This document shows positions 1 to 64,000 of a stretch of 64,000 nt of DNA, piece after piece. A program made the translations under genes and the position numbers. This stretch comes from Nocardiopsis ansamitocini (GTDB taxonomy: Bacteria; Actinomycetota; Actinomycetes; Streptosporangiales; Streptosporangiaceae), in contig NZ_BSQG01000005.1 in assembly GCF_030268225.1 (NCBI RefSeq), positions 124,001 to 188,000 on the forward strand, written 5' to 3'. Every line of letters begins with the position of its first letter. Position 1 is the first letter of the stretch. The notes under the pieces were generated by a model that saw nothing but the letters and a program-made list of their open reading frames with translations, did not search any database and was not told where the DNA came from.

Positions 1-506
1 GACTGGGTGGCCGCGGTGCCCTCGGTGGCGCGGGCGATACCGAAATCGATGACCCGGGGGCCGTCCTCGGCCAGCAGGACGTTGGCCGGCTTGAGGTCGC
101 GGTGGATCAGCCCGACGCGGTGGATCTCGTTGAGGGCCTCGGCCAGGCTCGCGGCCAGGACCCGCAGACTGGCCTCGGGCAGTGGGCCGTGGGCCTGGAC
201 CGCCTCGTCCAAGGGGAGCGAGGGGACGTAGGAGGTGACCAGCCAGGGCACCTCACCCTCGGGGTCGGCGTCGATCACCGGCGCGGTGAAAGCACCGCTG
301 ACCTGCCGCGCGGCCGTGACCTCGCGTCCGAAGCGCTGCCGGAAGGACTCGTCGGTGGCGAGGTGCGGATGGATGCGCTTGATCGCGACCGCCCGCCCAC
401 CGGCGGAACGGCCGAAGAACACCTGGCCCATCCCCCCGGCGCCCAGCCGTCCGATCAGCCGGTACCGGCCGATCCGTTCCGGGTCGCCGTTTTCCAGTGG
501 GCCCAC
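1..506 (-). CDS. Serine/threonine protein kinase, N-terminal part (runs off the window)
   Basis: This is the first 168 codons of a Hanks-type (PknB-like) kinase, cut by the window edge. Visible motifs are the glycine loop G22-G27 (GAGGMG), the ATP-anchoring lysine K43 in AIKRIHP, the catalytic loop HRDLKPAN around D137, and the DFG triad at 154-156. The catalytic kinase core is therefore intact as far as it can be read. The GTG start at 506 has a GGAGG sequence about seven bases upstream and gives MGPLENGDPERIGRY, a usual lead-in to the kinase fold. Whether a membrane segment or sensor domain follows cannot be seen. Confidence 0.93.
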   Translation of the reverse strand, partial: MGPLENGDPERIGRYRLIGRLGAGGMGQVFFGRSAGGRAVAIKRIHPHLATDESFRQRFGREVTAARQVSGAFTAPVIDADPEGEVPWLVTSYVPSLPLDEAVQAHGPLPEASLRVLAASLAEALNEIHRVGLIHRDLKPANVLLAEDGPRVIDFGIARATEGTAATQ

Positions 507-972
507 GCTTGACCTCCGCTTGATCCGCTGTGTATCCGCTGTGCCGTCGAAACCCTTGCGATCGTAACGAAGGCGATGGCTTCCTCGGGTCGGGCCGGGC
601 CGCGGTGACGCCGATCCCGCGGTGCGAACGGCCGCGGGTCCACGCCTTCTCCCAGGTGGCGGCCGAACCCGCCGATCTACTCCGCTGGGCACGGCCGGGG
701 CACGGGTGACGCGTGGCTACGGCTGTGATCGCGGAGGCGATCCAGGAAAGGCATCGGAGCGACCGCGACCGGTTGCGGGCCCGACTCTTCGTCGATGGCC
801 GGCGCGGTGCGAGTACGGCCCGCGCTCGACGAGCAGCAGCGCTGACGGCCCCGTCCGGTCGGCGACCGGATCGGGGGTGTTGGTGCACGATACCGGAATT
901 GCGGCCCGTGATCGTCCGGCGATGGACTGCCGGGAAAGGTACGCGATGGAACCGCTGCCTTTACGGCGTAGA
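507..972. other. Intergenic region without a supported gene
   Basis: This stretch lies upstream of the kinase and downstream of the Rv3235-like gene, both on the minus strand. Open frames exist here on both strands, but they are Arg- and Pro-rich, match no family I know, and lack convincing starts. It presumably contains the kinase promoter. I could not identify a clear promoter or terminator in it. Confidence 0.5.
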
Positions 973-1368
973 TCATACCCGCCTCTGCCGGGCACCGAGG
1001 TCGGTCTCGATGTGGGTGCACAGCCAGCCGCTCTCGGTGAAGGCGATGCGCATGGCCAGTGCCCGGTGCCGGGCCCCGCAGGCGACGATCCCGCTGACCT
1101 CGGCCACTCCCGGCACCGGGCAGCGCAGGCGGGCGGCGCGCAGCCGGGGGCGGACCGCACCCGCGTAGCCGCCGGTACGCAGCCGCAGACTGCGGTACGC
1201 CTGTTCGGAGAGCATGGACCGCAACTGGCCGGCGCTGCGGTGCCCGCCCAGGACCTCCACCACGCACTGGGCGAACAGCGACAGGTCGACCCCGGTGCGG
1301 ACCCGCCCCCGGTGCACGCCCCCGGCACCGGCTCGGTCGCACCGGCCGTACTGCGCCTCGACTGACAT
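973..1368 (-). CDS. Rv3235-like (DUF6459-type) small protein
   Basis: A 131-residue protein resembling the actinobacterial Rv3235 family. The recognisable part runs from FAQCVVEVLGGHRSAGQLR (an amphipathic helix about 35 residues in) through a beta-rich C-terminal half with EVSGIVACGARHRALAMR and SGWLCTHIE. The function of the family is unknown; in other actinobacteria it is often found near secA, which is not the case here. I chose the ATG at 1368 because GAGAGGAG lies just upstream. A longer frame to 1452 exists but its extra residues are not family-like. The gene stands alone, about 470 bases upstream of the kinase. Confidence 0.7.
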   Translation of the reverse strand: MSVEAQYGRCDRAGAGGVHRGRVRTGVDLSLFAQCVVEVLGGHRSAGQLRSMLSEQAYRSLRLRTGGYAGAVRPRLRAARLRCPVPGVAEVSGIVACGARHRALAMRIAFTESGWLCTHIETDLGARQRRV

Positions 1369-1541
1369 CGGTCTCCTCTCGGTGGACGCCCGCGGCAATC
1401 GGGGAAAATCGCCGCCGATGTGACCAGATGCCGAAAAGACCGGACAGGGCAACCTGGTACACCAGCTTTCCGCGGGGCCGCCCGCCGGCCGTTCCGGTTC
1501 CGTATCCCTGTTCGTTACCGATGCCTCGGCATACTGCTGGG

Positions 1542-2336
1542 GTGAACGACGCGTATCTGGGCTCGCCGGCGCCGATCGGCCTGGCCCACCGAGGCGGGTG
1601 GCCGGTCGACGACGCGGGACGCAGCCGCCCCGAACTGGAGAACACCGCGGTCGCCTTCCAGCACGCGGCCGGGTTGGGCTACCGCCACCTGGAGACCGAT
1701 GTGCACGCCACCGCCGACGGCGTCCTGCTGGCCTTCCACGACCCGACCCTGGACCGGGTCACCGACCGATCCGGCGCCATCGCCGGGCTGCCCTACTCCG
1801 AGGTGGCACGCGCCAAGGTGGGCGGCAGCGAGGCCATCCCCGTGCTGGAGGAGCTGATCGGCTCGCTGCCCGAGGCCCGCTTCACCATCGACGTCAAGGC
1901 CGACAGCGCGGTCGCCCCCCTGGCGGCGGTGCTGCGCCGCACCGGCGCGTGGGACCGGGTGTGCGTCGGCTCCTTCTCCCAGGCCCGCCTGGAACGGGTC
2001 CGGCGCACCTTCGACCGCCCGGTCGCGGTGTCCAGCGGCCCCGTGGACGTGGCCCGGCTCCGGGCGGCCTCACTCGTGCCGCTGCTGGGGCGCCTGGCCA
2101 GGCGCGGGGTCTCCTGCGTGCAGATACCGCCGACCCACCGCGGCTTTCCGGTGCTCAGCAGGGACCTCATCGCCACCGCCCACCGGATCGGCGTACAGGT
2201 GCACGTCTGGACCATCAACGACCCCGCTGCGATGGAACGCCTGCTCGACGCGGGAGTGGACGGCATCATCACCGACAACACCGTCGAACTGCGCCGGATC
2301 CTCCTCGCCCGCGGAGCCTGGCCCTCCCCCGCCTGA
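1542..2336 (+). CDS. Glycerophosphodiester phosphodiesterase
   Basis: GDPD-family hydrolase that splits glycerophosphodiesters into glycerol-3-phosphate and an alcohol. With the GTG start it has 264 residues. The catalytic His lies in LAHRGG near residue 17. ETDVH supplies the metal-binding Glu and Asp, and the second catalytic His is in AFHD. The C-terminal part has the usual VHVWTIND and GVDGIITDN segments that close the TIM barrel. There is no signal peptide, so a cytosolic enzyme is expected. The start is uncertain: an ATG at 1521 is in frame, but neither has a good ribosome site. CATACT, eight bases before the GTG, could be a -10 box of a leaderless message. The UMF1-type transporter follows after 33 bases and is probably co-transcribed. 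Confidence 0.9.
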   Translation: MNDAYLGSPAPIGLAHRGGWPVDDAGRSRPELENTAVAFQHAAGLGYRHLETDVHATADGVLLAFHDPTLDRVTDRSGAIAGLPYSEVARAKVGGSEAIPVLEELIGSLPEARFTIDVKADSAVAPLAAVLRRTGAWDRVCVGSFSQARLERVRRTFDRPVAVSSGPVDVARLRAASLVPLLGRLARRGVSCVQIPPTHRGFPVLSRDLIATAHRIGVQVHVWTINDPAAMERLLDAGVDGIITDNTVELRRILLARGAWPSPA

Positions 2337-2369
2337 CCCCACCGCCCCCGACCCCACGAAGGCACTCCC

Positions 2370-3755
2370 TTGTCGCAACCGCCGAACCCCCCGCCCTCCC
2401 CCGAACAGCCCCCGCCCGTCGCCCCGGTCCGGTCGCGCAGGTCCGAGCAGCGGGCCTGGTACATGTACGACTGGGCCAACTCGGTCTTCACCACCAGCGT
2501 CATCACCGTCTTCCTCGGCCCGTACCTGACCACGCTGGCCCAGGACAGTGCGGGCCCCGGCGGGCGGATCAGCGTGCTGGGGTGGATGATCGAACCCACC
2601 GCGCTCTACCCCTACGCCACGTCCCTGTCGGTCCTGCTGCAACTGGTGCTGCTGCCCGCGGTGGGTGCGATCGCCGACCAGAGCGGACGCAAGCGCGAAC
2701 TGATGGGCGTCCTCGCCTACCTGGGCGCCTTCGCCACGATGGGGCTGTACTTCGTGCAGGGCGACGCCTACCTGCTGGGCGCCGGACTGTTCGTCCTGGC
2801 CAACCTGTGCTTCGGCGCCTCGATCGTGGTCTACAACTCCTTCCTGCCCGACATCGCCACCCCCGACGAACGCGACGCGGTGTCCTCGCGCGGCTGGGCC
2901 ATGGGCTACCTGGGCGGCGCGCTCCTGCTCACCCTCAACCTGGGCCTGTTCCTGGGACACGAGAGCCTGGGCATGGAGCAGGGGCACGCGGTCCGCATCT
3001 GCCTGGTGTCGGCGGGGCTGTGGTGGGCGCTGTTCTCCCTGATCCCCCTGGCGCGGCTGCGCAACCGGCGCGAGGGCTCGGTGGAGGCGCCGATGCGCCG
3101 CATCAGCGTGGGGCGCAGCTTCACGCAGCTGTGGCACACCGTGAAGGGGCTGCGGGCCTACCCCAAGACGTTGATGTTCCTCGTGGCGTATCTGATGTTC
3201 AACGACGGCATCCAGACGGTCATCGCCTTTTCGGCGACGTTCGCCGACGCGGCCCTGGAACTCGACCAGACGGTCCAGATCGGCACCATCCTGATGGTGC
3301 AGTTCGTGGCGTTCGGCGGCGCGCTGGCGCTGGGGGCGATCGCGCGACGGCTCGGCACCAAGACGACCATCCTGGGCAGCCTCGTGGTGTGGCTGGTCGT
3401 CGTGGGGGTCGCGCCGTTGCTGCAGACCGGTTCGGCGGTGCAGTTCTTCGTCCTGGGGTTCTTCATCGCCATCGTGCTGGGCGGCACCCAGGCGCTGTCC
3501 CGGTCGATGTTCTCGCTGCTCATCCCCAAGGGCAAGGAGGCCGAGTACTTCGGCCTGTACGAGATCAGCGACAAGGGGTCCGCGTTCCTTGGCGCTTTGA
3601 CGGTGGGCGTGGTCCTGGACGCCACGGGCGGCGAGTACCGGCTGGCGATCCTGTCGCTCTCGGTGTTCTTCGTGGCCGGGTTCGTCCTGCTGCTCCTGAC
3701 CAACATCCCCGCCGCCATCCGCGCCGCCGGCAACGAGGTCCCGGCCAAGGTCTAG
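2370..3755 (+). CDS. UMF1/Atg22-type MFS transporter
   Basis: A 461-residue membrane protein of the major facilitator superfamily, UMF1 (Atg22-like) branch. A proline-rich cytosolic N-terminus (about residues 3-20) is followed by the family hallmark WYMYDWANS near residue 30. The first loop carries the MFS signature GAIADQSGRKRE, and about twelve hydrophobic segments follow to the C-terminus. The substrate is unknown; yeast Atg22 exports amino acids from the vacuole, which cannot be transferred directly. The TTG start at 2370 follows GAAGG by about seven bases. It lies 33 bases after the glycerophosphodiesterase, which suggests an operon that ends at the strong palindromic terminator downstream. 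Confidence 0.88.
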   Translation: MSQPPNPPPSPEQPPPVAPVRSRRSEQRAWYMYDWANSVFTTSVITVFLGPYLTTLAQDSAGPGGRISVLGWMIEPTALYPYATSLSVLLQLVLLPAVGAIADQSGRKRELMGVLAYLGAFATMGLYFVQGDAYLLGAGLFVLANLCFGASIVVYNSFLPDIATPDERDAVSSRGWAMGYLGGALLLTLNLGLFLGHESLGMEQGHAVRICLVSAGLWWALFSLIPLARLRNRREGSVEAPMRRISVGRSFTQLWHTVKGLRAYPKTLMFLVAYLMFNDGIQTVIAFSATFADAALELDQTVQIGTILMVQFVAFGGALALGAIARRLGTKTTILGSLVVWLVVVGVAPLLQTGSAVQFFVLGFFIAIVLGGTQALSRSMFSLLIPKGKEAEYFGLYEISDKGSAFLGALTVGVVLDATGGEYRLAILSLSVFFVAGFVLLLLTNIPAAIRAAGNEVPAKV

Positions 3756-3785
3756 GGGCAAGGCCCCTGGGAGCCGCGCAAAGCG

Positions 3786-3821
3786 GACGGTGCCGGGGAC
3801 CGCGCGGTCCCCGGCACCGTC
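3786..3821. terminator. Bidirectional palindromic terminator
   Basis: A perfect 36-base palindrome (18 + 18) starting GACGGTGCCGGGGACC, between two convergent genes. It has no U-tract, which is common for actinobacterial terminators. Confidence 0.8.
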
Positions 3822-3835
3822 GCAGGCGTCGGCCC

Positions 3836-5263
3836 CTACAGCGGCCGGCGCTCGGTGTCCTCGACGTCGTCCAGGCCCGGGATGAGGGCGGGGGCGCGCA
3901 GCGCGCCGGCCTGGTCGGCGACGCCGGCCCACTTCAGCAGGGACGCGGTGGCCGCGGCGCGGTCCTCCTCGGCCAGCAGGGAGATGTTGGCCCCGTGGGT
4001 GGCGGCGGGCGCGGTGAAGACGTGGGCGTCGCGACTCTGGCCGGTGCGCCCCACCCGGAACGGTTCGGCCGCCCACGGGTCGTACTCGCCGTTGACGAAG
4101 AGCAGCTCGGTGCCGCGGGTGCGCACCCAGGAGTCGATGTCGATCATCGCGCGGTGGTCGTAACGGGGAACCGGCAGATCGTCGGGCAGGTAGGTGGCCG
4201 CGGCGAAGAGGCCGGGGTGGTCCAGCAGGTCGTCGACGTGGCCGGTGGGGACGCTCGGCGTACCCAACTGGGTGGCGGCCTGGAAGTAGTAGGGGGTGTA
4301 GGGCTCGATTCCCTGGTCGGTGTAGAACTCGAAACCGGCCACGGTGTCGAGGAAGGCGACGATCTCCTCGGTGGGGGCGTCCGCTGGGGGGACCATGGCG
4401 CACTGGTCGATCCCGTAGTACTGCCAGAAGGCCCAGGCCGTGTCCAGGACGAGCACCTCGAAGGTGGCGTCGGCCCCGCCGATGTTGTCGAAGGTCCACC
4501 CGTTCTCGGCGGCCTGCTTCTCGTAGCCGTCGACGATCTCCACGCGCCGCTCCAGTGCGGTGCGCTGGACCTCCTCCAGCGAGGTCTGGCAGGGGGAGTC
4601 GCCGCCCACGGTCTCGAAGAACTCCAGGTAGGCGCGGTCCTCCCGGTCGATCACGTCGTTGGGTGCGACGTAGGCGACGGTGCCGTCGAGGTCGTCGGGG
4701 TAGAAACGACGGTGGTAGACCGAGGTCATGCCGCCCTTGGAGGCGCCGGTGGAGATCCAGGCACCGGTGTAGATGTCGTCGATGGCCTGGATGATGCGGT
4801 GGTGGTCGGCGGCGGCCTGGCGGATGGTGAGCATCCGCTTCCAGTCCGGGTCGTCGGGGCGCGAGGGAGTGAAGAACCGCTGCTCGGTGGAGATCTGGTT
4901 GCCGTCGACCAGGCGGGTCGGCTCCGAGCGGGAGGGCACCGTACCGACCTGGTAGCCGCTGGTCTGGAGCACGGTGGGGCGGTCGAAGCCGCGGTGCAAC
5001 AGGGTGAGGCGCTGCTCGAAGGTGCCGTCGCCGGGCCGGTCGTGGTCGGCGTACTGGGTGTAGCCGAGGACGAAGTAGCGGAAGCCCTGGGCGGTGGGCT
5101 TCTCCTCGACGACCGTGAGGCCGGGGACCTCGGCGAGTCGATCGGCGATGTCGCCTTCGGGGACCGGCTGGGCAGCGGCCGGCAGCCCGGTGAACACGAG
5201 TGCGGCCGCGGTCAGCAGCGCCACCGAGAACCGGACGAGTGAGGGGCGGTGATGGTCGACCAC
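3836..5263 (-). CDS. Secreted S37-family tripeptidyl aminopeptidase
   Basis: A 475-residue exported serine peptidase of MEROPS family S37 (the prolyl tripeptidyl aminopeptidase type described in Streptomyces). Residues 1-31 form a signal peptide with a hydrophobic core ending in AAA. The nucleophile is predicted to be Ser175 in the elbow STGASKGGM. The C-terminal part has a VNGEYDPWAAEP segment, typical of the acidic residue, and THGAN for the histidine. The enzyme should release tripeptides from peptides outside the cell. The GTG start is supported by CTGGAGG ten bases upstream. It is convergent with the MFS gene and shares its terminator. No neighbour suggests a dedicated pathway. Confidence 0.88.
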   Translation of the reverse strand: MVDHHRPSLVRFSVALLTAAALVFTGLPAAAQPVPEGDIADRLAEVPGLTVVEEKPTAQGFRYFVLGYTQYADHDRPGDGTFEQRLTLLHRGFDRPTVLQTSGYQVGTVPSRSEPTRLVDGNQISTEQRFFTPSRPDDPDWKRMLTIRQAAADHHRIIQAIDDIYTGAWISTGASKGGMTSVYHRRFYPDDLDGTVAYVAPNDVIDREDRAYLEFFETVGGDSPCQTSLEEVQRTALERRVEIVDGYEKQAAENGWTFDNIGGADATFEVLVLDTAWAFWQYYGIDQCAMVPPADAPTEEIVAFLDTVAGFEFYTDQGIEPYTPYYFQAATQLGTPSVPTGHVDDLLDHPGLFAAATYLPDDLPVPRYDHRAMIDIDSWVRTRGTELLFVNGEYDPWAAEPFRVGRTGQSRDAHVFTAPAATHGANISLLAEEDRAAATASLLKWAGVADQAGALRAPALIPGLDDVEDTERRPL

Positions 5264-5408
5264 GCGCGTGACCTCCAGTAGTCGCGGGAGTACTCATGGG
5301 TGAGAACCCGCCTGACATTATCGGCCCAACCACGACAAAAGAACCCCCCGCGCGGGGGTGGTCACCAAGGGTGAGGAAGGGTCGGGCGCGTTGACGCGGG
5401 GCGAAGTG

Positions 5409-5435
5409 GGAATTGGGGGTTTGATAGGTCGGGTT
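5409..5435 (+). promoter_or_regulatory. Possible sigma-R-type promoter (GGAAT-N19-GTT)
   Basis: GGAAT at 5409-5413 is followed after 19 bases by GTT at 5433-5435. This resembles the redox-stress sigma-R (SigH) consensus, which allows 18-19 bases. The downstream gene begins about 48 bases later. One such match could arise by chance. Confidence 0.35.
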
Positions 5436-5482
5436 CCACCGTTGACACGATGCCCGCAGAGAGCTTCGAGGGAAGGAGCGCC

Positions 5483-5890
5483 ATGCTTTACGGCGCCGAA
5501 CACGTCAAGCGCTACGTCGAGACCGACGGACGCGAAGGACACATCTGGCAGGAGGGCGTTCCCACCCTGATCCTGACCACAACCGGACGCAAGTCCGGCG
5601 AGCAGCGGTCCACCCCGCTCATCTACATCGAGGACGGCGACGCCTACGCCGTGGTGGCGTCCAAGGGCGGCGCGGAGAACCACCCCCTCTGGTACCTCAA
5701 CCTCACCGCCGACCCCTCGGTGCGGGTGCAGGTGGCCGCCGACAAGTTCGACGCCGTCGCGCACACGGCCTCCGAGGAGGAGCGGGCCCGACTGTGGCCG
5801 CAGCTGGCACTCGTCTGGCCCGACTACGACAACTACCAGTCCAAAACCGACCGGGTGATCCCCATCGTGGTCCTGGAGCGCGCCTCCTGA
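5483..5890 (+). CDS. Deazaflavin (F420)-dependent nitroreductase family protein
   Basis: A 135-residue single-domain split-barrel protein of the Ddn-like family, which binds coenzyme F420 and reduces nitro compounds, quinones or enones. The family core is seen in PTLILTTTGRKSGEQRSTPL near residues 30-48, then ASKGGAENHPLWYLNL and the C-terminal YDNYQSKTDRVIPIVVL. The GRKSG loop contacts the F420 phosphates in characterised members. The ATG at 5483 has GGAAGGAG nine bases upstream. Longer frames start at 5450 but lack this site. The gene is monocistronic. The native substrate is not deducible. Confidence 0.88.
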   Translation: MLYGAEHVKRYVETDGREGHIWQEGVPTLILTTTGRKSGEQRSTPLIYIEDGDAYAVVASKGGAENHPLWYLNLTADPSVRVQVAADKFDAVAHTASEEERARLWPQLALVWPDYDNYQSKTDRVIPIVVLERAS

Positions 5891-6041
5891 TCGGCCCCGG
5901 CACCGCGCGACCGCACGGCCGCGCTCGGGGAGGGTCCGGTCGGGCGCCACGCGGCGCGCGGCGCGGCGGCGCGGGCACCGGATCGCAACCGGGCTCCCGG
6001 GGGGATCCGTTTCGTCCCCCGTGCTGGGCATACTGGGTGTT

Positions 6042-9017
6042 ATGACCTTCTCGACCCCCGGCCCCGTGTTCGTCGGGCGCTCCGCGCAGCTGCGGACACT
6101 CGTCGAGCACGCGGCACGCACCCGTACGGCGGGCTCGGCCACGGTGCTCGTGAGCGGAGAAGCCGGAGTGGGCAAGTCGCGGCTGCTCCAGGAGTTCGGG
6201 GGCCGCCACGGAGACGCGCTGCTGCTGTCGGGAGGGTGCCTGGAGCTGGGGGTGGAGGGGCTGCCCTTCGCACCGTTCGTGACGGTCCTGCGCGGACTGC
6301 TGCGTGCGCGGGGGCCAGCGCCCTTCGCAGCCGTGGCGGAGGGGACCGGACAGGAGCTGGCCCGGCTCCTGCCCGAACTGGGGTCCCCGCCCCCCGACCG
6401 CCGCGAGGCACGCGGGCGGCTGTTCGGCCAGGTGCTGCGGCTGCTGACCGCCGCCGCCGGGACCGGCGGTCTGACCATGGTCGTCGAGGACCTGCACTGG
6501 GCCGACTCCGCTACCCGCGACCTGCTGGTCTACCTCATCCGCACGCTCGACACCGCCCCGGTGCAGATCGTGGTCAGCTACCGCTCCGACGACCTGCACC
6601 GCGAGCATCCGCTGCGCCGGCTGCTGCCCGAGTTGTTGCGTCTGCCCACCGTCACCCATCTGGAGCTGGGCCCTTTGTCGCGCTCGGAGGTGGCGCGCCA
6701 GGCCGCCGCGCTGCGCGGGCACGAGCTGACGCCCTCGGAAGTCACCGCCCTGTACGAGCGCACTTCCGGCTACCCCCTGTTCGTGGAGTCGCTGCTGGAG
6801 ACCGGGCGCACCGACGGCCAGGTCCCGGCCCGATCGCTCGAACTGCTGCTGGGGCCGCTGGAGCGGCTGGGCGAGAACGCGCGCACCCTGGCCAAGACCG
6901 CGTCGGTGGGCGCCGTGGGCGGCGACCGCATCGGACACGCCTTGCTGGCCCGGGTGGCGGAACTGGACGAGGACGTCCTGGACACGGCGCTGTCGGAGCT
7001 CGTGGACGCCAATGTGCTGCGCGCCGACGAGGAGGGCTACGTGTTCCGGCACGCACTGTTGCGCGAGGCCGTGCACGAGGAGCTGCTGCCGGGCCGGCAC
7101 GCCCGGCTGCACCTGCAGTTCGCCGAGGTCCTCCAGGAGCGCCCCGACCTCGCCCCCTCCGACCGGCTCGCCGTGGAGCTGGCCCACCACTTCCACGCCG
7201 CGCACGAGCTGCCCCGGGCGTTGGGCGCGGCGTGGCGGGCCGCCCGGCGCGCGCACGAGGCGCTGGCCTTCTCCGAGGAGCTGCACATGCTCCAGCGCGT
7301 GCTGGAACTGTGGGAACGGGTCCCCGACGCCGCGGAACAGACCGGGGCCACCCTGGTCAAGGTACTGGAGCGGGCCGCGGAATCGGCCTACGACAGCGGC
7401 CGGATGTCCAAGGCCAAGCGGCTGGCCGAGGAAGGGCTCGCCGAACTGGGCGAGGCGCACGGGCCCGACGAACGGATCGCACAGGCGGTGCTGCTGCGCC
7501 GGCTGGGGCGCGCCCGGATGCAGTTGGGCGACCACGACGGCATCGACGACCTGATCGCCGCGCTGGACGTGCATCCCCCGGCCGACCCCGGTTACGGGTT
7601 CCTGCTGGCGGTCCTGGCCAGGGAGCTGTTGATGCGCGGAGGGCTGCTGCCGGCCCACCGGCTGCACGATTCCGATCGGGGCGGGGACACCGGCGGCGAG
7701 CGGTTGCTGGACGCCACCGAGCTCACCCGCAAGGCGCTGGCCCACGCCGAGGTCTACCACGACCCCTGTGCGCGCTCCGACGCCCTGGTCACCCTGGCCT
7801 CCCTCCAAAGCCAGGCGGGTGACACCACGGCGGCAATGGCGACGTTCGAGGAGGCCGTCGACGCGGCCCTGGACCCCGAGCTGGCGTCGCGGGCCCTGGG
7901 CGGCCTCGCCTCGATGCTGCGCGAGCACGGGCGCTACGCCGAAGCCGCCGAAGCCGCGCAGCGCGGCCTGGAACAGGCCCGAACCAGCGGCCTGTTGCGT
8001 CCCCAAGGATCGTTCCTCGCCCTGAACCTCGCCGAGATCCACTACGAGACCGGCGACCTCGCCGCCGCCGGTGCCATGGCCGATCAGGGGATGGAGTGGG
8101 CACCACCCCCGCTGATCCGTTTCTTCCTGATGTGCTTGGCCGGCCGGACGGCCCTTGCCCGAGGCGACCTCGCTGCGGCCGAGGAGGTCACGGCCGAGGT
8201 GGTGGCCGCCGGAGTGACCGAGAGCCCCCGGTTGCAGCTGGCCCTGATCGCGACGACCCTGACCATCGAGGTCGCGTTGGCGCGCGGGGAGACCGGTGCG
8301 GCCCTTGCCGCGTCCGAACGGGTCTGCGCCGGCACCGACTTCGCCCTGTGGACGGGGTACGCCTGGCCGCTGCTGGCGTCGGTGGCCCGCGCGGTGCGTG
8401 CGGGCGGCCCCGACGATCCCGCGGCTGCACGGCTGCGTGCGGTGCTGCGCCCGATGCTGGAGCGGATCGCCGCGCACGGACCGGTTCAGCAGGGGCACCG
8501 GGCGACTGTGGCGGCCCTGCTCGGCGAGGCCGGGGCGACGTCCGCGGAGTCGGCCCTGGCCTGGCGCAGGGCCGTGGAGCTCTGGGAGTCCACCGACGCC
8601 GCGCTCCAGCACGCCTGGGCGGTGCTGCGCCTGGCCGAGTGGGAGGCAGCGCACGGTGAGCGCGTGGCTGCGGTGCGGCGATTGCGCGGTGCCGCCGCGG
8701 TTGCCGAACGCTGTGGCGCCGTCCCGCTGGCCGGACAGGTCACCGACCTCGCCCGCAGGCTGAACGCCTCCCTGGACGCGGAACCGGGCCGCGCTCCCGC
8801 GCCGCCTTCGGGGCTCACCCCCCGGGAACTGGAGGTGCTGCGCCTGCTGACCCGGGGAGCCACCAACGCCGAGATCGCCGCGGAGCTGTTCATCTCGGCG
8901 AAGACCGCGAGCGTGCACGTCTCCAACATCCTGGCCAAGCTGGGGGTCGCCAACCGCGGTGCCGCGGCGGCCCGCGGCCGGGCACTCGGCCTCACCCCGC
9001 TGCTCGACCGGTCCTGA
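6042..9017 (+). CDS. LAL-type LuxR transcriptional regulator with AAA ATPase
   Basis: A 991-residue large ATP-binding LuxR regulator. The order is an N-terminal AAA/NACHT-like ATPase (VFVGRSAQL, Walker A GEAGVGKS at 39-46, Walker B in TMVVEDLHWAD near 150), a long alpha-helical TPR-like middle, and a C-terminal LuxR helix-turn-helix (LTPRELEVLRLL ... NAEIAAELFISAKTASVHV, the last 65 or so residues). Such proteins usually activate nearby metabolite or sugar genes after binding a small inducer; here the two MFS exporters downstream are the nearest candidates. I chose the ATG at 6042 over a GTG at 6021. CATACT lies about ten bases upstream and may be the -10 of a near-leaderless message. Confidence 0.9.
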   Translation: MTFSTPGPVFVGRSAQLRTLVEHAARTRTAGSATVLVSGEAGVGKSRLLQEFGGRHGDALLLSGGCLELGVEGLPFAPFVTVLRGLLRARGPAPFAAVAEGTGQELARLLPELGSPPPDRREARGRLFGQVLRLLTAAAGTGGLTMVVEDLHWADSATRDLLVYLIRTLDTAPVQIVVSYRSDDLHREHPLRRLLPELLRLPTVTHLELGPLSRSEVARQAAALRGHELTPSEVTALYERTSGYPLFVESLLETGRTDGQVPARSLELLLGPLERLGENARTLAKTASVGAVGGDRIGHALLARVAELDEDVLDTALSELVDANVLRADEEGYVFRHALLREAVHEELLPGRHARLHLQFAEVLQERPDLAPSDRLAVELAHHFHAAHELPRALGAAWRAARRAHEALAFSEELHMLQRVLELWERVPDAAEQTGATLVKVLERAAESAYDSGRMSKAKRLAEEGLAELGEAHGPDERIAQAVLLRRLGRARMQLGDHDGIDDLIAALDVHPPADPGYGFLLAVLARELLMRGGLLPAHRLHDSDRGGDTGGERLLDATELTRKALAHAEVYHDPCARSDALVTLASLQSQAGDTTAAMATFEEAVDAALDPELASRALGGLASMLREHGRYAEAAEAAQRGLEQARTSGLLRPQGSFLALNLAEIHYETGDLAAAGAMADQGMEWAPPPLIRFFLMCLAGRTALARGDLAAAEEVTAEVVAAGVTESPRLQLALIATTLTIEVALARGETGAALAASERVCAGTDFALWTGYAWPLLASVARAVRAGGPDDPAAARLRAVLRPMLERIAAHGPVQQGHRATVAALLGEAGATSAESALAWRRAVELWESTDAALQHAWAVLRLAEWEAAHGERVAAVRRLRGAAAVAERCGAVPLAGQVTDLARRLNASLDAEPGRAPAPPSGLTPRELEVLRLLTRGATNAEIAAELFISAKTASVHVSNILAKLGVANRGAAAARGRALGLTPLLDRS

Positions 9018-9048
9018 GCAGGCGGTGGTGGCCGGGCGCGCGCCCCAC

Positions 9049-10299
9049 TCACCGGGCGGGCGTGTAGGACCACAACGCCCGCAGGAACCGGGGCAGCACT
9101 GCCAGGACCGCCACGGCCAGGACCCCGCCCAGGGCCATGGCCGCACGGGGGCCGATCAGGTCGGCGGCGAAGCCGTGCAGGGCGTCGGCCACCCGCGGCC
9201 CGCCGGCGACCACGACCAGTTTCACGCCCTGGATGCGTCCACGCATCTCGTCGGTGGCGGCCTCCTGGAGGATGGTCCCGCGAAAGACCGCGCTGACCAG
9301 GTCCGCCACCCCGGCCAGGGCCAGGCACAGCAGGGTGATCCACAGGACGTGGGACGCTCCGGCGAGCGCGATGAGGACGCCCCACGCCACAACCGCCCCG
9401 ATCAGCATGCGGCCGTGCCGGCGCACGAGCACGAGCCGCCCGGACAGCAGGCCACCGAGGACCGCGCCGGCCGGGATCGCCGCGAAGAGCAGGCCCAATG
9501 CCATACCTGAGCCGACCCCCTCGAACCCCGTGGCCAGTTCCGGGAAGATCGCGCGCGGCATCCCGAACGTCATGGCGACGATGTCCAGCAGGAACGACGC
9601 GACGAGCACCGTGTTGGCCACGATGTATTTGAGGCCGGCGCCGATGCTGGCCGCCCCGGGCCGCATCGTCGGCCGGACCAGGGGCCGCAGCCGGGGAAGG
9701 CCGGCCACCGCCAGCACCGCCAAGGCCAGTGCAACGAAGTCGACCAGGTAGAGGGCGGGAATCCCCACCAGGGGGATGAGCGCCCCTGCGGCCAACGGTC
9801 CGGCGACCATCCCCACCTGCATGACGGTCGTGTTCAACGCGACCGCGGGGGCCAGCAGGTCGTCGGGGACCAGCCGGGCCACCGCCGCCCCCCGCGCCGG
9901 ACCGTTGGCGCCGTAACAGGCCTGCTGGACCGCCACCAGGAACATCAGCAGCGCCACGGACCCGTTCCCGGTGGCCGCGTGGACCCACAGGGCCAGGACG
10001 GTCAGGGCCAGACCGGTGTTGGTGACCAGCATCATGGTGCGGCGGTCCACGACGTCGGCGATGCTGCCGCCCCACAGGGCGGCGACCGCCATGGGCACGA
10101 GCCCGGCCAGCGAGGCCAAACCGACCATCGTGGAGGAGCCGGTCATGGCATAGACCTGAACGGGGACGGCGACGGCCGACACCTGGCCCCCCACGGCCGT
10201 GACCACGGTGGAGCCCCAGAGGCGGCGAAACGGTCGGTGGCGAAGGGGCCGCAGGTCCAACGCGAAGGAGGCCGGCCCACGCCGCCCGGTGTCGGTCAC
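9049..10299 (-). CDS. MFS exporter, EntS-like
   Basis: A 416-residue major facilitator with about 12 transmembrane segments, closest in pattern to the EntS (enterobactin exporter) group. It opens with a cytosolic LRPLRHRPFRRLW helix, then TVVTAVGGQVSAVAVPVQVY as the first membrane segment and GGSIADVVDRRT as the MFS signature loop. The substrate is probably a hydrophobic small molecule or siderophore, which is inference from the family only. The GTG start at 10299 is the only reasonable start but lies inside a 13-base-pair hairpin (10298-10332). It is convergent with the LAL regulator, with 31 bases between the stops. Confidence 0.85.
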   Translation of the reverse strand: MTDTGRRGPASFALDLRPLRHRPFRRLWGSTVVTAVGGQVSAVAVPVQVYAMTGSSTMVGLASLAGLVPMAVAALWGGSIADVVDRRTMMLVTNTGLALTVLALWVHAATGNGSVALLMFLVAVQQACYGANGPARGAAVARLVPDDLLAPAVALNTTVMQVGMVAGPLAAGALIPLVGIPALYLVDFVALALAVLAVAGLPRLRPLVRPTMRPGAASIGAGLKYIVANTVLVASFLLDIVAMTFGMPRAIFPELATGFEGVGSGMALGLLFAAIPAGAVLGGLLSGRLVLVRRHGRMLIGAVVAWGVLIALAGASHVLWITLLCLALAGVADLVSAVFRGTILQEAATDEMRGRIQGVKLVVVAGGPRVADALHGFAADLIGPRAAMALGGVLAVAVLAVLPRFLRALWSYTPAR

Positions 10300-10332
10300 C
10301 GCGGCGCCCCGTCGGAGGTGGGGCGCCGCGGT
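10298..10332 (-). terminator. Hairpin after the DHA2 exporter that also covers the next start codon
   Basis: A 13-base-pair perfect stem (ACCGCGGCGCCCC with its complement) and a nine-base loop. It lies about 100 bases after the stop of the upstream MFS gene, so it can end that transcript. Its distal arm includes two bases of the GTG start of the following MFS gene. Confidence 0.6.
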
Positions 10333-10431
10333 ACCGCTGCGGACATGGTCATCCGATGATCATCCCTGATCCGCCACCGTTGCGGAGCAGAGGTGCGGCC
10401 GGGCGTCCCCGGGCGACACGATGCCGGGAAC

Positions 10432-11796
10432 TCAGCCGCCCCGGCGGTGTTCGCGCAGGAGCAGCGCGGAACCGACGAATGCCGCGACGGCGAGGAGGCC
10501 GAGGGCGACACCGACGGTGTGCAGTGCCGTGGTGAAGCCCGGCCCCGCCAGTCGGCCGCCGCTGATGACGGCCAGCACCGTGCCGACCACCGCCAGGACG
10601 ACGGTCTCCATGGTGAGGCGGGCGGTGTTGAACAGTCCGGCCGCGGTCCCCGCCTGCTCCGCGCGGACACTGGAGACCGCCAGACCGTCGACGACCCCGG
10701 TGGTCAGTCCCGCTCCGGCCCCGATGAGCAGGAGCGGAGCGGCCAGGCCCCAGGGAGTGCTGTCCGGACCGACCGTGACCAGCAGGACAGCGCCCGCACC
10801 GCTGAGCGCGACCGACCCGCAGACCAGCAGGGCGGGGGAACGCCTGGCGACCGCGGCGCCGGCCACGGGCAGGACGATCGAGGGAACGGTGAGCATCAGC
10901 AGCCAGGCACCGGCCCGACCAGGGCTCAGGCCGACGACGGCGATGAGATAGGAGGGCAGGTAGACGAGCAGGGGAACGAGCAGGGCCATCAGGGCTCCCG
11001 CCGCCAGGGAGAACGCCAGGAACGTCCGGTTGGCCAGCAGCGCGAGGTCGACCATGGGATCGGCGGCGCGCCGCTGCACGGCAACGAATCCGGCTCCCAG
11101 GCCCACCGCCGTCAGCAGCCCGCCGGCGACCACGGGGCTGGTGAACCCGAGCACGGGTGCCTCGACGAGGACGACGATCACCAGGACGAGCGCCGCGGTG
11201 AACAGGGCGCCTCCCGCCCAGTCGACGCGTTTCTCCCCGGTTCCGGGCAGGCGGGGCAAGAAGGGGCAGAGCAGCAGGACCGCCCCGGACAGGACCGCGG
11301 GCACCGCGAAGACGGCCCGCCAGTCCAGGACGCCCACCAGCAGGCCCGAGAGCGCGGGCCCGAACGCCAGTCCGACGCCGAGCACGATGCCCAGGGCCCC
11401 GAAGGCACGGGTCCGCGCAGGCCCGTCGAAGGTGGCGGCCAGGATCGACGCTCCGGTGGCCGTGGCCGCGGCTGCGCCGACCCCGGCGCACGCCCGCGCG
11501 AGGTTCACGAGCACGATGTCACCGGCCAGCACGCACATGAGGCTGCCGGCGCAGAACAGGGCGACCCCGCCGGCGAACATGCGCCGCCGCCCCACGAGGT
11601 CGGCGAGCGAACCGCCGAAGGCGAGGAACCCGGCGAAGCAGGCGTTGTAGCCGTTGACGACCCACTGGGCCGCTGCCAGGTCCGCCGCCAGGTCGCTCTG
11701 CACGCCGGGAAGGGCCACCGCGGCGCCGGTGATCGTGAGCGGGACCGTCAGCGAGGACAGCAGGACGGCGGTGAGGACGAGCACGTTCCTGGTCAC
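10432..11796 (-). CDS. DHA2-family MFS drug exporter (14 TM)
   Basis: A 454-residue multidrug-type exporter of the DHA2 (QacA/EmrB-like) group, with about 14 hydrophobic segments. Visible motifs are AAAQWVVNGYNACFAGFLAFGGSLADLVGRRR, containing motif D1 and motif A, and VGVGLAFGPALSGLLV, the antiporter motif C. It should exchange cationic or amphipathic drugs for protons. I prefer the GTG at 11796 because GAGG lies eight bases upstream; a GTG at 11805 is three codons longer but has no room for a ribosome site. It lies upstream of the EntS-like exporter on the same strand, separated by a terminator-like hairpin. Confidence 0.87.
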   Translation of the reverse strand: MTRNVLVLTAVLLSSLTVPLTITGAAVALPGVQSDLAADLAAAQWVVNGYNACFAGFLAFGGSLADLVGRRRMFAGGVALFCAGSLMCVLAGDIVLVNLARACAGVGAAAATATGASILAATFDGPARTRAFGALGIVLGVGLAFGPALSGLLVGVLDWRAVFAVPAVLSGAVLLLCPFLPRLPGTGEKRVDWAGGALFTAALVLVIVVLVEAPVLGFTSPVVAGGLLTAVGLGAGFVAVQRRAADPMVDLALLANRTFLAFSLAAGALMALLVPLLVYLPSYLIAVVGLSPGRAGAWLLMLTVPSIVLPVAGAAVARRSPALLVCGSVALSGAGAVLLVTVGPDSTPWGLAAPLLLIGAGAGLTTGVVDGLAVSSVRAEQAGTAAGLFNTARLTMETVVLAVVGTVLAVISGGRLAGPGFTTALHTVGVALGLLAVAAFVGSALLLREHRRGG

Positions 11797-12153
11797 GGCG
11801 CGCACCTCGCCGGACCGGAGAGGCGGACGTCAGACCGGTTTCGGGCAGACGCGGGAGAACCGTGGCCGGACAGGGGCCGGCCACGGGCGGGAAAGGGGTG
11901 CACAGAGAGCTCCGTGGATCAAGCGTGGAGCCGGGCAGCACTGGTGGGCGCACCGGCCGATGGGCGCTGATGCGGCGAAGCGTGGTACTGGGAGCACGCC
12001 GCCGCTACGGGCGGCACACTCTGTTCGACTCTGGCACGTCAACCAACCTACTCCACCACGGGCGGACGCGGCCGACAGGGGTGGCGGTCCCTCGCGGGCG
12101 CGTGTCCGCCGGCGCCGGCGGACACGTCCCGGCGCAGGCATCCGGCCACGGCG
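11797..12153. other. Intergenic region between the DHA2 exporter and the ABC-F gene
   Basis: No gene is supported here. It contains the ABC-F terminator palindrome at 12101-12126, a GCCGCC/GGGCGGC hairpin near 12001, and on the minus strand a TTGACG (12042-12037) that could be the -35 box for the exporter, although no good -10 follows at the right distance. Confidence 0.45.
12101..12126 (-). terminator. Palindrome downstream of the ABC-F gene
   Basis: A perfect 26-base palindrome (13 + 13) beginning CGTGTCCGCCGGC, 28 bases after the ABC-F stop codon. Confidence 0.6.
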
Positions 12154-13812
12154 CTAACGGTCCACCGAGGTGGGGGCCAGCTCCTCGACCTGCCCGGCGT
12201 GGACGTGCAGGCGGCGGGTGGTGTGCACGGTGCCCAGCATCCGGCGGTCGTGCGTGACCAGCAGCAGGGTGCCGGGGTAGGAATCCAGTGCGGACTCCAA
12301 CTGCTCGATGGCCTCCAGGTCGAGGTGGTTGGTGGGTTCGTCCAGCACCAGGAGGTTCACTCCGCGCCCCTGGAGCAGGGCCAGCGCCGCACGGGTGCGC
12401 TCCCCCGGCGAGAGGGTGGCGGCAGGGCGCAACACGTGCGCGGCCTTGAGAGCGAACTTGGAGAGCAGGGTGCGCACGTCGGCCGGGGAGAGGTCGGGCA
12501 CGGCCGCACCGAAGGCGTCCAGCAGCGGCTCGTCGCCGAAGAAGAGCCCTCTGGCCTGGTCGATCTCACCGACTACGACTCCCGGCCCCAGGGAGGCGAG
12601 TCCGGATTCGAGTTCGACCCGACCCAGCAACGCGGCCAGCAGGGTGGATTTCCCCTCCCCGTTGGCGCCGGTGACGACCACGCGTTCGGCCCACCCGACG
12701 TGCAGGTCGACCGGTCCGAGGGTGAAGCCGCCGCGCCGCACCACCGCGGCGTTGAGCGTGGCCACCACGGCACCCGAGCGGGGCGCGGGGGCGATCTCCA
12801 TGCGCAGCTCCCACTCCTTGCGGGGCTCCTCCACCACGTCGAGGCGCTCGATCATCCGCTCGGTCTGACGCACCTTGGCGGCCTGCTTCTCACTGGCCTC
12901 GGATCGGAACTTGCGGCCGATCTTGTCGTTGTCGGTGGCCTTGCGGCGGGCGTTCTTGACGCCCTTGTCCATCCAGGACTGCTGGGTGCGGGCGCGGGCC
13001 TGGAGGCCGGCGCGGGTGTCGGCGTACTCCTCGTACTCGGCGCGCGCATGGCGGCGGGCGGTCTCGCGCTCGGCGAGGTAGGCGGTGTACCCGCCACCGT
13101 AGGCACGCACCTGCTGCTGGGGAAGGTCGAGTTCGACGACACGATTGACCGTCCGGGCCAAGAACTCGCGATCATGGCTGACCACGACGGTGGCCGCGCG
13201 CAATCCGGTGACGAAGCGCTCCAAACGGTCCAGGCCGTCCAGATCGAGGTCGTTGGTGGGTTCGTCCAGGAGGAAGACGTCGTAGCGGCTCAGGAGAAGC
13301 GAGGCGAGCCCTGCGCGGGCCGCCTGGCCGCCCGACAGCGCGGTCATGGGCCGGGTGAGCCCGACGGTCAGACCGAGGTCGGCCGCCACCTCGTCGGCGC
13401 GTTCCTCCAGGTCTGCTCCGCCCAGTGCGAGCCAGCGCTCCAGCGCCAGGGAGTAACGGTCGTCACTGCCCGGCGCCGCCTCGACCAGGGCTTCTGTCGC
13501 GGCGTCGAGTTCGCGCTGCGCGGCGGTGACCCCGGTACGCCGGGCCAGGAAGTCCGCGACCGTCTCGTCGGGGCGGCGCTCGGGTTCCTGCGGCAGGTGG
13601 CCCACCACCGCCGAGGCGGGGCTGGTGCGCACCGTCCCCTCCGCGGGGGTGGCCAGACCGGCGAGCAGGCGCAGCAGGGTGGACTTGCCGGCGCCGTTCA
13701 CACCGACCAGGCCGATCACGTCGCCGGGCGCGACCACCAGGTCGAGTCCGGAGAACAGGGTGCGGTCGGCGTGGGCGGCGGCGAGGTCTTTGACAACGAT
13801 GGAGGCACTCAT
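12154..13812 (-). CDS. ABC-F family ATPase (ribosome protection or translation factor)
   Basis: A 552-residue soluble protein with two ABC ATPase domains and no membrane segments, the ABC-F layout. Domain 1 has Walker A GVNGAGKS at 37-44, signature LSGGQAAR and Walker B FLLDEPTNDLDL. A charged helical linker follows (ARRKATDNDKIGRKF). Domain 2 has Walker A TGANGEGKS, signature LSPGERTR and LLVLDEPTNHLDLE. ABC-F proteins bind the ribosomal E site and either assist translation or displace antibiotics. The two drug exporters next door make an antibiotic-resistance role plausible but unproven. The ATG at 13812 gives the family-like MSASIVVKDL; earlier in-frame starts add unrelated residues. Confidence 0.9.
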   Translation of the reverse strand: MSASIVVKDLAAAHADRTLFSGLDLVVAPGDVIGLVGVNGAGKSTLLRLLAGLATPAEGTVRTSPASAVVGHLPQEPERRPDETVADFLARRTGVTAAQRELDAATEALVEAAPGSDDRYSLALERWLALGGADLEERADEVAADLGLTVGLTRPMTALSGGQAARAGLASLLLSRYDVFLLDEPTNDLDLDGLDRLERFVTGLRAATVVVSHDREFLARTVNRVVELDLPQQQVRAYGGGYTAYLAERETARRHARAEYEEYADTRAGLQARARTQQSWMDKGVKNARRKATDNDKIGRKFRSEASEKQAAKVRQTERMIERLDVVEEPRKEWELRMEIAPAPRSGAVVATLNAAVVRRGGFTLGPVDLHVGWAERVVVTGANGEGKSTLLAALLGRVELESGLASLGPGVVVGEIDQARGLFFGDEPLLDAFGAAVPDLSPADVRTLLSKFALKAAHVLRPAATLSPGERTRAALALLQGRGVNLLVLDEPTNHLDLEAIEQLESALDSYPGTLLLVTHDRRMLGTVHTTRRLHVHAGQVEELAPTSVDR

Positions 13813-14153
13813 CAGGTCACCGACGATAGCGCCACCGGCAGCGGTACCGCACGTGGCGGTGCGGTGGGCCGGAAGCGGCCGGATCGTCGGCCGGTGCGCG
13901 GGCACCCGATGCTCGCTTCCCGATCATGCGCACGGTTTCCCGGGCGCCGCGGCCGGCCTCCTCCTGGGGTGGGTCCGTGCCCGCACCGGACCGGTCTGGC
14001 CGGCCTTCCTCGCCCATTGTGCGCCCGAAACGAAATAGGTCTGCACCTGGGAGCATCCACCGAGACGATCGGCTGAGACCGCAACCGGGGCGGGAAACAC
14101 CAACGGCCCGGCCCGCGCCAGGAGCGGGGCCGGGCCGTTGCCGGAAGCGGGGG
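13813..14153. other. Intergenic region between the ABC-F gene and the L,D-transpeptidase
   Basis: It holds the terminator of the transpeptidase gene (14101-14140) and presumably the ABC-F promoter. I see no gene. Short frames on both strands here are Arg/Pro-rich and unlike any family. Confidence 0.45.
14101..14140 (-). terminator. Terminator of the L,D-transpeptidase gene
   Basis: A 14-base-pair perfect stem (CAACGGCCCGGCCC and its complement) with a 12-base loop, 14 bases after the stop codon. Confidence 0.85.
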
Positions 14154-15428
14154 TTACGACTCGCTGTGCGGGCTTCCGGGGGAGCCGGCCTCATCGGTCT
14201 TGTCGGCCTCGCCGGTCTCGCTGTTGTCCAGCCACTCCTCCCAGGAGCGCTGCCAGTAGCCCCAACCGTTGTCGACCTCAAGTTCGCGGTCGGTGCCCTC
14301 GACGATGTAGGGGTCGCCCATGAGCGAGTTCTCGTAGAACCACTTGGCGTCCCCGGTGCTCATGTTGGTGCAGCCGTGGCTCAGGTTGGCCTGGCCCAGC
14401 GAGGAGTTCCACGGGGCGGCATGGGTGAACTCGCCGCTGTTGGAGAACCGCACCGCGTAGTTCACGTCGAGCTTGTAGTAGTCGGGGTGGCCCTCGGGGA
14501 TGCCCACGGTGGCGGAGTCCATGACGAGGTGCTGGTACTTCTCCATCGTCAGGTGGGTGCCGGAGGTGGTGGTGTAGGCCCGGGTCGTCGCCTCGCCGTT
14601 GCTGATCGGGAAGTCCTTGATCTGCTCGCCGTCGCGCTCGATCACCATGCGGTGGGAGGAGTCGTCGACGGTGGTGATCTGGGAGCGGCCGACCTCGAAG
14701 TTGAGCTGGTGGTTCTTCACGCCGTACACGCCCTCTGCGGCGTTGACGCCGGCCAGGTGCATGTTGACGGTGACCTCTTGGCCGGGGGTCCAGTACTCCT
14801 TGGTACGGAACACCACCATCTGGTCGCCGAACCAGTTCCAGGCGCCCTCGGTCGGCTCGTCGGAGACGACCTCCATGGCCGCCTCGACCTGGGCCTTGTT
14901 GCTCACCGGCAGGTCGAAGTTGACCACCACCGGCATCCCCACCCCGACGGTGTCACCACTCGTGGGGAAGTTGGACTGCAGCTCCAGGCGTCTGCCGTCG
15001 GTGGCGGGGAGGGTCTCGAAGTCGCTGGTGGCCTCGACGGTCTCGCCGTCGGGGGTCTCTGCCGTCGCGGTGACCGTGACCTTCGCGCCCGGGGTCAGCG
15101 TCCAGTCGCTGGTCCACCCGGTCTCGTCCTCGTTGAAAGTGCCGGTCATCTCGTCGGCGCCGGTGTTTTCCACCCCCTCGGTGCGCACCTGCACGTCGGT
15201 GAGCGTACCGCCGTCGGCCTCGACGGTTACGGGAAGGTCCGGGCGGACCTCGTCGGTGCCGTCGACGGGGGTGATCAGGATTTCCGCGGTGGGTCCCGGC
15301 TCGGGGGCCTGTTCCCCGGCTGTGGGATCGGCCGGTTGAGGATCGGAGCTACAGGCTGCCACACCCAGCATGAGGAGGGCGAGCGCCCCGGGCAGCAGGG
15401 CGCGGGACGCGCGGTGGGTCGTGGGCAT
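14154..15428 (-). CDS. L,D-transpeptidase lipoprotein (LdtMt2-like)
   Basis: A 424-residue cell-wall enzyme that makes 3-3 cross-links in peptidoglycan. A lipoprotein signal ends in LMLGVAAC, so Cys26 should be lipidated. Two Ig-like domains follow (about 48-145 and 148-250, the second with FDLPVSNKAQVEAAM), then the YkuD catalytic domain with His336 in THAAPW and Cys353 in LSHGCTNMS. The YGYWQRSWEEW-like C-terminal cap is also present. The domain order matches mycobacterial LdtMt2. The ATG at 15428 is a good lipoprotein start. A promoter is visible about 170 bases upstream. It is divergent from the SDR gene. Confidence 0.93.
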   Translation of the reverse strand: MPTTHRASRALLPGALALLMLGVAACSSDPQPADPTAGEQAPEPGPTAEILITPVDGTDEVRPDLPVTVEADGGTLTDVQVRTEGVENTGADEMTGTFNEDETGWTSDWTLTPGAKVTVTATAETPDGETVEATSDFETLPATDGRRLELQSNFPTSGDTVGVGMPVVVNFDLPVSNKAQVEAAMEVVSDEPTEGAWNWFGDQMVVFRTKEYWTPGQEVTVNMHLAGVNAAEGVYGVKNHQLNFEVGRSQITTVDDSSHRMVIERDGEQIKDFPISNGEATTRAYTTTSGTHLTMEKYQHLVMDSATVGIPEGHPDYYKLDVNYAVRFSNSGEFTHAAPWNSSLGQANLSHGCTNMSTGDAKWFYENSLMGDPYIVEGTDRELEVDNGWGYWQRSWEEWLDNSETGEADKTDEAGSPGSPHSES

Positions 15429-15593
15429 GTGTGCGGTCTCCCAGGGGTCGGGAAGAGTGTGCGCGAAAAGGGGACGGCCGGAGGCTGGTCAGGGGCGGGG
15501 TGGGTCTCAGCGGGCGTCGGCGGCCTCCACCGCCGTGCGCGGGACGCGGTCGCCCGTTCCCGGGCGCGCCCCTGCCTGCCCCGCACACCAAGA

Positions 15594-15623
15594 AATATAT
15601 CCAATGCCGCTTGAAATGGACAA
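15594..15623 (-). promoter_or_regulatory. Promoter for the L,D-transpeptidase gene
   Basis: On the minus strand, TTGTCC (15623-15618), 18 bases, then TATATT (15599-15594). This is an unusually good housekeeping-type match inside GC-rich DNA. It implies a leader of about 160 bases. Confidence 0.6.
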
Positions 15624-15673
15624 AGTGGCGTGAGGTCCGACGATCGAGCCGGTTGGCCGGAGTGGTAAACCGT

Positions 15674-15717
15674 AGTGGGCCCGGATCCGGGCCACCTCGA
15701 TCGACGAGGGGCCCACT
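15674..15717 (+). promoter_or_regulatory. Nested hairpin in the SDR leader
   Basis: AGTGGGCCC (15674-15682) pairs with GGGCCCACT (15709-15717), enclosing a second stem CCTCG/CGAGG (15695-15699 with 15705-15709). An alternative 16-base palindrome GGCCCGGATCCGGGCC overlaps the 5' arm, so two folds compete. The element ends about 12 bases before the SDR ribosome site. It could act as an attenuator, or it could be an operator. Confidence 0.45.
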
Positions 15718-15741
15718 CGCCCCTGACGGAGGCTGCAAACC

Positions 15742-16515
15742 ATGTCTGAGGCCGCAACCGAGCAGAGGATCGCCGTGATCACCGGAGCCAGCAGCGGGAT
15801 CGGCGCAGCCAGTGCCCGCCGCTTGGCCGAGGCCGGTTACCTGGTGATCCTGGCTGCCCGACGTGTCGAGCGTATCGGTGCCCTGGCCGAAGAGCTGCGG
15901 GGGGCCGGTCTTGCCGCACGGGCACACTCCCTGGACGTGACCGATGCCGCCTCGGTGCGCGACTTCGCCGCCGGCCTGGAGCGGGTGGACGTCCTGATCA
16001 ACAACGCCGGCGGGGCAATCGGCACGGACACCGTGGAAAACGGCGACCCCGCCGAATGGCAGGCGATGTACGACGTGAACGTCGTGGGGGTCCTGCGTGT
16101 GACCCAGGCGCTGCTGCCGAAGCTGCGCGCGAGCGGCGACGGAACGGTGCTGGTGATGTCGTCGACCGCCGCGCTGACGCCCTACGAGAACGGCGGCGGT
16201 TACGTGGCGGCCAAGCACGGGGCGCACGTGATCGCCGAGACGCTGCGTCTGGAGCTGTGCGGCGAACCGATCCGGGTGATCGAGATCGCGCCGGGCATGG
16301 TCCGCACCGAGGAGTTCGCGTTGAACCGCTTCCACGGTGACGCCGACCGGGCCGCCTCGGTCTACGCGGGCGTGCCCCAACCACTGACCGCCGAGGACGT
16401 GGCCGACACCGTGGCCTGGACCGTGACCCGCCCACCGCACGTCAACATCGACCTGCTGGTGGTACGGCCCCGGGCCCAGGCCTCCAACCACAAGGTGTAC
16501 CGCGAGACAAAGTAG
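15742..16515 (+). CDS. SDR-family NAD(P)-dependent oxidoreductase
   Basis: A 257-residue classical short-chain dehydrogenase. The Rossmann dinucleotide motif is TGASSGIG near residues 14-21, then NNAGG near 88, the catalytic Ser in VMSSTAAL, and YVAAKHG with the catalytic Tyr and Lys near 155-159. The pattern resembles YdfG-like serine/3-hydroxy acid dehydrogenases, but the substrate is not fixed by sequence. The ATG at 15742 has GGAGG about nine bases upstream. The gene is alone, convergent with the P450 gene 20 bases downstream, and preceded by a structured leader. Confidence 0.9.
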   Translation: MSEAATEQRIAVITGASSGIGAASARRLAEAGYLVILAARRVERIGALAEELRGAGLAARAHSLDVTDAASVRDFAAGLERVDVLINNAGGAIGTDTVENGDPAEWQAMYDVNVVGVLRVTQALLPKLRASGDGTVLVMSSTAALTPYENGGGYVAAKHGAHVIAETLRLELCGEPIRVIEIAPGMVRTEEFALNRFHGDADRAASVYAGVPQPLTAEDVADTVAWTVTRPPHVNIDLLVVRPRAQASNHKVYRETK

Positions 16516-16535
16516 CGGCTGCCCGTACGGGCGGC

Positions 16536-18071
16536 TCAGTCGGCGTGGTCGCGACGCCAGCGGGCGAGCAGGAGCTCCAGCGGATCGGCCTCCGGCTCCG
16601 GGGGGCGGGCTGCCGGAGCCTGGTAACGGGCCCCCGTGGCCCGCACCCGCACCGGGGCGGGCGCGCGGGGGGAAGCGGCGGGGCCTGCCTGCTGGGGCTG
16701 TGCCCTATCCCGGTCGGGGGCCCCGTAACGAGCGCCCTGGGCGCGAGGGGTCCGCGCCGGGGGAAACATTCGACGGATTCCCTTGCGCGCAGGAACCGGG
16801 GCCGGTCGGGTGGCCGCGGGCCTGCGTTCCGGGGCGAAGGCCACCGGCAGCTCGACGAGTCCGTGTACCGACAGCGATCCGCGCCGGCGCAGCGTCTCCG
16901 GTGCGCCGGTGAGCGTCAGGTCGCCGAGTCGGGAGATGAGCACGTCGATGGCGGTGATGGTGATCTCGCGGGCCAGGCTCTGGGCGGGACAGCCGTGCGG
17001 GCCCGCCCCCCACATCAGGTGGGCGCGGTTGCCGGCGAGGGCGTCGATACCGTCCTCGCGTCCGGGCGGACGGGTCGCGGGGTCGGCGTGCGCGGGTGCG
17101 AACCCCAACAGCAGTGCGTCCCCCTCCTTGATCTCGGCGTCGCCGATGCGCACGTCGAGGGTGGGGTAACGGCCCGCGAGGGTCTGGAGCGGCGGATCGA
17201 CCCACATGACGTAGTCGATGAAGTCGGCCGCCGGCAATGCCGCCCCGCGGTAGGCGACCGCGATCTCGGAGTCGCCCAGGAGGCGGTGCAGGGCGTTGCC
17301 GATGAGGTGGGTGGTGGGTTCGTGACCGGCTCCGACCATCAGCAGCAACTCGTCCACCGCTTCGGTGTCGCTGAGCGCGGCGGGATGGGCAAGGAGCGTG
17401 GAGACGAAGTCTCCACCCGGTTTGTCCCGGCGCCGGCGCACCAGCGCGGTGAAGTAGTCGCGGATGTCGTCGGCCGCCCGTTCTGCGACGGCCGCGTCGC
17501 CGTCCCGGCGGTTGGCGGTCAGGTCGGCGAGCAGGCGGCCGTGCTCGTCGGAGAGGCCGAAAAGGCGGTTGAGGACGAGTACGGGCAGCGGGGCCGCGTA
17601 GTCGGCGATCAGATCGGCGTTCCCTTCGCCCGCGAACCCGTCGATGAGTGCGTGGGCCAGGCGTTCGATGGCGGCGCCCAGCGCGGGGCCCGTGACCGCG
17701 GCCAGCCCCTCGACGATGGGGGCGCGCAGGCGTCGGTGGCCGGCTCCGTCACCGGCCAGCGATCCGGTGCGCGGGCCGGGGACGTTTCCCAGGCCGCCCT
17801 CCCGGGCCTGACGCCAGTGACGGGGGTCGGTGGAAAAGCGCGCGGGATCGCGCAGCACGTTGAGGTTCTCGTGGTAACCCAGCAGCAGCCAGCCGGGGAC
17901 TCCCGGAGTGATCTCGACCGGGGCGACCGCGCCGAACCGGGTCCGCAGTTCCTCCCAGAGGGAGGCATGGTCGGAGTGCTGGAGGTCTTTGTAGAGGGGC
18001 ACTGCCTGGTCGTGCACCGGGCAGCGCGGGGAAGGGCTACCGGGCGTGGGACGGGACTGACCGTTGTTCAC
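16536..18071 (-). CDS. Aberrant cytochrome P450 (CYP157-like) with a proline-rich C-terminal tail
   Basis: A 511-residue protein whose first 410 residues are a bacterial P450. The I-helix has GAGHEPTT (247-254). The heme loop is WGAGPHGCPA with the heme ligand Cys361. The invariant K-helix ExxR is missing: the aligned segment reads DYVMW (286-290), so both the Glu and the Arg are replaced. This and the GHEPT motif are features of the CYP157 type found in Streptomyces conservons, where EQSLW replaces ExxR. Residues 412-511 form a Pro/Arg-rich tail with two ARYxAP repeats and a terminal helix LELLLARWRRDHAD, not normal in P450s. No ferredoxin or conservon genes lie next to it. Confidence 0.85.
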   Translation of the reverse strand: MNNGQSRPTPGSPSPRCPVHDQAVPLYKDLQHSDHASLWEELRTRFGAVAPVEITPGVPGWLLLGYHENLNVLRDPARFSTDPRHWRQAREGGLGNVPGPRTGSLAGDGAGHRRLRAPIVEGLAAVTGPALGAAIERLAHALIDGFAGEGNADLIADYAAPLPVLVLNRLFGLSDEHGRLLADLTANRRDGDAAVAERAADDIRDYFTALVRRRRDKPGGDFVSTLLAHPAALSDTEAVDELLLMVGAGHEPTTHLIGNALHRLLGDSEIAVAYRGAALPAADFIDYVMWVDPPLQTLAGRYPTLDVRIGDAEIKEGDALLLGFAPAHADPATRPPGREDGIDALAGNRAHLMWGAGPHGCPAQSLAREITITAIDVLISRLGDLTLTGAPETLRRRGSLSVHGLVELPVAFAPERRPAATRPAPVPARKGIRRMFPPARTPRAQGARYGAPDRDRAQPQQAGPAASPRAPAPVRVRATGARYQAPAARPPEPEADPLELLLARWRRDHAD

Positions 18072-18404
18072 GACGGGCTCCTATGGCGGGGGTGCGGCGA
18101 AGCTTAGGCCCCGTTTGTTTCCGTCATGATTCGGTCGCCGAGAGTCGTGTTTTCGGCGCTGTCGGGCGAGCTGCGGCGATCCCGGCAAAGTCTGCACAAA
18201 GAAAGGGGATGAGCTGCGACGATACGATCCACCGAAAACAGGGTGGGATGGGCCACAATTCGAGGATCGCGACCCCCGGCGGAGCCCTCCCCGCAAGCGG
18301 TCGCGCATTGTCGCACGGTTGGGGCGCAGTCGTGTGGGGAATCCTCACACGGATCGACGCGTTACACCCACGAGACCGCAAGAGCGCCTGGAGGCATGTA
18401 CACG
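18072..18404. other. Divergent promoter region between the P450 gene and rbpA
   Basis: No gene is supported. The region contains the sigma-R-type promoter of rbpA at 18338-18363 and presumably the P450 promoter, for which I found no convincing boxes. Confidence 0.5.
18338..18363 (+). promoter_or_regulatory. Sigma-R-type promoter of rbpA
   Basis: GGAAT (18338-18342), exactly 18 bases, GTT (18361-18363), the consensus for the thiol-stress sigma factor SigR/SigH. The rbpA start is 42 bases further on. Streptomyces rbpA is known to be SigR-controlled, which supports the call. Confidence 0.85.
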
Positions 18405-18788
18405 ATGGCCGAGCGAGCACTTCGCGGAACCCGACTCGGGGCAACGAGCTACGAGAACGACCGCAATACCGACCTGGCCCCACGCCAGGAGGTCACCTAC
18501 GACTGCCCCCGGGGCCATCGCTTCTCCGTCACTTTCGCGACCGAGGCCGAGATCCCCGCGAACTGGGAATGCCGTTTCTGCGGCGATAACGCACTCATGG
18601 TCGACGGCGAGCAGCCGCAGGCGAAGAAGACCAAGCCGACCCGCACCCACTGGGACATGCTGCTGGAGCGCAGGAGCATGGAGGACCTGGAGGAGGTCCT
18701 TGCCGAGCGGCTGGAACTGCTTCGCAACCGACGCAAGGAGGAGCAGGAGCACCTGCACGCCCTGGCCAGGCAGCGCCAAAGCGCCTGA
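18405..18788 (+). CDS. rbpA: RNA polymerase-binding protein RbpA
   Basis: A 127-residue actinobacterial RNA polymerase-binding factor that stabilises holoenzymes with principal-type sigma factors and promotes open-complex formation. The family start MAERALRGTRLGA is present, then the core with YDCPRGHRF and WECRFCG (zinc-ribbon-like cysteines), the basic linker AKKTKPTRTHWDMLLERRS, and the C-terminal sigma-interacting helix DLEEVLAERLELLR. The ATG at 18405 has GGAGG ten bases upstream; the ATG at 18396 is too close to that site. Expression is probably induced by thiol-oxidative stress from the promoter just upstream. Confidence 0.97.
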   Translation: MAERALRGTRLGATSYENDRNTDLAPRQEVTYDCPRGHRFSVTFATEAEIPANWECRFCGDNALMVDGEQPQAKKTKPTRTHWDMLLERRSMEDLEEVLAERLELLRNRRKEEQEHLHALARQRQSA

Positions 18789-18806
18789 CCTGCCGGCAGT
18801 CTTTCA

Positions 18807-18857
18807 AAGGGCCGGGTGGTGCGTCCCAGATGACCTGGGGTGCACCACCCGGCCCTT
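18807..18857. terminator. Bidirectional terminator between rbpA and the HAD gene
   Basis: A perfect 16-base-pair stem AAGGGCCGGGTGGTGC with its complement. The 19-base loop itself can pair CCCAG with CTGGG. It has an A-tract and T-tract on either side. Confidence 0.9.
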
Positions 18858-18886
18858 CCTCGTCCCCGCTGCACCGAGAAGAGCGG

Positions 18887-19696
18887 TCAGTGGGACGACG
18901 ACTTCCCGTCGAACGGGTCGGTGGTGTGCCCGACCAGGTCGGCGATCGAGTCGACGATGGTGGTGGGCCGGTAGGGGAACCGGTCGGCCGTGGCCTCGTC
19001 GGAGATCCCGCTGAGGACCAGGATCGTGCGCAGACCCGACTCCAGTCCGGCGCGCACGTCGGTGTCCATGCGGTCCCCGATCATCAGCGTCTGCTCGGAG
19101 TGGGCCCCCAGCACGCGCAGCGCGGAGCGCATCATCAGCGGGTTGGGTTTGCCCACGTAGTAGGGGGCGTGCCCGGTGGCCCTCTCGATGAGGGCGGCGA
19201 CCGCGCCGGTTGCCGGGAGAGAGCCCTCGCGGCTGGGCCCCTTCTCGTCGGGATTGGTGGCGATGAACCGGGCGCCGTTCTCCACGAGCCTGATGGCCCT
19301 GGTGATCGCCTCGAAGCTGTAGGTGCGGGTCTCCCCCAGCACCACATAGTCGGGATCGCGGTCGGTCAGGACGTAGCCGATGTCGTGCAGGGCCGTGGTC
19401 AACCCCGACTCGCCCACGACGTAAGCCGACCCTCCGGGCCGCTGCTGCTCCAGGAAGCCGGCCGTGGCCAGCGCCGAGGTCCAGATGGACTCCTCGGGGA
19501 TGTCCAGGCCGGTGCGCAGCAGTCGGGCACGCAGGTCGCGCGGCGTGTAGATGGAGTTGTTGGTCAACACCATGAACGGGATCTGGTTGTCGCGCAGTTC
19601 GCCGATCAGGGTGTCGGCCCCGGGAATGAGGTGCTCCTCCCGCACGAGCACGCCATCCATGTCCATCAGGAAGTTCCAGCCGGATTCGTTGATCAC
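18887..19696 (-). CDS. HAD-IIA family hydrolase (NagD-like phosphatase)
   Basis: A 269-residue phosphatase of the haloacid dehalogenase superfamily, subfamily IIA. Motif I is LMDMDGVL with the nucleophilic Asp near residue 12, motif II is LTNNSIYT, and the motif III/IV region has [12 protein letters not shown] and [13 protein letters not shown]. The cap domain between them is of the NagD/PLP-phosphatase type. The likely activity is dephosphorylation of nucleotides or small sugar phosphates; the substrate is unknown. The GTG start at 19696 gives [15 protein letters not shown], the right spacing to motif I. It is convergent with rbpA. Confidence 0.9.
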
Positions 19697-19813
19697 GGCT
19701 CAATTGTCGCGTGTTCGTTGCGTGGAACCAACCAATGGACGTGGGCGAACTGCGGTGGGACGGCATCCGGCGGGAGGAACCGCACGGCGGATCCGCTCAA
19801 CCGGGGGTGTGTC

Positions 19814-19864
19814 CGGGGCACCGGGAGAGCGGCCTGTGCCCGGTGGCGCTCTCCCGGTGCCCCG
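19814..19864 (-). terminator. Terminator of the small gene at 19928
   Basis: An 18-base-pair perfect stem starting CGGGGCACCGGGAGAGCG with a 15-base loop, about 65 bases after the stop of the minus-strand gene. Confidence 0.8.
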
Positions 19865-19927
19865 AACGGGGTCCCGTTCCAGTGGAAAAAGGGCGCGGCC
19901 CCGTCTCGGCGCCGACCCGCCCTGACG

Positions 19928-20272
19928 TCAGTAACCGTCCTCGTTGCCGACGTCGAGACGGGGCAGGCCGGGTCCGCGTCGCACCCATCCGATCCTCAGG
20001 ACGGCACGCACCCGTTCGGCCATCCGCCATTCCTGCCCGACGGGCAGGATCGGGTCGGGCTCCCCGTCAGGCCAGACGATCAACCACCAGCGTCCGCGCA
20101 GTACCACGGTGAGCACGGACGTTCCCGCCGTACAGCTGAGTCGTGATCGGCCGGTGTCGGCCCTGACGGTTACACCCTTGGCACGCAGGGCCCTGAAGAG
20201 GTTGGCGAAAGCGGTTTCGACGGGGTCGGGGGTCGGCGGTCCGGCTATTGGGGGTACCTCCGTTGTCATCAT
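19928..20272 (-). CDS. Small hypothetical protein divergent from an XRE regulator
   Basis: A 114-residue protein that I do not recognise. The centre is predicted to be a small alpha/beta domain: a helix PVETAFANLFRALRAKG, strands SRLSCTAG and SVLTVVLRGRWWLIVWPDG, and a basic C-terminal part RMAERVRAVLRIGWVRRG. There is no signal peptide or membrane segment. The start ATG at 20272 (or the adjacent ATG at 20269) is preceded by GGGAAGGGAC. It shares a 99-base intergenic region with the XRE-DUF5919 gene and ends at a strong terminator. The pair could be functionally linked, as with many XRE regulators and their small partners, but that is only positional. Confidence 0.65.
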   Translation of the reverse strand: MMTTEVPPIAGPPTPDPVETAFANLFRALRAKGVTVRADTGRSRLSCTAGTSVLTVVLRGRWWLIVWPDGEPDPILPVGQEWRMAERVRAVLRIGWVRRGPGLPRLDVGNEDGY

Positions 20273-20371
20273 GCGGTGTCCCTTCCCCGCACTCGGGACG
20301 CTGGTGACCCAACTCCGGGACGTTCAGGACGTTTTCTCGTATCGTCCGAGGTGGGAGAAAGGGGGGCGGTC

Positions 20372-21127
20372 ATGTCCCACAAAGACCTACGGGGTCGGTT
20401 ACGGGCTGCAAGGATGAGTGAGCGAGATTTGGCCCGGTTGGTCGGCGTGAGTCACAAGACCGTTCAGCGGTGGCTGGCGGACTCGTCGCGTTTGCCGCAT
20501 CCGCAGCACCGCTGGGCGGTGTGCGATGCGTTGGGGGTGGCTGAGGAAGTGGTGTGGCCGCGTGTGAAAACGCTGGTGAAGTCCCGTAGCGATCGTGAGG
20601 TGGTGGAGACGTTCCCGTACCGGTCCGCATGCCCCACGTCGACGTGGGCGGAACTGGTCGACGGGGCACGTGCCGACATCTTCCTCGGCGGGTTCACGAA
20701 CTACTTCGTGTGGTCGCAGCAGCCGGCGTTTCCGCAGACGCTGCGCCGCAAGACCGAGGCGGGATGCCGGGTACGGTTCCTGGTGGGCGATCCCGGCACC
20801 CCCATCGTGGGCAACCGTGAGTCGGTCGAGAAGGTGCCGTTGTCGGTCGCCACCCGCATCAGGATCACCCTCGACGAACTGGCGAAGCTGGCGGACGTCC
20901 CCGGGCTGGAATCCCGGTTCTCCGCGCCGGAGGACGGACCGAACCACATCGGCTTGAGCGTGTTCCGTTTCGACGACGAAGCACTGGTCACCCCGCACCT
21001 TGCCAGTACCGTCGGCCACGACTCCCCGATGATGCACCTGCGCCGCCTCCGCAAGGACGGCATGTTCGACCGCTTCGCGGAGCACTGCGAGGAACTGTGG
21101 GAACGCGGACGACCCGTCAAGCCGTAG
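20372..21127 (+). CDS. XRE-family regulator with DUF5919 (PLD-like) domain
   Basis: A 251-residue protein. Residues 1-70 hold an XRE-like helix-turn-helix (ERDLARLVGVSHKTVQRWLAD, then RWAVCDALGVAEEVVWP). Residues 95-245 match the DUF5919 pattern seen in streptomycete regulators: WAELVDGARADIFLGGF, CRVRFLVGDPGTPIVGNR and SVATRIRITLDEL. This domain looks like half of a phospholipase D fold, but the HxK catalytic motif is absent, so a ligand-sensing role is more likely than catalysis. The ATG at 20372 follows GAAAGGGGGG; earlier in-frame starts add unrelated residues. It is divergent from the small gene at 19928. Confidence 0.82.
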   Translation: MSHKDLRGRLRAARMSERDLARLVGVSHKTVQRWLADSSRLPHPQHRWAVCDALGVAEEVVWPRVKTLVKSRSDREVVETFPYRSACPTSTWAELVDGARADIFLGGFTNYFVWSQQPAFPQTLRRKTEAGCRVRFLVGDPGTPIVGNRESVEKVPLSVATRIRITLDELAKLADVPGLESRFSAPEDGPNHIGLSVFRFDDEALVTPHLASTVGHDSPMMHLRRLRKDGMFDRFAEHCEELWERGRPVKP

Positions 21128-21395
21128 GCACGGCTGCTTTCTGCGCCCCGATCGTCGGACACCGGAGAGCCCCCTTTTCCCCACGGCGACCGCCTGCCAC
21201 CGCCTACCGCCGGCACGGCACCGTGCATCGTCCCGATGGATCCCCGCCGAAGCGCGGGTCCACGTGCGCCCTCGGGCCACGTGTGCGCGTCGGGGCGACG
21301 ATCGCACGACCGGCCGGACGACGAGCGACCGGTCGCCCTCCCCTGCGACGGCGAACCGTTGACGCCAGTGGTCGCCCACCAGGAAACTGCCCCGT

Positions 21396-21911
21396 ATGGG
21401 ATGGAATACCGCGGTGCTGTTCGTGCGCGACCGTTCGTTCGAGGACGTGCTGACCATCGTCGACGCAGCGACTGCGGTCGCAGGGGCGCAGGTGGGGGAG
21501 GACGAGGCGATCTCGGGTTCCTCCTTCGACGAGGTGTACCTGGGACGCGACGGCCGCTGGACCGTGTTGTGGGACCCGAACCAGATCCACGTGCTGGAAG
21601 CGGTGGGACAGGCGTCCCCGGGCATCCCGCCGGCATGCGCGGTGCCCGGCACCTCGGTTCTGGCCGCCGTCTTCTCCAGCGTTTCCGGCATCTACGGCTT
21701 CTGGCTCTACGACGACGCCGAGGCCGTGCGCCACACGATGTTTCAGGACGGGGCTCCGATCAAAGATCTGGGCCGGCCGTTGGATGTCGAGGTCGGGCAG
21801 CCGGTGCCGGACTGGGGGCCCGACGAGGACTACCTGTGGGCGGTGATCACCTCGGTCACCGGAATCGTCAACCGGGCCGAGCGACGCTTCACCACGTATT
21901 CCGTGCGCTGA
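21396..21911 (+). CDS. Conserved-looking hypothetical protein
   Basis: A 171-residue soluble protein I cannot assign. It begins MGWNTAVLFVRDRSFEDVLTIVDAA, followed by a Trp-rich part (RWTVLWDPNQIHVLEAV) and FSSVSGIYGFWLYDDAEAVRH, and ends with YLWAVITSVTGIVNRAERRFTTYSVR. Alternating strands and helices suggest a compact alpha/beta domain. The ATG at 21396 has AGGAA about eleven bases upstream, and the codon use matches neighbouring genes. It has no operon partner: the upstream gap is 268 bases and about 1 kb of non-coding DNA follows. Confidence 0.65.
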   Translation: MGWNTAVLFVRDRSFEDVLTIVDAATAVAGAQVGEDEAISGSSFDEVYLGRDGRWTVLWDPNQIHVLEAVGQASPGIPPACAVPGTSVLAAVFSSVSGIYGFWLYDDAEAVRHTMFQDGAPIKDLGRPLDVEVGQPVPDWGPDEDYLWAVITSVTGIVNRAERRFTTYSVR

Positions 21912-22582
21912 GCCGCGCGGCGCACCAACCGGTCTGCACCGTGGTGGCCACCGTCGACCGGTGGGCTCGATGGCCGACCGATGCACGTGGTGGTCCACCA
22001 TGAACCGCTTCGGGCCCGGGGGCGACGGCCGTCGCGCCGTGCGAAGAATCACTTCTCGCTTCCACGGCGTCGCTCCCGCCGCGAAGGCTGCACGGGCGGA
22101 CTTTGCCGTACCCGGGTAAACCGAGCGCTTCGCCTCACGGTCGCGCCCCGATTGGCAAACGATACGACGGAAGGAGCGCGGCATCTCTCCGTGGGGCAGA
22201 CAAAAACCGGTGCGATTTCAGCGACGACGGAGACAACCGCCCGACTCACGGCCCACCACCCCGGCGACACACAGGATCTTCCCAGAAATATCGCCATCGT
22301 GACCGACCAATGACGGTCCGGACAATCCGTTCTGCAACGCCCCCGACCGTTAGGCGCGCAGAGAAGAATCGAAACACAGCCCCCTCCCCTTGACAGGCAC
22401 AGGATTACCAAAAGCCGACTCCCTGATCTGCACCGGCATGGGCCTGGTCCGTCCAATTCACCGGGCGGGACCGGAAGCCACGGGCCAACTGTCCGACCAG
22501 TACCTTCTTTTCTCGGCATGAATGACCGAGAGCAAGGACAGAGCACCACTGACCAGGCAGTTGACCCCACTTTTGGTTAATG

Positions 22583-22608
22583 GGAATTTCGCGACCACGC
22601 CGGCAGTT
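22583..22608 (+). promoter_or_regulatory. Sigma-R consensus match inside the lsr2 upstream region
   Basis: GGAAT (22583-22587), 18 bases, GTT (22606-22608). It points toward lsr2 but lies 335 bases from the start codon. A chance match is possible. Confidence 0.3.
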
Positions 22609-22902
22609 CGTGCAGATCCGTCGAACATCCCGGCGGCCGCGTCCAGCCCTCTTCTTGACCGGGAGAAGGCTTTTCACCGACCAGAGGGGGTACCGGTACC
22701 CGTAGGACGAAATGAGGATCCGCCGATTTCATCGATTTGACGCGGCGGCCACGAGGGACCACATACCGCACACACTGCACACACCGCACCGAACCGGCAC
22801 CAGGAGCAGGGAATTAGCGCAACGCCAACAGCCAATACCGCAACTCCGCGCGACGCCCGGGGGCCAGCAAACACGATCAAGGGCGCATACAACGCCGCTA
22901 AA

Positions 22903-22911
22903 TGATATAAC
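22903..22911 (+). promoter_or_regulatory. Extended -10 promoter of lsr2
   Basis: TGATATAAC, a TGn-TATAAC extended -10 element, 31 bases before the lsr2 ATG. No -35 hexamer is evident, as expected for extended -10 promoters. Confidence 0.6.
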
Positions 22912-22942
22912 CGAGCCACACGCCACCAATTAGGAGGACTTC

Positions 22943-23344
22943 ATGGCACAACGAGTTATCACGAAACTGATCGACGACCTCGACGGAGGAAAGGCAGATG
23001 AAACCATCTCCTTCGGATTGGACGGTCGATACTACGAGATCGATCTTTCGGCCGACCACGCCGAGGACTTGAGAAGTGCTCTGGAGGCGTTCGTGAAGGC
23101 AGGGCGCAAACAAGGAACCGCAAAAGCCGCCAAGAACACCACGACCCGCTCGGCGGCCTCGCGCGAAGACACCGCGGCCATTCGCGAGTGGGCCAAAGCC
23201 CAGGGCCTCAAGGTCAACGACCGCGGCCGTATCGCCCTGGAGATCGCCAACGCCTACCGCAACCGCAACACCGCTCCCAAGGCCGACCAGTCGGACAAGA
23301 AGGACTCCGGTGTCGCCAACCCTTTCAGTGTGCGGGACGAGTAG
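22943..23344 (+). CDS. lsr2: Lsr2 nucleoid-associated protein (xenogeneic silencer)
   Basis: A 133-residue H-NS-like protein of actinobacteria that bridges and silences AT-rich DNA. The N-terminal dimerisation domain starts MAQRVITKLIDDLDGGKADETISFGLDGRYYEIDL (residues 1-50). A basic linker follows (KAAKNTTTRSA). The C-terminal domain, about residues 75-120, has IREWAKAQGLKVNDRGRIALEI with the AT-hook-like RGR that inserts into the minor groove. The ATG has TAGGAGG eight bases upstream. The long AT-rich upstream DNA suggests self-regulation. Confidence 0.96.
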   Translation: MAQRVITKLIDDLDGGKADETISFGLDGRYYEIDLSADHAEDLRSALEAFVKAGRKQGTAKAAKNTTTRSAASREDTAAIREWAKAQGLKVNDRGRIALEIANAYRNRNTAPKADQSDKKDSGVANPFSVRDE

Positions 23345-23505
23345 GTCAGCGGGCCCTTCAGGCCCGCCCCCGTGCGGTGGCCACCGCGCGGGACAAGGCA
23401 GCGGGGGTGCGGACCGGTCGCGTCAGCGACGGCCGGCGCCCCCGCGCCGGCGGTCGTACGCCGGCGCGACATCTGGCCGACTGACGACGGCGCACCCTCC
23501 GAAGA

Positions 23506-24030
23506 TCAGGAGCGGCCCTGCTCGTCGTCGGTGACGATGTGGCCCTGGATGACCTGGCCGCCGCCCGGGGTCCGTTTGGGGCCGCCGGAGCCGGGCGCAT
23601 TGCCGGGGGCGGCGTCGCCGAGGGTGGCAAGATCGGCTTCCATGCGCACGCGCATACGCTCCAACCGGCGGGCCGCCCAGCCGGTGAAAGCCCACCTCAG
23701 CACCGGACGGGTCACCGGCAGCACCAGCAGCGCCCCGAGAACAGCGGTGATGAAGCCCGGCGTGACCAGGAGGATTCCCCCCACCAACAGCATCAGCATG
23801 TCCAGCGGGGTGTCCTTGGGCTGGACACCGGTGCGCATGGCCTTCTCCACGTCGCGGTAGGCGCTGCGTCCGGCGCGGCGGACCACCAGGACACCGGAGA
23901 CGGTCAGCGCGCACAGCAAAGCGATGGTCCAGGACACACCGATCTGCTGGCCGACCAGGATCATCACCCAGATCTCCAGGAACGGCAGAGCCATCAGTGC
24001 GATGACGAAGAGCAGCGGCATGGGCACCAT
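23506..24030 (-). CDS. fxsA: FxsA family membrane protein
   Basis: A 174-residue membrane protein of the FxsA family, first known in E. coli as a suppressor of F-exclusion of phage T7. Four hydrophobic segments are visible: PLLFVIALMALPFLEIWVMIL, IALLCALTVSGVLVV, MLMLLVGGILLVTPGFITAV and ALLVLPVTRPVL. The charged C-terminus contains RRLERMRVRMEADLATLG and a Gly/Pro-rich tail. The biochemical role is unknown. The ATG at 24030 is accepted, with ATG 24021 as an alternative. It diverges from the aldo/keto reductase, with 114 bases between the starts. Confidence 0.88.
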   Translation of the reverse strand: MVPMPLLFVIALMALPFLEIWVMILVGQQIGVSWTIALLCALTVSGVLVVRRAGRSAYRDVEKAMRTGVQPKDTPLDMLMLLVGGILLVTPGFITAVLGALLVLPVTRPVLRWAFTGWAARRLERMRVRMEADLATLGDAAPGNAPGSGGPKRTPGGGQVIQGHIVTDDEQGRS

Positions 24031-24144
24031 CCAAGGGCGAGGCGTTATCGGGGGCTCCCGTCAAGTAATAACGCGGATACCACCCCTACCGTTCCCGACT
24101 GGCGGGGAAGAATAACCTCTCCCCTTATGGGGCAGGGGCGCACC

Positions 24145-25110
24145 ATGTCAGACATGAGATATCGCCGTCTCGGCGACTCCGGTCTCGTCGTGTCCGTCGT
24201 CGGCCTCGGGGCCAACAACTTCGGCTGGCACGATCGAGTCGACGCCAAAGGCACCCGTATCGTACTCGACGCCGCCCAAGAGGCCGGTGTCACCCTGATC
24301 GACACCGCCGACGTCTACGGCGACTCCGAGGAGCTGTTGGGCGACGCCCTGACCGGACGTCGCGACGAGTTCGTGCTCGCCACGAAGTTCGGCAGCGACC
24401 TTCAGGGGGCCAACGGGCCGGACTGGGGCGCACGAGGATCCCGGCGCTACATCCGCCGCGCGGTGGAGCGTTCACTGCGTCGGCTGCGCACCGACCACAT
24501 CGACCTCTACCAACTCCACCGCCCCGACCCGGACACTCCTATAGCCGAAACCTTGGAGGCACTGACCGAGCTTGTTCGCGAAGGAAAGGTCCGCTACATC
24601 GGCTCCTCCAACCTCTCCGGCTGGCAGCTCGCCGACGCGGACTGGACCGCGACGTCGCGGGGACTGGCCCGGTTCATCAGCGCCCAGAACGAGTACAGCC
24701 TGCTGGACCGCCGTGCCGATGCCGAACTGCTGCCGGCCGCCGACCACTTCGGTGTCGGCGTACTCCCCTATTTTCCGCTGGCCAGCGGTCTGCTCACCGG
24801 AAAGTACCGGCGCGGGGCGGACCTTCCCGAGAACAGCCGCTACCGGGCGATGGGAATCGGGGACCGGTTGACCGACTCCCGTTTCGACGTGGTGGAGGCC
24901 CTGACCGCGTTCGCCGAGGAACGGGGGGTGAGCCTGCTGGACGTCGCGATCTCCGGACTGGCTGCGCAACCCGCCGTGGCATCGGTGATCGCGGGGGCCA
25001 CCAGCGCCGAGCAGATCCGGGCCAACGCCCGGGCCGGACTCTGGGAGCCGACGTCCGAGGACCTGGCGGCCCTCGACGCGATCGTCGTCCCGGGCGCCCG
25101 CGTCCTCTGA
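24145..25110 (+). CDS. Aldo/keto reductase
   Basis: A 321-residue NADPH-dependent aldo/keto reductase with a TIM-barrel fold. The catalytic set is visible: Asp in IDTADVYGDSEE, with its Tyr four residues on, Lys in LATKFG, and His in LYQLHRPDPDTP. NADPH-binding segments include GSSNLSGWQL and SVIAGATSAEQIRANA. It resembles the YhdN/general stress protein 69 group. The substrate is not determinable. I chose the ATG at 24145, which follows GGGGCAGGGG; an in-frame ATG at 24127 lacks a ribosome site but could be used if the message is leaderless. The gene is convergent with lnt. Confidence 0.9.
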   Translation: MSDMRYRRLGDSGLVVSVVGLGANNFGWHDRVDAKGTRIVLDAAQEAGVTLIDTADVYGDSEELLGDALTGRRDEFVLATKFGSDLQGANGPDWGARGSRRYIRRAVERSLRRLRTDHIDLYQLHRPDPDTPIAETLEALTELVREGKVRYIGSSNLSGWQLADADWTATSRGLARFISAQNEYSLLDRRADAELLPAADHFGVGVLPYFPLASGLLTGKYRRGADLPENSRYRAMGIGDRLTDSRFDVVEALTAFAEERGVSLLDVAISGLAAQPAVASVIAGATSAEQIRANARAGLWEPTSEDLAALDAIVVPGARVL

Positions 25111-25129
25111 CCTCGGACCTTCCGGGGTC
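25109..25129. terminator. Short hairpin shared by the convergent AKR and lnt stops
   Basis: GACC-t-CGGA / TCCG-g-GGTC with a three-base loop. The stem overlaps both stop codons, an economical bidirectional terminator. Confidence 0.55.
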
Positions 25130-26672
25130 ACTGGGCGGGTGGCCCGGATGCACGGGTGCGACGGGCGGCATTACATGCCGCACCCACCGCGACCAGGCCG
25201 GCCACCGTCAGCAGCCACTCGGGAAACGCCCCCAGCCGGGTGGCCGGCGTCAGGCCCGTCATCGCCTCGACCCGGGTGGTGTGCACATCGGGCCGGGCCT
25301 CCGGGGAGCGGTACTGGACGTGGCCTTGGGGGGTGACCACGGCGCTGATTCCACTGGTGGAGGCGACAAGTGCCGGGCGTCCGTGCTCGACGGCGCGCAG
25401 CCGGGTGATGGCCAGCTGCTGCTCGGACTGGCCGGTGAAGTTGTAGTTGGCGTTGTTGGTCGGGACGGCGATGATCTGACCACCGGCGGCCACCGATTCG
25501 CGTACGGGCCGGTCGAAGGCGACGTCGAAGCAGATGACGGTGGCAACGGTGGTTCCGGCCACCTCAAGCGCACCGGGCTCGGTGCCGGGCACGGCGTCGC
25601 TGCCCACCTGGTCCAGGCGGCTGATGAGCGAGGACAGGGCGTCGCGGAAGGGCACGTACTCGCCGAAAGGCACCAGGTAACGCTTGACGTAGTAGTCCCC
25701 GGGCCCGGTCCGGGGATCCCATACGACACTGCGGATCTCGCGCTGGGAGCCGTCCTCGCTGTAGCGGGTGATACCGAACATCAGCGGCGCGTCGATGTCG
25801 GCGGCGGCCGCGGAGATGAGGTCGGCGGCCACCGGGTCGGCGTAGGCGTCGATGTCGCTGGCGTTCTCCGGAAGGACGACGAGATCGGGCTGCTCCGCCT
25901 CGCCGGCGCGCACCTGCCGGGCGAGTTCATGGACCCCGTCGACGTGGTTGGTGAGGACCTGCATGCGTTCGCCGAGGATGTCGAGCTCCCCCACTCCGGG
26001 TACGTTGCCCTGCACGATCGCGACCGTTGCGGTGTGGTCCGCGCGCGGGGCGCCGATCACCGGGGCGTAGACGCCGCCCAGCACGATGAGTGCGATGCCG
26101 GCCAGGGACGCGGCGATCGGGCGGATCTGCCCGGGGAGACGCTTGGCACGCACCGCGGTGGTCCCAGCGCGCACGGCCGTGAACAGGAGGGCACCGGTCA
26201 GTGCCACCATGAAGGTGACCAGGGCCGAGGACCCAAGGGCCGCATAACCGGTGAAGGGGGTCTCCGGCTGACTGAAGGCGAGTTTGCCCCAGGGGAAACC
26301 GCCCAGTGGGAAACGGGAGCGCACGAGTTCTTGCGCGACCCACAGCGCGGCGGTCCACACGGGCCATCCGGGCAGTCTGGACACCAGGGCGATTCCCATC
26401 GCCATGGGGGCGAAATAGATCGTCTCGGCCGCGGCGATCAACAGCCACACGTCGGTGCCGATGACCTCCTGCCACTTCAGCAGCGGCACCATGAGCGCCG
26501 CGCCGGCCAGCAGGCCCAGCCACGCCGCACGGCGGGGCCGGGTGCCGTACACGGCGGACAGGAGCAACGCGGCGCTCACCGGTGCCAGGGCCCACAGTCC
26601 GTAGGGCGGGAGGGCCGCGAGCTGGGCGAGCCCGGCGGCGAGGGCGAGGAGGGCGCGCGCTAGCAGGATCAC
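25128..26672 (-). CDS. lnt: Apolipoprotein N-acyltransferase
   Basis: A 514-residue membrane enzyme that adds the third acyl chain to the N-terminal cysteine of lipoproteins. About six transmembrane segments in the first 200 residues are followed by an extracytoplasmic nitrilase-like domain with the triad Glu269 (VVLPENASD), Lys330 (YYVKRYLVPFGEY) and Cys381 (VICFDVAF). The last membrane helix is near 485-505. In mycobacteria Lnt is fused to or adjacent to the polyprenol-phosphate mannose synthase Ppm1; here it is alone. The GTG start at 26672 gives a hydrophobic first helix. A structured non-coding element lies about 90 bases upstream. Confidence 0.95.
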   Translation of the reverse strand: MILLARALLALAAGLAQLAALPPYGLWALAPVSAALLLSAVYGTRPRRAAWLGLLAGAALMVPLLKWQEVIGTDVWLLIAAAETIYFAPMAMGIALVSRLPGWPVWTAALWVAQELVRSRFPLGGFPWGKLAFSQPETPFTGYAALGSSALVTFMVALTGALLFTAVRAGTTAVRAKRLPGQIRPIAASLAGIALIVLGGVYAPVIGAPRADHTATVAIVQGNVPGVGELDILGERMQVLTNHVDGVHELARQVRAGEAEQPDLVVLPENASDIDAYADPVAADLISAAAADIDAPLMFGITRYSEDGSQREIRSVVWDPRTGPGDYYVKRYLVPFGEYVPFRDALSSLISRLDQVGSDAVPGTEPGALEVAGTTVATVICFDVAFDRPVRESVAAGGQIIAVPTNNANYNFTGQSEQQLAITRLRAVEHGRPALVASTSGISAVVTPQGHVQYRSPEARPDVHTTRVEAMTGLTPATRLGAFPEWLLTVAGLVAVGAACNAARRTRASGPPAQ

Positions 26673-26760
26673 GCAGTGAGCTTAGGCGACGCCGCACCGG
26701 TCGGCGGCCTGGGGCACCGCAAGCGGCGGGTGCCCGATGAGGGGGCGGTATGGGGGGACA

Positions 26761-26852
26761 CGGAAAAAGGCCCAAGCACCCTTCGGACCGGATCCGTCTC
26801 GTAGGCGGCGAGCGCGGAGACCGTTGTCTACTGGATGTTCGGGCCTTTTCCG
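26761..26852. ncRNA. Candidate structured RNA or attenuator near lnt
   Basis: CGGAAAAAGGCCC (26761-26773) pairs with GGGCCTTTTCCG (26841-26852), with one bulged base. Inside, CGTCTC and GAGAC form a second stem. Read on the minus strand, the element ends in GGGCCTTTTTCC, like an intrinsic terminator, about 90 bases before the lnt start. It could be an attenuating leader or a small RNA. No family was recognised. Confidence 0.4.
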
Positions 26853-27348
26853 GGTCCAACCCCCCGCCCGGTCGCGGAGCCCCGGCTCTTCTCGCGCCTT
26901 GCGCCGCACCTGGTGCGTGGCCCGGCGTCCGACATGACAAGAACCAGACCGCTCAACCGGTCCGTCCAGTGCTGGACTGGTCGTTAGCCTACCCAGACTC
27001 GTGTTCGGCCGCCGCTCTCACGGTCCCGTGTCGTCTCCTCGACGCCGGTGTGGCGGCGCGGAGCGCACAGGGAGCACGGCCGTCCCCGGGCAGGCGCCTG
27101 CCAGGCTAACGCACACCCGCCCGTGACGCCAGTCAGCCCGGGAGAGGGCGGCGCGACTCCTGTTACCCCCATGACCTGCCTCGAAGAGATTTTTGATCAA
27201 ATCGATCAACAAGTCGGTCAAGGAATGGGGAATCCAGGGTCAAAGATCCACCGGATCGTCAAATCTCGGCCGATTTTGACCAATTCACGCCGAGGTGTCG
27301 ACAGAACGGTCAACAGTAGTGTTCGATACAGGCAACAGATCGATACGA

Positions 27349-27362
27349 ATCGGTCAACCGAT
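27349..27362 (+). promoter_or_regulatory. Operator-like palindrome before msiK
   Basis: ATCGGT-CA-ACCGAT, a perfect 6+6 inverted repeat 57 bases before the msiK ATG, within a run of GGTCAA motifs. Confidence 0.4.
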
Positions 27363-27418
27363 CGCGTTTGCGTCCGCGCCTCCCCCGGCCGCGCGCCAGA
27401 GTAGGAGTCGAGAGTTCC

Positions 27419-28663
27419 ATGGCCAAGATCGTTCTTGAAGGTGTCGACAAGATCTACGCCGGCGGCGTGAAGGCCGTGGACAGCCTCAACCTGGAGATCG
27501 TGGACGGCGAGTTCATGGTGCTGGTCGGGCCGTCCGGCTGCGGCAAGTCCACGGCACTGCGGATGATCGCCGGCCTGGAGGAGATCAGCGGCGGAACCCT
27601 CACCATCGGCGACCGGGTGGTCAACGACCTTCCGCCCAAGAGCCGCGACATCGCCATGGTGTTCCAGAACTACGCGCTCTACCCGCACATGACGGTGGAG
27701 CAGAACCTCGCCTTCGGCCTCAAGCTGCGCAAGACGCCCAAGCCCGAGATCGCGCGCCGGGTCGCCGAGGCCGCCGCCATGCTCGGACTGGAGCCCTACC
27801 TCAGCCGCAAGCCCGCCGCTCTTTCCGGCGGCCAGCGCCAGCGAGTGGCGATGGGCCGCGCGATCGTCCGCGAGCCGCAGGCCTTCCTGATGGACGAGCC
27901 GCTGTCCAACCTGGACGCCAAGCTGCGTGTGCAGATGCGCGCCTCCCTCAACCAGCTGCACGACCGCCTGGGCGTCACGACCGTCTACGTCACGCACGAC
28001 CAGATCGAGGCGATGACCCTGGGCGACCGCGTCGCGGTGCTGCGCGACGGCCGCCTCCAGCAGGTGGACACGCCCAAGAACCTCTTCGACAACCCGGTCA
28101 ACCTGTTCGTGGCGGGCTTCATCGGCTCTCCCGCGATGAACTTCGTGACCGCCCGCCTGGAGAGCGACGCCACCGGTGCCGTCCTGCGCTTCGCCGACCA
28201 GGCCCTGACGGTGACCGGCGAGGCGCTCGCCGGCAACCCCGAACTGCGCGACTACATCGGCCAGGAGATCATCCTGGGTATCCGCCCCTCGGACTTCGAC
28301 GACGCCGAGTATGCCTCGCACGAGGGCAGCACGATGACCGTCACCGCCGACATCACCGAGGAGCTGGGCACCGAGATCAACGTGATCTTCACGGTGGACG
28401 CTCCCCCGGTCGAGCACGAGGACGCCGCGGCTCTGGCGGCCGACGCCGCGGGCGAGGACGACGAGGACGGCGTGGGCATCCCGCTGACCGGGAAGAACAA
28501 GTCGGTCTTCACCGCGCGCGTCAACCCGCGCAGCGCCGTGCGTCCCGGCCAGAGCCTCGCACTGACGGTGGACACCCGGCACCTGCACTACTTCGACAAG
28601 GTCAGCGGCCTGGCCATCGGCCACCCGGCAAACGTCAAGGCACCGGTCACGGCCCCCGCGTAG
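27419..28663 (+). CDS. msiK: MsiK/UgpC-type multiple-sugar ABC transporter ATPase
   Basis: A 414-residue ATPase of the MalK/UgpC/MsiK group. Walker A is GPSGCGKS (37-44), the Q-loop is in [13 protein letters not shown], the signature is [14 protein letters not shown], Walker B is [13 protein letters not shown], and the switch His is in [10 protein letters not shown]-terminal regulatory OB-type domain starts near 235 and carries an acidic low-complexity loop (AAGEDDEDG). In Streptomyces MsiK energises several oligosaccharide importers encoded elsewhere; the lack of permease genes here fits such a shared role. The start ATG follows TAGGAG by about twelve bases. The gene is monocistronic with a terminator after it. 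Confidence 0.93.
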
Positions 28664-28697
28664 TCGACGGGCCCGCCATAGGCGGCAATCGAACCGA

Positions 28698-28737
28698 GGC
28701 ACGGGGCGTTCCGGAAGAGATCCGGGCGCCCCGTGCC
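28698..28737. terminator. Bidirectional terminator between msiK and the acyl-CoA dehydrogenase gene
   Basis: GGCACGGGGCG pairs with CGCCCCGTGCC (11 base pairs), and inside it CCGGA pairs with TCCGG. Confidence 0.85.
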
Positions 28738-28796
28738 CGTGTGAATGGTCGGCTCCTCGCCTCGAACCACCGGGTTCGGTGCGCGCGGGAGGCGGA

Positions 28797-29951
28797 TCAG
28801 TGGGCGCGGGACAGGTGGCGGCCGATGACCATGCGCTGGATCTGGTTGGTTCCTTCGACGATCTGCAGGACCTTCGCCTCGCGCATCAGCCGCTCGGCGG
28901 CGAAATCGCGCGTGTAGCCGGCACCGCCGAGGACCTGCACGGCATCGGTGGCGACCCGCATCGCGGCGTCGGTGGCAAAAAGCTTGGCCATCGCGGCCTG
29001 CTTGGTGAAATCACGGTGGGCGTCGCGGCGGCGTGCCGCCGCGAGGTAAAGCTCACGTGCCGCCTCCACTGCGACGGCCATGTCGGCGAGCATGAAGGAC
29101 ACCCCCTGGAAGTCACCGATCGGACGGCCGAACTGTTCGCGCCGACGCGAGTAGTCGACGGCGAGGTCCAGCGCGGCCTGGGCCAGACCGACCGCGCAGG
29201 CCGCGATCCCCAGCCGCCCCGTGTCCAGTGCGGCAAGCGCGATGGCGAACCCCTCGTCCTGATCGCCGATCCGCTGGGCCTCGGGGACGCGGGCTCCGTC
29301 GAAGCGCACCTGGGCGGTGGGCGAGGATGCCATTCCCATCTTGCGTTCGGGGGGTGCGGCGGTGACCCCGGCCGTCTCGGCCGGGACGTGCAGACAGCTG
29401 ATACCGCGTGACCGGGAACCGGGGCTCCCGGTCCGGGCGAACAGCGTGTAGTAGTCGGCAACCCCTCCGTGGGTGATCCAGGACTTCACTCCCTCCACCC
29501 GATAACCGCCGTCCCGTGGTTGGGCTCGGGTGGCCAGTGCGGCGGCGTCGGACCCCGAGTGGGCTTCGGACAGGCAGTAGGCGCCCAACAGTTCGCCGCC
29601 CACCATGTCGGGGAGCAATCGCGCGCGCTGGGCGGCGGTGCCGAATTCGGCCACCGGGAAACAGGACAGCGTGTGCACGCTGACCCCCAACCCGACGGCC
29701 AGCCATCCCCGGCTGAGCTCCTCGACGACCTGGAGGTAGACCTCGTAGGGCTGGTCTCCTCCGCCGTACTCGCCGGAGTAGGGCAGTCCGAGCAGCCCGG
29801 AACGTCCGAGCAGGGTGAACGCGTCACGTGGGAAACGCGCCTCCTCCTCGTCACCGGCGGCCCGGCCGGTGAGCTCTTTGTCGACGAGGTCGCGGGCGAG
29901 TGCGAGCAGTTCGGCGGCTTCGGGGCTGGGAAGGACGCGGTCGACGGCCAC
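28797..29951 (-). CDS. Acyl-CoA dehydrogenase
   Basis: A 384-residue FAD flavoprotein that oxidises acyl-CoA at C2-C3. The first signature is GAYCLSEAHSGSDAAA near residues 125-140. The second, in the C-terminal domain, is QVLGGAGYTRDFAAERLMREAKVLQIVEGTNQIQRMVIGRHL. The catalytic Glu is the one in IVEGTNQ, the position used by short-/medium-chain enzymes. The GTG at 29951 has GAGGAT eight bases upstream; longer frames run into the repeat-rich promoter and are unlikely to be translated. A tandem 15-base repeat just upstream suggests control by a dedicated repressor. Confidence 0.93.
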   Translation of the reverse strand: MAVDRVLPSPEAAELLALARDLVDKELTGRAAGDEEEARFPRDAFTLLGRSGLLGLPYSGEYGGGDQPYEVYLQVVEELSRGWLAVGLGVSVHTLSCFPVAEFGTAAQRARLLPDMVGGELLGAYCLSEAHSGSDAAALATRAQPRDGGYRVEGVKSWITHGGVADYYTLFARTGSPGSRSRGISCLHVPAETAGVTAAPPERKMGMASSPTAQVRFDGARVPEAQRIGDQDEGFAIALAALDTGRLGIAACAVGLAQAALDLAVDYSRRREQFGRPIGDFQGVSFMLADMAVAVEAARELYLAAARRRDAHRDFTKQAAMAKLFATDAAMRVATDAVQVLGGAGYTRDFAAERLMREAKVLQIVEGTNQIQRMVIGRHLSRAH

Positions 29952-29982
29952 GGTGATCCTCAACGTCTCGATGGAGAGAATA

Positions 29983-30012
29983 TATTCGGACGTCCAATAT
30001 TCGGTCGTCCAA
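29983..30012 (-). promoter_or_regulatory. Tandem 15-bp operator-like repeats before the acyl-CoA dehydrogenase
   Basis: TATTCGGACGTCCAA (29983-29997) is immediately followed by TATTCGGTCGTCCAA (29998-30012), differing at one base. The first contains the palindrome GGACGTCC. The repeats sit in a markedly AT-rich patch where a promoter would be expected, 32 bases upstream of the start codon. Confidence 0.6.
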
Positions 30013-30073
30013 ATATATGGTGGCACACCACCGCTCCGTCTGACGATGGATTCGCCCGATGCCTTCCGCGACC

Positions 30074-31204
30074 TCACTCCAGGAGTTCCACCAACCGCCG
30101 CGCACTGGCGTCCCACGTCCATTCGGCGAGGATCCGTTCCCGCCCCCGCTCTCCCATCTTGCTCGCGAGCTGCGGGTGACCGAGCAGCATGTCAAGGCGG
30201 TCGGCGACCGCCCTGGGGTCCTCTCCGTCCACCACGAAGCCGGTCTCGCCGTGGCGCACCGTGTCGGGTGCCCCACCGGAATTGCCGACCAGCACCGGCA
30301 GGCCGCTGGCAGCGGCCTCCAGATAGACGATGCCGAGTCCTTCGGCCTCCAACCCCGCCCTGCGCGTCCGGGACGGCATTGCGAAGACGTCGGCCGCGGC
30401 GAAGAACGCGGGCAGCTCGGTGTGCGGATGACCGCCGGCGAAGACCACCTCTTCCCCCACCCCCGCCCACCGCGCCAACGCGCGCAGGCGATCGGCATCG
30501 GGCCCCTGCCCCACCACGAGCAGCCGCGCCCGGGGCACACGCAGACGCACCCAGGTCATCGCGCGGATCAGGGTGTCCACTCCCTTGCGCGGCACCAACC
30601 GTGCCACGCACAGGATCACCGGAGCGTCCCCCAGGCCGTAGCGCCGGCGCATCGGGGCGCCGTCCAGCCCGGGGCGAAAACGCTCGGGGTCCACACCGGG
30701 AGCGAGCCGGGAGAGCTTGGCGTGGTCGTCGGGACGCACGGCGCGCACGAGGGCCGAGCGGGTGAAGGCCCCCAGGTAGGTGAGCGCGTCCACATCGGCT
30801 GCGATGCGCGCCAGCAACCAGCTCGGCCCGGGCAGCCGCGCCCACCACACCTCGTGTCCGTGCGTAATGGCCACGATGCGCCGCGCCCCGGCCGCGCGCA
30901 GTCGTCGGGCCAGCAGCCCCAGGGGGGCAGCCGCTCCGAAGACCACCCGGTCGCAGCCATACTCGGTCATCAACTCGACGGCGCGCTCACCGACCCTGCG
31001 GGTGGGAAGCAGCGTACTGGCCGTATCGCGCCGCACCGGAAAGTCCAGTCCCGCGTCGAAGTCGTGATCGCCGGTGGAGGACGACGTGTAGACGACCACT
31101 CCGCCTTCGGCTGCCAGTCGCACGGCCAGTTCGTAGCCGAACGTCTCGATCCCGCCCTGTCGGGGCGGGAAGTCATTGGTCACCAGCAGAGTTCGCCCTG
31201 CCAT
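30074..31204 (-). CDS. GT4 glycosyltransferase, PimB-like
   Basis: A 376-residue GT-B fold glycosyltransferase. The N-terminal MAGRTLLVTNDFPPRQGGIETF is the hallmark of the PimB'/MgtB group of actinobacterial mannosyltransferases acting on phosphatidylinositol mannosides. The nucleotide-sugar domain has ILCVARLVPRKGVDTLIRA and the motif EAEGLGIVYLEAAASGLPVLVGNSGGAPDTV, with the Glu that binds the sugar-phosphate. The donor is probably GDP-mannose and the acceptor a lipid at the inner membrane face; both are inference. The ATG at 31204 follows GGGGAGG. One LacI-type operator lies 23 bases upstream of this start. Confidence 0.87.
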   Translation of the reverse strand: MAGRTLLVTNDFPPRQGGIETFGYELAVRLAAEGGVVVYTSSSTGDHDFDAGLDFPVRRDTASTLLPTRRVGERAVELMTEYGCDRVVFGAAAPLGLLARRLRAAGARRIVAITHGHEVWWARLPGPSWLLARIAADVDALTYLGAFTRSALVRAVRPDDHAKLSRLAPGVDPERFRPGLDGAPMRRRYGLGDAPVILCVARLVPRKGVDTLIRAMTWVRLRVPRARLLVVGQGPDADRLRALARWAGVGEEVVFAGGHPHTELPAFFAAADVFAMPSRTRRAGLEAEGLGIVYLEAAASGLPVLVGNSGGAPDTVRHGETGFVVDGEDPRAVADRLDMLLGHPQLASKMGERGRERILAEWTWDASARRLVELLE

Positions 31205-31226
31205 GGCTGAAATGTCCTCCCCCGTC

Positions 31227-31240
31227 TGAAAGCGTTGCCA
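31227..31240. promoter_or_regulatory. LacI-type operator, copy 1
   Basis: TGAAAGCGTTGCCA with the central CG typical of LacI-family operators. It lies just upstream of the glycosyltransferase start, on the side away from the lacI gene. Confidence 0.65.
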
Positions 31241-31314
31241 CACACGCCCCAGTCGCATCAACAGCGGCCGGAGAGCAGAACGAACCCGAACGGCTCCCGC
31301 TGCACCGGCCACGG

Positions 31315-31328
31315 TGAAAGCGTTGCCA
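31315..31328. promoter_or_regulatory. LacI-type operator, copy 2
   Basis: An identical TGAAAGCGTTGCCA in the same orientation, 88 bases from copy 1 and 36 bases before the LacI-family start. The two copies would allow autoregulation by looping. Confidence 0.7.
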
Positions 31329-31363
31329 GGCGCGCACCGGGCGTGATTGCATCGGAAACCATC

Positions 31364-32425
31364 ATGCCTGTCCCCAAGCATTCCCGGATGAGCGACGTGG
31401 CTCGACGCGCCGGCGTGTCGGCCTCGACCGTCTCACGCGTCCTGCGCGGGGCCCCCGGGGTGGCCCCCGCGGTGCGCGCCCGGGTGGAGCGGGCCGCCGC
31501 CGAACTGTCCTATGCCGTGGCCCGTGACGCCTCGTCACTGGTCACCGGTGCGACCGGCCGGGTCGCAGCGATCGTGCCGTTTCTCCACCCGTGGTTCTTC
31601 GGAGTCGCACTGTCGGGGCTTGTCCGGCGGCTGCGCACAGTCGGACTCGACACGCTCGTCTACGAGGCCGGAACCACCGGTGAGCTCGCCGGGTTCATCG
31701 GCGAACTGCCCCTGCGCCGCAACGTGGACGCGGTGGTGGCGCTTGCACTGTCACCCGACCCAGAGTCGGTACGGCGCCTGGAGTCGCTGGGGCTACCGGT
31801 GGTGTTCTGCAGCAGGACCGTCCCCGGACGTTCCAGCGTGTGCGTGGACGACCGGGGGGCAGCCGCCGACGCCACCCGGTACCTGCTCAACCTGGGTCAT
31901 GTCCGCATCGCCTATCTCCAGTCGCGCGACGACACCGGATTCTCCTGGAGCTCCCAGGATCGTGTCTCGGGCTACCTGGACGCCATGGAACGCGCCGGCA
32001 CACACCCGCAGGTGGTCACGACCGGTCCCGGTTCCGGTGGCGGCTGGCGGGCCACCGCCGAACTGCTCGCGTCGGACCCCGTGCCCACGGCGCTGTTCGC
32101 CGAATCCGACGACGTGGCGATGGGGGCCCTCGGGGTCCTGCGCCGCTGCCGTGTCCCGGTCCCCGGGGCGATGTCGGTCATCGGTTTCGACAACCAGGAC
32201 ATGGCCGAGGTCATGGACCTCACCACCGTCGCCCAACCCGTCACCGAACTGGGCGAAGAGGCGGGGCGCATGGTCGCGGCCCTGCTCGCCGGGGAGGAGG
32301 CCGGTCGCCAGGTACGACTGGCCACCCGGCTGGTCGTGCGCCACTCGGCCGCCGCACCGCTCGACACGACTCACCGACCGACCCGCACGCACCAACCGAT
32401 CGCGAAGGAGCCCCATGAGCCGTAA
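31364..32425 (+). CDS. LacI-family transcriptional repressor
   Basis: A 353-residue sugar-responsive regulator. The DNA-binding headpiece is RMSDVARRAGVSASTVSRVLRGAPGV (residues 8-33) with the hinge region following, then a periplasmic-binding-protein-like effector domain from VAAIVPFLHPWFFG to the C-terminus, including ALFAESDDVAMGALGVLRR and MSVIGFDNQDMAEVM. The effector is probably maltose or a related alpha-glucoside, judged from the downstream gene. I chose the ATG at 31364, which has GGAAACC close upstream; the ATG at 31388 would remove part of the N-terminal arm. Its end overlaps the glucosidase start by 11 bases, so the two are translationally coupled. Confidence 0.9.
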   Translation: MPVPKHSRMSDVARRAGVSASTVSRVLRGAPGVAPAVRARVERAAAELSYAVARDASSLVTGATGRVAAIVPFLHPWFFGVALSGLVRRLRTVGLDTLVYEAGTTGELAGFIGELPLRRNVDAVVALALSPDPESVRRLESLGLPVVFCSRTVPGRSSVCVDDRGAAADATRYLLNLGHVRIAYLQSRDDTGFSWSSQDRVSGYLDAMERAGTHPQVVTTGPGSGGGWRATAELLASDPVPTALFAESDDVAMGALGVLRRCRVPVPGAMSVIGFDNQDMAEVMDLTTVAQPVTELGEEAGRMVAALLAGEEAGRQVRLATRLVVRHSAAAPLDTTHRPTRTHQPIAKEPHEP

Positions 32426-34055
32426 CTGGTGGCGCGACGCCGTCATCTACCAGGTCTATCCGCGCAGCTTCACCGACGCCGACGGCGACGGTCTCGGCGA
32501 CATCCCCGGTGTGACGAGCCGTATCGGCTACCTGTCCGCGCTCGGCGTGGACGCCATCTGGCTGTCGCCCTTCTACCCCTCACCGCTGGCCGACGGCGGT
32601 TACGATGTCGCCGACTTCCGGGACGTCGACCCGCGGCTGGGCACGTTGGAGGACTTCGACGTGCTCGTCGCCGCCGCACACGAGCGCGATATCAAGATCA
32701 TCGTGGACATCGTCCCCAACCACACCTCCGACCAGCACGCATGGTTCCAGCAGGCGCTGGCCGCCGCTCCGGGCTCGCCCGAACGGCAGCGCTACGTCTT
32801 CCGCGAGGGCCGAGGCCCCGACGGTTCGCTGCCGCCCAGCGGCTGGCAGTCGATGTTCGGCGGCCCGGCCTGGACCCGGGTTCCCGACGGGCAGTGGTAC
32901 CTGCACCTGTTCGCACGCGAGCAGCCCGACCTCAACTGGGACGAACCCGAGGTCCGGGCCGAGTTCACCGACATCCTGCGGTTCTGGAGCCGGCGCGGCG
33001 TGGACGGGTTCCGCATCGATGTGGCCAACGCGCTGGTCAAGGACTTGAAAGAACCGCTGCGCGAGGTGGAGGAGGCATCGGACTCCAACAGCCTGGACAG
33101 CGTCTCCACCAATCCCGACCACCCCCACTGGGACCGTCCCGAGGTACACGAGATCTACCGCGAGTGGCGGCGCGTGCTGGACGAGTTCGACCCGCCCCGG
33201 GTGGCCGTGGCCGAGGCGTGGCTGCCCAGCGAGCGGTTGGCCCGCTACGTGCGGCCCGACGAACTGCACCAGGCGTTCAACTTCGAGTTCTTGCGCTGCC
33301 CCTGGCACGCCGACTCCTACCGCAAGGTGATCGGTACCAGCCTGGACGACGCCGGCTCCGTGGGCACGGTCGCCACGTGGGTGCTGTCCAACCACGACGT
33401 GGTGCGCCCGGCCTCGGTGCTGGGCCTGCCCGAGGGAACCGACCTCAACGAGTGGCTGATGAGCGGCGGGAAAGAACCCGAGTGCGACCGCGGCCTGGGC
33501 CTTCGCCGCGCCCGTGCCGCGGCACTGCTGGAACTGGCCCTGCCCGGTGCGACCTATGTCTACCAGGGCGAGGAATTGGGGCTGCCCGAGGTTGCGGCGC
33601 TGCCGGCGGGGGTGCTCCAGGACCCGACCTGGGAGCGCACGGGCAATACCGTCAAGGGCCGCGACGGGTGTCGGGTGCCGATCCCCTGGGAGCGCGAAGG
33701 TCCCTCTCTGGGATTCGGCGAGACGGAGGGCTGGCTGCCCCAGCCTCTCGACTGGGCGGCGCTGTCGGTCGCCGCGCAGACCGGCGACCCGGCATCCACC
33801 CTGGAGCTGTACCGCTCGGCGCTGCGCGAGCGCAAGGCGTTCGCAGGCGACGAGTCCTTCGCCTGGGAGGACACCCTCAACGATGGCGACGTTCTGGCCT
33901 ACCGGCGCGGCACCGACGTGTTGGTGCTGGTGAACACCGGAACCGAACCGATTCCGTTGCCGCAAGGGCAGGTGATCCTGTCCAGTGTGGGGCTGACCGG
34001 CGATTCGCTTCCTGGTGACGCGGCGGTGTGGCTGCGGGTGGCCGCAGAAGGGTAG
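32415..34055 (+). CDS. GH13 alpha-glucosidase
   Basis: A 546-residue GH13 enzyme, oligo-1,6-/alpha-glucosidase type. The conserved regions are DIVPNHTSDQHAW (100-110), GFRIDVAN with nucleophile Asp202, VAEAWL with acid/base Glu267, and LSNHDVV with the stabilising Asp328. WWRDAVIYQVYPRSF at the N-terminus is the family opening. It should release glucose from maltose or malto-oligosaccharides in the cytosol, downstream of MsiK-powered uptake. The start ATG has AAGGAG seven bases upstream, inside the lacI-family gene. A strong terminator follows. Confidence 0.95.
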   Translation: MSRNWWRDAVIYQVYPRSFTDADGDGLGDIPGVTSRIGYLSALGVDAIWLSPFYPSPLADGGYDVADFRDVDPRLGTLEDFDVLVAAAHERDIKIIVDIVPNHTSDQHAWFQQALAAAPGSPERQRYVFREGRGPDGSLPPSGWQSMFGGPAWTRVPDGQWYLHLFAREQPDLNWDEPEVRAEFTDILRFWSRRGVDGFRIDVANALVKDLKEPLREVEEASDSNSLDSVSTNPDHPHWDRPEVHEIYREWRRVLDEFDPPRVAVAEAWLPSERLARYVRPDELHQAFNFEFLRCPWHADSYRKVIGTSLDDAGSVGTVATWVLSNHDVVRPASVLGLPEGTDLNEWLMSGGKEPECDRGLGLRRARAAALLELALPGATYVYQGEELGLPEVAALPAGVLQDPTWERTGNTVKGRDGCRVPIPWEREGPSLGFGETEGWLPQPLDWAALSVAAQTGDPASTLELYRSALRERKAFAGDESFAWEDTLNDGDVLAYRRGTDVLVLVNTGTEPIPLPQGQVILSSVGLTGDSLPGDAAVWLRVAAEG

Positions 34056-34059
34056 GCAC

Positions 34060-34095
34060 GGTGTGCCGGCCCCCGCAACAGGGGGCCGGCACACC
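34060..34095 (+). terminator. Terminator after the alpha-glucosidase
   Basis: A 15-base-pair perfect stem GGTGTGCCGGCCCCC with its complement, a six-base loop, then CTTTG. Confidence 0.92.
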
Positions 34096-34539
34096 CTTTG
34101 AACAGCCAGTACAACGCAAAAGCATTACGAAGTCCCAAAAAACAAAAAGGCAGAAAGAAAGCCGCATAGCCCCCTGGCGGTCACCCGGCGAGTGCAGTCG
34201 ACTGCGCTGCGCCAACATTGCTTCGGCGCGGTTCTCCCCTTGCCCCCGGTTCCGCTCCGCACGATCGGCCAGGAGCCGCATGTCCGCTTTCGCGCGAAGC
34301 AACTCCGTCGCCTTCTCGATGACCCCGGGAATGCTGCCGTCCCTGCTCCTCGGGGAGGCGCTGCCCGGCCGGGGCGCCCCATCTGCCGCCCGCAGCGGCG
34401 GCAGCGGTCCTCACCGCATGGACGGCGCTGCTGCTGGGGGCTGCCGGACCGGCCACGGCCCGCAGGGACGCCTGACACCGCAGCCCCCGGACACCGGCTC
34501 CCTGAACCGAACGGCCACGTTTCGGGGAGCCGGCGAAAA
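34096..34539. other. AT-rich patch and unassigned DNA between the glucosidase and helY
   Basis: 34101-34160 has only 23 G or C in 60 bases, exceptional for this window. A 12-base palindrome GCAGTCGACTGC lies at 34194-34205. On the minus strand one frame reads IEKATELLRAKADMRLLADRAERN, which looks helical and protein-like, but no start codon precedes it after the last stop. I regard it as non-coding or as a decayed gene. Confidence 0.45.
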
Positions 34540-37383
34540 TCAGGTCACCGAGGAGTAGGCCACCACACCCCGGCGTACCGCGTCGATGGCGGCGCGGGCG
34601 GTGGAACGCACCCCGCTGCCCTCGGGGGCCGCCTGGGCCACCTGACCGAGCATGTCGATGAGTTGCTTGGTGGTGCGCACGAAGTCGCCGGCGGGCATCC
34701 CGGCCTCGTGCAGGATGTGGTCGAGGCGATCCCCACGGGCCCAGCGATGCGTCATCCACACGAACCCGAAGTCGGGCTCGCGCAGGAACGACACCCGGTG
34801 GTGGTACTCGGTCTCGTGCAGCTCACCCCACAGACGCGTCATCTCGGTCAGCGTCTCGCGCACCGCACCGTTGGGCACCCGGGGGGAGGCGTCGTCGGAG
34901 CGCCGCGCCTCATAGACCAGGGTGGACACGCAAGCGGCGAGCTCGATCGGGCTGAGCTGCTCCCACAACCCCCGGCGCAGGGACTCCGCCGCCAGCAGGT
35001 CGAGCTCGGAGTAGATCTTGGCCAGCAGCCGCCCCTCGTCGGTGACGGTGTCCTCGTGCAGGTAGCCCAGTTCCTCCAGCACCCGACACACCTGGTCGAA
35101 GGTGCGGGAGATGACATGGGAGCGGCCCGCGACGCGCCGCTCCAGCTCGTCCGTCTCCTTCTTCAACCGGAAATAGCGTTCCGCCCAGCGTGCGCGGTCT
35201 TCCCTGCCCTCGCTGTTGTGGCAGGGGTGCTCGCGCATCCGGGCCCGGAGCGTGGCGATCTCGGGGTCCTCGCCCACTCCCCCGCCGCCCCGGTGGCGCA
35301 CGGGCGCAGGCTCCAATCCGTCGAGTTTGGTGCGCAGCGCCGAGGCGAGTTCGCGCCGCGACTGCGCCGAACGCGCGGAGAAGGACTTGGGCACCCGCAT
35401 CCGACCGGCGGGCTCCACCGGAACGGGGAAGTCCGCGGCGTTCAGCCGCTTGGCCTGACGGCTGACGGTGAGCACCAGCGGCACCGGCTCGGGGCCCTTG
35501 TCCAGCCCCGGGTCGAGGACCAGGGCGTAGCCCGAGTGCCGGCCGGCGGGGATGCGGATGATGTCGCCCGGTTTGAGGGAGTGCAGGCTGCGCACGGCAT
35601 CTTTGCGACGCTGGGCTCCCCGGTTGCGCTGGGCGAAGGTCTCCAGGTCGCTGAGGCGGCGCCGCATCGCCGCGTACTCCATGAAGTCGCCCCGAGGGTC
35701 GTGGGCGGCCCGGGCGTACCCTTCGAGCGCTTCCTCGTGCTTGCGCAGCTGGCGCACCAGGCCCACCACGGCGCGGTCGGCCTGGAACTGCGCGAAGGAG
35801 GACTCCAGCATGGCCCGGCCCCGGTCCCGGCCGACCTGCGCCACCAGGTTGACGGCCATGTTGTAGGACGGCTGGAAGCTGGAGTTGAGCGGATAGGTGC
35901 GCGTCCCCGCGAGCCCGGCGACCGCCTCGGGGTCGGTTCCGGCCTGCCACACCACGACGGCGTGGCCCTCCACGTCGATCCCGCGGCGACCGGCACGGCC
36001 GGTGAGCTGCGTGTACTCCCCAGGGGTGAGGGCCGCGTGGGTCTCACCGTTCCACTTGTCGAGTTTCTCGATGACCACCGTGCGGGCCGGCATGTTGATG
36101 CCCAGCGCCAGGGTCTCGGTCGCGAACACCGCGCGGATCAGGCCGCGCGAGAACAGTGTCTCCACGACCTCTTTGAACGTGGGCAGCAGCCCCGCGTGGT
36201 GGGCGGCCACCCCGCGCTCCAATGCGCGGATCCATTCGGAGAACCCCAACACGGCCAGATCGGCCTGCGGGATGTCGGCGCACTGGCGCTCGGCGTACTC
36301 CCGGATCTGCTCGGCTTCCTCCGGTGTGGTCAGGGAGAGTCCGGACTGGACGCACTGGCGCACCGCGTCATCGCACCCCGCACGACTGAAGATGAAGGAG
36401 ATCGCGGGCAGCAGCCCCGCGTCGTCGAGCTCCTCGACGATCTGCACCCGGTTGGGCGGGGCGAACTTGGACCGGGGGCGGGGCGTACCACTGCGCGCCC
36501 TGCTCTGCGGGTGGCGGCGCTTGTGCGCCATCTGGGTGACGCGCGCATCGTCCTGGGCCATCCGGACCAGGCGCGGGTTGACCAGCAGACGCTCACCGTT
36601 GACCTGGATCTCCGCGGGGCGGTCGCGTCGCCCGGAGCGTTCGCGTCGGCGCTTCTCGCGTTTGGAGGTACCGGGTTCGGACTCGGCGGCCTCCGCGGGC
36701 GCTTCGTCGACGAACAGGTCGTGGATGCGGTTGCCGACCATCACGTGCTGCCACAGCGGCACTGGCCGGGTCTCGTCCACGATGACCGAGGTGTCCCCGC
36801 GCACCTGGTGCAGCCACTGGCCGAACTCCTCGGCGTTGCTCACCGTGGCACTGAGCGCCACCATGCGCACCGACTCGGGGAGGTGGATGATGACCTCCTC
36901 CCACACCGCGCCGCGGAAACGGTCGGCGAGGTAGTGCACCTCGTCCATGACGACGTACGCCAAGCCGGTCAGCGTGGTCGAGTTGGCGTAGAGCATGTTG
37001 CGCAGGACCTCGGTGGTCATCACGACCACCGGTGCGTCGCCGTTGACGCTGTTGTCGCCGGTCAGCAGACCGACGTTCTCCGCACCGTACCGGCGGACCA
37101 GGTCGGTGTACTTCTGGTTGGACAGTGCCTTGATGGGGGTGGTGTAGAAGCACTTGGCGCCGTCGCGCAGCGCGAGATGGACGGCGAATTCGCCGACGAC
37201 GGTCTTCCCGGAACCAGTGGGCGCGGCGACCAGCACACCATTGCCCGATTCCAGGGCCTTGCACGCTTTGACCTGGAAGTCGTCGAACTCGAATCCGTAC
37301 AGGGCCTGGAAGTCCTCGATAGCGGCGCTGGACTCCTGCTGGCGCCGGCGGAACTCGGCGTAGCGGGCGGCGTGGGTACTCAT
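34540..37383 (-). CDS. helY: Ski2-like DEVH-box RNA helicase (HelY type)
   Basis: A 947-residue superfamily 2 helicase of the Ski2/Mtr4 group. Motif I is APTGSGKT (54-61), motif Ia TTPIKALSNQKY, motif II DEVH (147-150), motif III SATVSN, and the C-terminal RecA domain has VFATETLALGINMPARTVV and QLTGRAGRRGID. A Ski2-type helical C-terminal domain follows with SPIELAACVSTLVYEARR. It probably unwinds structured RNA during decay. The ATG at 37383 gives MSTHAARYAEFRRRQ; there is little ribosome site. In mycobacteria helY also lies downstream of tatAC, as here. Confidence 0.93.
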   Translation of the reverse strand: MSTHAARYAEFRRRQQESSAAIEDFQALYGFEFDDFQVKACKALESGNGVLVAAPTGSGKTVVGEFAVHLALRDGAKCFYTTPIKALSNQKYTDLVRRYGAENVGLLTGDNSVNGDAPVVVMTTEVLRNMLYANSTTLTGLAYVVMDEVHYLADRFRGAVWEEVIIHLPESVRMVALSATVSNAEEFGQWLHQVRGDTSVIVDETRPVPLWQHVMVGNRIHDLFVDEAPAEAAESEPGTSKREKRRRERSGRRDRPAEIQVNGERLLVNPRLVRMAQDDARVTQMAHKRRHPQSRARSGTPRPRSKFAPPNRVQIVEELDDAGLLPAISFIFSRAGCDDAVRQCVQSGLSLTTPEEAEQIREYAERQCADIPQADLAVLGFSEWIRALERGVAAHHAGLLPTFKEVVETLFSRGLIRAVFATETLALGINMPARTVVIEKLDKWNGETHAALTPGEYTQLTGRAGRRGIDVEGHAVVVWQAGTDPEAVAGLAGTRTYPLNSSFQPSYNMAVNLVAQVGRDRGRAMLESSFAQFQADRAVVGLVRQLRKHEEALEGYARAAHDPRGDFMEYAAMRRRLSDLETFAQRNRGAQRRKDAVRSLHSLKPGDIIRIPAGRHSGYALVLDPGLDKGPEPVPLVLTVSRQAKRLNAADFPVPVEPAGRMRVPKSFSARSAQSRRELASALRTKLDGLEPAPVRHRGGGGVGEDPEIATLRARMREHPCHNSEGREDRARWAERYFRLKKETDELERRVAGRSHVISRTFDQVCRVLEELGYLHEDTVTDEGRLLAKIYSELDLLAAESLRRGLWEQLSPIELAACVSTLVYEARRSDDASPRVPNGAVRETLTEMTRLWGELHETEYHHRVSFLREPDFGFVWMTHRWARGDRLDHILHEAGMPAGDFVRTTKQLIDMLGQVAQAAPEGSGVRSTARAAIDAVRRGVVAYSSVT

Positions 37384-37484
37384 GTTGATCAAGCCTAATA
37401 GCCCGGCAAACTTTCGGCACGCCTCGGCGGGCTTGCCCGTCGGCGCGGGACGTGCCGCGCCGACTGCGACGAGTGGGGCTACGG

Positions 37485-37853
37485 CTACCCGGCGTCGGGC
37501 CGCTTCCGGTTGAGCGGGGAGGGCACCGCGCGCACGGGGACCTCGCCGCGCTGGATGGCGATCTCCTCGGGGGTCAGGTATTCCTCGGGGATGTCGAACT
37601 CGCCGTCCTTGGCTCCGAGCACGAACGCCTCCCATTCGGCGGGGGTGAAGAAGAGGATGCCTTTTTCGGGGGCCTTGCCATCGCGCACGGCGCGGAATCC
37701 GTCGTCGAACTTGGCGACCTCGACGATGGCCTCGGACTCTTCACTGGACAGGGACGAGCGCATCCATACGGCATCGGTGGTGTCGTGCCACTTCTCGTTC
37801 CCCTGGGCCTCGGGGGGAAGCGCGCGGGCGGGGGTGGGGTTCGACTCGCTCAT
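37485..37853 (-). CDS. DUF397 domain protein
   Basis: A 122-residue protein whose middle matches DUF397: VWMRSSLSSEESEAIVEVAKFDDGFRAVRDGKAPEKGILFFTPAEWEAFVLGAKDGEFD (about 30-88). The C-terminal 30 residues are an acidic then proline/arginine tail. DUF397 proteins are small partners of XRE/BldB-like regulators in actinomycetes and are usually next to one. Here there is none, and the gene lies between tatC and helY on the same strand, apparently part of that operon. The ATG at 37853 follows GGAGAGG. Confidence 0.85.
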   Translation of the reverse strand: MSESNPTPARALPPEAQGNEKWHDTTDAVWMRSSLSSEESEAIVEVAKFDDGFRAVRDGKAPEKGILFFTPAEWEAFVLGAKDGEFDIPEEYLTPEEIAIQRGEVPVRAVPSPLNRKRPDAG

Positions 37854-37918
37854 GGGTCCTCTCCGTCGGAAGTGCTCGACGCCGGCGAACTGGTGTGCAC
37901 CGGACTCAGATCAGGACC

Positions 37919-38773
37919 CTAGCGGTTGGGTGCCGTCTCGGCGCCGGATTCGTCGTCGAGCGGGGAGATCTCGTCGTCGTCCAGGTCGGCGGTGGAGTCC
38001 CCGACTCCCTTGCGGCGGTCGTTGAGGAAGCACACCAGTTCGGCGACCTCGAAGAGGAGCACCACGGGCACGCCCAGGACCATCATGGTGAAGGGGTCGC
38101 CGCCGGGGGTGACGATCGCCGCGAACACGAACGCCAGGAAGATGATCATGCGTCGCCACTTGGCGATCGCCCGATGCGGCAGCACGCCCAGGAAATTGAG
38201 CAACACCACGACCAACGGCAGCACGAAGGCGGTGCCGAACACCAGCAGCATCATGATGATGTAGCCGAGGTAGTTGTCGATGGTGATCAGGGGGACCGAT
38301 CCTTCGGGGGAGAACCCGAACAGGATCTGCATCGCCTTCTCGGTGACGTAGTAGGCCAGGGCCGCACCGGACAGGAACAACGGCACCGCGAACAGGACGA
38401 AGAGGTAGGTGTAGCGCTTCTCCTTGCCGCGCAGCGCCGGTGCCACGAAGGCCCAGAGCTGGTAGAGCCAGAACGGGCACGCCACCAGGATCCCGACGAT
38501 GATGGCGACCTTGAACCGCAGGAAGAACGCGTCGAAGATCCCGGTGAAGATGAGGCTGCAGGTGTCGGCGTCGGCTCCGCGCACCTCGGCGGGCAGGTCG
38601 CAGTAGGGCTTCTGGAGAAAGTTCCAGACCGGGTCGAAGAGGACGAAGCCGACGACGACGCCGGCCGTGACGAAGATGAGCGCCTTGACGACGCGGTTGC
38701 GCAGCTCGCGCAGATGATCCATCAACGGCATTCGCCCCTCGGGGTTGCCCTGCCGCCGCTCTCGCCTCGCCAT
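37919..38773 (-). CDS. tatC: Sec-independent protein translocase TatC
   Basis: A 284-residue polytopic membrane protein, the receptor for twin-arginine signal peptides. The N-terminal cytosolic signature MPLMDHLRELRNRVVKAL is followed by six transmembrane segments, with the conserved loop FRFKVAI-like FFLRFKVAIIVG and the Glu/Pro-containing ITIDNYLGYIIMML. The acidic C-terminal tail (DLDDDEISPLDDE) is cytosolic. The tatA gene is immediately upstream, with 94 bases between them. There is no tatB in view, as is usual in this phylum, where it is elsewhere. Confidence 0.96.
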   Translation of the reverse strand: MARRERRQGNPEGRMPLMDHLRELRNRVVKALIFVTAGVVVGFVLFDPVWNFLQKPYCDLPAEVRGADADTCSLIFTGIFDAFFLRFKVAIIVGILVACPFWLYQLWAFVAPALRGKEKRYTYLFVLFAVPLFLSGAALAYYVTEKAMQILFGFSPEGSVPLITIDNYLGYIIMMLLVFGTAFVLPLVVVLLNFLGVLPHRAIAKWRRMIIFLAFVFAAIVTPGGDPFTMMVLGVPVVLLFEVAELVCFLNDRRKGVGDSTADLDDDEISPLDDESGAETAPNR

Positions 38774-38867
38774 TACCGCTTACTCTCCGACTCAAGGGGA
38801 ACCGCGGCGCTGTCCGTGCACCCGTCCCAAGGCCGGGGGAACCGACAGCACCGCGATCGACGTCAGG

Positions 38868-39227
38868 TTAGGAACCGTACTGGCGCTGCTGCGAGGTCTC
38901 GGTGGAACCGTCGACGATGCGCTGGCCGGGGGGCAGCTGCGGGTATCCCTGAGGAGTCTGCTGCGGCTGCTGGTAGCTCTGGTTGTGCTGTGCGTCGTAG
39001 GCCTGCGGCGTCGCGGGCTGCGGCTGGGGCTGCTCGGGCGCCTGGGCCTGCTGCGGCTGCTGCGCCTGACCGGCCTCGTTCTCCTCGTCGGACAGGCCCT
39101 TGGCCTCGGCCTTGAGGATACGCCCGCTGCGGCCGATGGCGCGGGCGAGTTCGGGCAGCTTCTTAGCGCCGAACAGCAGTAGCGCGATCACCAGCAGGAT
39201 AAGGATCTCGCGGGGGCCGATGCCCAT
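38868..39227 (-). CDS. tatA: Twin-arginine translocase subunit TatA
   Basis: A 119-residue protein. A single N-terminal membrane helix (EILILLVIALLLFGAKKLPELARAIGRS) contains the FG..KLPE hinge, followed by the amphipathic helix and a long Gln/Pro-rich disordered tail. It forms the translocation pore with TatC. The ATG at 39227 has AAAGG ten bases upstream, inside the stop region of the preceding small gene, so coupling is likely. The tail is longer than the core needs, which is common in actinobacteria. Confidence 0.95.
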   Translation of the reverse strand: MGIGPREILILLVIALLLFGAKKLPELARAIGRSGRILKAEAKGLSDEENEAGQAQQPQQAQAPEQPQPQPATPQAYDAQHNQSYQQPQQTPQGYPQLPPGQRIVDGSTETSQQRQYGS

Positions 39228-39231
39228 GTCT

Positions 39232-39477
39232 TCAGCCTTTCTGTGCGGCGCCGGATGCGCCACCGATGGTATGCCCTGCCCGGGCAGGGGCCGTTTCGGG
39301 GCCGCTGCTGGCTGCGTCGACCGCGGCGCTCAGTGCCGCGTGGCGTGGATCGAGCTCGGCTCGGGTCAGGGCGAGCTGCGCGCCGAGGGCGCGCAAGCCC
39401 ACCAGCATGCGCACCGTGAGCACACCCACGATGATCAGGCCGATGGCCGCGAACAGGAGGGCAACGGTCAACAACAC
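39232..39477 (-). CDS. Small membrane-anchored protein upstream of tatA
   Basis: About 81 residues, with one N-terminal transmembrane helix (TVALLFAAIGLIIVGVLTVRMLVGL) and then an amphipathic helix LRALGAQLALTRAELDPRHAAL and a low-complexity tail. It looks like the small DUF948-like or TatB-like single-span proteins but has no FGxxKLP hinge, so I do not call it TatB. The start is uncertain: GTG at 39477 or TTG at 39474/39471, which have GGGAGAG better placed. Its TGA ends four bases before the tatA ATG. The position between pafBC and tatA suggests co-transcription. Confidence 0.6.
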   Translation of the reverse strand: MLLTVALLFAAIGLIIVGVLTVRMLVGLRALGAQLALTRAELDPRHAALSAAVDAASSGPETAPARAGHTIGGASGAAQKG

Positions 39478-39529
39478 TCTCCCGAGAGTACTCAATCCTC
39501 GGCAAATCTCTAGATCACGGCCCAGAAAA

Positions 39530-41521
39530 CTACCGGTCCGCGGCATACGCAGCGAGGGCCCGTTCCGCCTCGTCGTGGACCCGTTGCGCCAGTTCGGCCG
39601 GGGCGACCACCCGGGCTCCGGGCCCCAGGCGCAGCGCCAGACGGCTGACCCAGGCCGGCGCGGGGGTGCGCAGGGTGACGCGCAACCCGCCGCCCGGACG
39701 CTCCGCCACCCGCGTGCACAGGTAGTCCTCGGTGACCCAGCGCGCCGCCGGCTCCAGATCCAGGACGACATAGGTGTCGTCTCCGGAGAGCTGGAGGACA
39801 CCGCCACCGAGGTCACGCCCGCGCGCCCCCTCCGGCACCCGAGCGGCCACCGGAAGAACCGTCAGGTCCAGGACCCGGTCCAGGCGAAACAGTCGCACGT
39901 CCTCCCGCAGGCGGCACCACCCCTCGAGGAACGCGTGTCCGTCCTGAAGGACCAGGCGCATCGGGTCGACCTCGCGCTCGCTGACCCGGTCCTCATAACC
40001 CGACAGGTAGCGCAGGTGCAGCCGCTGCCCGGAGTCCAGCGCCGAGGCGGCCCGGCGCTGGATGTCTCGCACCTGCTCGTCGAGTTCGACCCGGACGTCC
40101 ACTGAATCGGCCAGCGCCACCGCGGTGCCCGCCGCCTTCCGCAGCTTCTCCCCCACCCGTTCGAGCGCAGCGGAGTCGACCCCCGGCAGGTCGCGCAGCA
40201 CCTCCATCCCGACCACGAGGGTGGCGGCCTCGTCCGCGGTGAGGCGCAGCGGCGCGGCGAGGGTGTCGGCGTTGCCGATGATGATCTCGCCGGTCTCCGC
40301 GGCGGCCTCCACGTCCACCTCGATGAGGTCTCCGGGGGTATAGCCGGGCAGACCACACATCCACAGCAGGCTCAGGTCCTTGAGTACCTGTTTCTCGGGG
40401 AGCGCGAAGTGCTCGGCGACGTCGGCCACGCGTACGTCGTGGCTGAGGGCGTAGGGCACGAGCATGAGCAGACGGCGCAACTGTTCGGAGGAGGCAGCAC
40501 CGCGGCGAGCGGGCTCGGCCGGCGCCTCACCGGACGCCCCGGCATCGGCGTCGGAGGGGGCCGAGGCATTGCGGGCGGCACCTCGCAGGTGCGCCACGAC
40601 CGCGGAGCGGACCTCCTCGGGCGACTGCACCAGGACGTGCTCGCCGTAGGAGGCGAGCTCCTCGGCGAGGACCGCCTCGTCGGTGAAGGGGTACTCCAGC
40701 AGGTCCCACCCGGGGTCCACGCCGGGCACGATACGACGGGCCCCGCGCCGCAGGCCGTGCGCGGTGTCGGCGCGCACCCGCAGCAGGGCGGGACGCTCGG
40801 GCTCGGCCGGGCGCCCTCGCACGACGGAGCGGACAGAGGCGTCAGCGGGGACCTGCACGGGCGGACCGCTGGTGTGCACGCGGACCTCCCCGACGATCCG
40901 GCCCAGTCGAAAGACCCGACGCTCGCCGCGGTCGCGGTCGTAGCCGGCGACGTACCAACGGCCGCGCAGGTTGACCACCCCCCAGGGCTCCAGTTCGCGG
41001 GGCTCCGGCTCCGGGGCTCCGGGCTTGCGGTAGTCGAAGCCGACCGGACGGCGGTCGCGTACGGCCTGCCAGACGGCGAGGAACGCCGGCTCGTCGGTGC
41101 CCAGGACCGGGGTGATCGCGGGCAATGCATCGGAGTCGACCGGGACCCCGGCCGCACGCAGCTTCAGCAGCGCGTCGGCGGCGGCACCGCCCAGGGCGGC
41201 ATGGCGCCAGGCCCGGGCGGCGAGCCCGAGGACCGCGGCCTCGTCGGGAAGCAGTTCGATGGGCTCCAGCCCGTAGTCGGCGCGGGAGATGCGGTAGCCG
41301 TCCTCCTCGCTGAAGGCGTCGTGTCCGCCCATGTCGATGGGGATACCGGCGGCGCGCAACTCCTTCTTGTCACGCTCGAACATCCGCTTGAAGGCGGCGT
41401 CGCTGTCGGCCTTGCCGTAGCCGTGGACGGTCGCCCGGATCTCCTGGGCGCTGAGGTACCGCCGCGTGGAAAGCAGGCAGATCACCAGATTGAGCTGCCG
41501 TTCGGTCTTCTCCTGCGACAT
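39530..41521 (-). CDS. pafBC: PafB-PafC fusion, WYL-domain transcriptional regulator
   Basis: A 663-residue natural fusion of PafB and PafC. The PafB half (1-330) has a winged helix in LNLVICLLSTRRYLSAQEIR and a WYL domain ending with LRGRWYVAGYDRDRGERRVFRLGRI. A linker rich in Ala/Glu follows. The PafC half (about 350-663) repeats HTH (QLRRLLMLVPYALSHDVRVADVAEHF) and WYL (LRYLSGYEDRVSEREVDPMRLVL...LEGWCRLREDVRLFRLDRV). PafBC is the mycobacterial activator of the RecA-independent DNA-damage response; the WYL domains are thought to sense single-stranded nucleic acid. The ATG at 41521 has AGAGG eight bases upstream. Confidence 0.93.
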   Translation of the reverse strand: MSQEKTERQLNLVICLLSTRRYLSAQEIRATVHGYGKADSDAAFKRMFERDKKELRAAGIPIDMGGHDAFSEEDGYRISRADYGLEPIELLPDEAAVLGLAARAWRHAALGGAAADALLKLRAAGVPVDSDALPAITPVLGTDEPAFLAVWQAVRDRRPVGFDYRKPGAPEPEPRELEPWGVVNLRGRWYVAGYDRDRGERRVFRLGRIVGEVRVHTSGPPVQVPADASVRSVVRGRPAEPERPALLRVRADTAHGLRRGARRIVPGVDPGWDLLEYPFTDEAVLAEELASYGEHVLVQSPEEVRSAVVAHLRGAARNASAPSDADAGASGEAPAEPARRGAASSEQLRRLLMLVPYALSHDVRVADVAEHFALPEKQVLKDLSLLWMCGLPGYTPGDLIEVDVEAAAETGEIIIGNADTLAAPLRLTADEAATLVVGMEVLRDLPGVDSAALERVGEKLRKAAGTAVALADSVDVRVELDEQVRDIQRRAASALDSGQRLHLRYLSGYEDRVSEREVDPMRLVLQDGHAFLEGWCRLREDVRLFRLDRVLDLTVLPVAARVPEGARGRDLGGGVLQLSGDDTYVVLDLEPAARWVTEDYLCTRVAERPGGGLRVTLRTPAPAWVSRLALRLGPGARVVAPAELAQRVHDEAERALAAYAADR

Positions 41522-41578
41522 CGCCGCACCTCTTTTCGCCGGGCCCGTGCTCATCCGCGCGACATTCTCGCCTGCGGG

Positions 41579-42700
41579 ATGGAACAAGACGCTACCGTGA
41601 CCCGGGTGATCAGATGGCGTAATGGTGAGGTGACCGAAGTCGGGCGCTCCTGGTCCGGCGTACTGGAAATCGACGTGGCACTGGCCGGTGACGAGGCCGG
41701 GTGCCGGGCACTGGCCTACACCGCGCTGGTGGGCGAACCAAGGGTCGGCGACCGTGTGCTGCTCAATACGACGGCGCTGGCGATGGGCCTGGGAACCGGC
41801 GGGTACGCGATGGTCGTGGCGCTGCCCGACCGGCTGCCACCGGACCCGACCGGCCCGGGGCACCTGGTGAAGGCCCGCTACACCCCGATGCAGGCCACCG
41901 TGCTGGGTGCCGACGAGCAGGATTCTCCGCATCACGCGGTACTGCGTGACGCCGACGGGGTGGACGGGATGCCGGTGGTGACCGCCGACCTGCACTCGGC
42001 GGTCCCCGCGATCCTGGCGGGGGCGACGCAACGCGTCCCGGGGCTTCGGGTGGCCTACGTGATGTTGGACGGCGGAGCGCTGCCGGCCTGGTTCTCCCGC
42101 AGCACAGCGGAACTGCGGTCGGCTGGGCTGCTGAGCGGGGTGGTCACCGTCGGCCAGTCCTTCGGCGGCGATCTGGAGACGGTCACGGTGCACACCGGGC
42201 TGTTGGCCGCGCGACACGTGCTGGGAGCGGACCTCGCGATCGTGGCACAGGGGCCGGGCAATCTCGGCACCGGAACACCGTGGGGCTTCTCCGGGGTGGC
42301 CACGGGCGAGGCGGTGAACGCGGCTGCGGTGCTGAACGGACGTCCGGTGGCGTCGTTGCGCGTCAGCGAGGGCGACGCGAGGGAGCGCCACCTCGGTGTC
42401 TCGCACCACAGCCTCACCGCCTACGGGCGGATCGCGTTGGCCCGGGCCGATGTGGTGGTGCCGCTGCTGCCCGGTGACTTCGGAGCCCGGGTACGCGCCC
42501 AGGCCGCGCCGCTCACCCAACGCCACACGGTGCTGGAGGTGGGCGTCGAGGGCCTCATGGAGGCGCTGCGGGCGCTTCCGGTCCGGCTCTCCACGATGGG
42601 GCGCGGGCTGGACGCGGATGCCGCGGCATTCCTGGCGGCAGCGGCGGCGGGGCGGCACGCGGCCGGTCTGGTCGGCCGACCGCGTCGGGGCGCCCCCTGA
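41579..42700 (+). CDS. DUF3866 family protein
   Basis: About 373 residues, matching the actinobacterial DUF3866 family of unknown function. The N-terminus VIRWRNGEVTEVGRSWSGVLEIDV is a beta-rich OB-like domain. The remainder is alpha/beta with GGALPAWFSRSTAELRSAGLL, VTVGQSFGGDLETVTVHTGLLAARH and AIVAQGPGNLGTGTPWGFSG, a glycine-rich loop that suggests nucleotide or phosphate binding. The start is uncertain: ATG 41579, GTG 41597 or GTG 41606, none with a good ribosome site. It is divergent from pafBC, with 57 bases between, and is a regular neighbour of that gene in actinobacteria. Confidence 0.85.
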   Translation: MEQDATVTRVIRWRNGEVTEVGRSWSGVLEIDVALAGDEAGCRALAYTALVGEPRVGDRVLLNTTALAMGLGTGGYAMVVALPDRLPPDPTGPGHLVKARYTPMQATVLGADEQDSPHHAVLRDADGVDGMPVVTADLHSAVPAILAGATQRVPGLRVAYVMLDGGALPAWFSRSTAELRSAGLLSGVVTVGQSFGGDLETVTVHTGLLAARHVLGADLAIVAQGPGNLGTGTPWGFSGVATGEAVNAAAVLNGRPVASLRVSEGDARERHLGVSHHSLTAYGRIALARADVVVPLLPGDFGARVRAQAAPLTQRHTVLEVGVEGLMEALRALPVRLSTMGRGLDADAAAFLAAAAAGRHAAGLVGRPRRGAP

Positions 42701-42703
42701 CAG

Positions 42704-42746
42704 CGGCGGGCCCGCTCCTGCCTACCGGGAAGGAGCGGGCCCGCCG
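42704..42746. terminator. Bidirectional terminator between the DUF3866 and FKBP genes
   Basis: A 16-base-pair perfect stem around GCGGGCCCGCTCCT with an 11-base loop. Confidence 0.9.
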
Positions 42747-42771
42747 ATGAAGCGGCCGGTGGTGGTGCGAC

Positions 42772-43839
42772 CTACTCGGCGTCGGCCGAGGGCTCGGCAG
42801 AGGGCTCGGGGGACGCTTCGGGCTCGGCCTCGGGCTGGGGCTGGGGGTCGACGGCACCCAGGATGTCGATGACGAACACCAGGGTGCCCGCGGGCGCACC
42901 GGATGCCTCGGCGTCCTCGCCGTAGGCGAGGTCCTCGGGGATGACCAGCATCAGCCTGCTGCCGACCTTCTGGCCGACGAGTCCCTCGTCCCAGCCCTTG
43001 ATGACGCCGCCCGTACCGACCTGGAAGGTGAAGGGCGTTCCGTCCTTGCCGGGGTTCCACGTGGAGTCGAACACCGCGCCGTCATCCCAGCGCACACCGG
43101 TGTACTGCGTGACGACCTGCTGCTCTGCGGTGACCTCGGGGCCGTCGCCCTCGATGAGGGGGACGATCTCCAGGTCCCCGGGCGGATCGGTGTCCTCGGG
43201 AATGGTGATCTCGGGGATCGCCCGGCCGGGGTCGGGTGCGGTGGGAAGGTCGCCGCCGCCGTCGGTGGTCTGCTCGCCGGGAACGACGTCGCCCTTGCCG
43301 TAGCGGGCGGTGATGTCCACGACCGCCACGGCGCCGCCCTCGGGCACCTCCTGGCCGGCTGCCGCGGCCTGTTCGGCCTGGGCCTCGTCCACGGGCGGGA
43401 AGGCGAAGACGACGCGGGTGTCCATGGGCTGGTCGACCATGGCGTTGGCGAGCTCGGGGGTCATCTCGGTGAGGTTGAGGAGCATGGGGGCCCCTGCCTC
43501 GTAACTGGACTGGGTGAGCTCGCCCTCACCGGGACCGGTCCATTGGTAGTCGGTGATGTGCACCAGGACCAGATCGTCGGCGCGGACCAGAGCGCCCTCG
43601 CTTTTGCCCTTGCGGGCCACGCCCGTCAGTTGTTCCTCGGGGGGAGCACTGTCGGGAAAGGCGATCTCGGGCTCTTCGCCGACGTTGCCGGTCACGGTCG
43701 GAAGACGACTGTCGTAGCCGTCGTCGGACCGCATGAAGACGGGCGTCTTCCAGTCATCTGGAACGTACCCGCAGCTGGACACAGCCAGCAGCAGGGCGGA
43801 GAACGGCACCGCTAGGGCCGCGGCTGCACGTCGGCGCAT
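42772..43839 (-). CDS. FKBP-type peptidyl-prolyl isomerase lipoprotein
   Basis: A 355-residue exported lipoprotein with lipobox LLLAVSSC (Cys23). Two FKBP-like domains can be traced: a degenerate one around 85-190 (VLVHITDYQWTGPGEG...VVFAFPP), and a complete one at 220-330 with VVTQYTGVRWDDGAVFDSTWN, FQVGTGGVIKGWDEGLVGQKVGSRLMLVIP and AGTLVFVIDIL, which has the usual active-site aromatics. The C-terminus is a Pro/Glu tail. It should help fold exported proteins. FKBP genes are a normal part of the pafA-pafBC region in actinobacteria. Confidence 0.92.
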   Translation of the reverse strand: MRRRAAAALAVPFSALLLAVSSCGYVPDDWKTPVFMRSDDGYDSRLPTVTGNVGEEPEIAFPDSAPPEEQLTGVARKGKSEGALVRADDLVLVHITDYQWTGPGEGELTQSSYEAGAPMLLNLTEMTPELANAMVDQPMDTRVVFAFPPVDEAQAEQAAAAGQEVPEGGAVAVVDITARYGKGDVVPGEQTTDGGGDLPTAPDPGRAIPEITIPEDTDPPGDLEIVPLIEGDGPEVTAEQQVVTQYTGVRWDDGAVFDSTWNPGKDGTPFTFQVGTGGVIKGWDEGLVGQKVGSRLMLVIPEDLAYGEDAEASGAPAGTLVFVIDILGAVDPQPQPEAEPEASPEPSAEPSADAE

Positions 43840-44086
43840 ATGTCACTACCTCAAGAGTTGGCCAGAAATCCCCGACACACTATCGAAGAAGCAAGAATGC
43901 ACCAGCCCGGTAAGAGAGGGGTTAAGAAGGGTTAATCCCCGCACCGGTGGGGCTCGTGAACGCGGTGCCGCCGCGAGCTGCGCGCACGGTGCACGGGTCC
44001 GATCCGCACGGTCCTGCGTCATCGCGGGGGCGATCGCCGCCCGCCCCGGGCCGCACGGCCCCTGGGCGGGCCCTTCTGCCGATCCG

Positions 44087-45178
44087 CTACGCACGGCCGT
44101 ACTGCACGGGAGCCGGCACTGCCGCGCCCAGCTCGCGCGCGGCCCGCTGGGGCCAGTAGGGGTCGCGCAGCATCGCGCGAGCGAGGAGCACCGCATCGGC
44201 GTCCCCTTCGGCAACGATGCGTTCCGCCTGCGCGGGCTCGGTGATCAGCCCGACGGCCGCGACCGGCAGGCCCGCTTCCTGCCGGACCCGGGTGGCGAAG
44301 GGGACCTGGAAGCCGGGAGCCGCCTCGATGCGGGCGTCCGGGGCCGCGCCACCACTGGAGACGTCGAGGAGGTCGACCCCGCGGGCCTGCAACTCCTTGG
44401 CCAGGAGGACGGTGTCGTCCCCCGTCCACCCCTCTCGGGGGTCGGCGGGGTTCTCGCTGAGCCAGTCGGTGGCCGAGACCCGGAACAGGACCGGTAGTTC
44501 TTCGGGCCACACCGCGCGCACGGCCTCCACGACTTCCAGGGCGAACCGGGCACGGTTGGCGAACGAGCCGCCGTAGTCGTCCGTGCGCTGGTTGGTGTAC
44601 GGGGAGAGGAAGGAGTGGATCAGGTAACCGTGGGCACCGTGCACCTCGGCCACCTGGAATCCGGCGTCGCGGGCACGCTCGGCCGCCCGGGCGAAGGCAC
44701 CGACCAGGCCGGCGATCTCGTCCCGGTCGAGAGCCCGCGGCGTGACATGGTCGCCGAAGGGGACGGCCACCGGTCCCACCGGGGTCCAGCCGTCGTCGGC
44801 GACGGCGACTGTACCGCCGCCGCGCCAGGGCCGGTCGGTGGACGCCTTGGGACCGGCGTGGGCGAGCTGGATGGCGGGGACGGCTCCCGCGGCCGTGATC
44901 GCCGCGGCCACGCGGGTGAACGCCTGCTGCTGGCGGTCGTTGTAGATGCCGAGGTCGAAGGGGCTGATCCGTCCTTCCGCGGTGACGGCGGTGGCCTCGG
45001 TCATGACCAGGCCCGCACCGCCGACCGCGCGGCTGACCAGGTGGGCGAGGTGCCAATCGGTGGGAGAGGCGGCATCGGGTCCGGTGGCGGCCGCGGAGTA
45101 CATGCACATCGGGGACAGCCACACGCGGTTGGGGACGGTCAACGATCGCAGGGTCATGGGCTGGAACAGCGTGCTCAC
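44087..45178 (-). CDS. Old yellow enzyme family NADPH:flavin oxidoreductase (YqjM/NamA-like)
   Basis: A 363-residue FMN-dependent ene-reductase. The N-terminus LFQPMTLRSLTVPNRVWLSPMCMYSA has the Cys of the YqjM (thermophilic-like) subgroup. The substrate-binding pair is AEVHGAHGYLIHSFLSPYTNQRTDDYGGSFANRARF, and the FMN phosphate loop is near AVGLITEPAQAERIV and ADAVLLARAMLRDP. It reduces activated C=C bonds using NADPH. The GTG at 45178 has CAGGAGAAG close upstream. It is divergent from an ArsR regulator, which probably represses it. Confidence 0.92.
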   Translation of the reverse strand: MSTLFQPMTLRSLTVPNRVWLSPMCMYSAAATGPDAASPTDWHLAHLVSRAVGGAGLVMTEATAVTAEGRISPFDLGIYNDRQQQAFTRVAAAITAAGAVPAIQLAHAGPKASTDRPWRGGGTVAVADDGWTPVGPVAVPFGDHVTPRALDRDEIAGLVGAFARAAERARDAGFQVAEVHGAHGYLIHSFLSPYTNQRTDDYGGSFANRARFALEVVEAVRAVWPEELPVLFRVSATDWLSENPADPREGWTGDDTVLLAKELQARGVDLLDVSSGGAAPDARIEAAPGFQVPFATRVRQEAGLPVAAVGLITEPAQAERIVAEGDADAVLLARAMLRDPYWPQRAARELGAAVPAPVQYGRA

Positions 45179-45251
45179 AAGCTTCTCCTGGGAATAGACA
45201 GCGGCGGGGCGGCGGCGTCCCATCTTGTACGACAAAAACCATACTACGAGA

Positions 45252-45281
45252 TTGATAAAACTATGAGGTGATCCGTATTAT
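45252..45281 (+). promoter_or_regulatory. Promoter of the arsR-like gene
   Basis: TTGATA (45252-45257), 18 bases, TATTAT (45276-45281), a near-consensus housekeeping promoter in a small AT-rich patch. CATAC/CTATG half-sites overlap it and may bind the regulator. Confidence 0.7.
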
Positions 45282-45317
45282 GGCTCTTGCAAACCCGGAC
45301 CTGGAAGGGCGGACGAC

Positions 45318-45662
45318 ATGGCGACCGTGGCCGATGCACAGCGGGACGTGGACCATCCGCCGCGCGAGGACATCAGGCTTGCCGGCGTCCTGGCCGCCCT
45401 GGCCGACCCGATCCGCATGCGGGTGGTCCGCGAACTTGCGGCCGCGGGCACCACGAAGTCCTGCGTGGCGTTCGAACTTCCGGTGAGCAAATCCACCTGC
45501 ACCCACCACTTCCGGGTACTGCGGGAGGCAGGGGTGATCCGCCAGTCCTACCGGGGCACCGCCCGGATGAACGATCTGCGCCGCGACGACCTCGACGCCC
45601 TGTTTCCCGGCCTACTGGCCGCCCTTCTGCTCGCTGCGGGGACCGAGGTCGACCACGCCTGA
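45318..45662 (+). CDS. ArsR-family winged-helix regulator
   Basis: A 114-residue repressor. The winged helix runs from IRLAGVLAALADPIRMRVVRELAAAG through VSKSTCTHHFRVLREAGVIRQSYRG (residues 20-85). It lacks the paired metal-binding cysteines of ArsR/SmtB; Cys residues are present in TTKSCVAFELP and STCTHH and could be a thiol switch. Divergence from the old yellow enzyme gene suggests it controls that enzyme in response to an electrophile. The ATG follows GGAAGGG by about 12 bases. Confidence 0.88.
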   Translation: MATVADAQRDVDHPPREDIRLAGVLAALADPIRMRVVRELAAAGTTKSCVAFELPVSKSTCTHHFRVLREAGVIRQSYRGTARMNDLRRDDLDALFPGLLAALLLAAGTEVDHA

Positions 45663-45692
45663 GGCGCCTGGGTCGGACGGGGAACGCGGCGA

Positions 45693-46385
45693 TCAGGCGC
45701 TACGGGGCACCGCCGAACGCAGGGGCAGGAGCGGGTACGGCAGCCCTTGGTCCGGCACGACCGCGAATGCTGCGGGCCGGAGGTCGGCCCTACCCGAGAG
45801 CAGCAGCTTCACAGCGTCCAGATCCTCTTGCAGGCCACGGTCGACGAAGTCGCCCATACGCCCGGCCACCGGACCGCGGGAGAGACCGTGCTCCCAGACG
45901 TCGGCCAACAGCGGCGAGGACAGCATCGGGGTGCGCATGCGCCCGAGGAGCAGCGGGGCGGTCTGGGCGAGGGCCAGGCGCACCACGTCCAGGTGCAGCC
46001 CGAGCGTCGCCTGGTGAAACCCGCCGCGATGAACCACCCCGGCGGGTTCCTGCCTGGCCACCTCGACCAGAACCGGGTTCCCCTGCGCAACGCCCGACAA
46101 CGCGGCGACGGCTTCCGCGAGACCACCGGCAGCATCAACGAGCGCGCCGTGGACCTGGGGCAGGGCCCGGTAGCCGAAAGGGTCCTGGATCCTGGCGGGC
46201 GGCGCGGCGTCGCCGATGAGCAGGCGCAGCCACGAGGCGACCGCCCCGACACCGGGGAAGGGGATGGCGCGGGCCGCGACCCGGGTGAACGACTCCGGAT
46301 TGCCGCGCACCGCGACGAAGGACAGCGCCGCGACGACGACGGCCGCTCTGGTCAGGCGCTGCGCGGCGAAGTCCCCGAAGCGGGA
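45693..46385 (-). pseudogene. 5'-truncated aromatic amino acid (histidine-type) ammonia-lyase
   Basis: The frame encodes the middle and C-terminal part of a HAL/PAL-type ammonia-lyase: FAAQRLTRAAVVVAALSFVAVRGNPESF, then RIQDPFGYRALPQVHGALVDA (a family signature), and GGFHQATLGLHLDVVRLALAQ. The N-terminal half is absent, including the Ala-Ser-Gly segment that forms the MIO cofactor, so no active enzyme can result. The frame stays open past 46385 but homology ends there, where IclR sequence begins on the other strand. The first usable start is GTG 46310, giving 205 residues. The usual GLNSGF-like C-terminal segment is also not recognisable. Confidence 0.75.
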
Positions 46386-46580
46386 TACGTGTGCGCGGGA
46401 TCGATCGCCGCCCCCGACGTCATCGCCGTGGCCGCACCGGTCCGCTCTCCGCTGAGGGACAGCGCTGCGATCAGCGTCATCGGACCGGCCTACCGCCTGG
46501 ACGACGAGCGTATCCAGGGCCTCGGACTGCTGGTGAGCGCCGAGGCCGACATGATCTCCAAGCGCCTGGGCACGGCCTGA
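46375..46580 (+). pseudogene. 5'-truncated IclR-family regulator (C-terminal fragment)
   Basis: About 65 codons of the IclR effector-binding domain: EAGYVCAGS, VIAVAAPVRSPLRDSAAISVIGPAYRLDDERIQGLGLLV and a final ISKRLG. The helix-turn-helix and most of the effector domain are missing; the sequence to the left belongs to the lyase remnant on the opposite strand. IclR regulators are often divergent from the catabolic gene they control. The arrangement therefore looks like a divergent pair that lost its shared promoter and both 5' halves in one deletion. Confidence 0.7.
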
Positions 46581-46689
46581 TCCACCTCGGCCGCGGCCCG
46601 GGGAGGCGCCACCGATGGCGTGCCCGGCGAAGCGGCGGGGCTCGGGATGCTTCGCGTACGCCCGCCCCGCCCGCCTGCACGGTGGGAGC

Positions 46690-47052
46690 TTAGAGCTCCA
46701 GGTCGCCTTCGATGCGGCGAAGGGTGTGCCGTGCCAGCGCCAGGTTGGCGCGCTGGCGGTCCAGGGCCAGGTAGAGGAAGAGCGAACCGCCCGCCCTGTC
46801 CATCAGGCGGATCAGGTGGTATTGGCCGCTGAGCGTGATGAGGATGTCCTCGATGTGGTCGTCGAGGTTGATCGCCTTCAGGGCACGGGTCTTGGCCCGA
46901 ACAACCTCGGTGTTGGCCGCGGCGGCGACTTCCAGGTCGAACTGGCCGCCACCGAGGCTGCCCATGGACATCCCGCTCTCGTAGTCCACGAGGGCGACGC
47001 CGATGGCGCCTTCGATGCTCATGGCTTCTTTGAGGGTGGTTTCGATGTTCAT
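46690..47052 (-). CDS. Roadblock/LC7 domain protein 1
   Basis: A 120-residue Roadblock/LC7 fold protein: MNIETTLKEAMSIEGAIGVALVDYESG, a central helix EVAAAANTEVVRAK, strands DILITLSGQYHLIRLM, and the C-terminal helix LALDRQRANLALARHTL. Such proteins (MglB, CvnB) pair with small Ras-like GTPases or with regulatory kinases. The ATG at 47052 has GGAAG eight bases upstream. It is divergent from a second Roadblock gene of the same length and similar sequence, sharing a 185-base promoter region with GTACC repeats. No GTPase gene is nearby. Confidence 0.85.
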   Translation of the reverse strand: MNIETTLKEAMSIEGAIGVALVDYESGMSMGSLGGGQFDLEVAAAANTEVVRAKTRALKAINLDDHIEDILITLSGQYHLIRLMDRAGGSLFLYLALDRQRANLALARHTLRRIEGDLEL

Positions 47053-47074
47053 GGGGGTCTTCCTTAGTGCTGAT

Positions 47075-47208
47075 GTACCGATGGGCGAACTTGGTGCGGC
47101 AAAGTACCTGATTGTTCGGTCAGCCGAAAGGTACCCGATGGCTCCTACCAGCAAATCGTCATCTTGGAGTATTTGTTTCGCCCCAAATGCCCGTTACAGT
47201 ACCTCAAG
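47075..47208. promoter_or_regulatory. GTACC(N)GATGG repeats in the divergent Roadblock promoter
   Basis: GTACCGATGG (47075), GTACCTGATTG (47104), GTACCCGATGG (47131) and a weaker GTACCTCAAG (47199), all in the same orientation. The first three are spaced 29 and 27 bases apart. They look like operator half-sites for a shared regulator. Confidence 0.55.
47173..47200 (+). promoter_or_regulatory. Promoter of the Roadblock/PatA-like operon
   Basis: TTGTTT (47173-47178), 16 bases, TACAGT (47195-47200). The start codon is 37 bases after the -10 box. The weakest GTACC repeat overlaps the -10. Confidence 0.55.
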
Positions 47209-47237
47209 CAAGAGGCGGCAAGATTTCAGGGGGCATC

Positions 47238-47600
47238 GTGTCCATCATGGCCGCGTCCATCGAGCGTGTCCTGGACTGCCAAGGATCGCTCGCCGCGATG
47301 CTGGTCGAACGCGCCACCGGATTCGCCCACACCAGCTCCGGAGACGAGTCGGTTCTTCCCGATTCCGCAGAAGCGGCGGAAGACTTCCACCTGGCGTACG
47401 ACATCCTCGCCAGTACCCGGACCGAGACAGAGTTGGAGAGTGTCGTGGTGACCACAGCAGAACGCCACTACGTCACACAGGCCGTACCCGGCGGAAACGG
47501 GGACGACCTGCTGCTTGTGGTCGTGCTCGACCGTGCCCGCACCAACATCGCCCTGGCCGGGTACCAGATCGGCGACCACGCCAAGGCGTTGTCGGCGTGA
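47238..47600 (+). CDS. Roadblock/LC7-like protein 2
   Basis: A 120-residue paralogue of the divergent Roadblock protein: SIERVLDCQGSLAAMLVERATG, a helix EAAEDFHLAYDIL, the strand ESVVVTTAERHYVTQAV, and the C-terminal LLLVVVLDRARTNIALAGYQI, which aligns with the same segment of protein 1. The start GTG at 47238 has AGGGGG just upstream. Its stop overlaps the next gene's start (GTGA), so the two are translationally coupled and probably act together. Confidence 0.8.
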   Translation: MSIMAASIERVLDCQGSLAAMLVERATGFAHTSSGDESVLPDSAEAAEDFHLAYDILASTRTETELESVVVTTAERHYVTQAVPGGNGDDLLLVVVLDRARTNIALAGYQIGDHAKALSA

Positions 47601-48526
47601 GCACCGTCGGCTCCGAGCAGGTGCCGCACAGCCTCTCCGAGGACCTGCGACAACTACGGGACGACGCCTTCACCGGTGTCCTGCGTGTCACCGGGCCGCC
47701 CGACGCGGCGATCCACTTCTCCAAGGGGCTCGTCACCGCAGTGGAGACCCCCGCGGCCCCGGGGGCCGAGACGCTCCTGGTCAAAGCCGGACGCGTGTCG
47801 GACCAGGCGTGGACGGCGGCTTACGAGGCCGTACCAGCGAGCGGCGACCTCGCCGAGGAGCTCGTCTCGCGCGGCGTGGTCTCGGCCGGCGCACTGGAAC
47901 TGGTGTGCACCGCCGCACTGTTCGACGGCGCCTTCGCCCTCGCGTTGAGCACGTCGCCGCGGTGGACCACCGAGCCCGCCGGTTCCGGACCGACACTCGG
48001 ACTGCGCGTCGGGATCGACCCCGAGATCATGGTCGCCGAGAGCAGGCGCCGCTTCGCCCTGCTGTCGCGGAGTTGGGGCTCTCCCGGCGAGCTCGCCCGC
48101 ATCCGCCCCGCCCCGACCATCCAGCTGGGGCCGGGCAGTTCGGCGCTCCCCCCCGCCTACCGTGACCTGCTCATGCAGGCCAACGGCCGCCGAACCCCGC
48201 GTGACATCGCCTTCGTCCTGGGACGCGGAGTCTGCGCGGTCATGGCCGACACCGTGCGGATGATCGACCGCGGCCTCCTCGACGACGCCACCCGCCCCGG
48301 TCCGACCGAGGTCAGCGTCTCCCGCAGGCTTCCCGAACCCCAGACAGCGACCGAACCGGTGGGATCGCTGCCCCAACGCGCGCCCGGCTCCACCGCGGTA
48401 CGCCGCCCTCCAGACGCCGAACGCACGTCGGTGTCGTCCGAGGTACTGGCGAAGCTGCGCGCGTCGGGCTACGGCCGCCACCCCCTCGCCGGCCAGAGCA
48501 CGGCCGCCGAACCAGAGACCAACTGA
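47597..48526 (+). CDS. PatA-like (DUF4388-type) protein with winged-helix segment
   Basis: 309 residues. The N-terminal 110 match the PatA-like/DUF4388 pattern: LSEDLRQLRDDAFTGVLRVTG, AIHFSKGLVTAVETP, LLVKAGRVSDQAWTAAY, ELVSRGVVSAGALELV. A winged-helix-like segment follows near 195-245 (RTPRDIAFVLGRGVCAVMADTVRMIDRGLLDD), then a disordered tail. PatA-type domains occur in cyanobacterial and myxobacterial signalling proteins that work with Roadblock proteins. The GTG start overlaps the stop of Roadblock 2. I infer a regulator whose activity depends on the Roadblock partners; DNA binding is not proven. Confidence 0.72.
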   Translation: MSTVGSEQVPHSLSEDLRQLRDDAFTGVLRVTGPPDAAIHFSKGLVTAVETPAAPGAETLLVKAGRVSDQAWTAAYEAVPASGDLAEELVSRGVVSAGALELVCTAALFDGAFALALSTSPRWTTEPAGSGPTLGLRVGIDPEIMVAESRRRFALLSRSWGSPGELARIRPAPTIQLGPGSSALPPAYRDLLMQANGRRTPRDIAFVLGRGVCAVMADTVRMIDRGLLDDATRPGPTEVSVSRRLPEPQTATEPVGSLPQRAPGSTAVRRPPDAERTSVSSEVLAKLRASGYGRHPLAGQSTAAEPETN

Positions 48527-48527
48527 C

Positions 48528-48788
48528 GTGCCTGCCCGCGGTTGCGCCCCCATGGGGCCGGGGGCAGGGCCCGAACACGGTGCCCCACCGGCGCCGACCG
48601 CCGGACCGTCCGGGACGACTCCCGTACTGCCCAAACGCACTCCACCGTTGACGCCCCGGGGTCCCCGCCCCGGCCCCGGTCTGCTGGAACCGCCCGCACC
48701 CGAACCCGGGCCGATCGCGGCTCTGCGGCGCGCGCAGGCCGAGATCTCGCTGGAACGCGTTCGCCAGGCACTACACGACATGGACTAA
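48528..48788 (+). CDS. Small proline-rich protein with C-terminal helix
   Basis: 86 residues. The first 60 are Pro/Gly-rich and probably disordered; the last 25 (IAALRRAQAEISLERVRQALHDMD) form a clear amphipathic helix. The GTG start is one base after the upstream stop, so it depends on coupling. No family was recognised. It could be a short adaptor that docks the PatA-like protein to a Roadblock dimer; that is a guess from position only. Confidence 0.55.
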   Translation: MPARGCAPMGPGAGPEHGAPPAPTAGPSGTTPVLPKRTPPLTPRGPRPGPGLLEPPAPEPGPIAALRRAQAEISLERVRQALHDMD

Positions 48789-48843
48789 GACCCCCGCGTG
48801 CCCTGACCCCGCCCGCGCCGCACGATCAAGGAGCAAGCGACAG

Positions 48844-49221
48844 GTGAGTCAGGAAGCGATCGTCTTGGAGCTGGCGGGCCTTCGGGGCCGCGTCATGGGG
48901 GTCACCGACAGCGTCGTGTCCGCCGCGGACGGACTGCTGGTGGCATCGGACACCGACGGGGTGCAGCCCCAGTCGCTGGCGGCCCTCGCCGCGGCAGCCC
49001 TGGGCCTGGGCAAACGCACCTCCAGCGAAGTGGGTATGGGCACGCTCCGCGAGGTGGTCACCCGCTGCCAGGGAGGTTACGTGGTCATCTACGCGGTGGG
49101 CGTGGAGGCCCTGCTGGTGGTGATGGGCGACGAGGGGATGGACACCGCCACCCTGCGACGTGAATCGCGGCGCACCGTCGAACGCATCGGCGAGATCCTT
49201 GAGGTGACCCCTGCCGTTTGA
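48844..49221 (+). CDS. Roadblock/LC7 domain protein 3
   Basis: A 125-residue Roadblock protein closest to the CvnB/MglB type: VLELAGLRGRVMGVTDSVVSAADGLLVASD, the helix LAALAAAALGLGKRTSSEV, GGYVVIYAVGVEALLVVM, and the C-terminal helix LRRESRRTVERIGEIL. It is shorter at the N-terminus and differs clearly from Roadblock 1 and 2. The GTG start has AAGGAG about ten bases upstream. In conservons the CvnB gene is followed by cvnC (DUF742) and cvnD (GTPase); neither is present here. Confidence 0.85.
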   Translation: MSQEAIVLELAGLRGRVMGVTDSVVSAADGLLVASDTDGVQPQSLAALAAAALGLGKRTSSEVGMGTLREVVTRCQGGYVVIYAVGVEALLVVMGDEGMDTATLRRESRRTVERIGEILEVTPAV

Positions 49222-49294
49222 GGACGACGGGCAGCACCGTCACCTGCCCTCACCGCAAAGAACCGACACCGTTCGGTGTTTGGACGGCGGTCGC

Positions 49295-49735
49295 ATGGGG
49301 ACTTGGGAGCGCGTGCTCAGTTTTCTCCCCGGCAACGTGCACCGGCGCCTGCACGAGCTGTACCACGAACACGGCGCGCCGCTCATGGCCGCGACACACG
49401 TCGATCCACGGCTGCGGGCGGCCGTCGTCGAACGCGCCTCCGTGGTGAACGCCGACCTGTGCAGGCGTGGTGTCCGCCCGCGCTCCCGACGCTTCCGTGC
49501 GGCCGTCGTCGACCTGATCGACCGTCTCGTGGACCGCATCACGGCTCCCGGTGCCGTCCTGCCCAAGGCGGCGGAGCCGTTCTCCTGGTTCAGCCTCGAA
49601 CTCGCAGCGTTGACCGTACTCTTGGTCCACCACGGGCACCGACCGCCCAGACCGGGCGGGATGGAGTGGGCCGGCCAGGTGCCCGCAGCTACATTCCGGC
49701 GATCAGCTTCTCCACCCGCTCGTCCACCGATTTGA
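49295..49735 (+). CDS. Hypothetical protein closing the Roadblock cluster
   Basis: 146 residues, no family recognised. The first 110 look folded and mostly helical: [77 protein letters not shown]. The tail past residue 115 is low complexity and reads antisense through the end of pafA, overlapping it by 47 bases. Codon use is typical of the region. The ATG at 49295 is my choice; a TTG at 49280 is in frame. It starts 73 bases after Roadblock 3 and is probably the last gene of that operon. Confidence 0.6.
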
Positions 49736-51047
49736 AGGGGTCCTTGCACAGGACGGTGCGCTGAGCCTGGTCGTTGAGCTTGAGGTGCACCCAGTCCACC
49801 GTGAAGTCGCGCCGCTTCTCCTGCGCCTTCTTGATGAACTCCCCGCGCAGCCGTGCCCGAGTGGTCTGGGGCGGCACGGACTTGGACTCGAAGATCTTGA
49901 GGTCGCCGACCACCCGCTCCATCTGACCGCGCCGCTGCAGCAGATAGAACAGCCCGCGGTCGCGGTGGATGTCGTGGTAGGTCAGATCCAACTGGGCCAC
50001 CCGCGGGGAGGACAGGCCCAGGTTGTGCTTGGCCCGGTAGCGCTCGATGAGCTTGTACTTGGCGACCCAGTCGATCTCCCTGGCGACGAGGTCGAGATTG
50101 CCGGTCTCCACCGCCTCCAGGGTGCGCTGCCACAGCTCGAGCACCCGCTTGCCGGTGGCGTCGGTGCCGTGGCGGTCCACGTAGGTCTGTACCTTCTCCA
50201 GGTATTCGCGCTGGATCTCCAACGCGCTGGCCTCGCGCCCGTTGGCCAGGCGGACCTTGCGCCGCCCGGTCATGTCATGGCTGACCTCGCGGATGGCACG
50301 GATGGGATTTTCCAGGGTGAAGTCGCGCATGACCACGTTGGCCTCGATCATGCGCAGGACCATGTCGGTGGAGGCGAGCTTGAGCAGGGTGGTCGTCTCG
50401 CTCATGTTGGAGTCGCCCACGATCACGTGCAGCCGGCGGAACCGCTCGGCGTCGGCGTGCGGCTCGTCACGGGTGTTGATGATCGGCCGGGACCGGGTGG
50501 TCGCCGAGGAGACGCCCTCCCAGATGTGCTCGGCCCGCTGGCTGACGCAGTACAGGGCGCCGCGCGGGGTCTGCAACACCTTGCCCGCGCCGCAGATGAT
50601 CTGTCGGGTGACCAGGAACGGGATCAGGATGTCGGCGAGACGGCCGAATTCACCGTGCCGGCCCACCAGGTAGTTCTCGTGGCAGCCGTAGGAGTTCCCG
50701 GCCGAATCGGTGTTGTTCTTGAAGAGGTAGATCTCACCGGCGATGCCCTCTTCGTGCAGGCGCTGCTCGGCGTCGACCTGCAGCCCTTCCAGTATCCGCT
50801 CGCCCGCCTTGTCGTGCGCGACCAGGTCCAGCAGGCTGTCGCACTCCGGAGTTGCGTACTCCGGGTGGGAACCCACGTCCAGGTAGAGCCGCGCGCCGTT
50901 GCGCAGGAAGACGTTGCTGCTGCGTCCCCACGACACGACACGGCGGAACAGGTAGCGCGCCACCTCGTCCGGCGACAGCCGACGCTGTCCCCGGAACGTG
51001 CAGGTGACCCCGTACTCGTTCTCCAAACCGAAGATGCGACGATCCAC
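49689..51047 (-). CDS. pafA: Pup-protein ligase PafA
   Basis: A 452-residue carboxylate-amine ligase that joins the C-terminal Glu of Pup to substrate lysines. The glutamine-synthetase-like active site is visible: Glu9 in [10 protein letters not shown], the loop [19 protein letters not shown] with catalytic Asp57, [19 protein letters not shown], and the C-terminal Pup-groove part [10 protein letters not shown]. It lacks the Dop-specific loop, so it is PafA and not Dop. The start GTG at 51047 matches the family. It follows prcA after 73 bases. Confidence 0.97.
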
Positions 51048-51120
51048 GCGGTCTCACCCATCTCTTGTCCCACTGCGCCGCGGGCGGCGTGCCCGCGGCG
51101 CTCCACTGTCCATGACCGGC

Positions 51121-51855
51121 TCAGGTGTCGGAATCGGTGTCGGTGTCTTTGGTGTCGGCCGCGTGCCCCTGAGCGAGCAGTGCGGTCAAGCGGTCACCCT
51201 GAACCCGCCGGAACTTGCGGTGCGGCCGTGCACGCTCCAGGACCGCGACTTCCAGGCTGGTCGCCTCCAACTCGCGCTGCTCGCCGTTCTCGTGGGCCAG
51301 CGCGTGCACGGCCGCACTCAGCGCGGCGGCCAGCGACGCGTCCTTGACGTAGCGTTCCCGCAGCACCGTCGTGACGTGCTCGGCCGAACCGCCCATCGCC
51401 AGGAAGTCGCGCTCGTCCACGACCGACCCGTCGAAGGTGATCCGGTAGATCTGGTCGGAGTCGGCGGTCTCACCGACCTCGCCGACGACGATCTCGACCT
51501 CCCAGGGCTTGTTGCTCTCGGTGAAGATGCTGCCCAGGGTCTGCGCATAGGCGTTGGCCAGCATCTGGCCGGTGACGTCGCTGCGGTCGTAGGTGTAGCC
51601 GTGGCTGTCGGCGTAACGCACTCCCGCCAGACGCAGGTTCTCGAACTCGTTGTAGCGCCCGACCGCGGCGAAGGCGACCCGGTCGTAGAGTTCGCTGATC
51701 TTGTGCAGGGTCCGGGACATGTTGTCCGCCACGAAGAGGATTCCGCCGTCGTACTGCAGGACGACGGCGCTGCGGCCGCGCGCGATTCCCTTGCGCGCGT
51801 AGTCCGCCTTGTCCTTCATGATCTGTTCTGGCGAGACGTAGAACGGCATCGACAC
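51121..51855 (-). CDS. prcA: 20S proteasome alpha subunit
   Basis: A 244-residue alpha subunit, forming the outer rings and gate of the core particle. The N-terminal gate [31 protein letters not shown], then [35 protein letters not shown], are diagnostic. The C-terminal 40 residues are charged and probably disordered. GTG 51855 is used; ATG 51849 is possible. The prcB stop is 43 bases upstream, so the two are co-transcribed. Confidence 0.97.
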
Positions 51856-51898
51856 CGGCGTGGTTTCCTTTACTGGTCGAAGGGGCCTGGGAGGGGCG

Positions 51899-52747
51899 TC
51901 AGCTCACCGGGGCGGTGGGGCCGTCGGGGTGCTGGGTGCGCCCCTCGACCACAGTGGCGGCCAGTTCGGCCACCTCGTCGGCGGGAAGCCTGCGGTGTCC
52001 CTCATCGGTGATGACGTCGACCAGCGGGAAGATCTTGCGGTACACGTCGGGGCCGCCGGTGGCGGAGTCGTCGTCGGCGGCGTCGTAGAGCGACTGCAGC
52101 GCGGCGAGCGCGGCGTCGGACTCGCCGAGGTCGTCGCGGTAGAGCTTCTTCAGCGCACTCTTGGCATAGACCGATCCCGAGCCGATGGAGTGGTAGCGGT
52201 GCTCCTCGTAGCGTCCGCCGACCGGGTCGTAACTGAAGATCCGGCCCTGTTCACGGCCTTCGTCGTAGCCCACCAGGAGCGGAACGACGACGAAACCCTG
52301 CATGGCCATACCGAGGTTGGAGCGGATCATGGCAGCGAGGCGGTTGGCCTTGCCCTCCAGGGAGAGCGGGCGGCCCTCCTTCTTCTCGTAGTGCTCCAAC
52401 TCGACCTGGAACAGTTTGGCGAGCTCGATACCGATCCCCGCGGCTCCCGCGATGGCCATCGCGGAGAACTCGTCGGTGCGGAACAGCTTGTCCATGTCGC
52501 GGTTGGCGATGACGTTGCCGGAGGTCGCCCTGCGGTCCCCGGCGAGGACGACCCCGCCGGGAAAGGTCAGGGCCACGATGGTGGTGGCCTCGGGCGTGAG
52601 GTGCTCGGTGGGGCGCCCGGTCGGAAGGTCGGCACGGCCCGGCAACCGCTCGGGGTTCACCTCAGCGAGGAATTCGACGAACGACGAGGTTCCCGGATTC
52701 ATGAAGGCTGCGGGCAGACGTCCGCCGCCCTTGAACGCTTCAGACAC
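51899..52747 (-). CDS. prcB: 20S proteasome beta subunit
   Basis: A 282-residue precursor of the catalytic subunit. A propeptide of about 54 residues ends HLTPEA, and self-cleavage exposes Thr55 (TTIVALTF) as the N-terminal nucleophile; Lys/Asp partners lie in [11 protein letters not shown] (Asp and Arg visible) and further on. The substrate pocket and ring contacts follow in [22 protein letters not shown] and [20 protein letters not shown] chose GTG 52747, with GGGAG six bases upstream; an in-frame ATG at 52774 lacks such a site. Confidence 0.97.
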
Positions 52748-53028
52748 GCGACTCCCTTCGATTTGCGCCCCCACCCGATACGCAGGGGCGAGCGGGGCAC
52801 GAGGACTTCTTCAGTTTGTCTGGACCCTACTCAAGCGCCGAGAAAACAGTCGGCGAGTGGGACTTTTCGGTGAGATGACCGACCGGGACCGATCTCCCGT
52901 GACAGAGCCGACACGTGTTTTGGTCACGGCCACGAGACTGCTCCCCTATCACAAGAGCCGGTGACGCTTGGTGCAGCGCCACTACCGGTACGGGAGGCGA
53001 TGGGACGGAGGAAGGCCGGTGACCGGGG
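52748..53028. other. Gap between prcB and pup
   Basis: 281 bases with no gene. In many actinobacteria pup and prcB are nearly adjacent. On the minus strand TAGGGT at 52828-52823 could be a -10 for a separate prcBA promoter. GTGACC-GG-GGTCAC, just at the pup stop (53021-53034), may be part of a weak terminator. Confidence 0.4.
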
Positions 53029-53229
53029 TCACTGACCGCCCTTCTGCACGAACTGACGCACGAAGTCCTCGGAGTTGGACTCCAGGACCTCGTCGATCTC
53101 GTCGAGGATGTCGTCGACGTCTTCGGAGAGCTTTTCGTTGCGCTCGGCGACGTCCGTGCCCGCCTCGACCTCTTCGACCTCCTCGTTCTGGCGCGTGGCG
53201 TGCTTCTGGCCACCAGTGTCGTTCGCCAT
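53029..53229 (-). CDS. pup: Prokaryotic ubiquitin-like protein Pup
   Basis: A 66-residue disordered modifier: Gln/Glu-rich N-terminus, the helix-forming DVDDILDEIDEVLESNSEDFVRQFVQKGGQ at the C-terminus. It ends in GGQ, so Dop must deamidate it to GGE before ligation. The ATG has GGGAGG eleven bases upstream and a clear promoter. The neighbouring dop and mpa genes expected upstream are not present in this window. Confidence 0.98.
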   Translation of the reverse strand: MANDTGGQKHATRQNEEVEEVEAGTDVAERNEKLSEDVDDILDEIDEVLESNSEDFVRQFVQKGGQ

Positions 53230-53264
53230 GTGGGGGTTCCTCCCTGTCGGTTGGGCTCTCGCCA

Positions 53265-53294
53265 CATATCTTGGCCATTCGGCGAGCGACTCAA
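53265..53294 (-). promoter_or_regulatory. Promoter of pup
   Basis: TTGAGT (53294-53289), 18 bases, GATATG (53270-53265) on the minus strand, 35 bases before the pup ATG. Confidence 0.6.
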
Positions 53295-53500
53295 CCTTGA
53301 TCACCACGTCTGTTTTGCGGACGGTACCCGCGCCACAGTGCGTACACACGTCTGAACAGCTTCGGCGCGCCGGTTCTTCCGCACGGGACCGATCGATGTC
53401 ACAGCCGACCCCGGCCTTGGGGACACGCGAAAAGCCGCGCCCCCGGCGGCGAGTAAGGTACCGGGCATCGCGATTACCCCCACCCAGGAAAGGGCGCACA

Positions 53501-53716
53501 GTGGCCGACACAAGCGAGTACGCCGCGACATTCGATCTCGTGGACAGTGACGACGACCAGCGGATCTCCGCAGCGGAGCTGGGACGGCTGATGGAGGTGC
53601 TGGGCAGTCCGCTCTCCGAGGAGAAGGCGGCGGCGGCCGTCGCAGAGATCGACGGTGACGGTGACGGGCTGATCTCGCTGGAGGAGTTCGCCCAGTACAT
53701 GAACCGCACGGCCTGA
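53501..53716 (+). CDS. Small EF-hand calcium-binding protein
   Basis: 71 residues with two EF hands. Loop 1 is DSDDDQRISAAE (Asp at positions 1, 3, 5, Glu at 12) and loop 2 is DGDGDGLISLEE, a canonical calcium loop. The helices between (LGRLMEVLGSPLSEEKAAAAVAEI) complete a calmodulin-like pair. It resembles half of calerythrin-type actinobacterial proteins. The GTG start has AGGAAAGGG upstream. Its partner is unknown; it diverges from pup and precedes the esterase by 98 bases. Confidence 0.85.
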   Translation: MADTSEYAATFDLVDSDDDQRISAAELGRLMEVLGSPLSEEKAAAAVAEIDGDGDGLISLEEFAQYMNRTA

Positions 53717-53814
53717 TCGTGTGCGCGTCGGAGCCGCCGGTCGCGGCTTCCGACGCGCGCCGGACGGCCGCCGGAGAGAATCGGTGCGTTCGCGCCCTGG
53801 TGACAAGGAGTCCC

Positions 53815-54789
53815 GTGTCCTACGCATTCGACCCCGAACTGGCACCGTCCGCGGCACTGCTGCCACCACCGGTGGCGCTGGACCCCCAGGAGGCCCGGAC
53901 GCAGACGGCCGAGCTGAGCGCGACGGCACCCGAACCCGACACCGGGGGGATCGACGTACAAGACCTGCTCGTCCCCGGACCGGTGGGAGCGCCCGACGTC
54001 GCCGTCCGGGTCTACCGGCCCCAGGAGGAGTCCGGCCCTCTTCCGGCCGTCTACGACATCCACGGTGGCGGGTTCATCATGGGCGGCATCGACGCCGCAC
54101 ACCCCGGCAACGTGGAACTCGCACGGGACCTGGGGGCGGTCGTGGCGAGCGTCGAGTACCGGCTGGCCCCCGAAGCGCCCTTTCCCGCCCCGCTGGAGGA
54201 CTGTTACGCGGGCCTGGTGTGGCTGGCGGACAACGCCACCGAACTGGAGGTGGATCCCGATCGGGTGGCATTGCACGGCATCAGTGCGGGCGGCGGCCTG
54301 GCTGCCGCGCTGACCCTGCTGGCCCGTGACCGGGGCGGACCGTCGATCGCCTTCCAGTACCTGGGCGTCCCCGAGTTGGACGACCGGTTGGCCACACCGA
54401 GTATGCGGGCGTTCACCGACACCCCGATGTGGAACCGGCCCAACGCGGATGTCAGCTGGAACTGCTACCTGGGCGAAGGCGTTGCCGGATCGGAGGACGT
54501 CTCCCCTTACGCGGCCCCGGCCAGAGCCACCGACCTGGCCGGACTACCACCCGCCTACATCTCGGCGATGCAATTCGACCCACTGCGCGACGAGGGCATC
54601 GCCTACGCCATGGCGTTACTGGCCGCAGGGGTCACGGTCGAGTTGCACGTGTTCCCTGGAACCTTCCACGGCTCGGTGATGGTGAAGCAGGCAGAGGTGT
54701 CCAGGCGTGAGGCGACCGAGCGTTTGTCGGTGCTGCGGCGCGCACTGCACGGTGTCCGGGAGGACGGTGCTGCTGCGCCCCGACGGTGA
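53815..54789 (+). CDS. Alpha/beta hydrolase, HSL-type esterase
   Basis: A 324-residue carboxylesterase of the hormone-sensitive-lipase (family IV) group. The oxyanion-hole motif is HGGGF near residue 85, the nucleophile Ser is in GISAGGG near 162, the acid in MQFDPLRDEG and the His in FPGTFHGS. Substrates are probably short-chain esters. The GTG at 53815 follows AAGGAG; in-frame starts further up read into the intergenic region. It is convergent with the GAF-LuxR gene. Confidence 0.92.
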   Translation: MSYAFDPELAPSAALLPPPVALDPQEARTQTAELSATAPEPDTGGIDVQDLLVPGPVGAPDVAVRVYRPQEESGPLPAVYDIHGGGFIMGGIDAAHPGNVELARDLGAVVASVEYRLAPEAPFPAPLEDCYAGLVWLADNATELEVDPDRVALHGISAGGGLAAALTLLARDRGGPSIAFQYLGVPELDDRLATPSMRAFTDTPMWNRPNADVSWNCYLGEGVAGSEDVSPYAAPARATDLAGLPPAYISAMQFDPLRDEGIAYAMALLAAGVTVELHVFPGTFHGSVMVKQAEVSRREATERLSVLRRALHGVREDGAAAPRR

Positions 54790-54813
54790 CCGCTGGTCGT
54801 GGGGAACGGGATC

Positions 54814-55656
54814 TCAGGGCAGCAGCCCCGCCCTGCGTGCCGCGACGACCGCCTCCAGGCGCGTGCTGCTGTCGAGCTTGCGCATGGCGGTGCGCAGGTA
54901 GCCCTTGACCGTCTCGGCCCCGATCCCGAGTCTGCGGGCCGCCTCGGCGTTGCTGGCGCCCATCGCCACGCAGGCGAGGACGTCGAGCTCGCGGGGGGCC
55001 AGCCTGGGGGCGGATTCGGGGGCGCGCGGGTCGGCGGCACCGGCCAGGCGGTCGCAGACGTCGCGCAAGCTCTGGCGGAGCTGGGGATCATCGGCACGCT
55101 GGACGAGTGCGCGCAGTTCGGCGTGGGCACAGCGCACCTGCTCCCACCCCGTGCTGCCCTGATGCGCGGGTGTTCCAGCCTCGCGGGTCAGGCGGCCGGC
55201 CTCGTCGCGCACGACGAGGTCCTGCTCCAGTCCTCGGGCGACACGCAGTGCGGAGGCGATGGTGCGGTCGCCCAGGGGCACACTGTGGCGCAGCGCCCCG
55301 TAGAGAACGGCGCGTACCCGGCCGCGTACGACAACGGGGACGGCGATGATGGAGCGCAGGCGCTCCGCGCCCACCGGCCGGTCGTACTCGTGGCTGATGG
55401 AGCGTGCGCTGGAATAGTCGTTGACGGCGAAGGGCCGCGCCAGGGCGATGCTCTTGCCGCCCAGGCCCGCGCCCACCGTGATGGCGAGGCCGCGCAGTGC
55501 GTCGCCGCGTTCACCGGAAAGCTCGGTGAGGCGGAGCTGCCCGCGGCCGGTCATGGGACCGCCGAAGGCCATGTGCACACCCGTGTGTCGGCGCAGTGCC
55601 AGCACGGCACCCCGAATGGCCGCCCCTTCCTGGGCATGGGTCGCGCTGACTGTCAT
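54814..55656 (-). CDS. GAF-LuxR type transcriptional regulator
   Basis: 280 residues. The N-terminal 150 form a GAF-like sensor (GGKSIALARPFAVNDYSSARSISHEYDRPV, then RLRSIIAVPVVVRGRVRAVLYGALR). The C-terminal 65 are a LuxR helix-turn-helix: LAPRELDVLACVAMGASNAEAARRLGIGAETVKGYLRTAMRKL. This architecture is common for regulators of fatty-acid or aromatic catabolism in actinobacteria. The ATG at 55656 has GGGGCAG upstream; an ATG at 55686 is longer. It is divergent from the acyl-CoA synthetase pair and so is their probable regulator. Confidence 0.87.
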   Translation of the reverse strand: MTVSATHAQEGAAIRGAVLALRRHTGVHMAFGGPMTGRGQLRLTELSGERGDALRGLAITVGAGLGGKSIALARPFAVNDYSSARSISHEYDRPVGAERLRSIIAVPVVVRGRVRAVLYGALRHSVPLGDRTIASALRVARGLEQDLVVRDEAGRLTREAGTPAHQGSTGWEQVRCAHAELRALVQRADDPQLRQSLRDVCDRLAGAADPRAPESAPRLAPRELDVLACVAMGASNAEAARRLGIGAETVKGYLRTAMRKLDSSTRLEAVVAARRAGLLP

Positions 55657-55791
55657 GGCTGCCCCTTGAGTCACCGGATTCGGCACGCACTCTGACGCGC
55701 GGAGTCCCCCCGTTCGGGGGTGGTGAGACCTGGCTCACTTTGCTCACGATAGTACGCAGCGCAGGACCGGGATGCTCACTCAGGAGGAGAC

Positions 55792-57483
<1,692 letters not shown>

Positions 57484-57514
57484 CCGCGACATCCGAACCT
57501 GTTGAGGAGGCGCA

Positions 57515-59140
57515 GTGGAACCGTCCTACTCCCGCGGGGATTGCGAGCCCCCATTGCTCGACCAGACCATCGGCCACAACCTGGGCCGGGCGGTGGCCGC
57601 CCACCCCGACCGGGACGCACTGGTGGACGCGGCCAGCGGCCGGCACTGGACCTACGCCCGGTTCGACGGGGCCGTGGAGGAGGTGGCGCTGGGGCTGCTG
57701 GCAGCCGGCGTGGCCGCCGGCGACCGGGTCGGCATCTGGGCCCCCAACTGCCCCGAATGGGTGCTGGTGCAGTACGCGACCGCGCGGATCGGCGCGGTCA
57801 TGGTGACCGTCAACCCCGCCTACCGGGCACACGAACTGGAGTACGTGCTCAACCAGGCGGGTGTGCGACTGCTGGTCTCCTACCGGCGCCACAAGACCAG
57901 CGACTACAGGGCGCTGGTCGATCAGGTGCGTCCGGCCTGCCCGGAACTGCGCGACGTGGTCTACGTGGCGGACCCGACATGGCAGCGGCTGATCGAGCGC
58001 GGAGCGCGCCTGTCCCCTGCGCTGCTGGCCGAGCGAGAGGCCGCGCTGCGTCCCGACGATCCCATCAACATCCAGTACACGTCGGGGACGACCGGTTTCC
58101 CGAAGGGTGCGACGCTGTCGCACCGCAACATCCTCAACAACGGGTACTTCGTCGGCGAACTGCTGGGGTACACCGAGAACGACCGGATCGTCGTGGTCCC
58201 GCCCTTCTACCACTGCTTCGGGATGGTGATGGGCAATCTGGCGGCCACCAGCCACGGTGCCTGCATGATCATCGCCGCTCCGTCCTTCGACCCTGCGGCC
58301 GCACTGCGTGCGGTGGCGGCCGAGCGCGCCACATCGCTGTACGGGGTGCCGACCATGTTCATCGCCGAACTGGACCTGCCGGACTTCGCCTCCTACGACC
58401 TCTCCTCGCTGCGCACCGGGATCATGGCGGGTTCGACCTGCCCGGTGGAGGTCATGCGTCGGGTCATCGGGGAGATGCACATGGCGGAGGTGGCGATCTG
58501 CTACGGGATGACGGAGACGTCGCCGGTGTCCGCGCAGACGCGGCGCGACGACGACCTGGAGCGGCGCACCGCCACCGTGGGACGGGTCCTGCCGCATCTG
58601 GAGGTCGCGGTGGTGGACCCGGCCACGGGGGCGACGGTGCCCCGCGGGGTGTCGGGCGAACTGCGCACCCGCGGGTACTCGGTGATGCTGGGCTACTGGA
58701 ACGACCCCGAAGCCACTGCCGCGGCGATCGACGCCGAGGGGTGGATGCGGACCGGGGACCTGGCGGTGATGCGGACCGACGGCTACCTCGACATCGTCGG
58801 ACGCATCAAGGACATGATCATCCGCGGCGGCGAGAACGTCTACCCGCGTGAGATCGAGGAGTTCCTGCACACCCACCCGGCCATCTCCGACGTACAGGTG
58901 ATCGGGGTTCCCGACGCCAAATACGGCGAGGAGGTCATGGCCTGCGTGATCCTGCACGAACCGGAAACCGGGCTGAGCGCGGCCGAACTGGCCGCGTTCT
59001 GCCGGGACCGCCTGGCCCACTACAAGATCCCCCGGCACGTGCGGGTGGTGGAGTCCTTCCCGCTGACGGTCAGCGGCAAGGTCCGCAAGGTGGCGATGCG
59101 CGAACAGGCCGTCGCGGAGCTGTCCGGGCCACCGTCCTGA
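57515..59140 (+). CDS. Fatty-acyl-CoA synthetase (FadD-like)
   Basis: A 541-residue AMP-forming ligase distinct from its neighbour. The P-loop is [19 protein letters not shown]5 CYGMTETSP, the hinge [24 protein letters not shown], and A10 [13 protein letters not shown]. Similar proteins activate medium- or long-chain fatty acids (FadD3/FadD-type or 2-methylbutyryl-type). Two adjacent synthetases in one operon suggest two acids or a two-step activation. The GTG at 57515 has GAGGAGG upstream. Confidence 0.93.
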
Positions 59141-59141
59141 C

Positions 59142-59174
59142 CCGTGGCCCACCCGCTGCACGGACGGGCCACGG
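59142..59174. terminator. Bidirectional terminator after the synthetase pair
   Basis: CCGTGGCCC pairs with GGGCCACGG, nine base pairs with a 15-base loop. Confidence 0.7.
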
Positions 59175-59192
59175 TGCACCGGGGCGCTCGGG

Positions 59193-60809
59193 TCAGCCCC
59201 GCGCCCGGTAGGCGATTTCGCCGTCCAGGACGGTGAGCCAGGCCGCCCCCTCGCTGATGTGGTCCACGGGGGCGGCCTCGATGTCACGGTCCAGGACGAC
59301 CACATCGGCGAGCATTCCCGGGCGCAACGAGCCGAGTCGGTCCTCCACCCCCACCGCGTGCGCGGCGTCCAGGGTGTGGGCGCGCAGCGCCTCGTGCAGG
59401 GTGACGGCCTGGTCGGTACCGATGGCCGCGCCCTCACGGGTGGTGCGGCGCACCGCATTGGCGATGGTGTCCAGGGGGCGCAGGCTGGAGACGAAGGAGT
59501 CGCTGGACAGCACGGGGCGCAGGCCGAGGTCGAGTTCCTCCCGCATCGGCTGCAACCGGTGGGCCCGGTCGCCCAGGCGACGCAGGAAGTCGCCGCCGCT
59601 GTCGTGCAGGAAATTGGGCTGGTTGACCGGGATGACGCCGTAGTCGGTGAACCGCTTGACCTGCTCGGGCGTGGGGTAGCCGCAGTGCTCGACCCGGGGA
59701 CGCGGGTCGGGACCCGAGACCTTCGCTGCGGAGGCGATGGCGGCCAGGGTCTGCTCCATGGCCCAGTCGCCCTGGGTGTGGATCGCGACCTGCCAGCCCT
59801 GTTCGGCGGCTTTGGTCACCAGGTGCACCAACTGGTCGGGGTCGTGGTACATGCTTCCGGCGAACTGCCCCCGCTCGCCGTAGGGCGTGCTGAACTTCGC
59901 GGTGCCGCCGAGCAGGGTGCCGTCGGAGTAGAACTTCATTCCGGTGAGGCGCAGCCAGTCGTCGCCGAAGGGGCCGGCCAGACCGATCGAGGTGAGTGCG
60001 TCGAGCTGGTGCGAGAGCGGCATTCCGAAGGTCCGCAGCGGCAGGGTCCCGGCTGCGCGGGCCGCACGGTAGACACGCAGTTCGCGTGCCGAGACCTGCG
60101 GGTCGCACACGGTGGTGACACCCGCGGACAGGTAGGGGTCGGCCGCGGCGGCCAACCAGCCCAGGAGCTGGTCGGTGGGCAGTGCGGTGTGAAAGTTGGG
60201 ACCGTGGCAGCCGATGTCGACCGCCAGGGGCAGCAGCAGTTCCATCGCGGCGTCCAGGACCATCCCGGTGAGCCGGCCGCCCTCGTCGCGCAGGAACGTT
60301 CCGCCCGCGGGGTCGGCGACGTCCTCGGAGATACCGCTCCAGGCGAGTGCGGCGGAGTTGACCACGGCCTGGTGGCCGGAGACGTGGTAGACGATCACCG
60401 GGTGCTCGGTGGTGGCCGCGTCCAGGGTGCGCCGGTCGGGGCGGCCCCCGGGGTACTTGGCGTCGTCCATGCCGAAGGCGCGGACCCACTGGCCGGCGGG
60501 GGTGCGCACGGCCTCCGCGGCGATCGCCGCGGCGAGCTCCTCGGCACTGGTGACCGCCGGGTAGCCGGCGTCCACCGCGGCGAGCGACTCTGCCGTGGAC
60601 AGCAGGTGGTTGTGCGGGTCGATGAACCCGGGAAGGACGGTGCGTCCGCCCGCATCCACCTCGACCGCGCCCGGACCGGCGGCGGCGCGTGCGGTCGCGT
60701 CGTCGGCGGCGATCAGCACCCGGCCGTCGCGCACGGCCAGCGCGGAGGCGCGAGGGTTGGCGTCGTCCATGGTCAGGACGGTGGCGTTGTGGATGAGCAG
60801 TGCGGACAC
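59193..60809 (-). CDS. Amidohydrolase (YtcJ-like)
   Basis: A 538-residue metal-dependent hydrolase of the amidohydrolase superfamily (imidazolonepropionase/YtcJ branch). Strand 1 carries the metal motif FIDPHNHLLS, then VYHVSGHQAVVNSAAL, GMKFYSDGTLLGG and AIHTQGDWAMEQTL, and a final SSDSFVSSLRP. The flanking beta-sandwich is made from LLIHNATVLTMDD and the C-terminal LADVVVLDRDIE. The likely substrate is an amide, lactam or cyclic imide. The GTG at 60809 has AAGGAG upstream. The MHS transporter precedes it by 85 bases on the same strand, so they form an operon. Confidence 0.9.
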   Translation of the reverse strand: MSALLIHNATVLTMDDANPRASALAVRDGRVLIAADDATARAAAGPGAVEVDAGGRTVLPGFIDPHNHLLSTAESLAAVDAGYPAVTSAEELAAAIAAEAVRTPAGQWVRAFGMDDAKYPGGRPDRRTLDAATTEHPVIVYHVSGHQAVVNSAALAWSGISEDVADPAGGTFLRDEGGRLTGMVLDAAMELLLPLAVDIGCHGPNFHTALPTDQLLGWLAAAADPYLSAGVTTVCDPQVSARELRVYRAARAAGTLPLRTFGMPLSHQLDALTSIGLAGPFGDDWLRLTGMKFYSDGTLLGGTAKFSTPYGERGQFAGSMYHDPDQLVHLVTKAAEQGWQVAIHTQGDWAMEQTLAAIASAAKVSGPDPRPRVEHCGYPTPEQVKRFTDYGVIPVNQPNFLHDSGGDFLRRLGDRAHRLQPMREELDLGLRPVLSSDSFVSSLRPLDTIANAVRRTTREGAAIGTDQAVTLHEALRAHTLDAAHAVGVEDRLGSLRPGMLADVVVLDRDIEAAPVDHISEGAAWLTVLDGEIAYRARG

Positions 60810-60894
60810 GGGCAGCGTTCTCCTTGGGCGGGTGGGGCGTGCCACCGCGTGGATCGGGCGCGGCGGCACGGGCGGATGGGGCGTTCGGGCCTGC

Positions 60895-62199
60895 CTAGGA
60901 GGCGGGCACGAGAACGTCTTCGTCGCGGTAGCGGGGCGCCTTGACCAGGCAGGCGATGCTCAGCAGTGCCATCGCGACGAGCAGGCCGGCGACCGGGTAG
61001 ATGCTGCCGGTGAGCGCGAAGAGGGCGGTGCACGCCAGTGGGGACAGGCCGCCGAAGATCGCACCGGCGATCTGGTAGGCCAGCGAGACGCTGGTGTAGC
61101 GCGCCTTGGGCGGGAACATCTGGGACAGCACCCGGGCGATGGGCCCGTAGACGGTGGCCATGGCGAGGCGCATGACGCACAGGACGAGGAAGATCAGGGC
61201 GGTGCTCCCGGTCTCCAGGACGAGGAACTGCGGGACCGCCAGCACTGCGACGGCCAGCAGGCCGATGGTGACGACCCGCACGGTGCCGAAGCGGTCGCCC
61301 AGCCAGGACACGCCGAGCGTGGCCACGAGTTCGACGAAGGCCGCCACCGACAGGCCCGTGAGGATGACCTGTTCGCTGATGCCCGCCTCGGTCGTACCGT
61401 ACGCCTGGAGGAACGTGGTGACGATGTAGTATCCGCCGACGGCGACCGGCAGTACGCCGATGCCCAACAGCAGCGGGCGCCACGAGCCGCGCACGGCCTC
61501 CAGCAGCGGCAGTTCGGTGGGCCGGTCGTCGGCCTGCTGGGCCGCGGTGAAGACCGGCGACTCCTCCACCTTGAGCCGGATCAGCAGACCCACCGCCACC
61601 AGCAGCGCCGAGGCGAGGAACGGCAGGCGCCAGGCCCACGTGTAGAGGGCGTCTCCGCCGAAGGTGGCGATGAGGCTGAAGGCTCCTGTTGCCAGCAGCG
61701 CGCCGGCGGGATTGCCCAACTGCGCGAAGGAACCGTAGAAGGTCTTCTTGTCCTCGGGGGCGTGTTCCACGGCCATGAGCACCGCACCGCCCCACTCACC
61801 ACCGACGGCGATGCCCTGGACGAAGCGCAGCACGACCAGGAGCACGGGAGCCAGGACGCCGATCTGCTCGTAGGTGGGCAGCAGCCCCACGGCGAAGGTG
61901 GCCACGCCCATCATCAACAGGGTGGTGACCAGAGCGGACTTGCGGCCGATGCGGTCACCGTAGTGGCCGAAGAGGATGCCGCCCAGCGGGCGGGCGAAGA
62001 ACCCGACGGCGAAGGTGGCGAACGAGGCCATCAGACCGGTCATCGGGTCGATGCCCGCGGGGAAGAAGAGGGTGGCGAAGACCAGGCTGGCGGCGGTGGC
62101 GTAGATGTAGAAGTCGAACCACTCGATGGTCGTTCCGACGAAGGCCGCGATGGCCGCACGTGCCGGGTGATCGGACGTGGGGGGAATGCGCTCAGACAT
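60895..62199 (-). CDS. MHS-family MFS transporter (metabolite:H+ symporter)
   Basis: A 434-residue major facilitator of the metabolite:H+ symporter family (ProP/ShiA/KgtP-like). The N-terminus AAIAAFVGTTIEWFDFYIYATAASLVF is diagnostic, followed by ARPLGGILFGHYGDRIGRKSAL (motif A) and LRFVQGIAVGGEWGGAVL. Twelve transmembrane segments are evident. These import organic acids, quaternary amines or shikimate by proton symport. The ATG at 62199 has GGAG upstream. It is upstream of the amidohydrolase and divergent from PucR. Confidence 0.93.
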   Translation of the reverse strand: MSERIPPTSDHPARAAIAAFVGTTIEWFDFYIYATAASLVFATLFFPAGIDPMTGLMASFATFAVGFFARPLGGILFGHYGDRIGRKSALVTTLLMMGVATFAVGLLPTYEQIGVLAPVLLVVLRFVQGIAVGGEWGGAVLMAVEHAPEDKKTFYGSFAQLGNPAGALLATGAFSLIATFGGDALYTWAWRLPFLASALLVAVGLLIRLKVEESPVFTAAQQADDRPTELPLLEAVRGSWRPLLLGIGVLPVAVGGYYIVTTFLQAYGTTEAGISEQVILTGLSVAAFVELVATLGVSWLGDRFGTVRVVTIGLLAVAVLAVPQFLVLETGSTALIFLVLCVMRLAMATVYGPIARVLSQMFPPKARYTSVSLAYQIAGAIFGGLSPLACTALFALTGSIYPVAGLLVAMALLSIACLVKAPRYRDEDVLVPAS

Positions 62200-62354
62200 G
62201 GCAACTCCGTGCGGGAATCGGTCCGGACCGGGCGAGCGGGGAGTCGTCCCTGCTCGCGAGCGGTTCGGCGTGGGACGAACGGGCGATGATGTGACGGTAG
62301 ACACCCGCACAACGCAACGCGCAGGACGATCTCCACAGTCGGGCCCGTGACTAA

Positions 62355-62369
62355 TGTGCAGTCCGCACA
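62355..62369. promoter_or_regulatory. Operator-like palindrome between the MHS and PucR genes
   Basis: TGTGC-AGTCC-GCACA inverted repeat, 36 bases before the PucR start. A likely site for PucR autoregulation and control of the divergent operon. Confidence 0.5.
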
Positions 62370-62404
62370 GTCAGCGGCGCCGACCGGAAGACAAGGGGGA
62401 AGGG

Positions 62405-63955
62405 ATGACGCTGACGGTCCGCGGACTCGTGGCTCACGATGACCTGGAAGTGCGAGCGGTGGCCGGGACGTCGGGCCTGGACAACCCGATCCGCTGGGCG
62501 CACGTGACCGAACTCGCCGATCCGGTGCGGTGGCTGCGTGGCGGCGAATTGGTGCTGACCGTGGGCCTGGGCCTTGGCGCCACTCCTGCCGAGCAACGCG
62601 CCTACGTGGCCCGGCTGTCCGCTGCGGGCTGCGCCGGTCTGGGGGTCGCAGTGGACACCTGGTTGAGCGAGCTGCCCCCGGCCGTTCCCGAGGCGGCCGG
62701 CGCGTGCGAACTTCCACTGTTGGTGGTGGAGGGCAGCACGCCCTTCATCGCGATCGTGGAAGCGGTTGCCGACCACTACGCCGCCGAACGGGTGGAGGCT
62801 CAGCGCCAGGTCCTGGCGGCCCAGGACGCGATGGCGCGCGCCGCGCTGCGCTCGGGGCCCGCCGGGGTGCTGGGCGAGCTGGCCACGGCCACCGGCGGAC
62901 AGGCGCTGCTCTTGGACCGCAACGGCATGACCGCCTCGACCGCGCCCGCGGGCGAACCCGCATGGCACGCGGCGGCTCGCTCAGCGCTGGTACTGGACGG
63001 CTCACGACCGCGCGGGATGACCGTGCTCGCGGACGGCGCGGCCAGTGTGCTGTTGCAGAGCCTCGGGGCGAGCGGTACCACGCTGGGCTGGCTGGGGCTG
63101 CGCTGCGCGTCGCCCGTCTCCACCCACACCCGGATGCTGGCCAACCACGCGGCGTCCCTGCTGGCGGTGGACCTGCTGCATTCGCGTGACGCGCGGCGCG
63201 CGCTGCACCACCAGCGGGCGCCGCTGCTCCGTGCGCTGATCGAAGGCTCCACGGCGACGGAGGAACTGACCACCCGGCTTCTGCCGCTGCCGGTGGGACC
63301 GCTCGAAGTGGCCTACTATCCCGGTGACGACCCCGCCCGGTTGCTGGACGCGGCCGCGGACGCGCTGCCCGACGTCCTCGGCGACACCACCGGCACCGAA
63401 CGCGTAGCCATGTGCGCCCTGGGCGCGGGCCTGGTGGTGGTCCTGCCCGACACCAGTGGGACGGGCCCCCGGGTCGGCGAACGGCTCCTCGGAGTGCTGT
63501 CGGCAGCCGCGGGAGCGGAACGGTCGGCCGGGGCGTGCGGGGCACGGGGGCCGTCCGGGATACGCGAGGCGGTTGCGCGTGCCCGACACGCCGCAACGAC
63601 GGGACGCGGGTACCGCAACACCGACGACGCCGACTCCTGGTCCGTACTGCGGGGAGCCATCGACCCTGCCGCCGAGCGGGAGTTCACCCGCTCGGTCCTG
63701 GGCGCCCTTCAGGAACACGACACGCGCAATGGCGCCGACCTGGTGCACACCCTGCGGCACTACCTCGACAACGGGGCAGGGATCGAGGCGACAGCGCGGG
63801 ACCTCGGCGTGCACCGCAACACGCTTCGGACCCGGTTGCGCACCGCCGAGCGGGTCATGGGCCGCTCGCTGGACTCGCCCAGGCACCGCCTGGAGCTCGC
63901 CCTGGCCATGGAGCTGTCCCCCGATCCCGACCACACCGGTGAGGATCTGGAGTAA
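62405..63955 (+). CDS. PucR-family transcriptional regulator
   Basis: 516 residues. The N-terminal PucR sensor domain is LTVRGLVAHDDLEVRAVAG...WAHVTELADPVRWLRGGELVLTVGLGL (1-120). A GAF-like middle and a GGDEF-like CdaR domain follow. The C-terminal HTH_30 is DLVHTLRHYLDNGAGIEATARDLGVHRNTLRTRLRTAERV. PucR controls purine catabolism in Bacillus; in actinobacteria the family senses many nitrogenous or carboxylic compounds. The divergent MHS-amidohydrolase operon is the probable target. The ATG has GGGGGAAGGG upstream. Confidence 0.93.
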   Translation: MTLTVRGLVAHDDLEVRAVAGTSGLDNPIRWAHVTELADPVRWLRGGELVLTVGLGLGATPAEQRAYVARLSAAGCAGLGVAVDTWLSELPPAVPEAAGACELPLLVVEGSTPFIAIVEAVADHYAAERVEAQRQVLAAQDAMARAALRSGPAGVLGELATATGGQALLLDRNGMTASTAPAGEPAWHAAARSALVLDGSRPRGMTVLADGAASVLLQSLGASGTTLGWLGLRCASPVSTHTRMLANHAASLLAVDLLHSRDARRALHHQRAPLLRALIEGSTATEELTTRLLPLPVGPLEVAYYPGDDPARLLDAAADALPDVLGDTTGTERVAMCALGAGLVVVLPDTSGTGPRVGERLLGVLSAAAGAERSAGACGARGPSGIREAVARARHAATTGRGYRNTDDADSWSVLRGAIDPAAEREFTRSVLGALQEHDTRNGADLVHTLRHYLDNGAGIEATARDLGVHRNTLRTRLRTAERVMGRSLDSPRHRLELALAMELSPDPDHTGEDLE

Positions 63956-63959
63956 CCCG

Positions 63960-64000
63960 CTACCGTCGCTCTCCGCCGAGGGCCGCCAGCAGGTCCGCCG
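63960..64000 (-). CDS. Possible 3' end of a minus-strand gene (runs off the window)
   Basis: The last bases read ADLLAALGGERR and a TAG on the minus strand, directly facing the PucR stop. Only 12 full codons are visible, so this is a tentative call. Confidence 0.35.
   Translation of the reverse strand, partial: ADLLAALGGERR

What the first reader, a model, noticed from the sequence alone, without database searches (positions are those of the whole stretch)
16536..18071. Orphan P450 lacking the ExxR motif, with a proline-rich repeat tail
The otherwise invariant K-helix Glu and Arg are replaced (DYVMW), the heme loop is WGAGPHGCPA, and a 100-residue Pro/Arg-rich tail with two ARYxAP repeats and a terminal helix follows. 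CYP157-type enzymes with a lost ExxR are known from conservons, but this gene has no conservon around it. The tail could bind a partner such as a Roadblock protein or the membrane.
Basis: partly seen in the sequence, partly recalled or inferred. Interest (0 to 1): 0.6.

Follow-up and report, generated by a model that had tools for sequence, protein, structure and literature searches.

The report
ExxR-less P450 with conserved docking tail
This is a heme-binding P450-type protein from the CYP157/CvnE lineage that has lost the usual structural salt bridge of P450s and, unlike many of its relatives, is not next to a signalling operon; its odd proline-rich tail is not an accident but carries two near-identical short motifs and an end helix kept under strong selection in nine related genomes, pointing to a still unknown binding partner.

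Summary
The 511-aa minus-strand ORF (16536-18071) is a P450-fold protein whose ExxR is YVMW (within DYVMW), with the Cys ligand intact and a ~97-residue Pro/Arg-rich tail. There is no displaced ExxR and no frameshift. The ExxR loss itself is ordinary for its kin: all 34 CYP157/CvnE-like homologues collected have Trp in place of the ExxR Arg and lack the meander Arg, whereas 11 canonical P450s keep ExxR. Homologues occur in conservons (as CvnE), paired with a CYP154-type P450, or alone; the window gene belongs to a 'solo' clade. What is new is the tail: nine orthologues share GARYxAP - linker - GARYx(A/V)P - linker - D(P/A)L(E/D)xLLxxW, with pN/pS 0.27 in the motifs, 0.68 in the domain and 0.93 in the linkers. 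In six genomes the gene stays beside rbpA with a conserved upstream footprint. Most likely it is a conservon-independent, CvnE-type heme-thiolate regulator or adaptor whose tail is a bivalent docking peptide; the partner is unknown and catalysis is not excluded. It is a new variant of a known kind.

The parts
16536..18071 (-). CYP157/CvnE-like ExxR-less P450, 511 aa, GTG start
   Evidence: ORF; P450 homology to PDB chains E 1.5e-36; AF2 model pLDDT 85, CYP154C2 Z 43.8
16830..18008 (-). P450-fold domain (about aa 22-414)
   Evidence: VIA-align range 22-413 to CYP154C2/CYP154C1
17310..17333 (-). I-helix GAGHEPTT (aa 247-254); E251 kept, T252 position is Pro
17202..17222 (-). K-helix FIDYVMW (aa 284-290); ExxR is YVMW
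16983..17012 (-). heme loop WGAGPHGCPA (aa 354-363), Cys361 ligand
   Evidence: Cys and His359 invariant in 34/34
16539..16829 (-). Pro/Arg-rich tail (about aa 415-511)
16716..16736 (-). GARYxAP motif 1 (GARYGAP, aa 446-452)
   Evidence: 9/9 orthologues
16614..16634 (-). GARYxAP motif 2 (GARYQAP, aa 480-486)
   Evidence: 9/9 orthologues, Val for Ala in two
16542..16586 (-). terminal motif D(P/A)L(E/D)xLLxxW and amphipathic helix (aa 496-510)
   Evidence: 9/9 orthologues; helix 497-510 pLDDT about 95 in the full model, about 94 in the tail alone
18101..18121 (-). upstream footprint GAAACA-N8-CCTAnnnT, probable promoter of the P450 gene
   Evidence: GAAACA and TAnnnT invariant in 6/6 syntenic orthologues
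18399..18788 (+). rbpA, divergent neighbour; conserved synteny, not part of the system by function as far as known
   Evidence: Pfam RbpA 1.7e-46; synteny

Best explanation
The gene encodes a heme-thiolate protein of the CYP157/CvnE lineage that has become independent of a conservon. Shown by comparison: the P450 fold and the residues that hold heme (C-helix His112/Arg116, His359, Cys361) are kept, while the ExxR-meander triad is gone and the I-helix Thr is Pro. A tail predicted as disordered carries two GARYxAP motifs and a terminal DPL(E/D)xLLxxW helix, all under purifying selection. Inferred: the P450 body works mainly as a heme- or ligand-bearing sensor or adaptor rather than a standard monooxygenase, and the tail is a bivalent docking peptide that brings it to a partner encoded elsewhere, replacing the operon linkage by which CvnE proteins accompany a CvnA kinase.
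For: ExxR Arg is Trp in 34/34 homologues and Arg in 11/11 canonical P450s. Meander Arg is absent in 34/34; T252-equivalent is Pro in 27/34; Cys, His359 and His112 are kept in 34/34. Conservon-linked relatives are the fifth gene after cvnA-D, and PMC13343842 proposes CvnE proteins as inputs to CvnA kinases. The GARY clade is monophyletic (100/99) and nested among solo and CYP154-paired members. Motif pN/pS 0.27 against domain 0.68 and linker 0.93. In L119 the P450 core has evolved fast (end branch 1.1, K-helix DRALW) yet the tail motifs are intact. Foldseek and VIA-align place the domain on CYP154.
Against: No partner was identified. GARYxAP codons occur in the own genome only in this gene plus one hit outside a clear coding frame, so no shared docking network was seen. 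The conservon loci of the own genome do not visibly have a CvnA waiting for a CvnE: those CvnA read in full are 677-1041 aa, large enough for a sensory part, though their domains were not scanned. Loss of ExxR and Thr does not prove loss of catalysis: P450eryF lacks the Thr and CYP152 peroxygenases have Arg-Pro there (own knowledge).
Confidence: 0.48

Rival explanations
1. An ordinary catalytic P450 of the CYP157 family (monooxygenase or peroxide-driven) with a conserved tail that recruits its redox partner or a carrier-bound substrate.
For: Heme-binding residues and I-helix Glu251 kept; fold very close to CYP154; gene kept with a conserved promoter-like footprint.
Against: Thr252 equivalent is Pro in 8 of 9 GARY orthologues and the ExxR-meander triad is lost; I-helix residues vary among orthologues (AGHEPTT, LGVEPTA, TGYESTV, AGAAPTS); no ferredoxin or pathway genes seen beside it; annotated neighbours are SDR, RbpA, HAD and L,D-transpeptidase genes.
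Confidence: 0.27
2. A helper of a CYP154-type P450 in trans, comparable in role to the P450-derived glycosyltransferase activators: the ExxR-less protein stabilises or gates its catalytic partner through the tail.
For: In the same tail-bearing clade, seven relatives without a conservon and two with one are directly followed by a canonical CYP154-type gene, two of these pairs in the own genome.
Against: The window gene and all other GARY orthologues have no such neighbour; the NCBIfam activator model scores 81 against a cut-off of 343; activators lack the heme Cys (own knowledge), kept here.
Confidence: 0.12
3. The tail is chiefly a membrane anchor: linker plus an amphipathic terminal helix lying in the bilayer.
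For: Amphipathic terminal helix above shuffled tails in most tail-bearing homologues, Trp/Arg-rich in many (LLSRVLRWWRGR, WSAWWSTGWRSGR).
Against: In the GARY clade the helix starts with DPL(E/D), has few basic residues and, in Thermobifida, ends right after the Trp; an anchor does not explain two conserved GARYxAP motifs.
Confidence: 0.1
4. Decaying or mis-assembled gene: the K-helix loss and tail are drift or frameshift.
For: The core is fast-evolving in one orthologue (L119).
Against: Nine intact orthologues, in-frame conserved tail, purifying selection, conserved upstream element.
Confidence: 0.01

Closest known systems
CYP157 family (CYP157A EVLW, CYP157C1 EQSLW of Streptomyces; motif data in PMC3599690)
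   Same: ExxR Arg replaced by Trp, Cys retained; relatives of this type are often followed by a CYP154-type gene
   Different: Both Glu and Arg replaced (Y and W); no conservon, no CYP154 partner; GARYxAP tail
CvnE, the P450 accessory protein of conservons / actinobacterial G protein systems (PMC13343842)
   Same: Homologues at about 36-40% identity are the gene after cvnD
   Different: Not in a conservon; the conservon-linked homologues are tail-less or have tails without GARYxAP
CYP154 family (CYP154C1 1gwi, CYP154C2 9u53, CYP154C5 4j6c)
   Same: Closest solved fold, Z 43-44
   Different: ExxR, Thr252 equivalent and meander Arg present in CYP154-type partners, absent here; about 29% identity
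P450-derived glycosyltransferase activators (TIGR04515)
   Same: P450-fold proteins with lost catalytic motifs; weak model match
   Different: Far below the curated cut-off; heme Cys kept here

Membership tests
Cytochrome P450 superfamily | P450 fold | tested here: met
   AF2 pLDDT 85; CYP154C2 Z 43.8 over 383 residues; phmmer 1.5e-36
Cytochrome P450 superfamily | heme-thiolate Cys in GxHxC | tested here: met
   Cys361 in GPHGCPA, invariant in 34/34
Cytochrome P450 superfamily | ExxR in the K-helix | tested here: not met
   YVMW at the aligned positions
Cytochrome P450 superfamily | Pfam PF00067 above its gathering score | tested here: not met
   15.1 bits against 22.8; two orthologues/paralogues pass it narrowly
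CYP157 | K-helix Arg replaced by Trp | tested here: met
   W290; 34/34 homologues
CYP157 | more than 40% identity to named CYP157 proteins | not tested
   No named CYP157 sequence was at hand; 44% to the own-genome EQVLW paralogue, about 36-40% to conservon-linked Streptomyces homologues
CvnE (conservon accessory P450) | gene directly follows cvnA-D | tested here: not met
   No CvnA, CvnC or CvnD match in the window; nearest Roadblock gene 31 kb away
CvnE (conservon accessory P450) | binding to the CvnA ATPase domain (predicted in PMC13343842) | not testable with these tools
   No complex prediction available
P450-derived glycosyltransferase activator (TIGR04515) | curated model score of 343 bits | tested here: not met
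   81.3 bits

The most novel reading that the evidence does not exclude
A conservon-free, trans-acting heme-thiolate pseudoenzyme that signals or scaffolds through a tandem GARYxAP + DPLxxLLxxW docking tail, i.e. a P450 body turned into a ligand-sensing adaptor with its own dedicated partner.
Probability: 0.35. Interest if true: 0.72.

Novelty: new variant of a known kind. Interest (0 to 1): 0.5.

Why it matters
The role of ExxR-less P450s, including conservon CvnE proteins, is an open question (PMC13343842 states that neither accessory protein type had been assessed biochemically before). A solo member with short, conserved docking motifs gives an experimental handle: a defined peptide bait for finding the partner, and clean point mutants. 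It also shows that in this clade purifying selection weighs more on the tail motifs than on the P450 core as a whole, as expected of a P450 scaffold used for something other than standard oxidation.

Tried and rejected
(1) Displaced ExxR: rejected by alignment with 11 canonical P450s. (2) Frameshifted tail: rejected. (3) Hidden conservon nearby: none; only a lone Roadblock gene 31 kb away. (4) GARYxAP as a general genomic docking motif: only this gene carries it twice in the own genome, plus one hit that lies in no clear coding frame. (5) PDB sequence match for the tail: the profile search gave only a ribosomal S7 hit at E 0.19, taken as chance. (6) Intramolecular docking of the terminal helix: it is equally confident when the tail is folded alone (pLDDT about 94), so the full model gives no evidence for docking. 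(7) SDR neighbour 15742-16515 as a functional partner: not found next to the orthologues. (8) Protein genome-search runs over the family or chosen handles failed on the server; the twin-motif DNA pattern was used instead, and its hit list was cut, so the count of GARY genomes in the family is a lower bound.

Full report
Observation. The minus-strand ORF 16536-18071 encodes 511 aa from a GTG. Pfam PF00067 misses its cut-off (15.1 against 22.8 bits), but phmmer against the PDB gives P450s at 1.5e-36, and the AF2 model (pLDDT 85, 32 aligned sequences) overlays CYP154C2 and CYP154C1 at Z 43-44. The K-helix is FIDYVMW. Aligned with canonical P450s the ExxR residues are Tyr287 and Trp290.

The ExxR loss is a family trait. 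I collected 34 ExxR-less homologues and 11 canonical P450s. The ExxR Arg is Trp in 34/34 and Arg in 11/11; the ExxR Glu is kept in 12/34; the meander Arg that completes the triad is absent in 34/34 and present in 9/11; the I-helix Thr (P450cam T252) is Pro in 27/34 and Thr in 11/11; CxG is CxA in 30/34. Cys, GxHxC His and C-helix His are kept in all. This matches the literature on CYP157 (EVLW, EQSLW; PMC3599690). So the heme site is kept while the structural triad and the oxygen-activation Thr are lost together in most members. Loss of activity is inferred, not shown.

Genomic contexts. Homologues lie (a) directly after cvnA-D in conservons, for instance in Streptomyces plasmid records NZ_CP108391, NZ_CP108071 and NZ_CP108260 and in several genomes of the same GTDB family; (b) directly before a canonical CYP154-type P450 without a conservon, including two loci of the own genome, C1:665-667 kb and C11:58-60 kb (partner best match CYP154C1, 1.9e-111); (c) alone. 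Three of the 13 own-genome P450s found by this query lack ExxR; the other P450 ORFs read carry ExxR-like motifs, though in one or two the motif was not pinned by alignment. The conservons of the own genome carry no P450 in the stretches read. A 2026 paper names the conservon P450s CvnE, links them to CvnA kinases lacking an extracellular sensor, and predicts contact with the CvnA ATPase domains (PMC13343842).

Phylogeny. On a maximum-likelihood tree of the P450 domain, canonical P450s split off (100/99). The window protein sits in a clade of nine (100/99), sister to solo relatives whose tails end DPLTRLLRWW or similar (96/87). All these lie in a larger tail-bearing clade (83/82, moderate); the remaining conservon CvnE proteins are tail-less. 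Tail-bearing conservon members exist (L046, L057, L059, L083, L084), so a tail of some kind is older than the loss of the conservon, if the moderate branch is right. Named CYP156/CYP157 sequences were not at hand, so the CYP family number is by motif and context only.

The tail. The nine orthologues are the window, Actinorugispora (67%), Thermobifida cellulosilytica (62%), Marinactinospora (51%), two named Nocardiopsis (about 50%), and three unnamed family genomes. Every one carries GARYxAP, a variable linker, GARYx(A/V)P, another linker and D(P/A)L(E/D)xL(L/V)xxW; spacing between the two GARY motifs varies. Codons differ synonymously: pN/pS is 0.27 in the 24 motif columns, 0.68 in the domain and 0.93 in the linkers; amino-acid identity is 0.80, 0.55 and 0.27 (synonymous sites are near saturation, so only the contrast counts). 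Only 2 of 340 seven-column windows of the domain are as conserved as the first GARY motif. In L119 the core has diverged far (end branch 1.1, K-helix DRALW) but the tail motifs are intact. AF2 gives the linkers low confidence with no structure and the last 14 residues as a confident helix, both in the full protein and in the tail alone. This is what short linear docking motifs look like, and it refutes a frameshift.

Locus. In six genomes (window, Actinorugispora, Thermobifida, Marinactinospora, G065, G118) the gene is divergent from rbpA in an lnt-FxsA-HAD-RbpA neighbourhood (for Actinorugispora the contig ends before lnt); in the Nocardiopsis-type genomes it lies elsewhere. The rbpA side has a GGAATC...GTT element resembling a sigma-R promoter; the P450 side has an invariant GAAACA-N8-CC/CT-TAnnnT. 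The synteny most likely reflects descent; a functional link to RbpA is not claimed.

Verdict. The ExxR loss is ordinary for that kin; the conserved bivalent tail and the stable conservon-free life are the new parts. Best reading: a heme-thiolate CvnE/CYP157-type regulator or adaptor acting in trans through a docking tail (0.48), with an active, tail-recruited P450 as main rival (0.27). No literature on such a tail turned up in seven full-text searches of open-licence papers, which do not cover most subscription journals. Statements on P450eryF, CYP152 and the activators' missing Cys rest on own knowledge.

Noticed in passing
window 47003-49735: Lone Roadblock/LC7 gene (48844-49221) between an ORF without a Pfam match and the Pup ligase pafA (49689-51047 minus); a Roadblock protein outside any conservon.
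   Followed up: partly
window 18300-18400: Conserved GGAATC-N-GTT element upstream of rbpA in the window and other syntenic genomes, resembling a sigma-R-type promoter.
   Followed up: partly
L014 9078-11659 and L015 8824-11327: Two more ExxR-less P450 / CYP154-type P450 gene pairs in the same genome, overlapping or abutting, without a conservon.
   Followed up: yes
L002, L041-L045, L052-L060 C-termini: A Pro-rich linker with a Trp/Arg-rich amphipathic terminal helix is widespread in solo and CYP154-paired ExxR-less P450s, and absent in one set of conservon CvnE proteins; I found no description of it.
   Followed up: partly
L119 6568-8250: Orthologue with a fast-evolving P450 core (K-helix DRALW, altered I-helix and C-terminus) but intact tail motifs; a candidate for a tail-driven function.
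   Followed up: no
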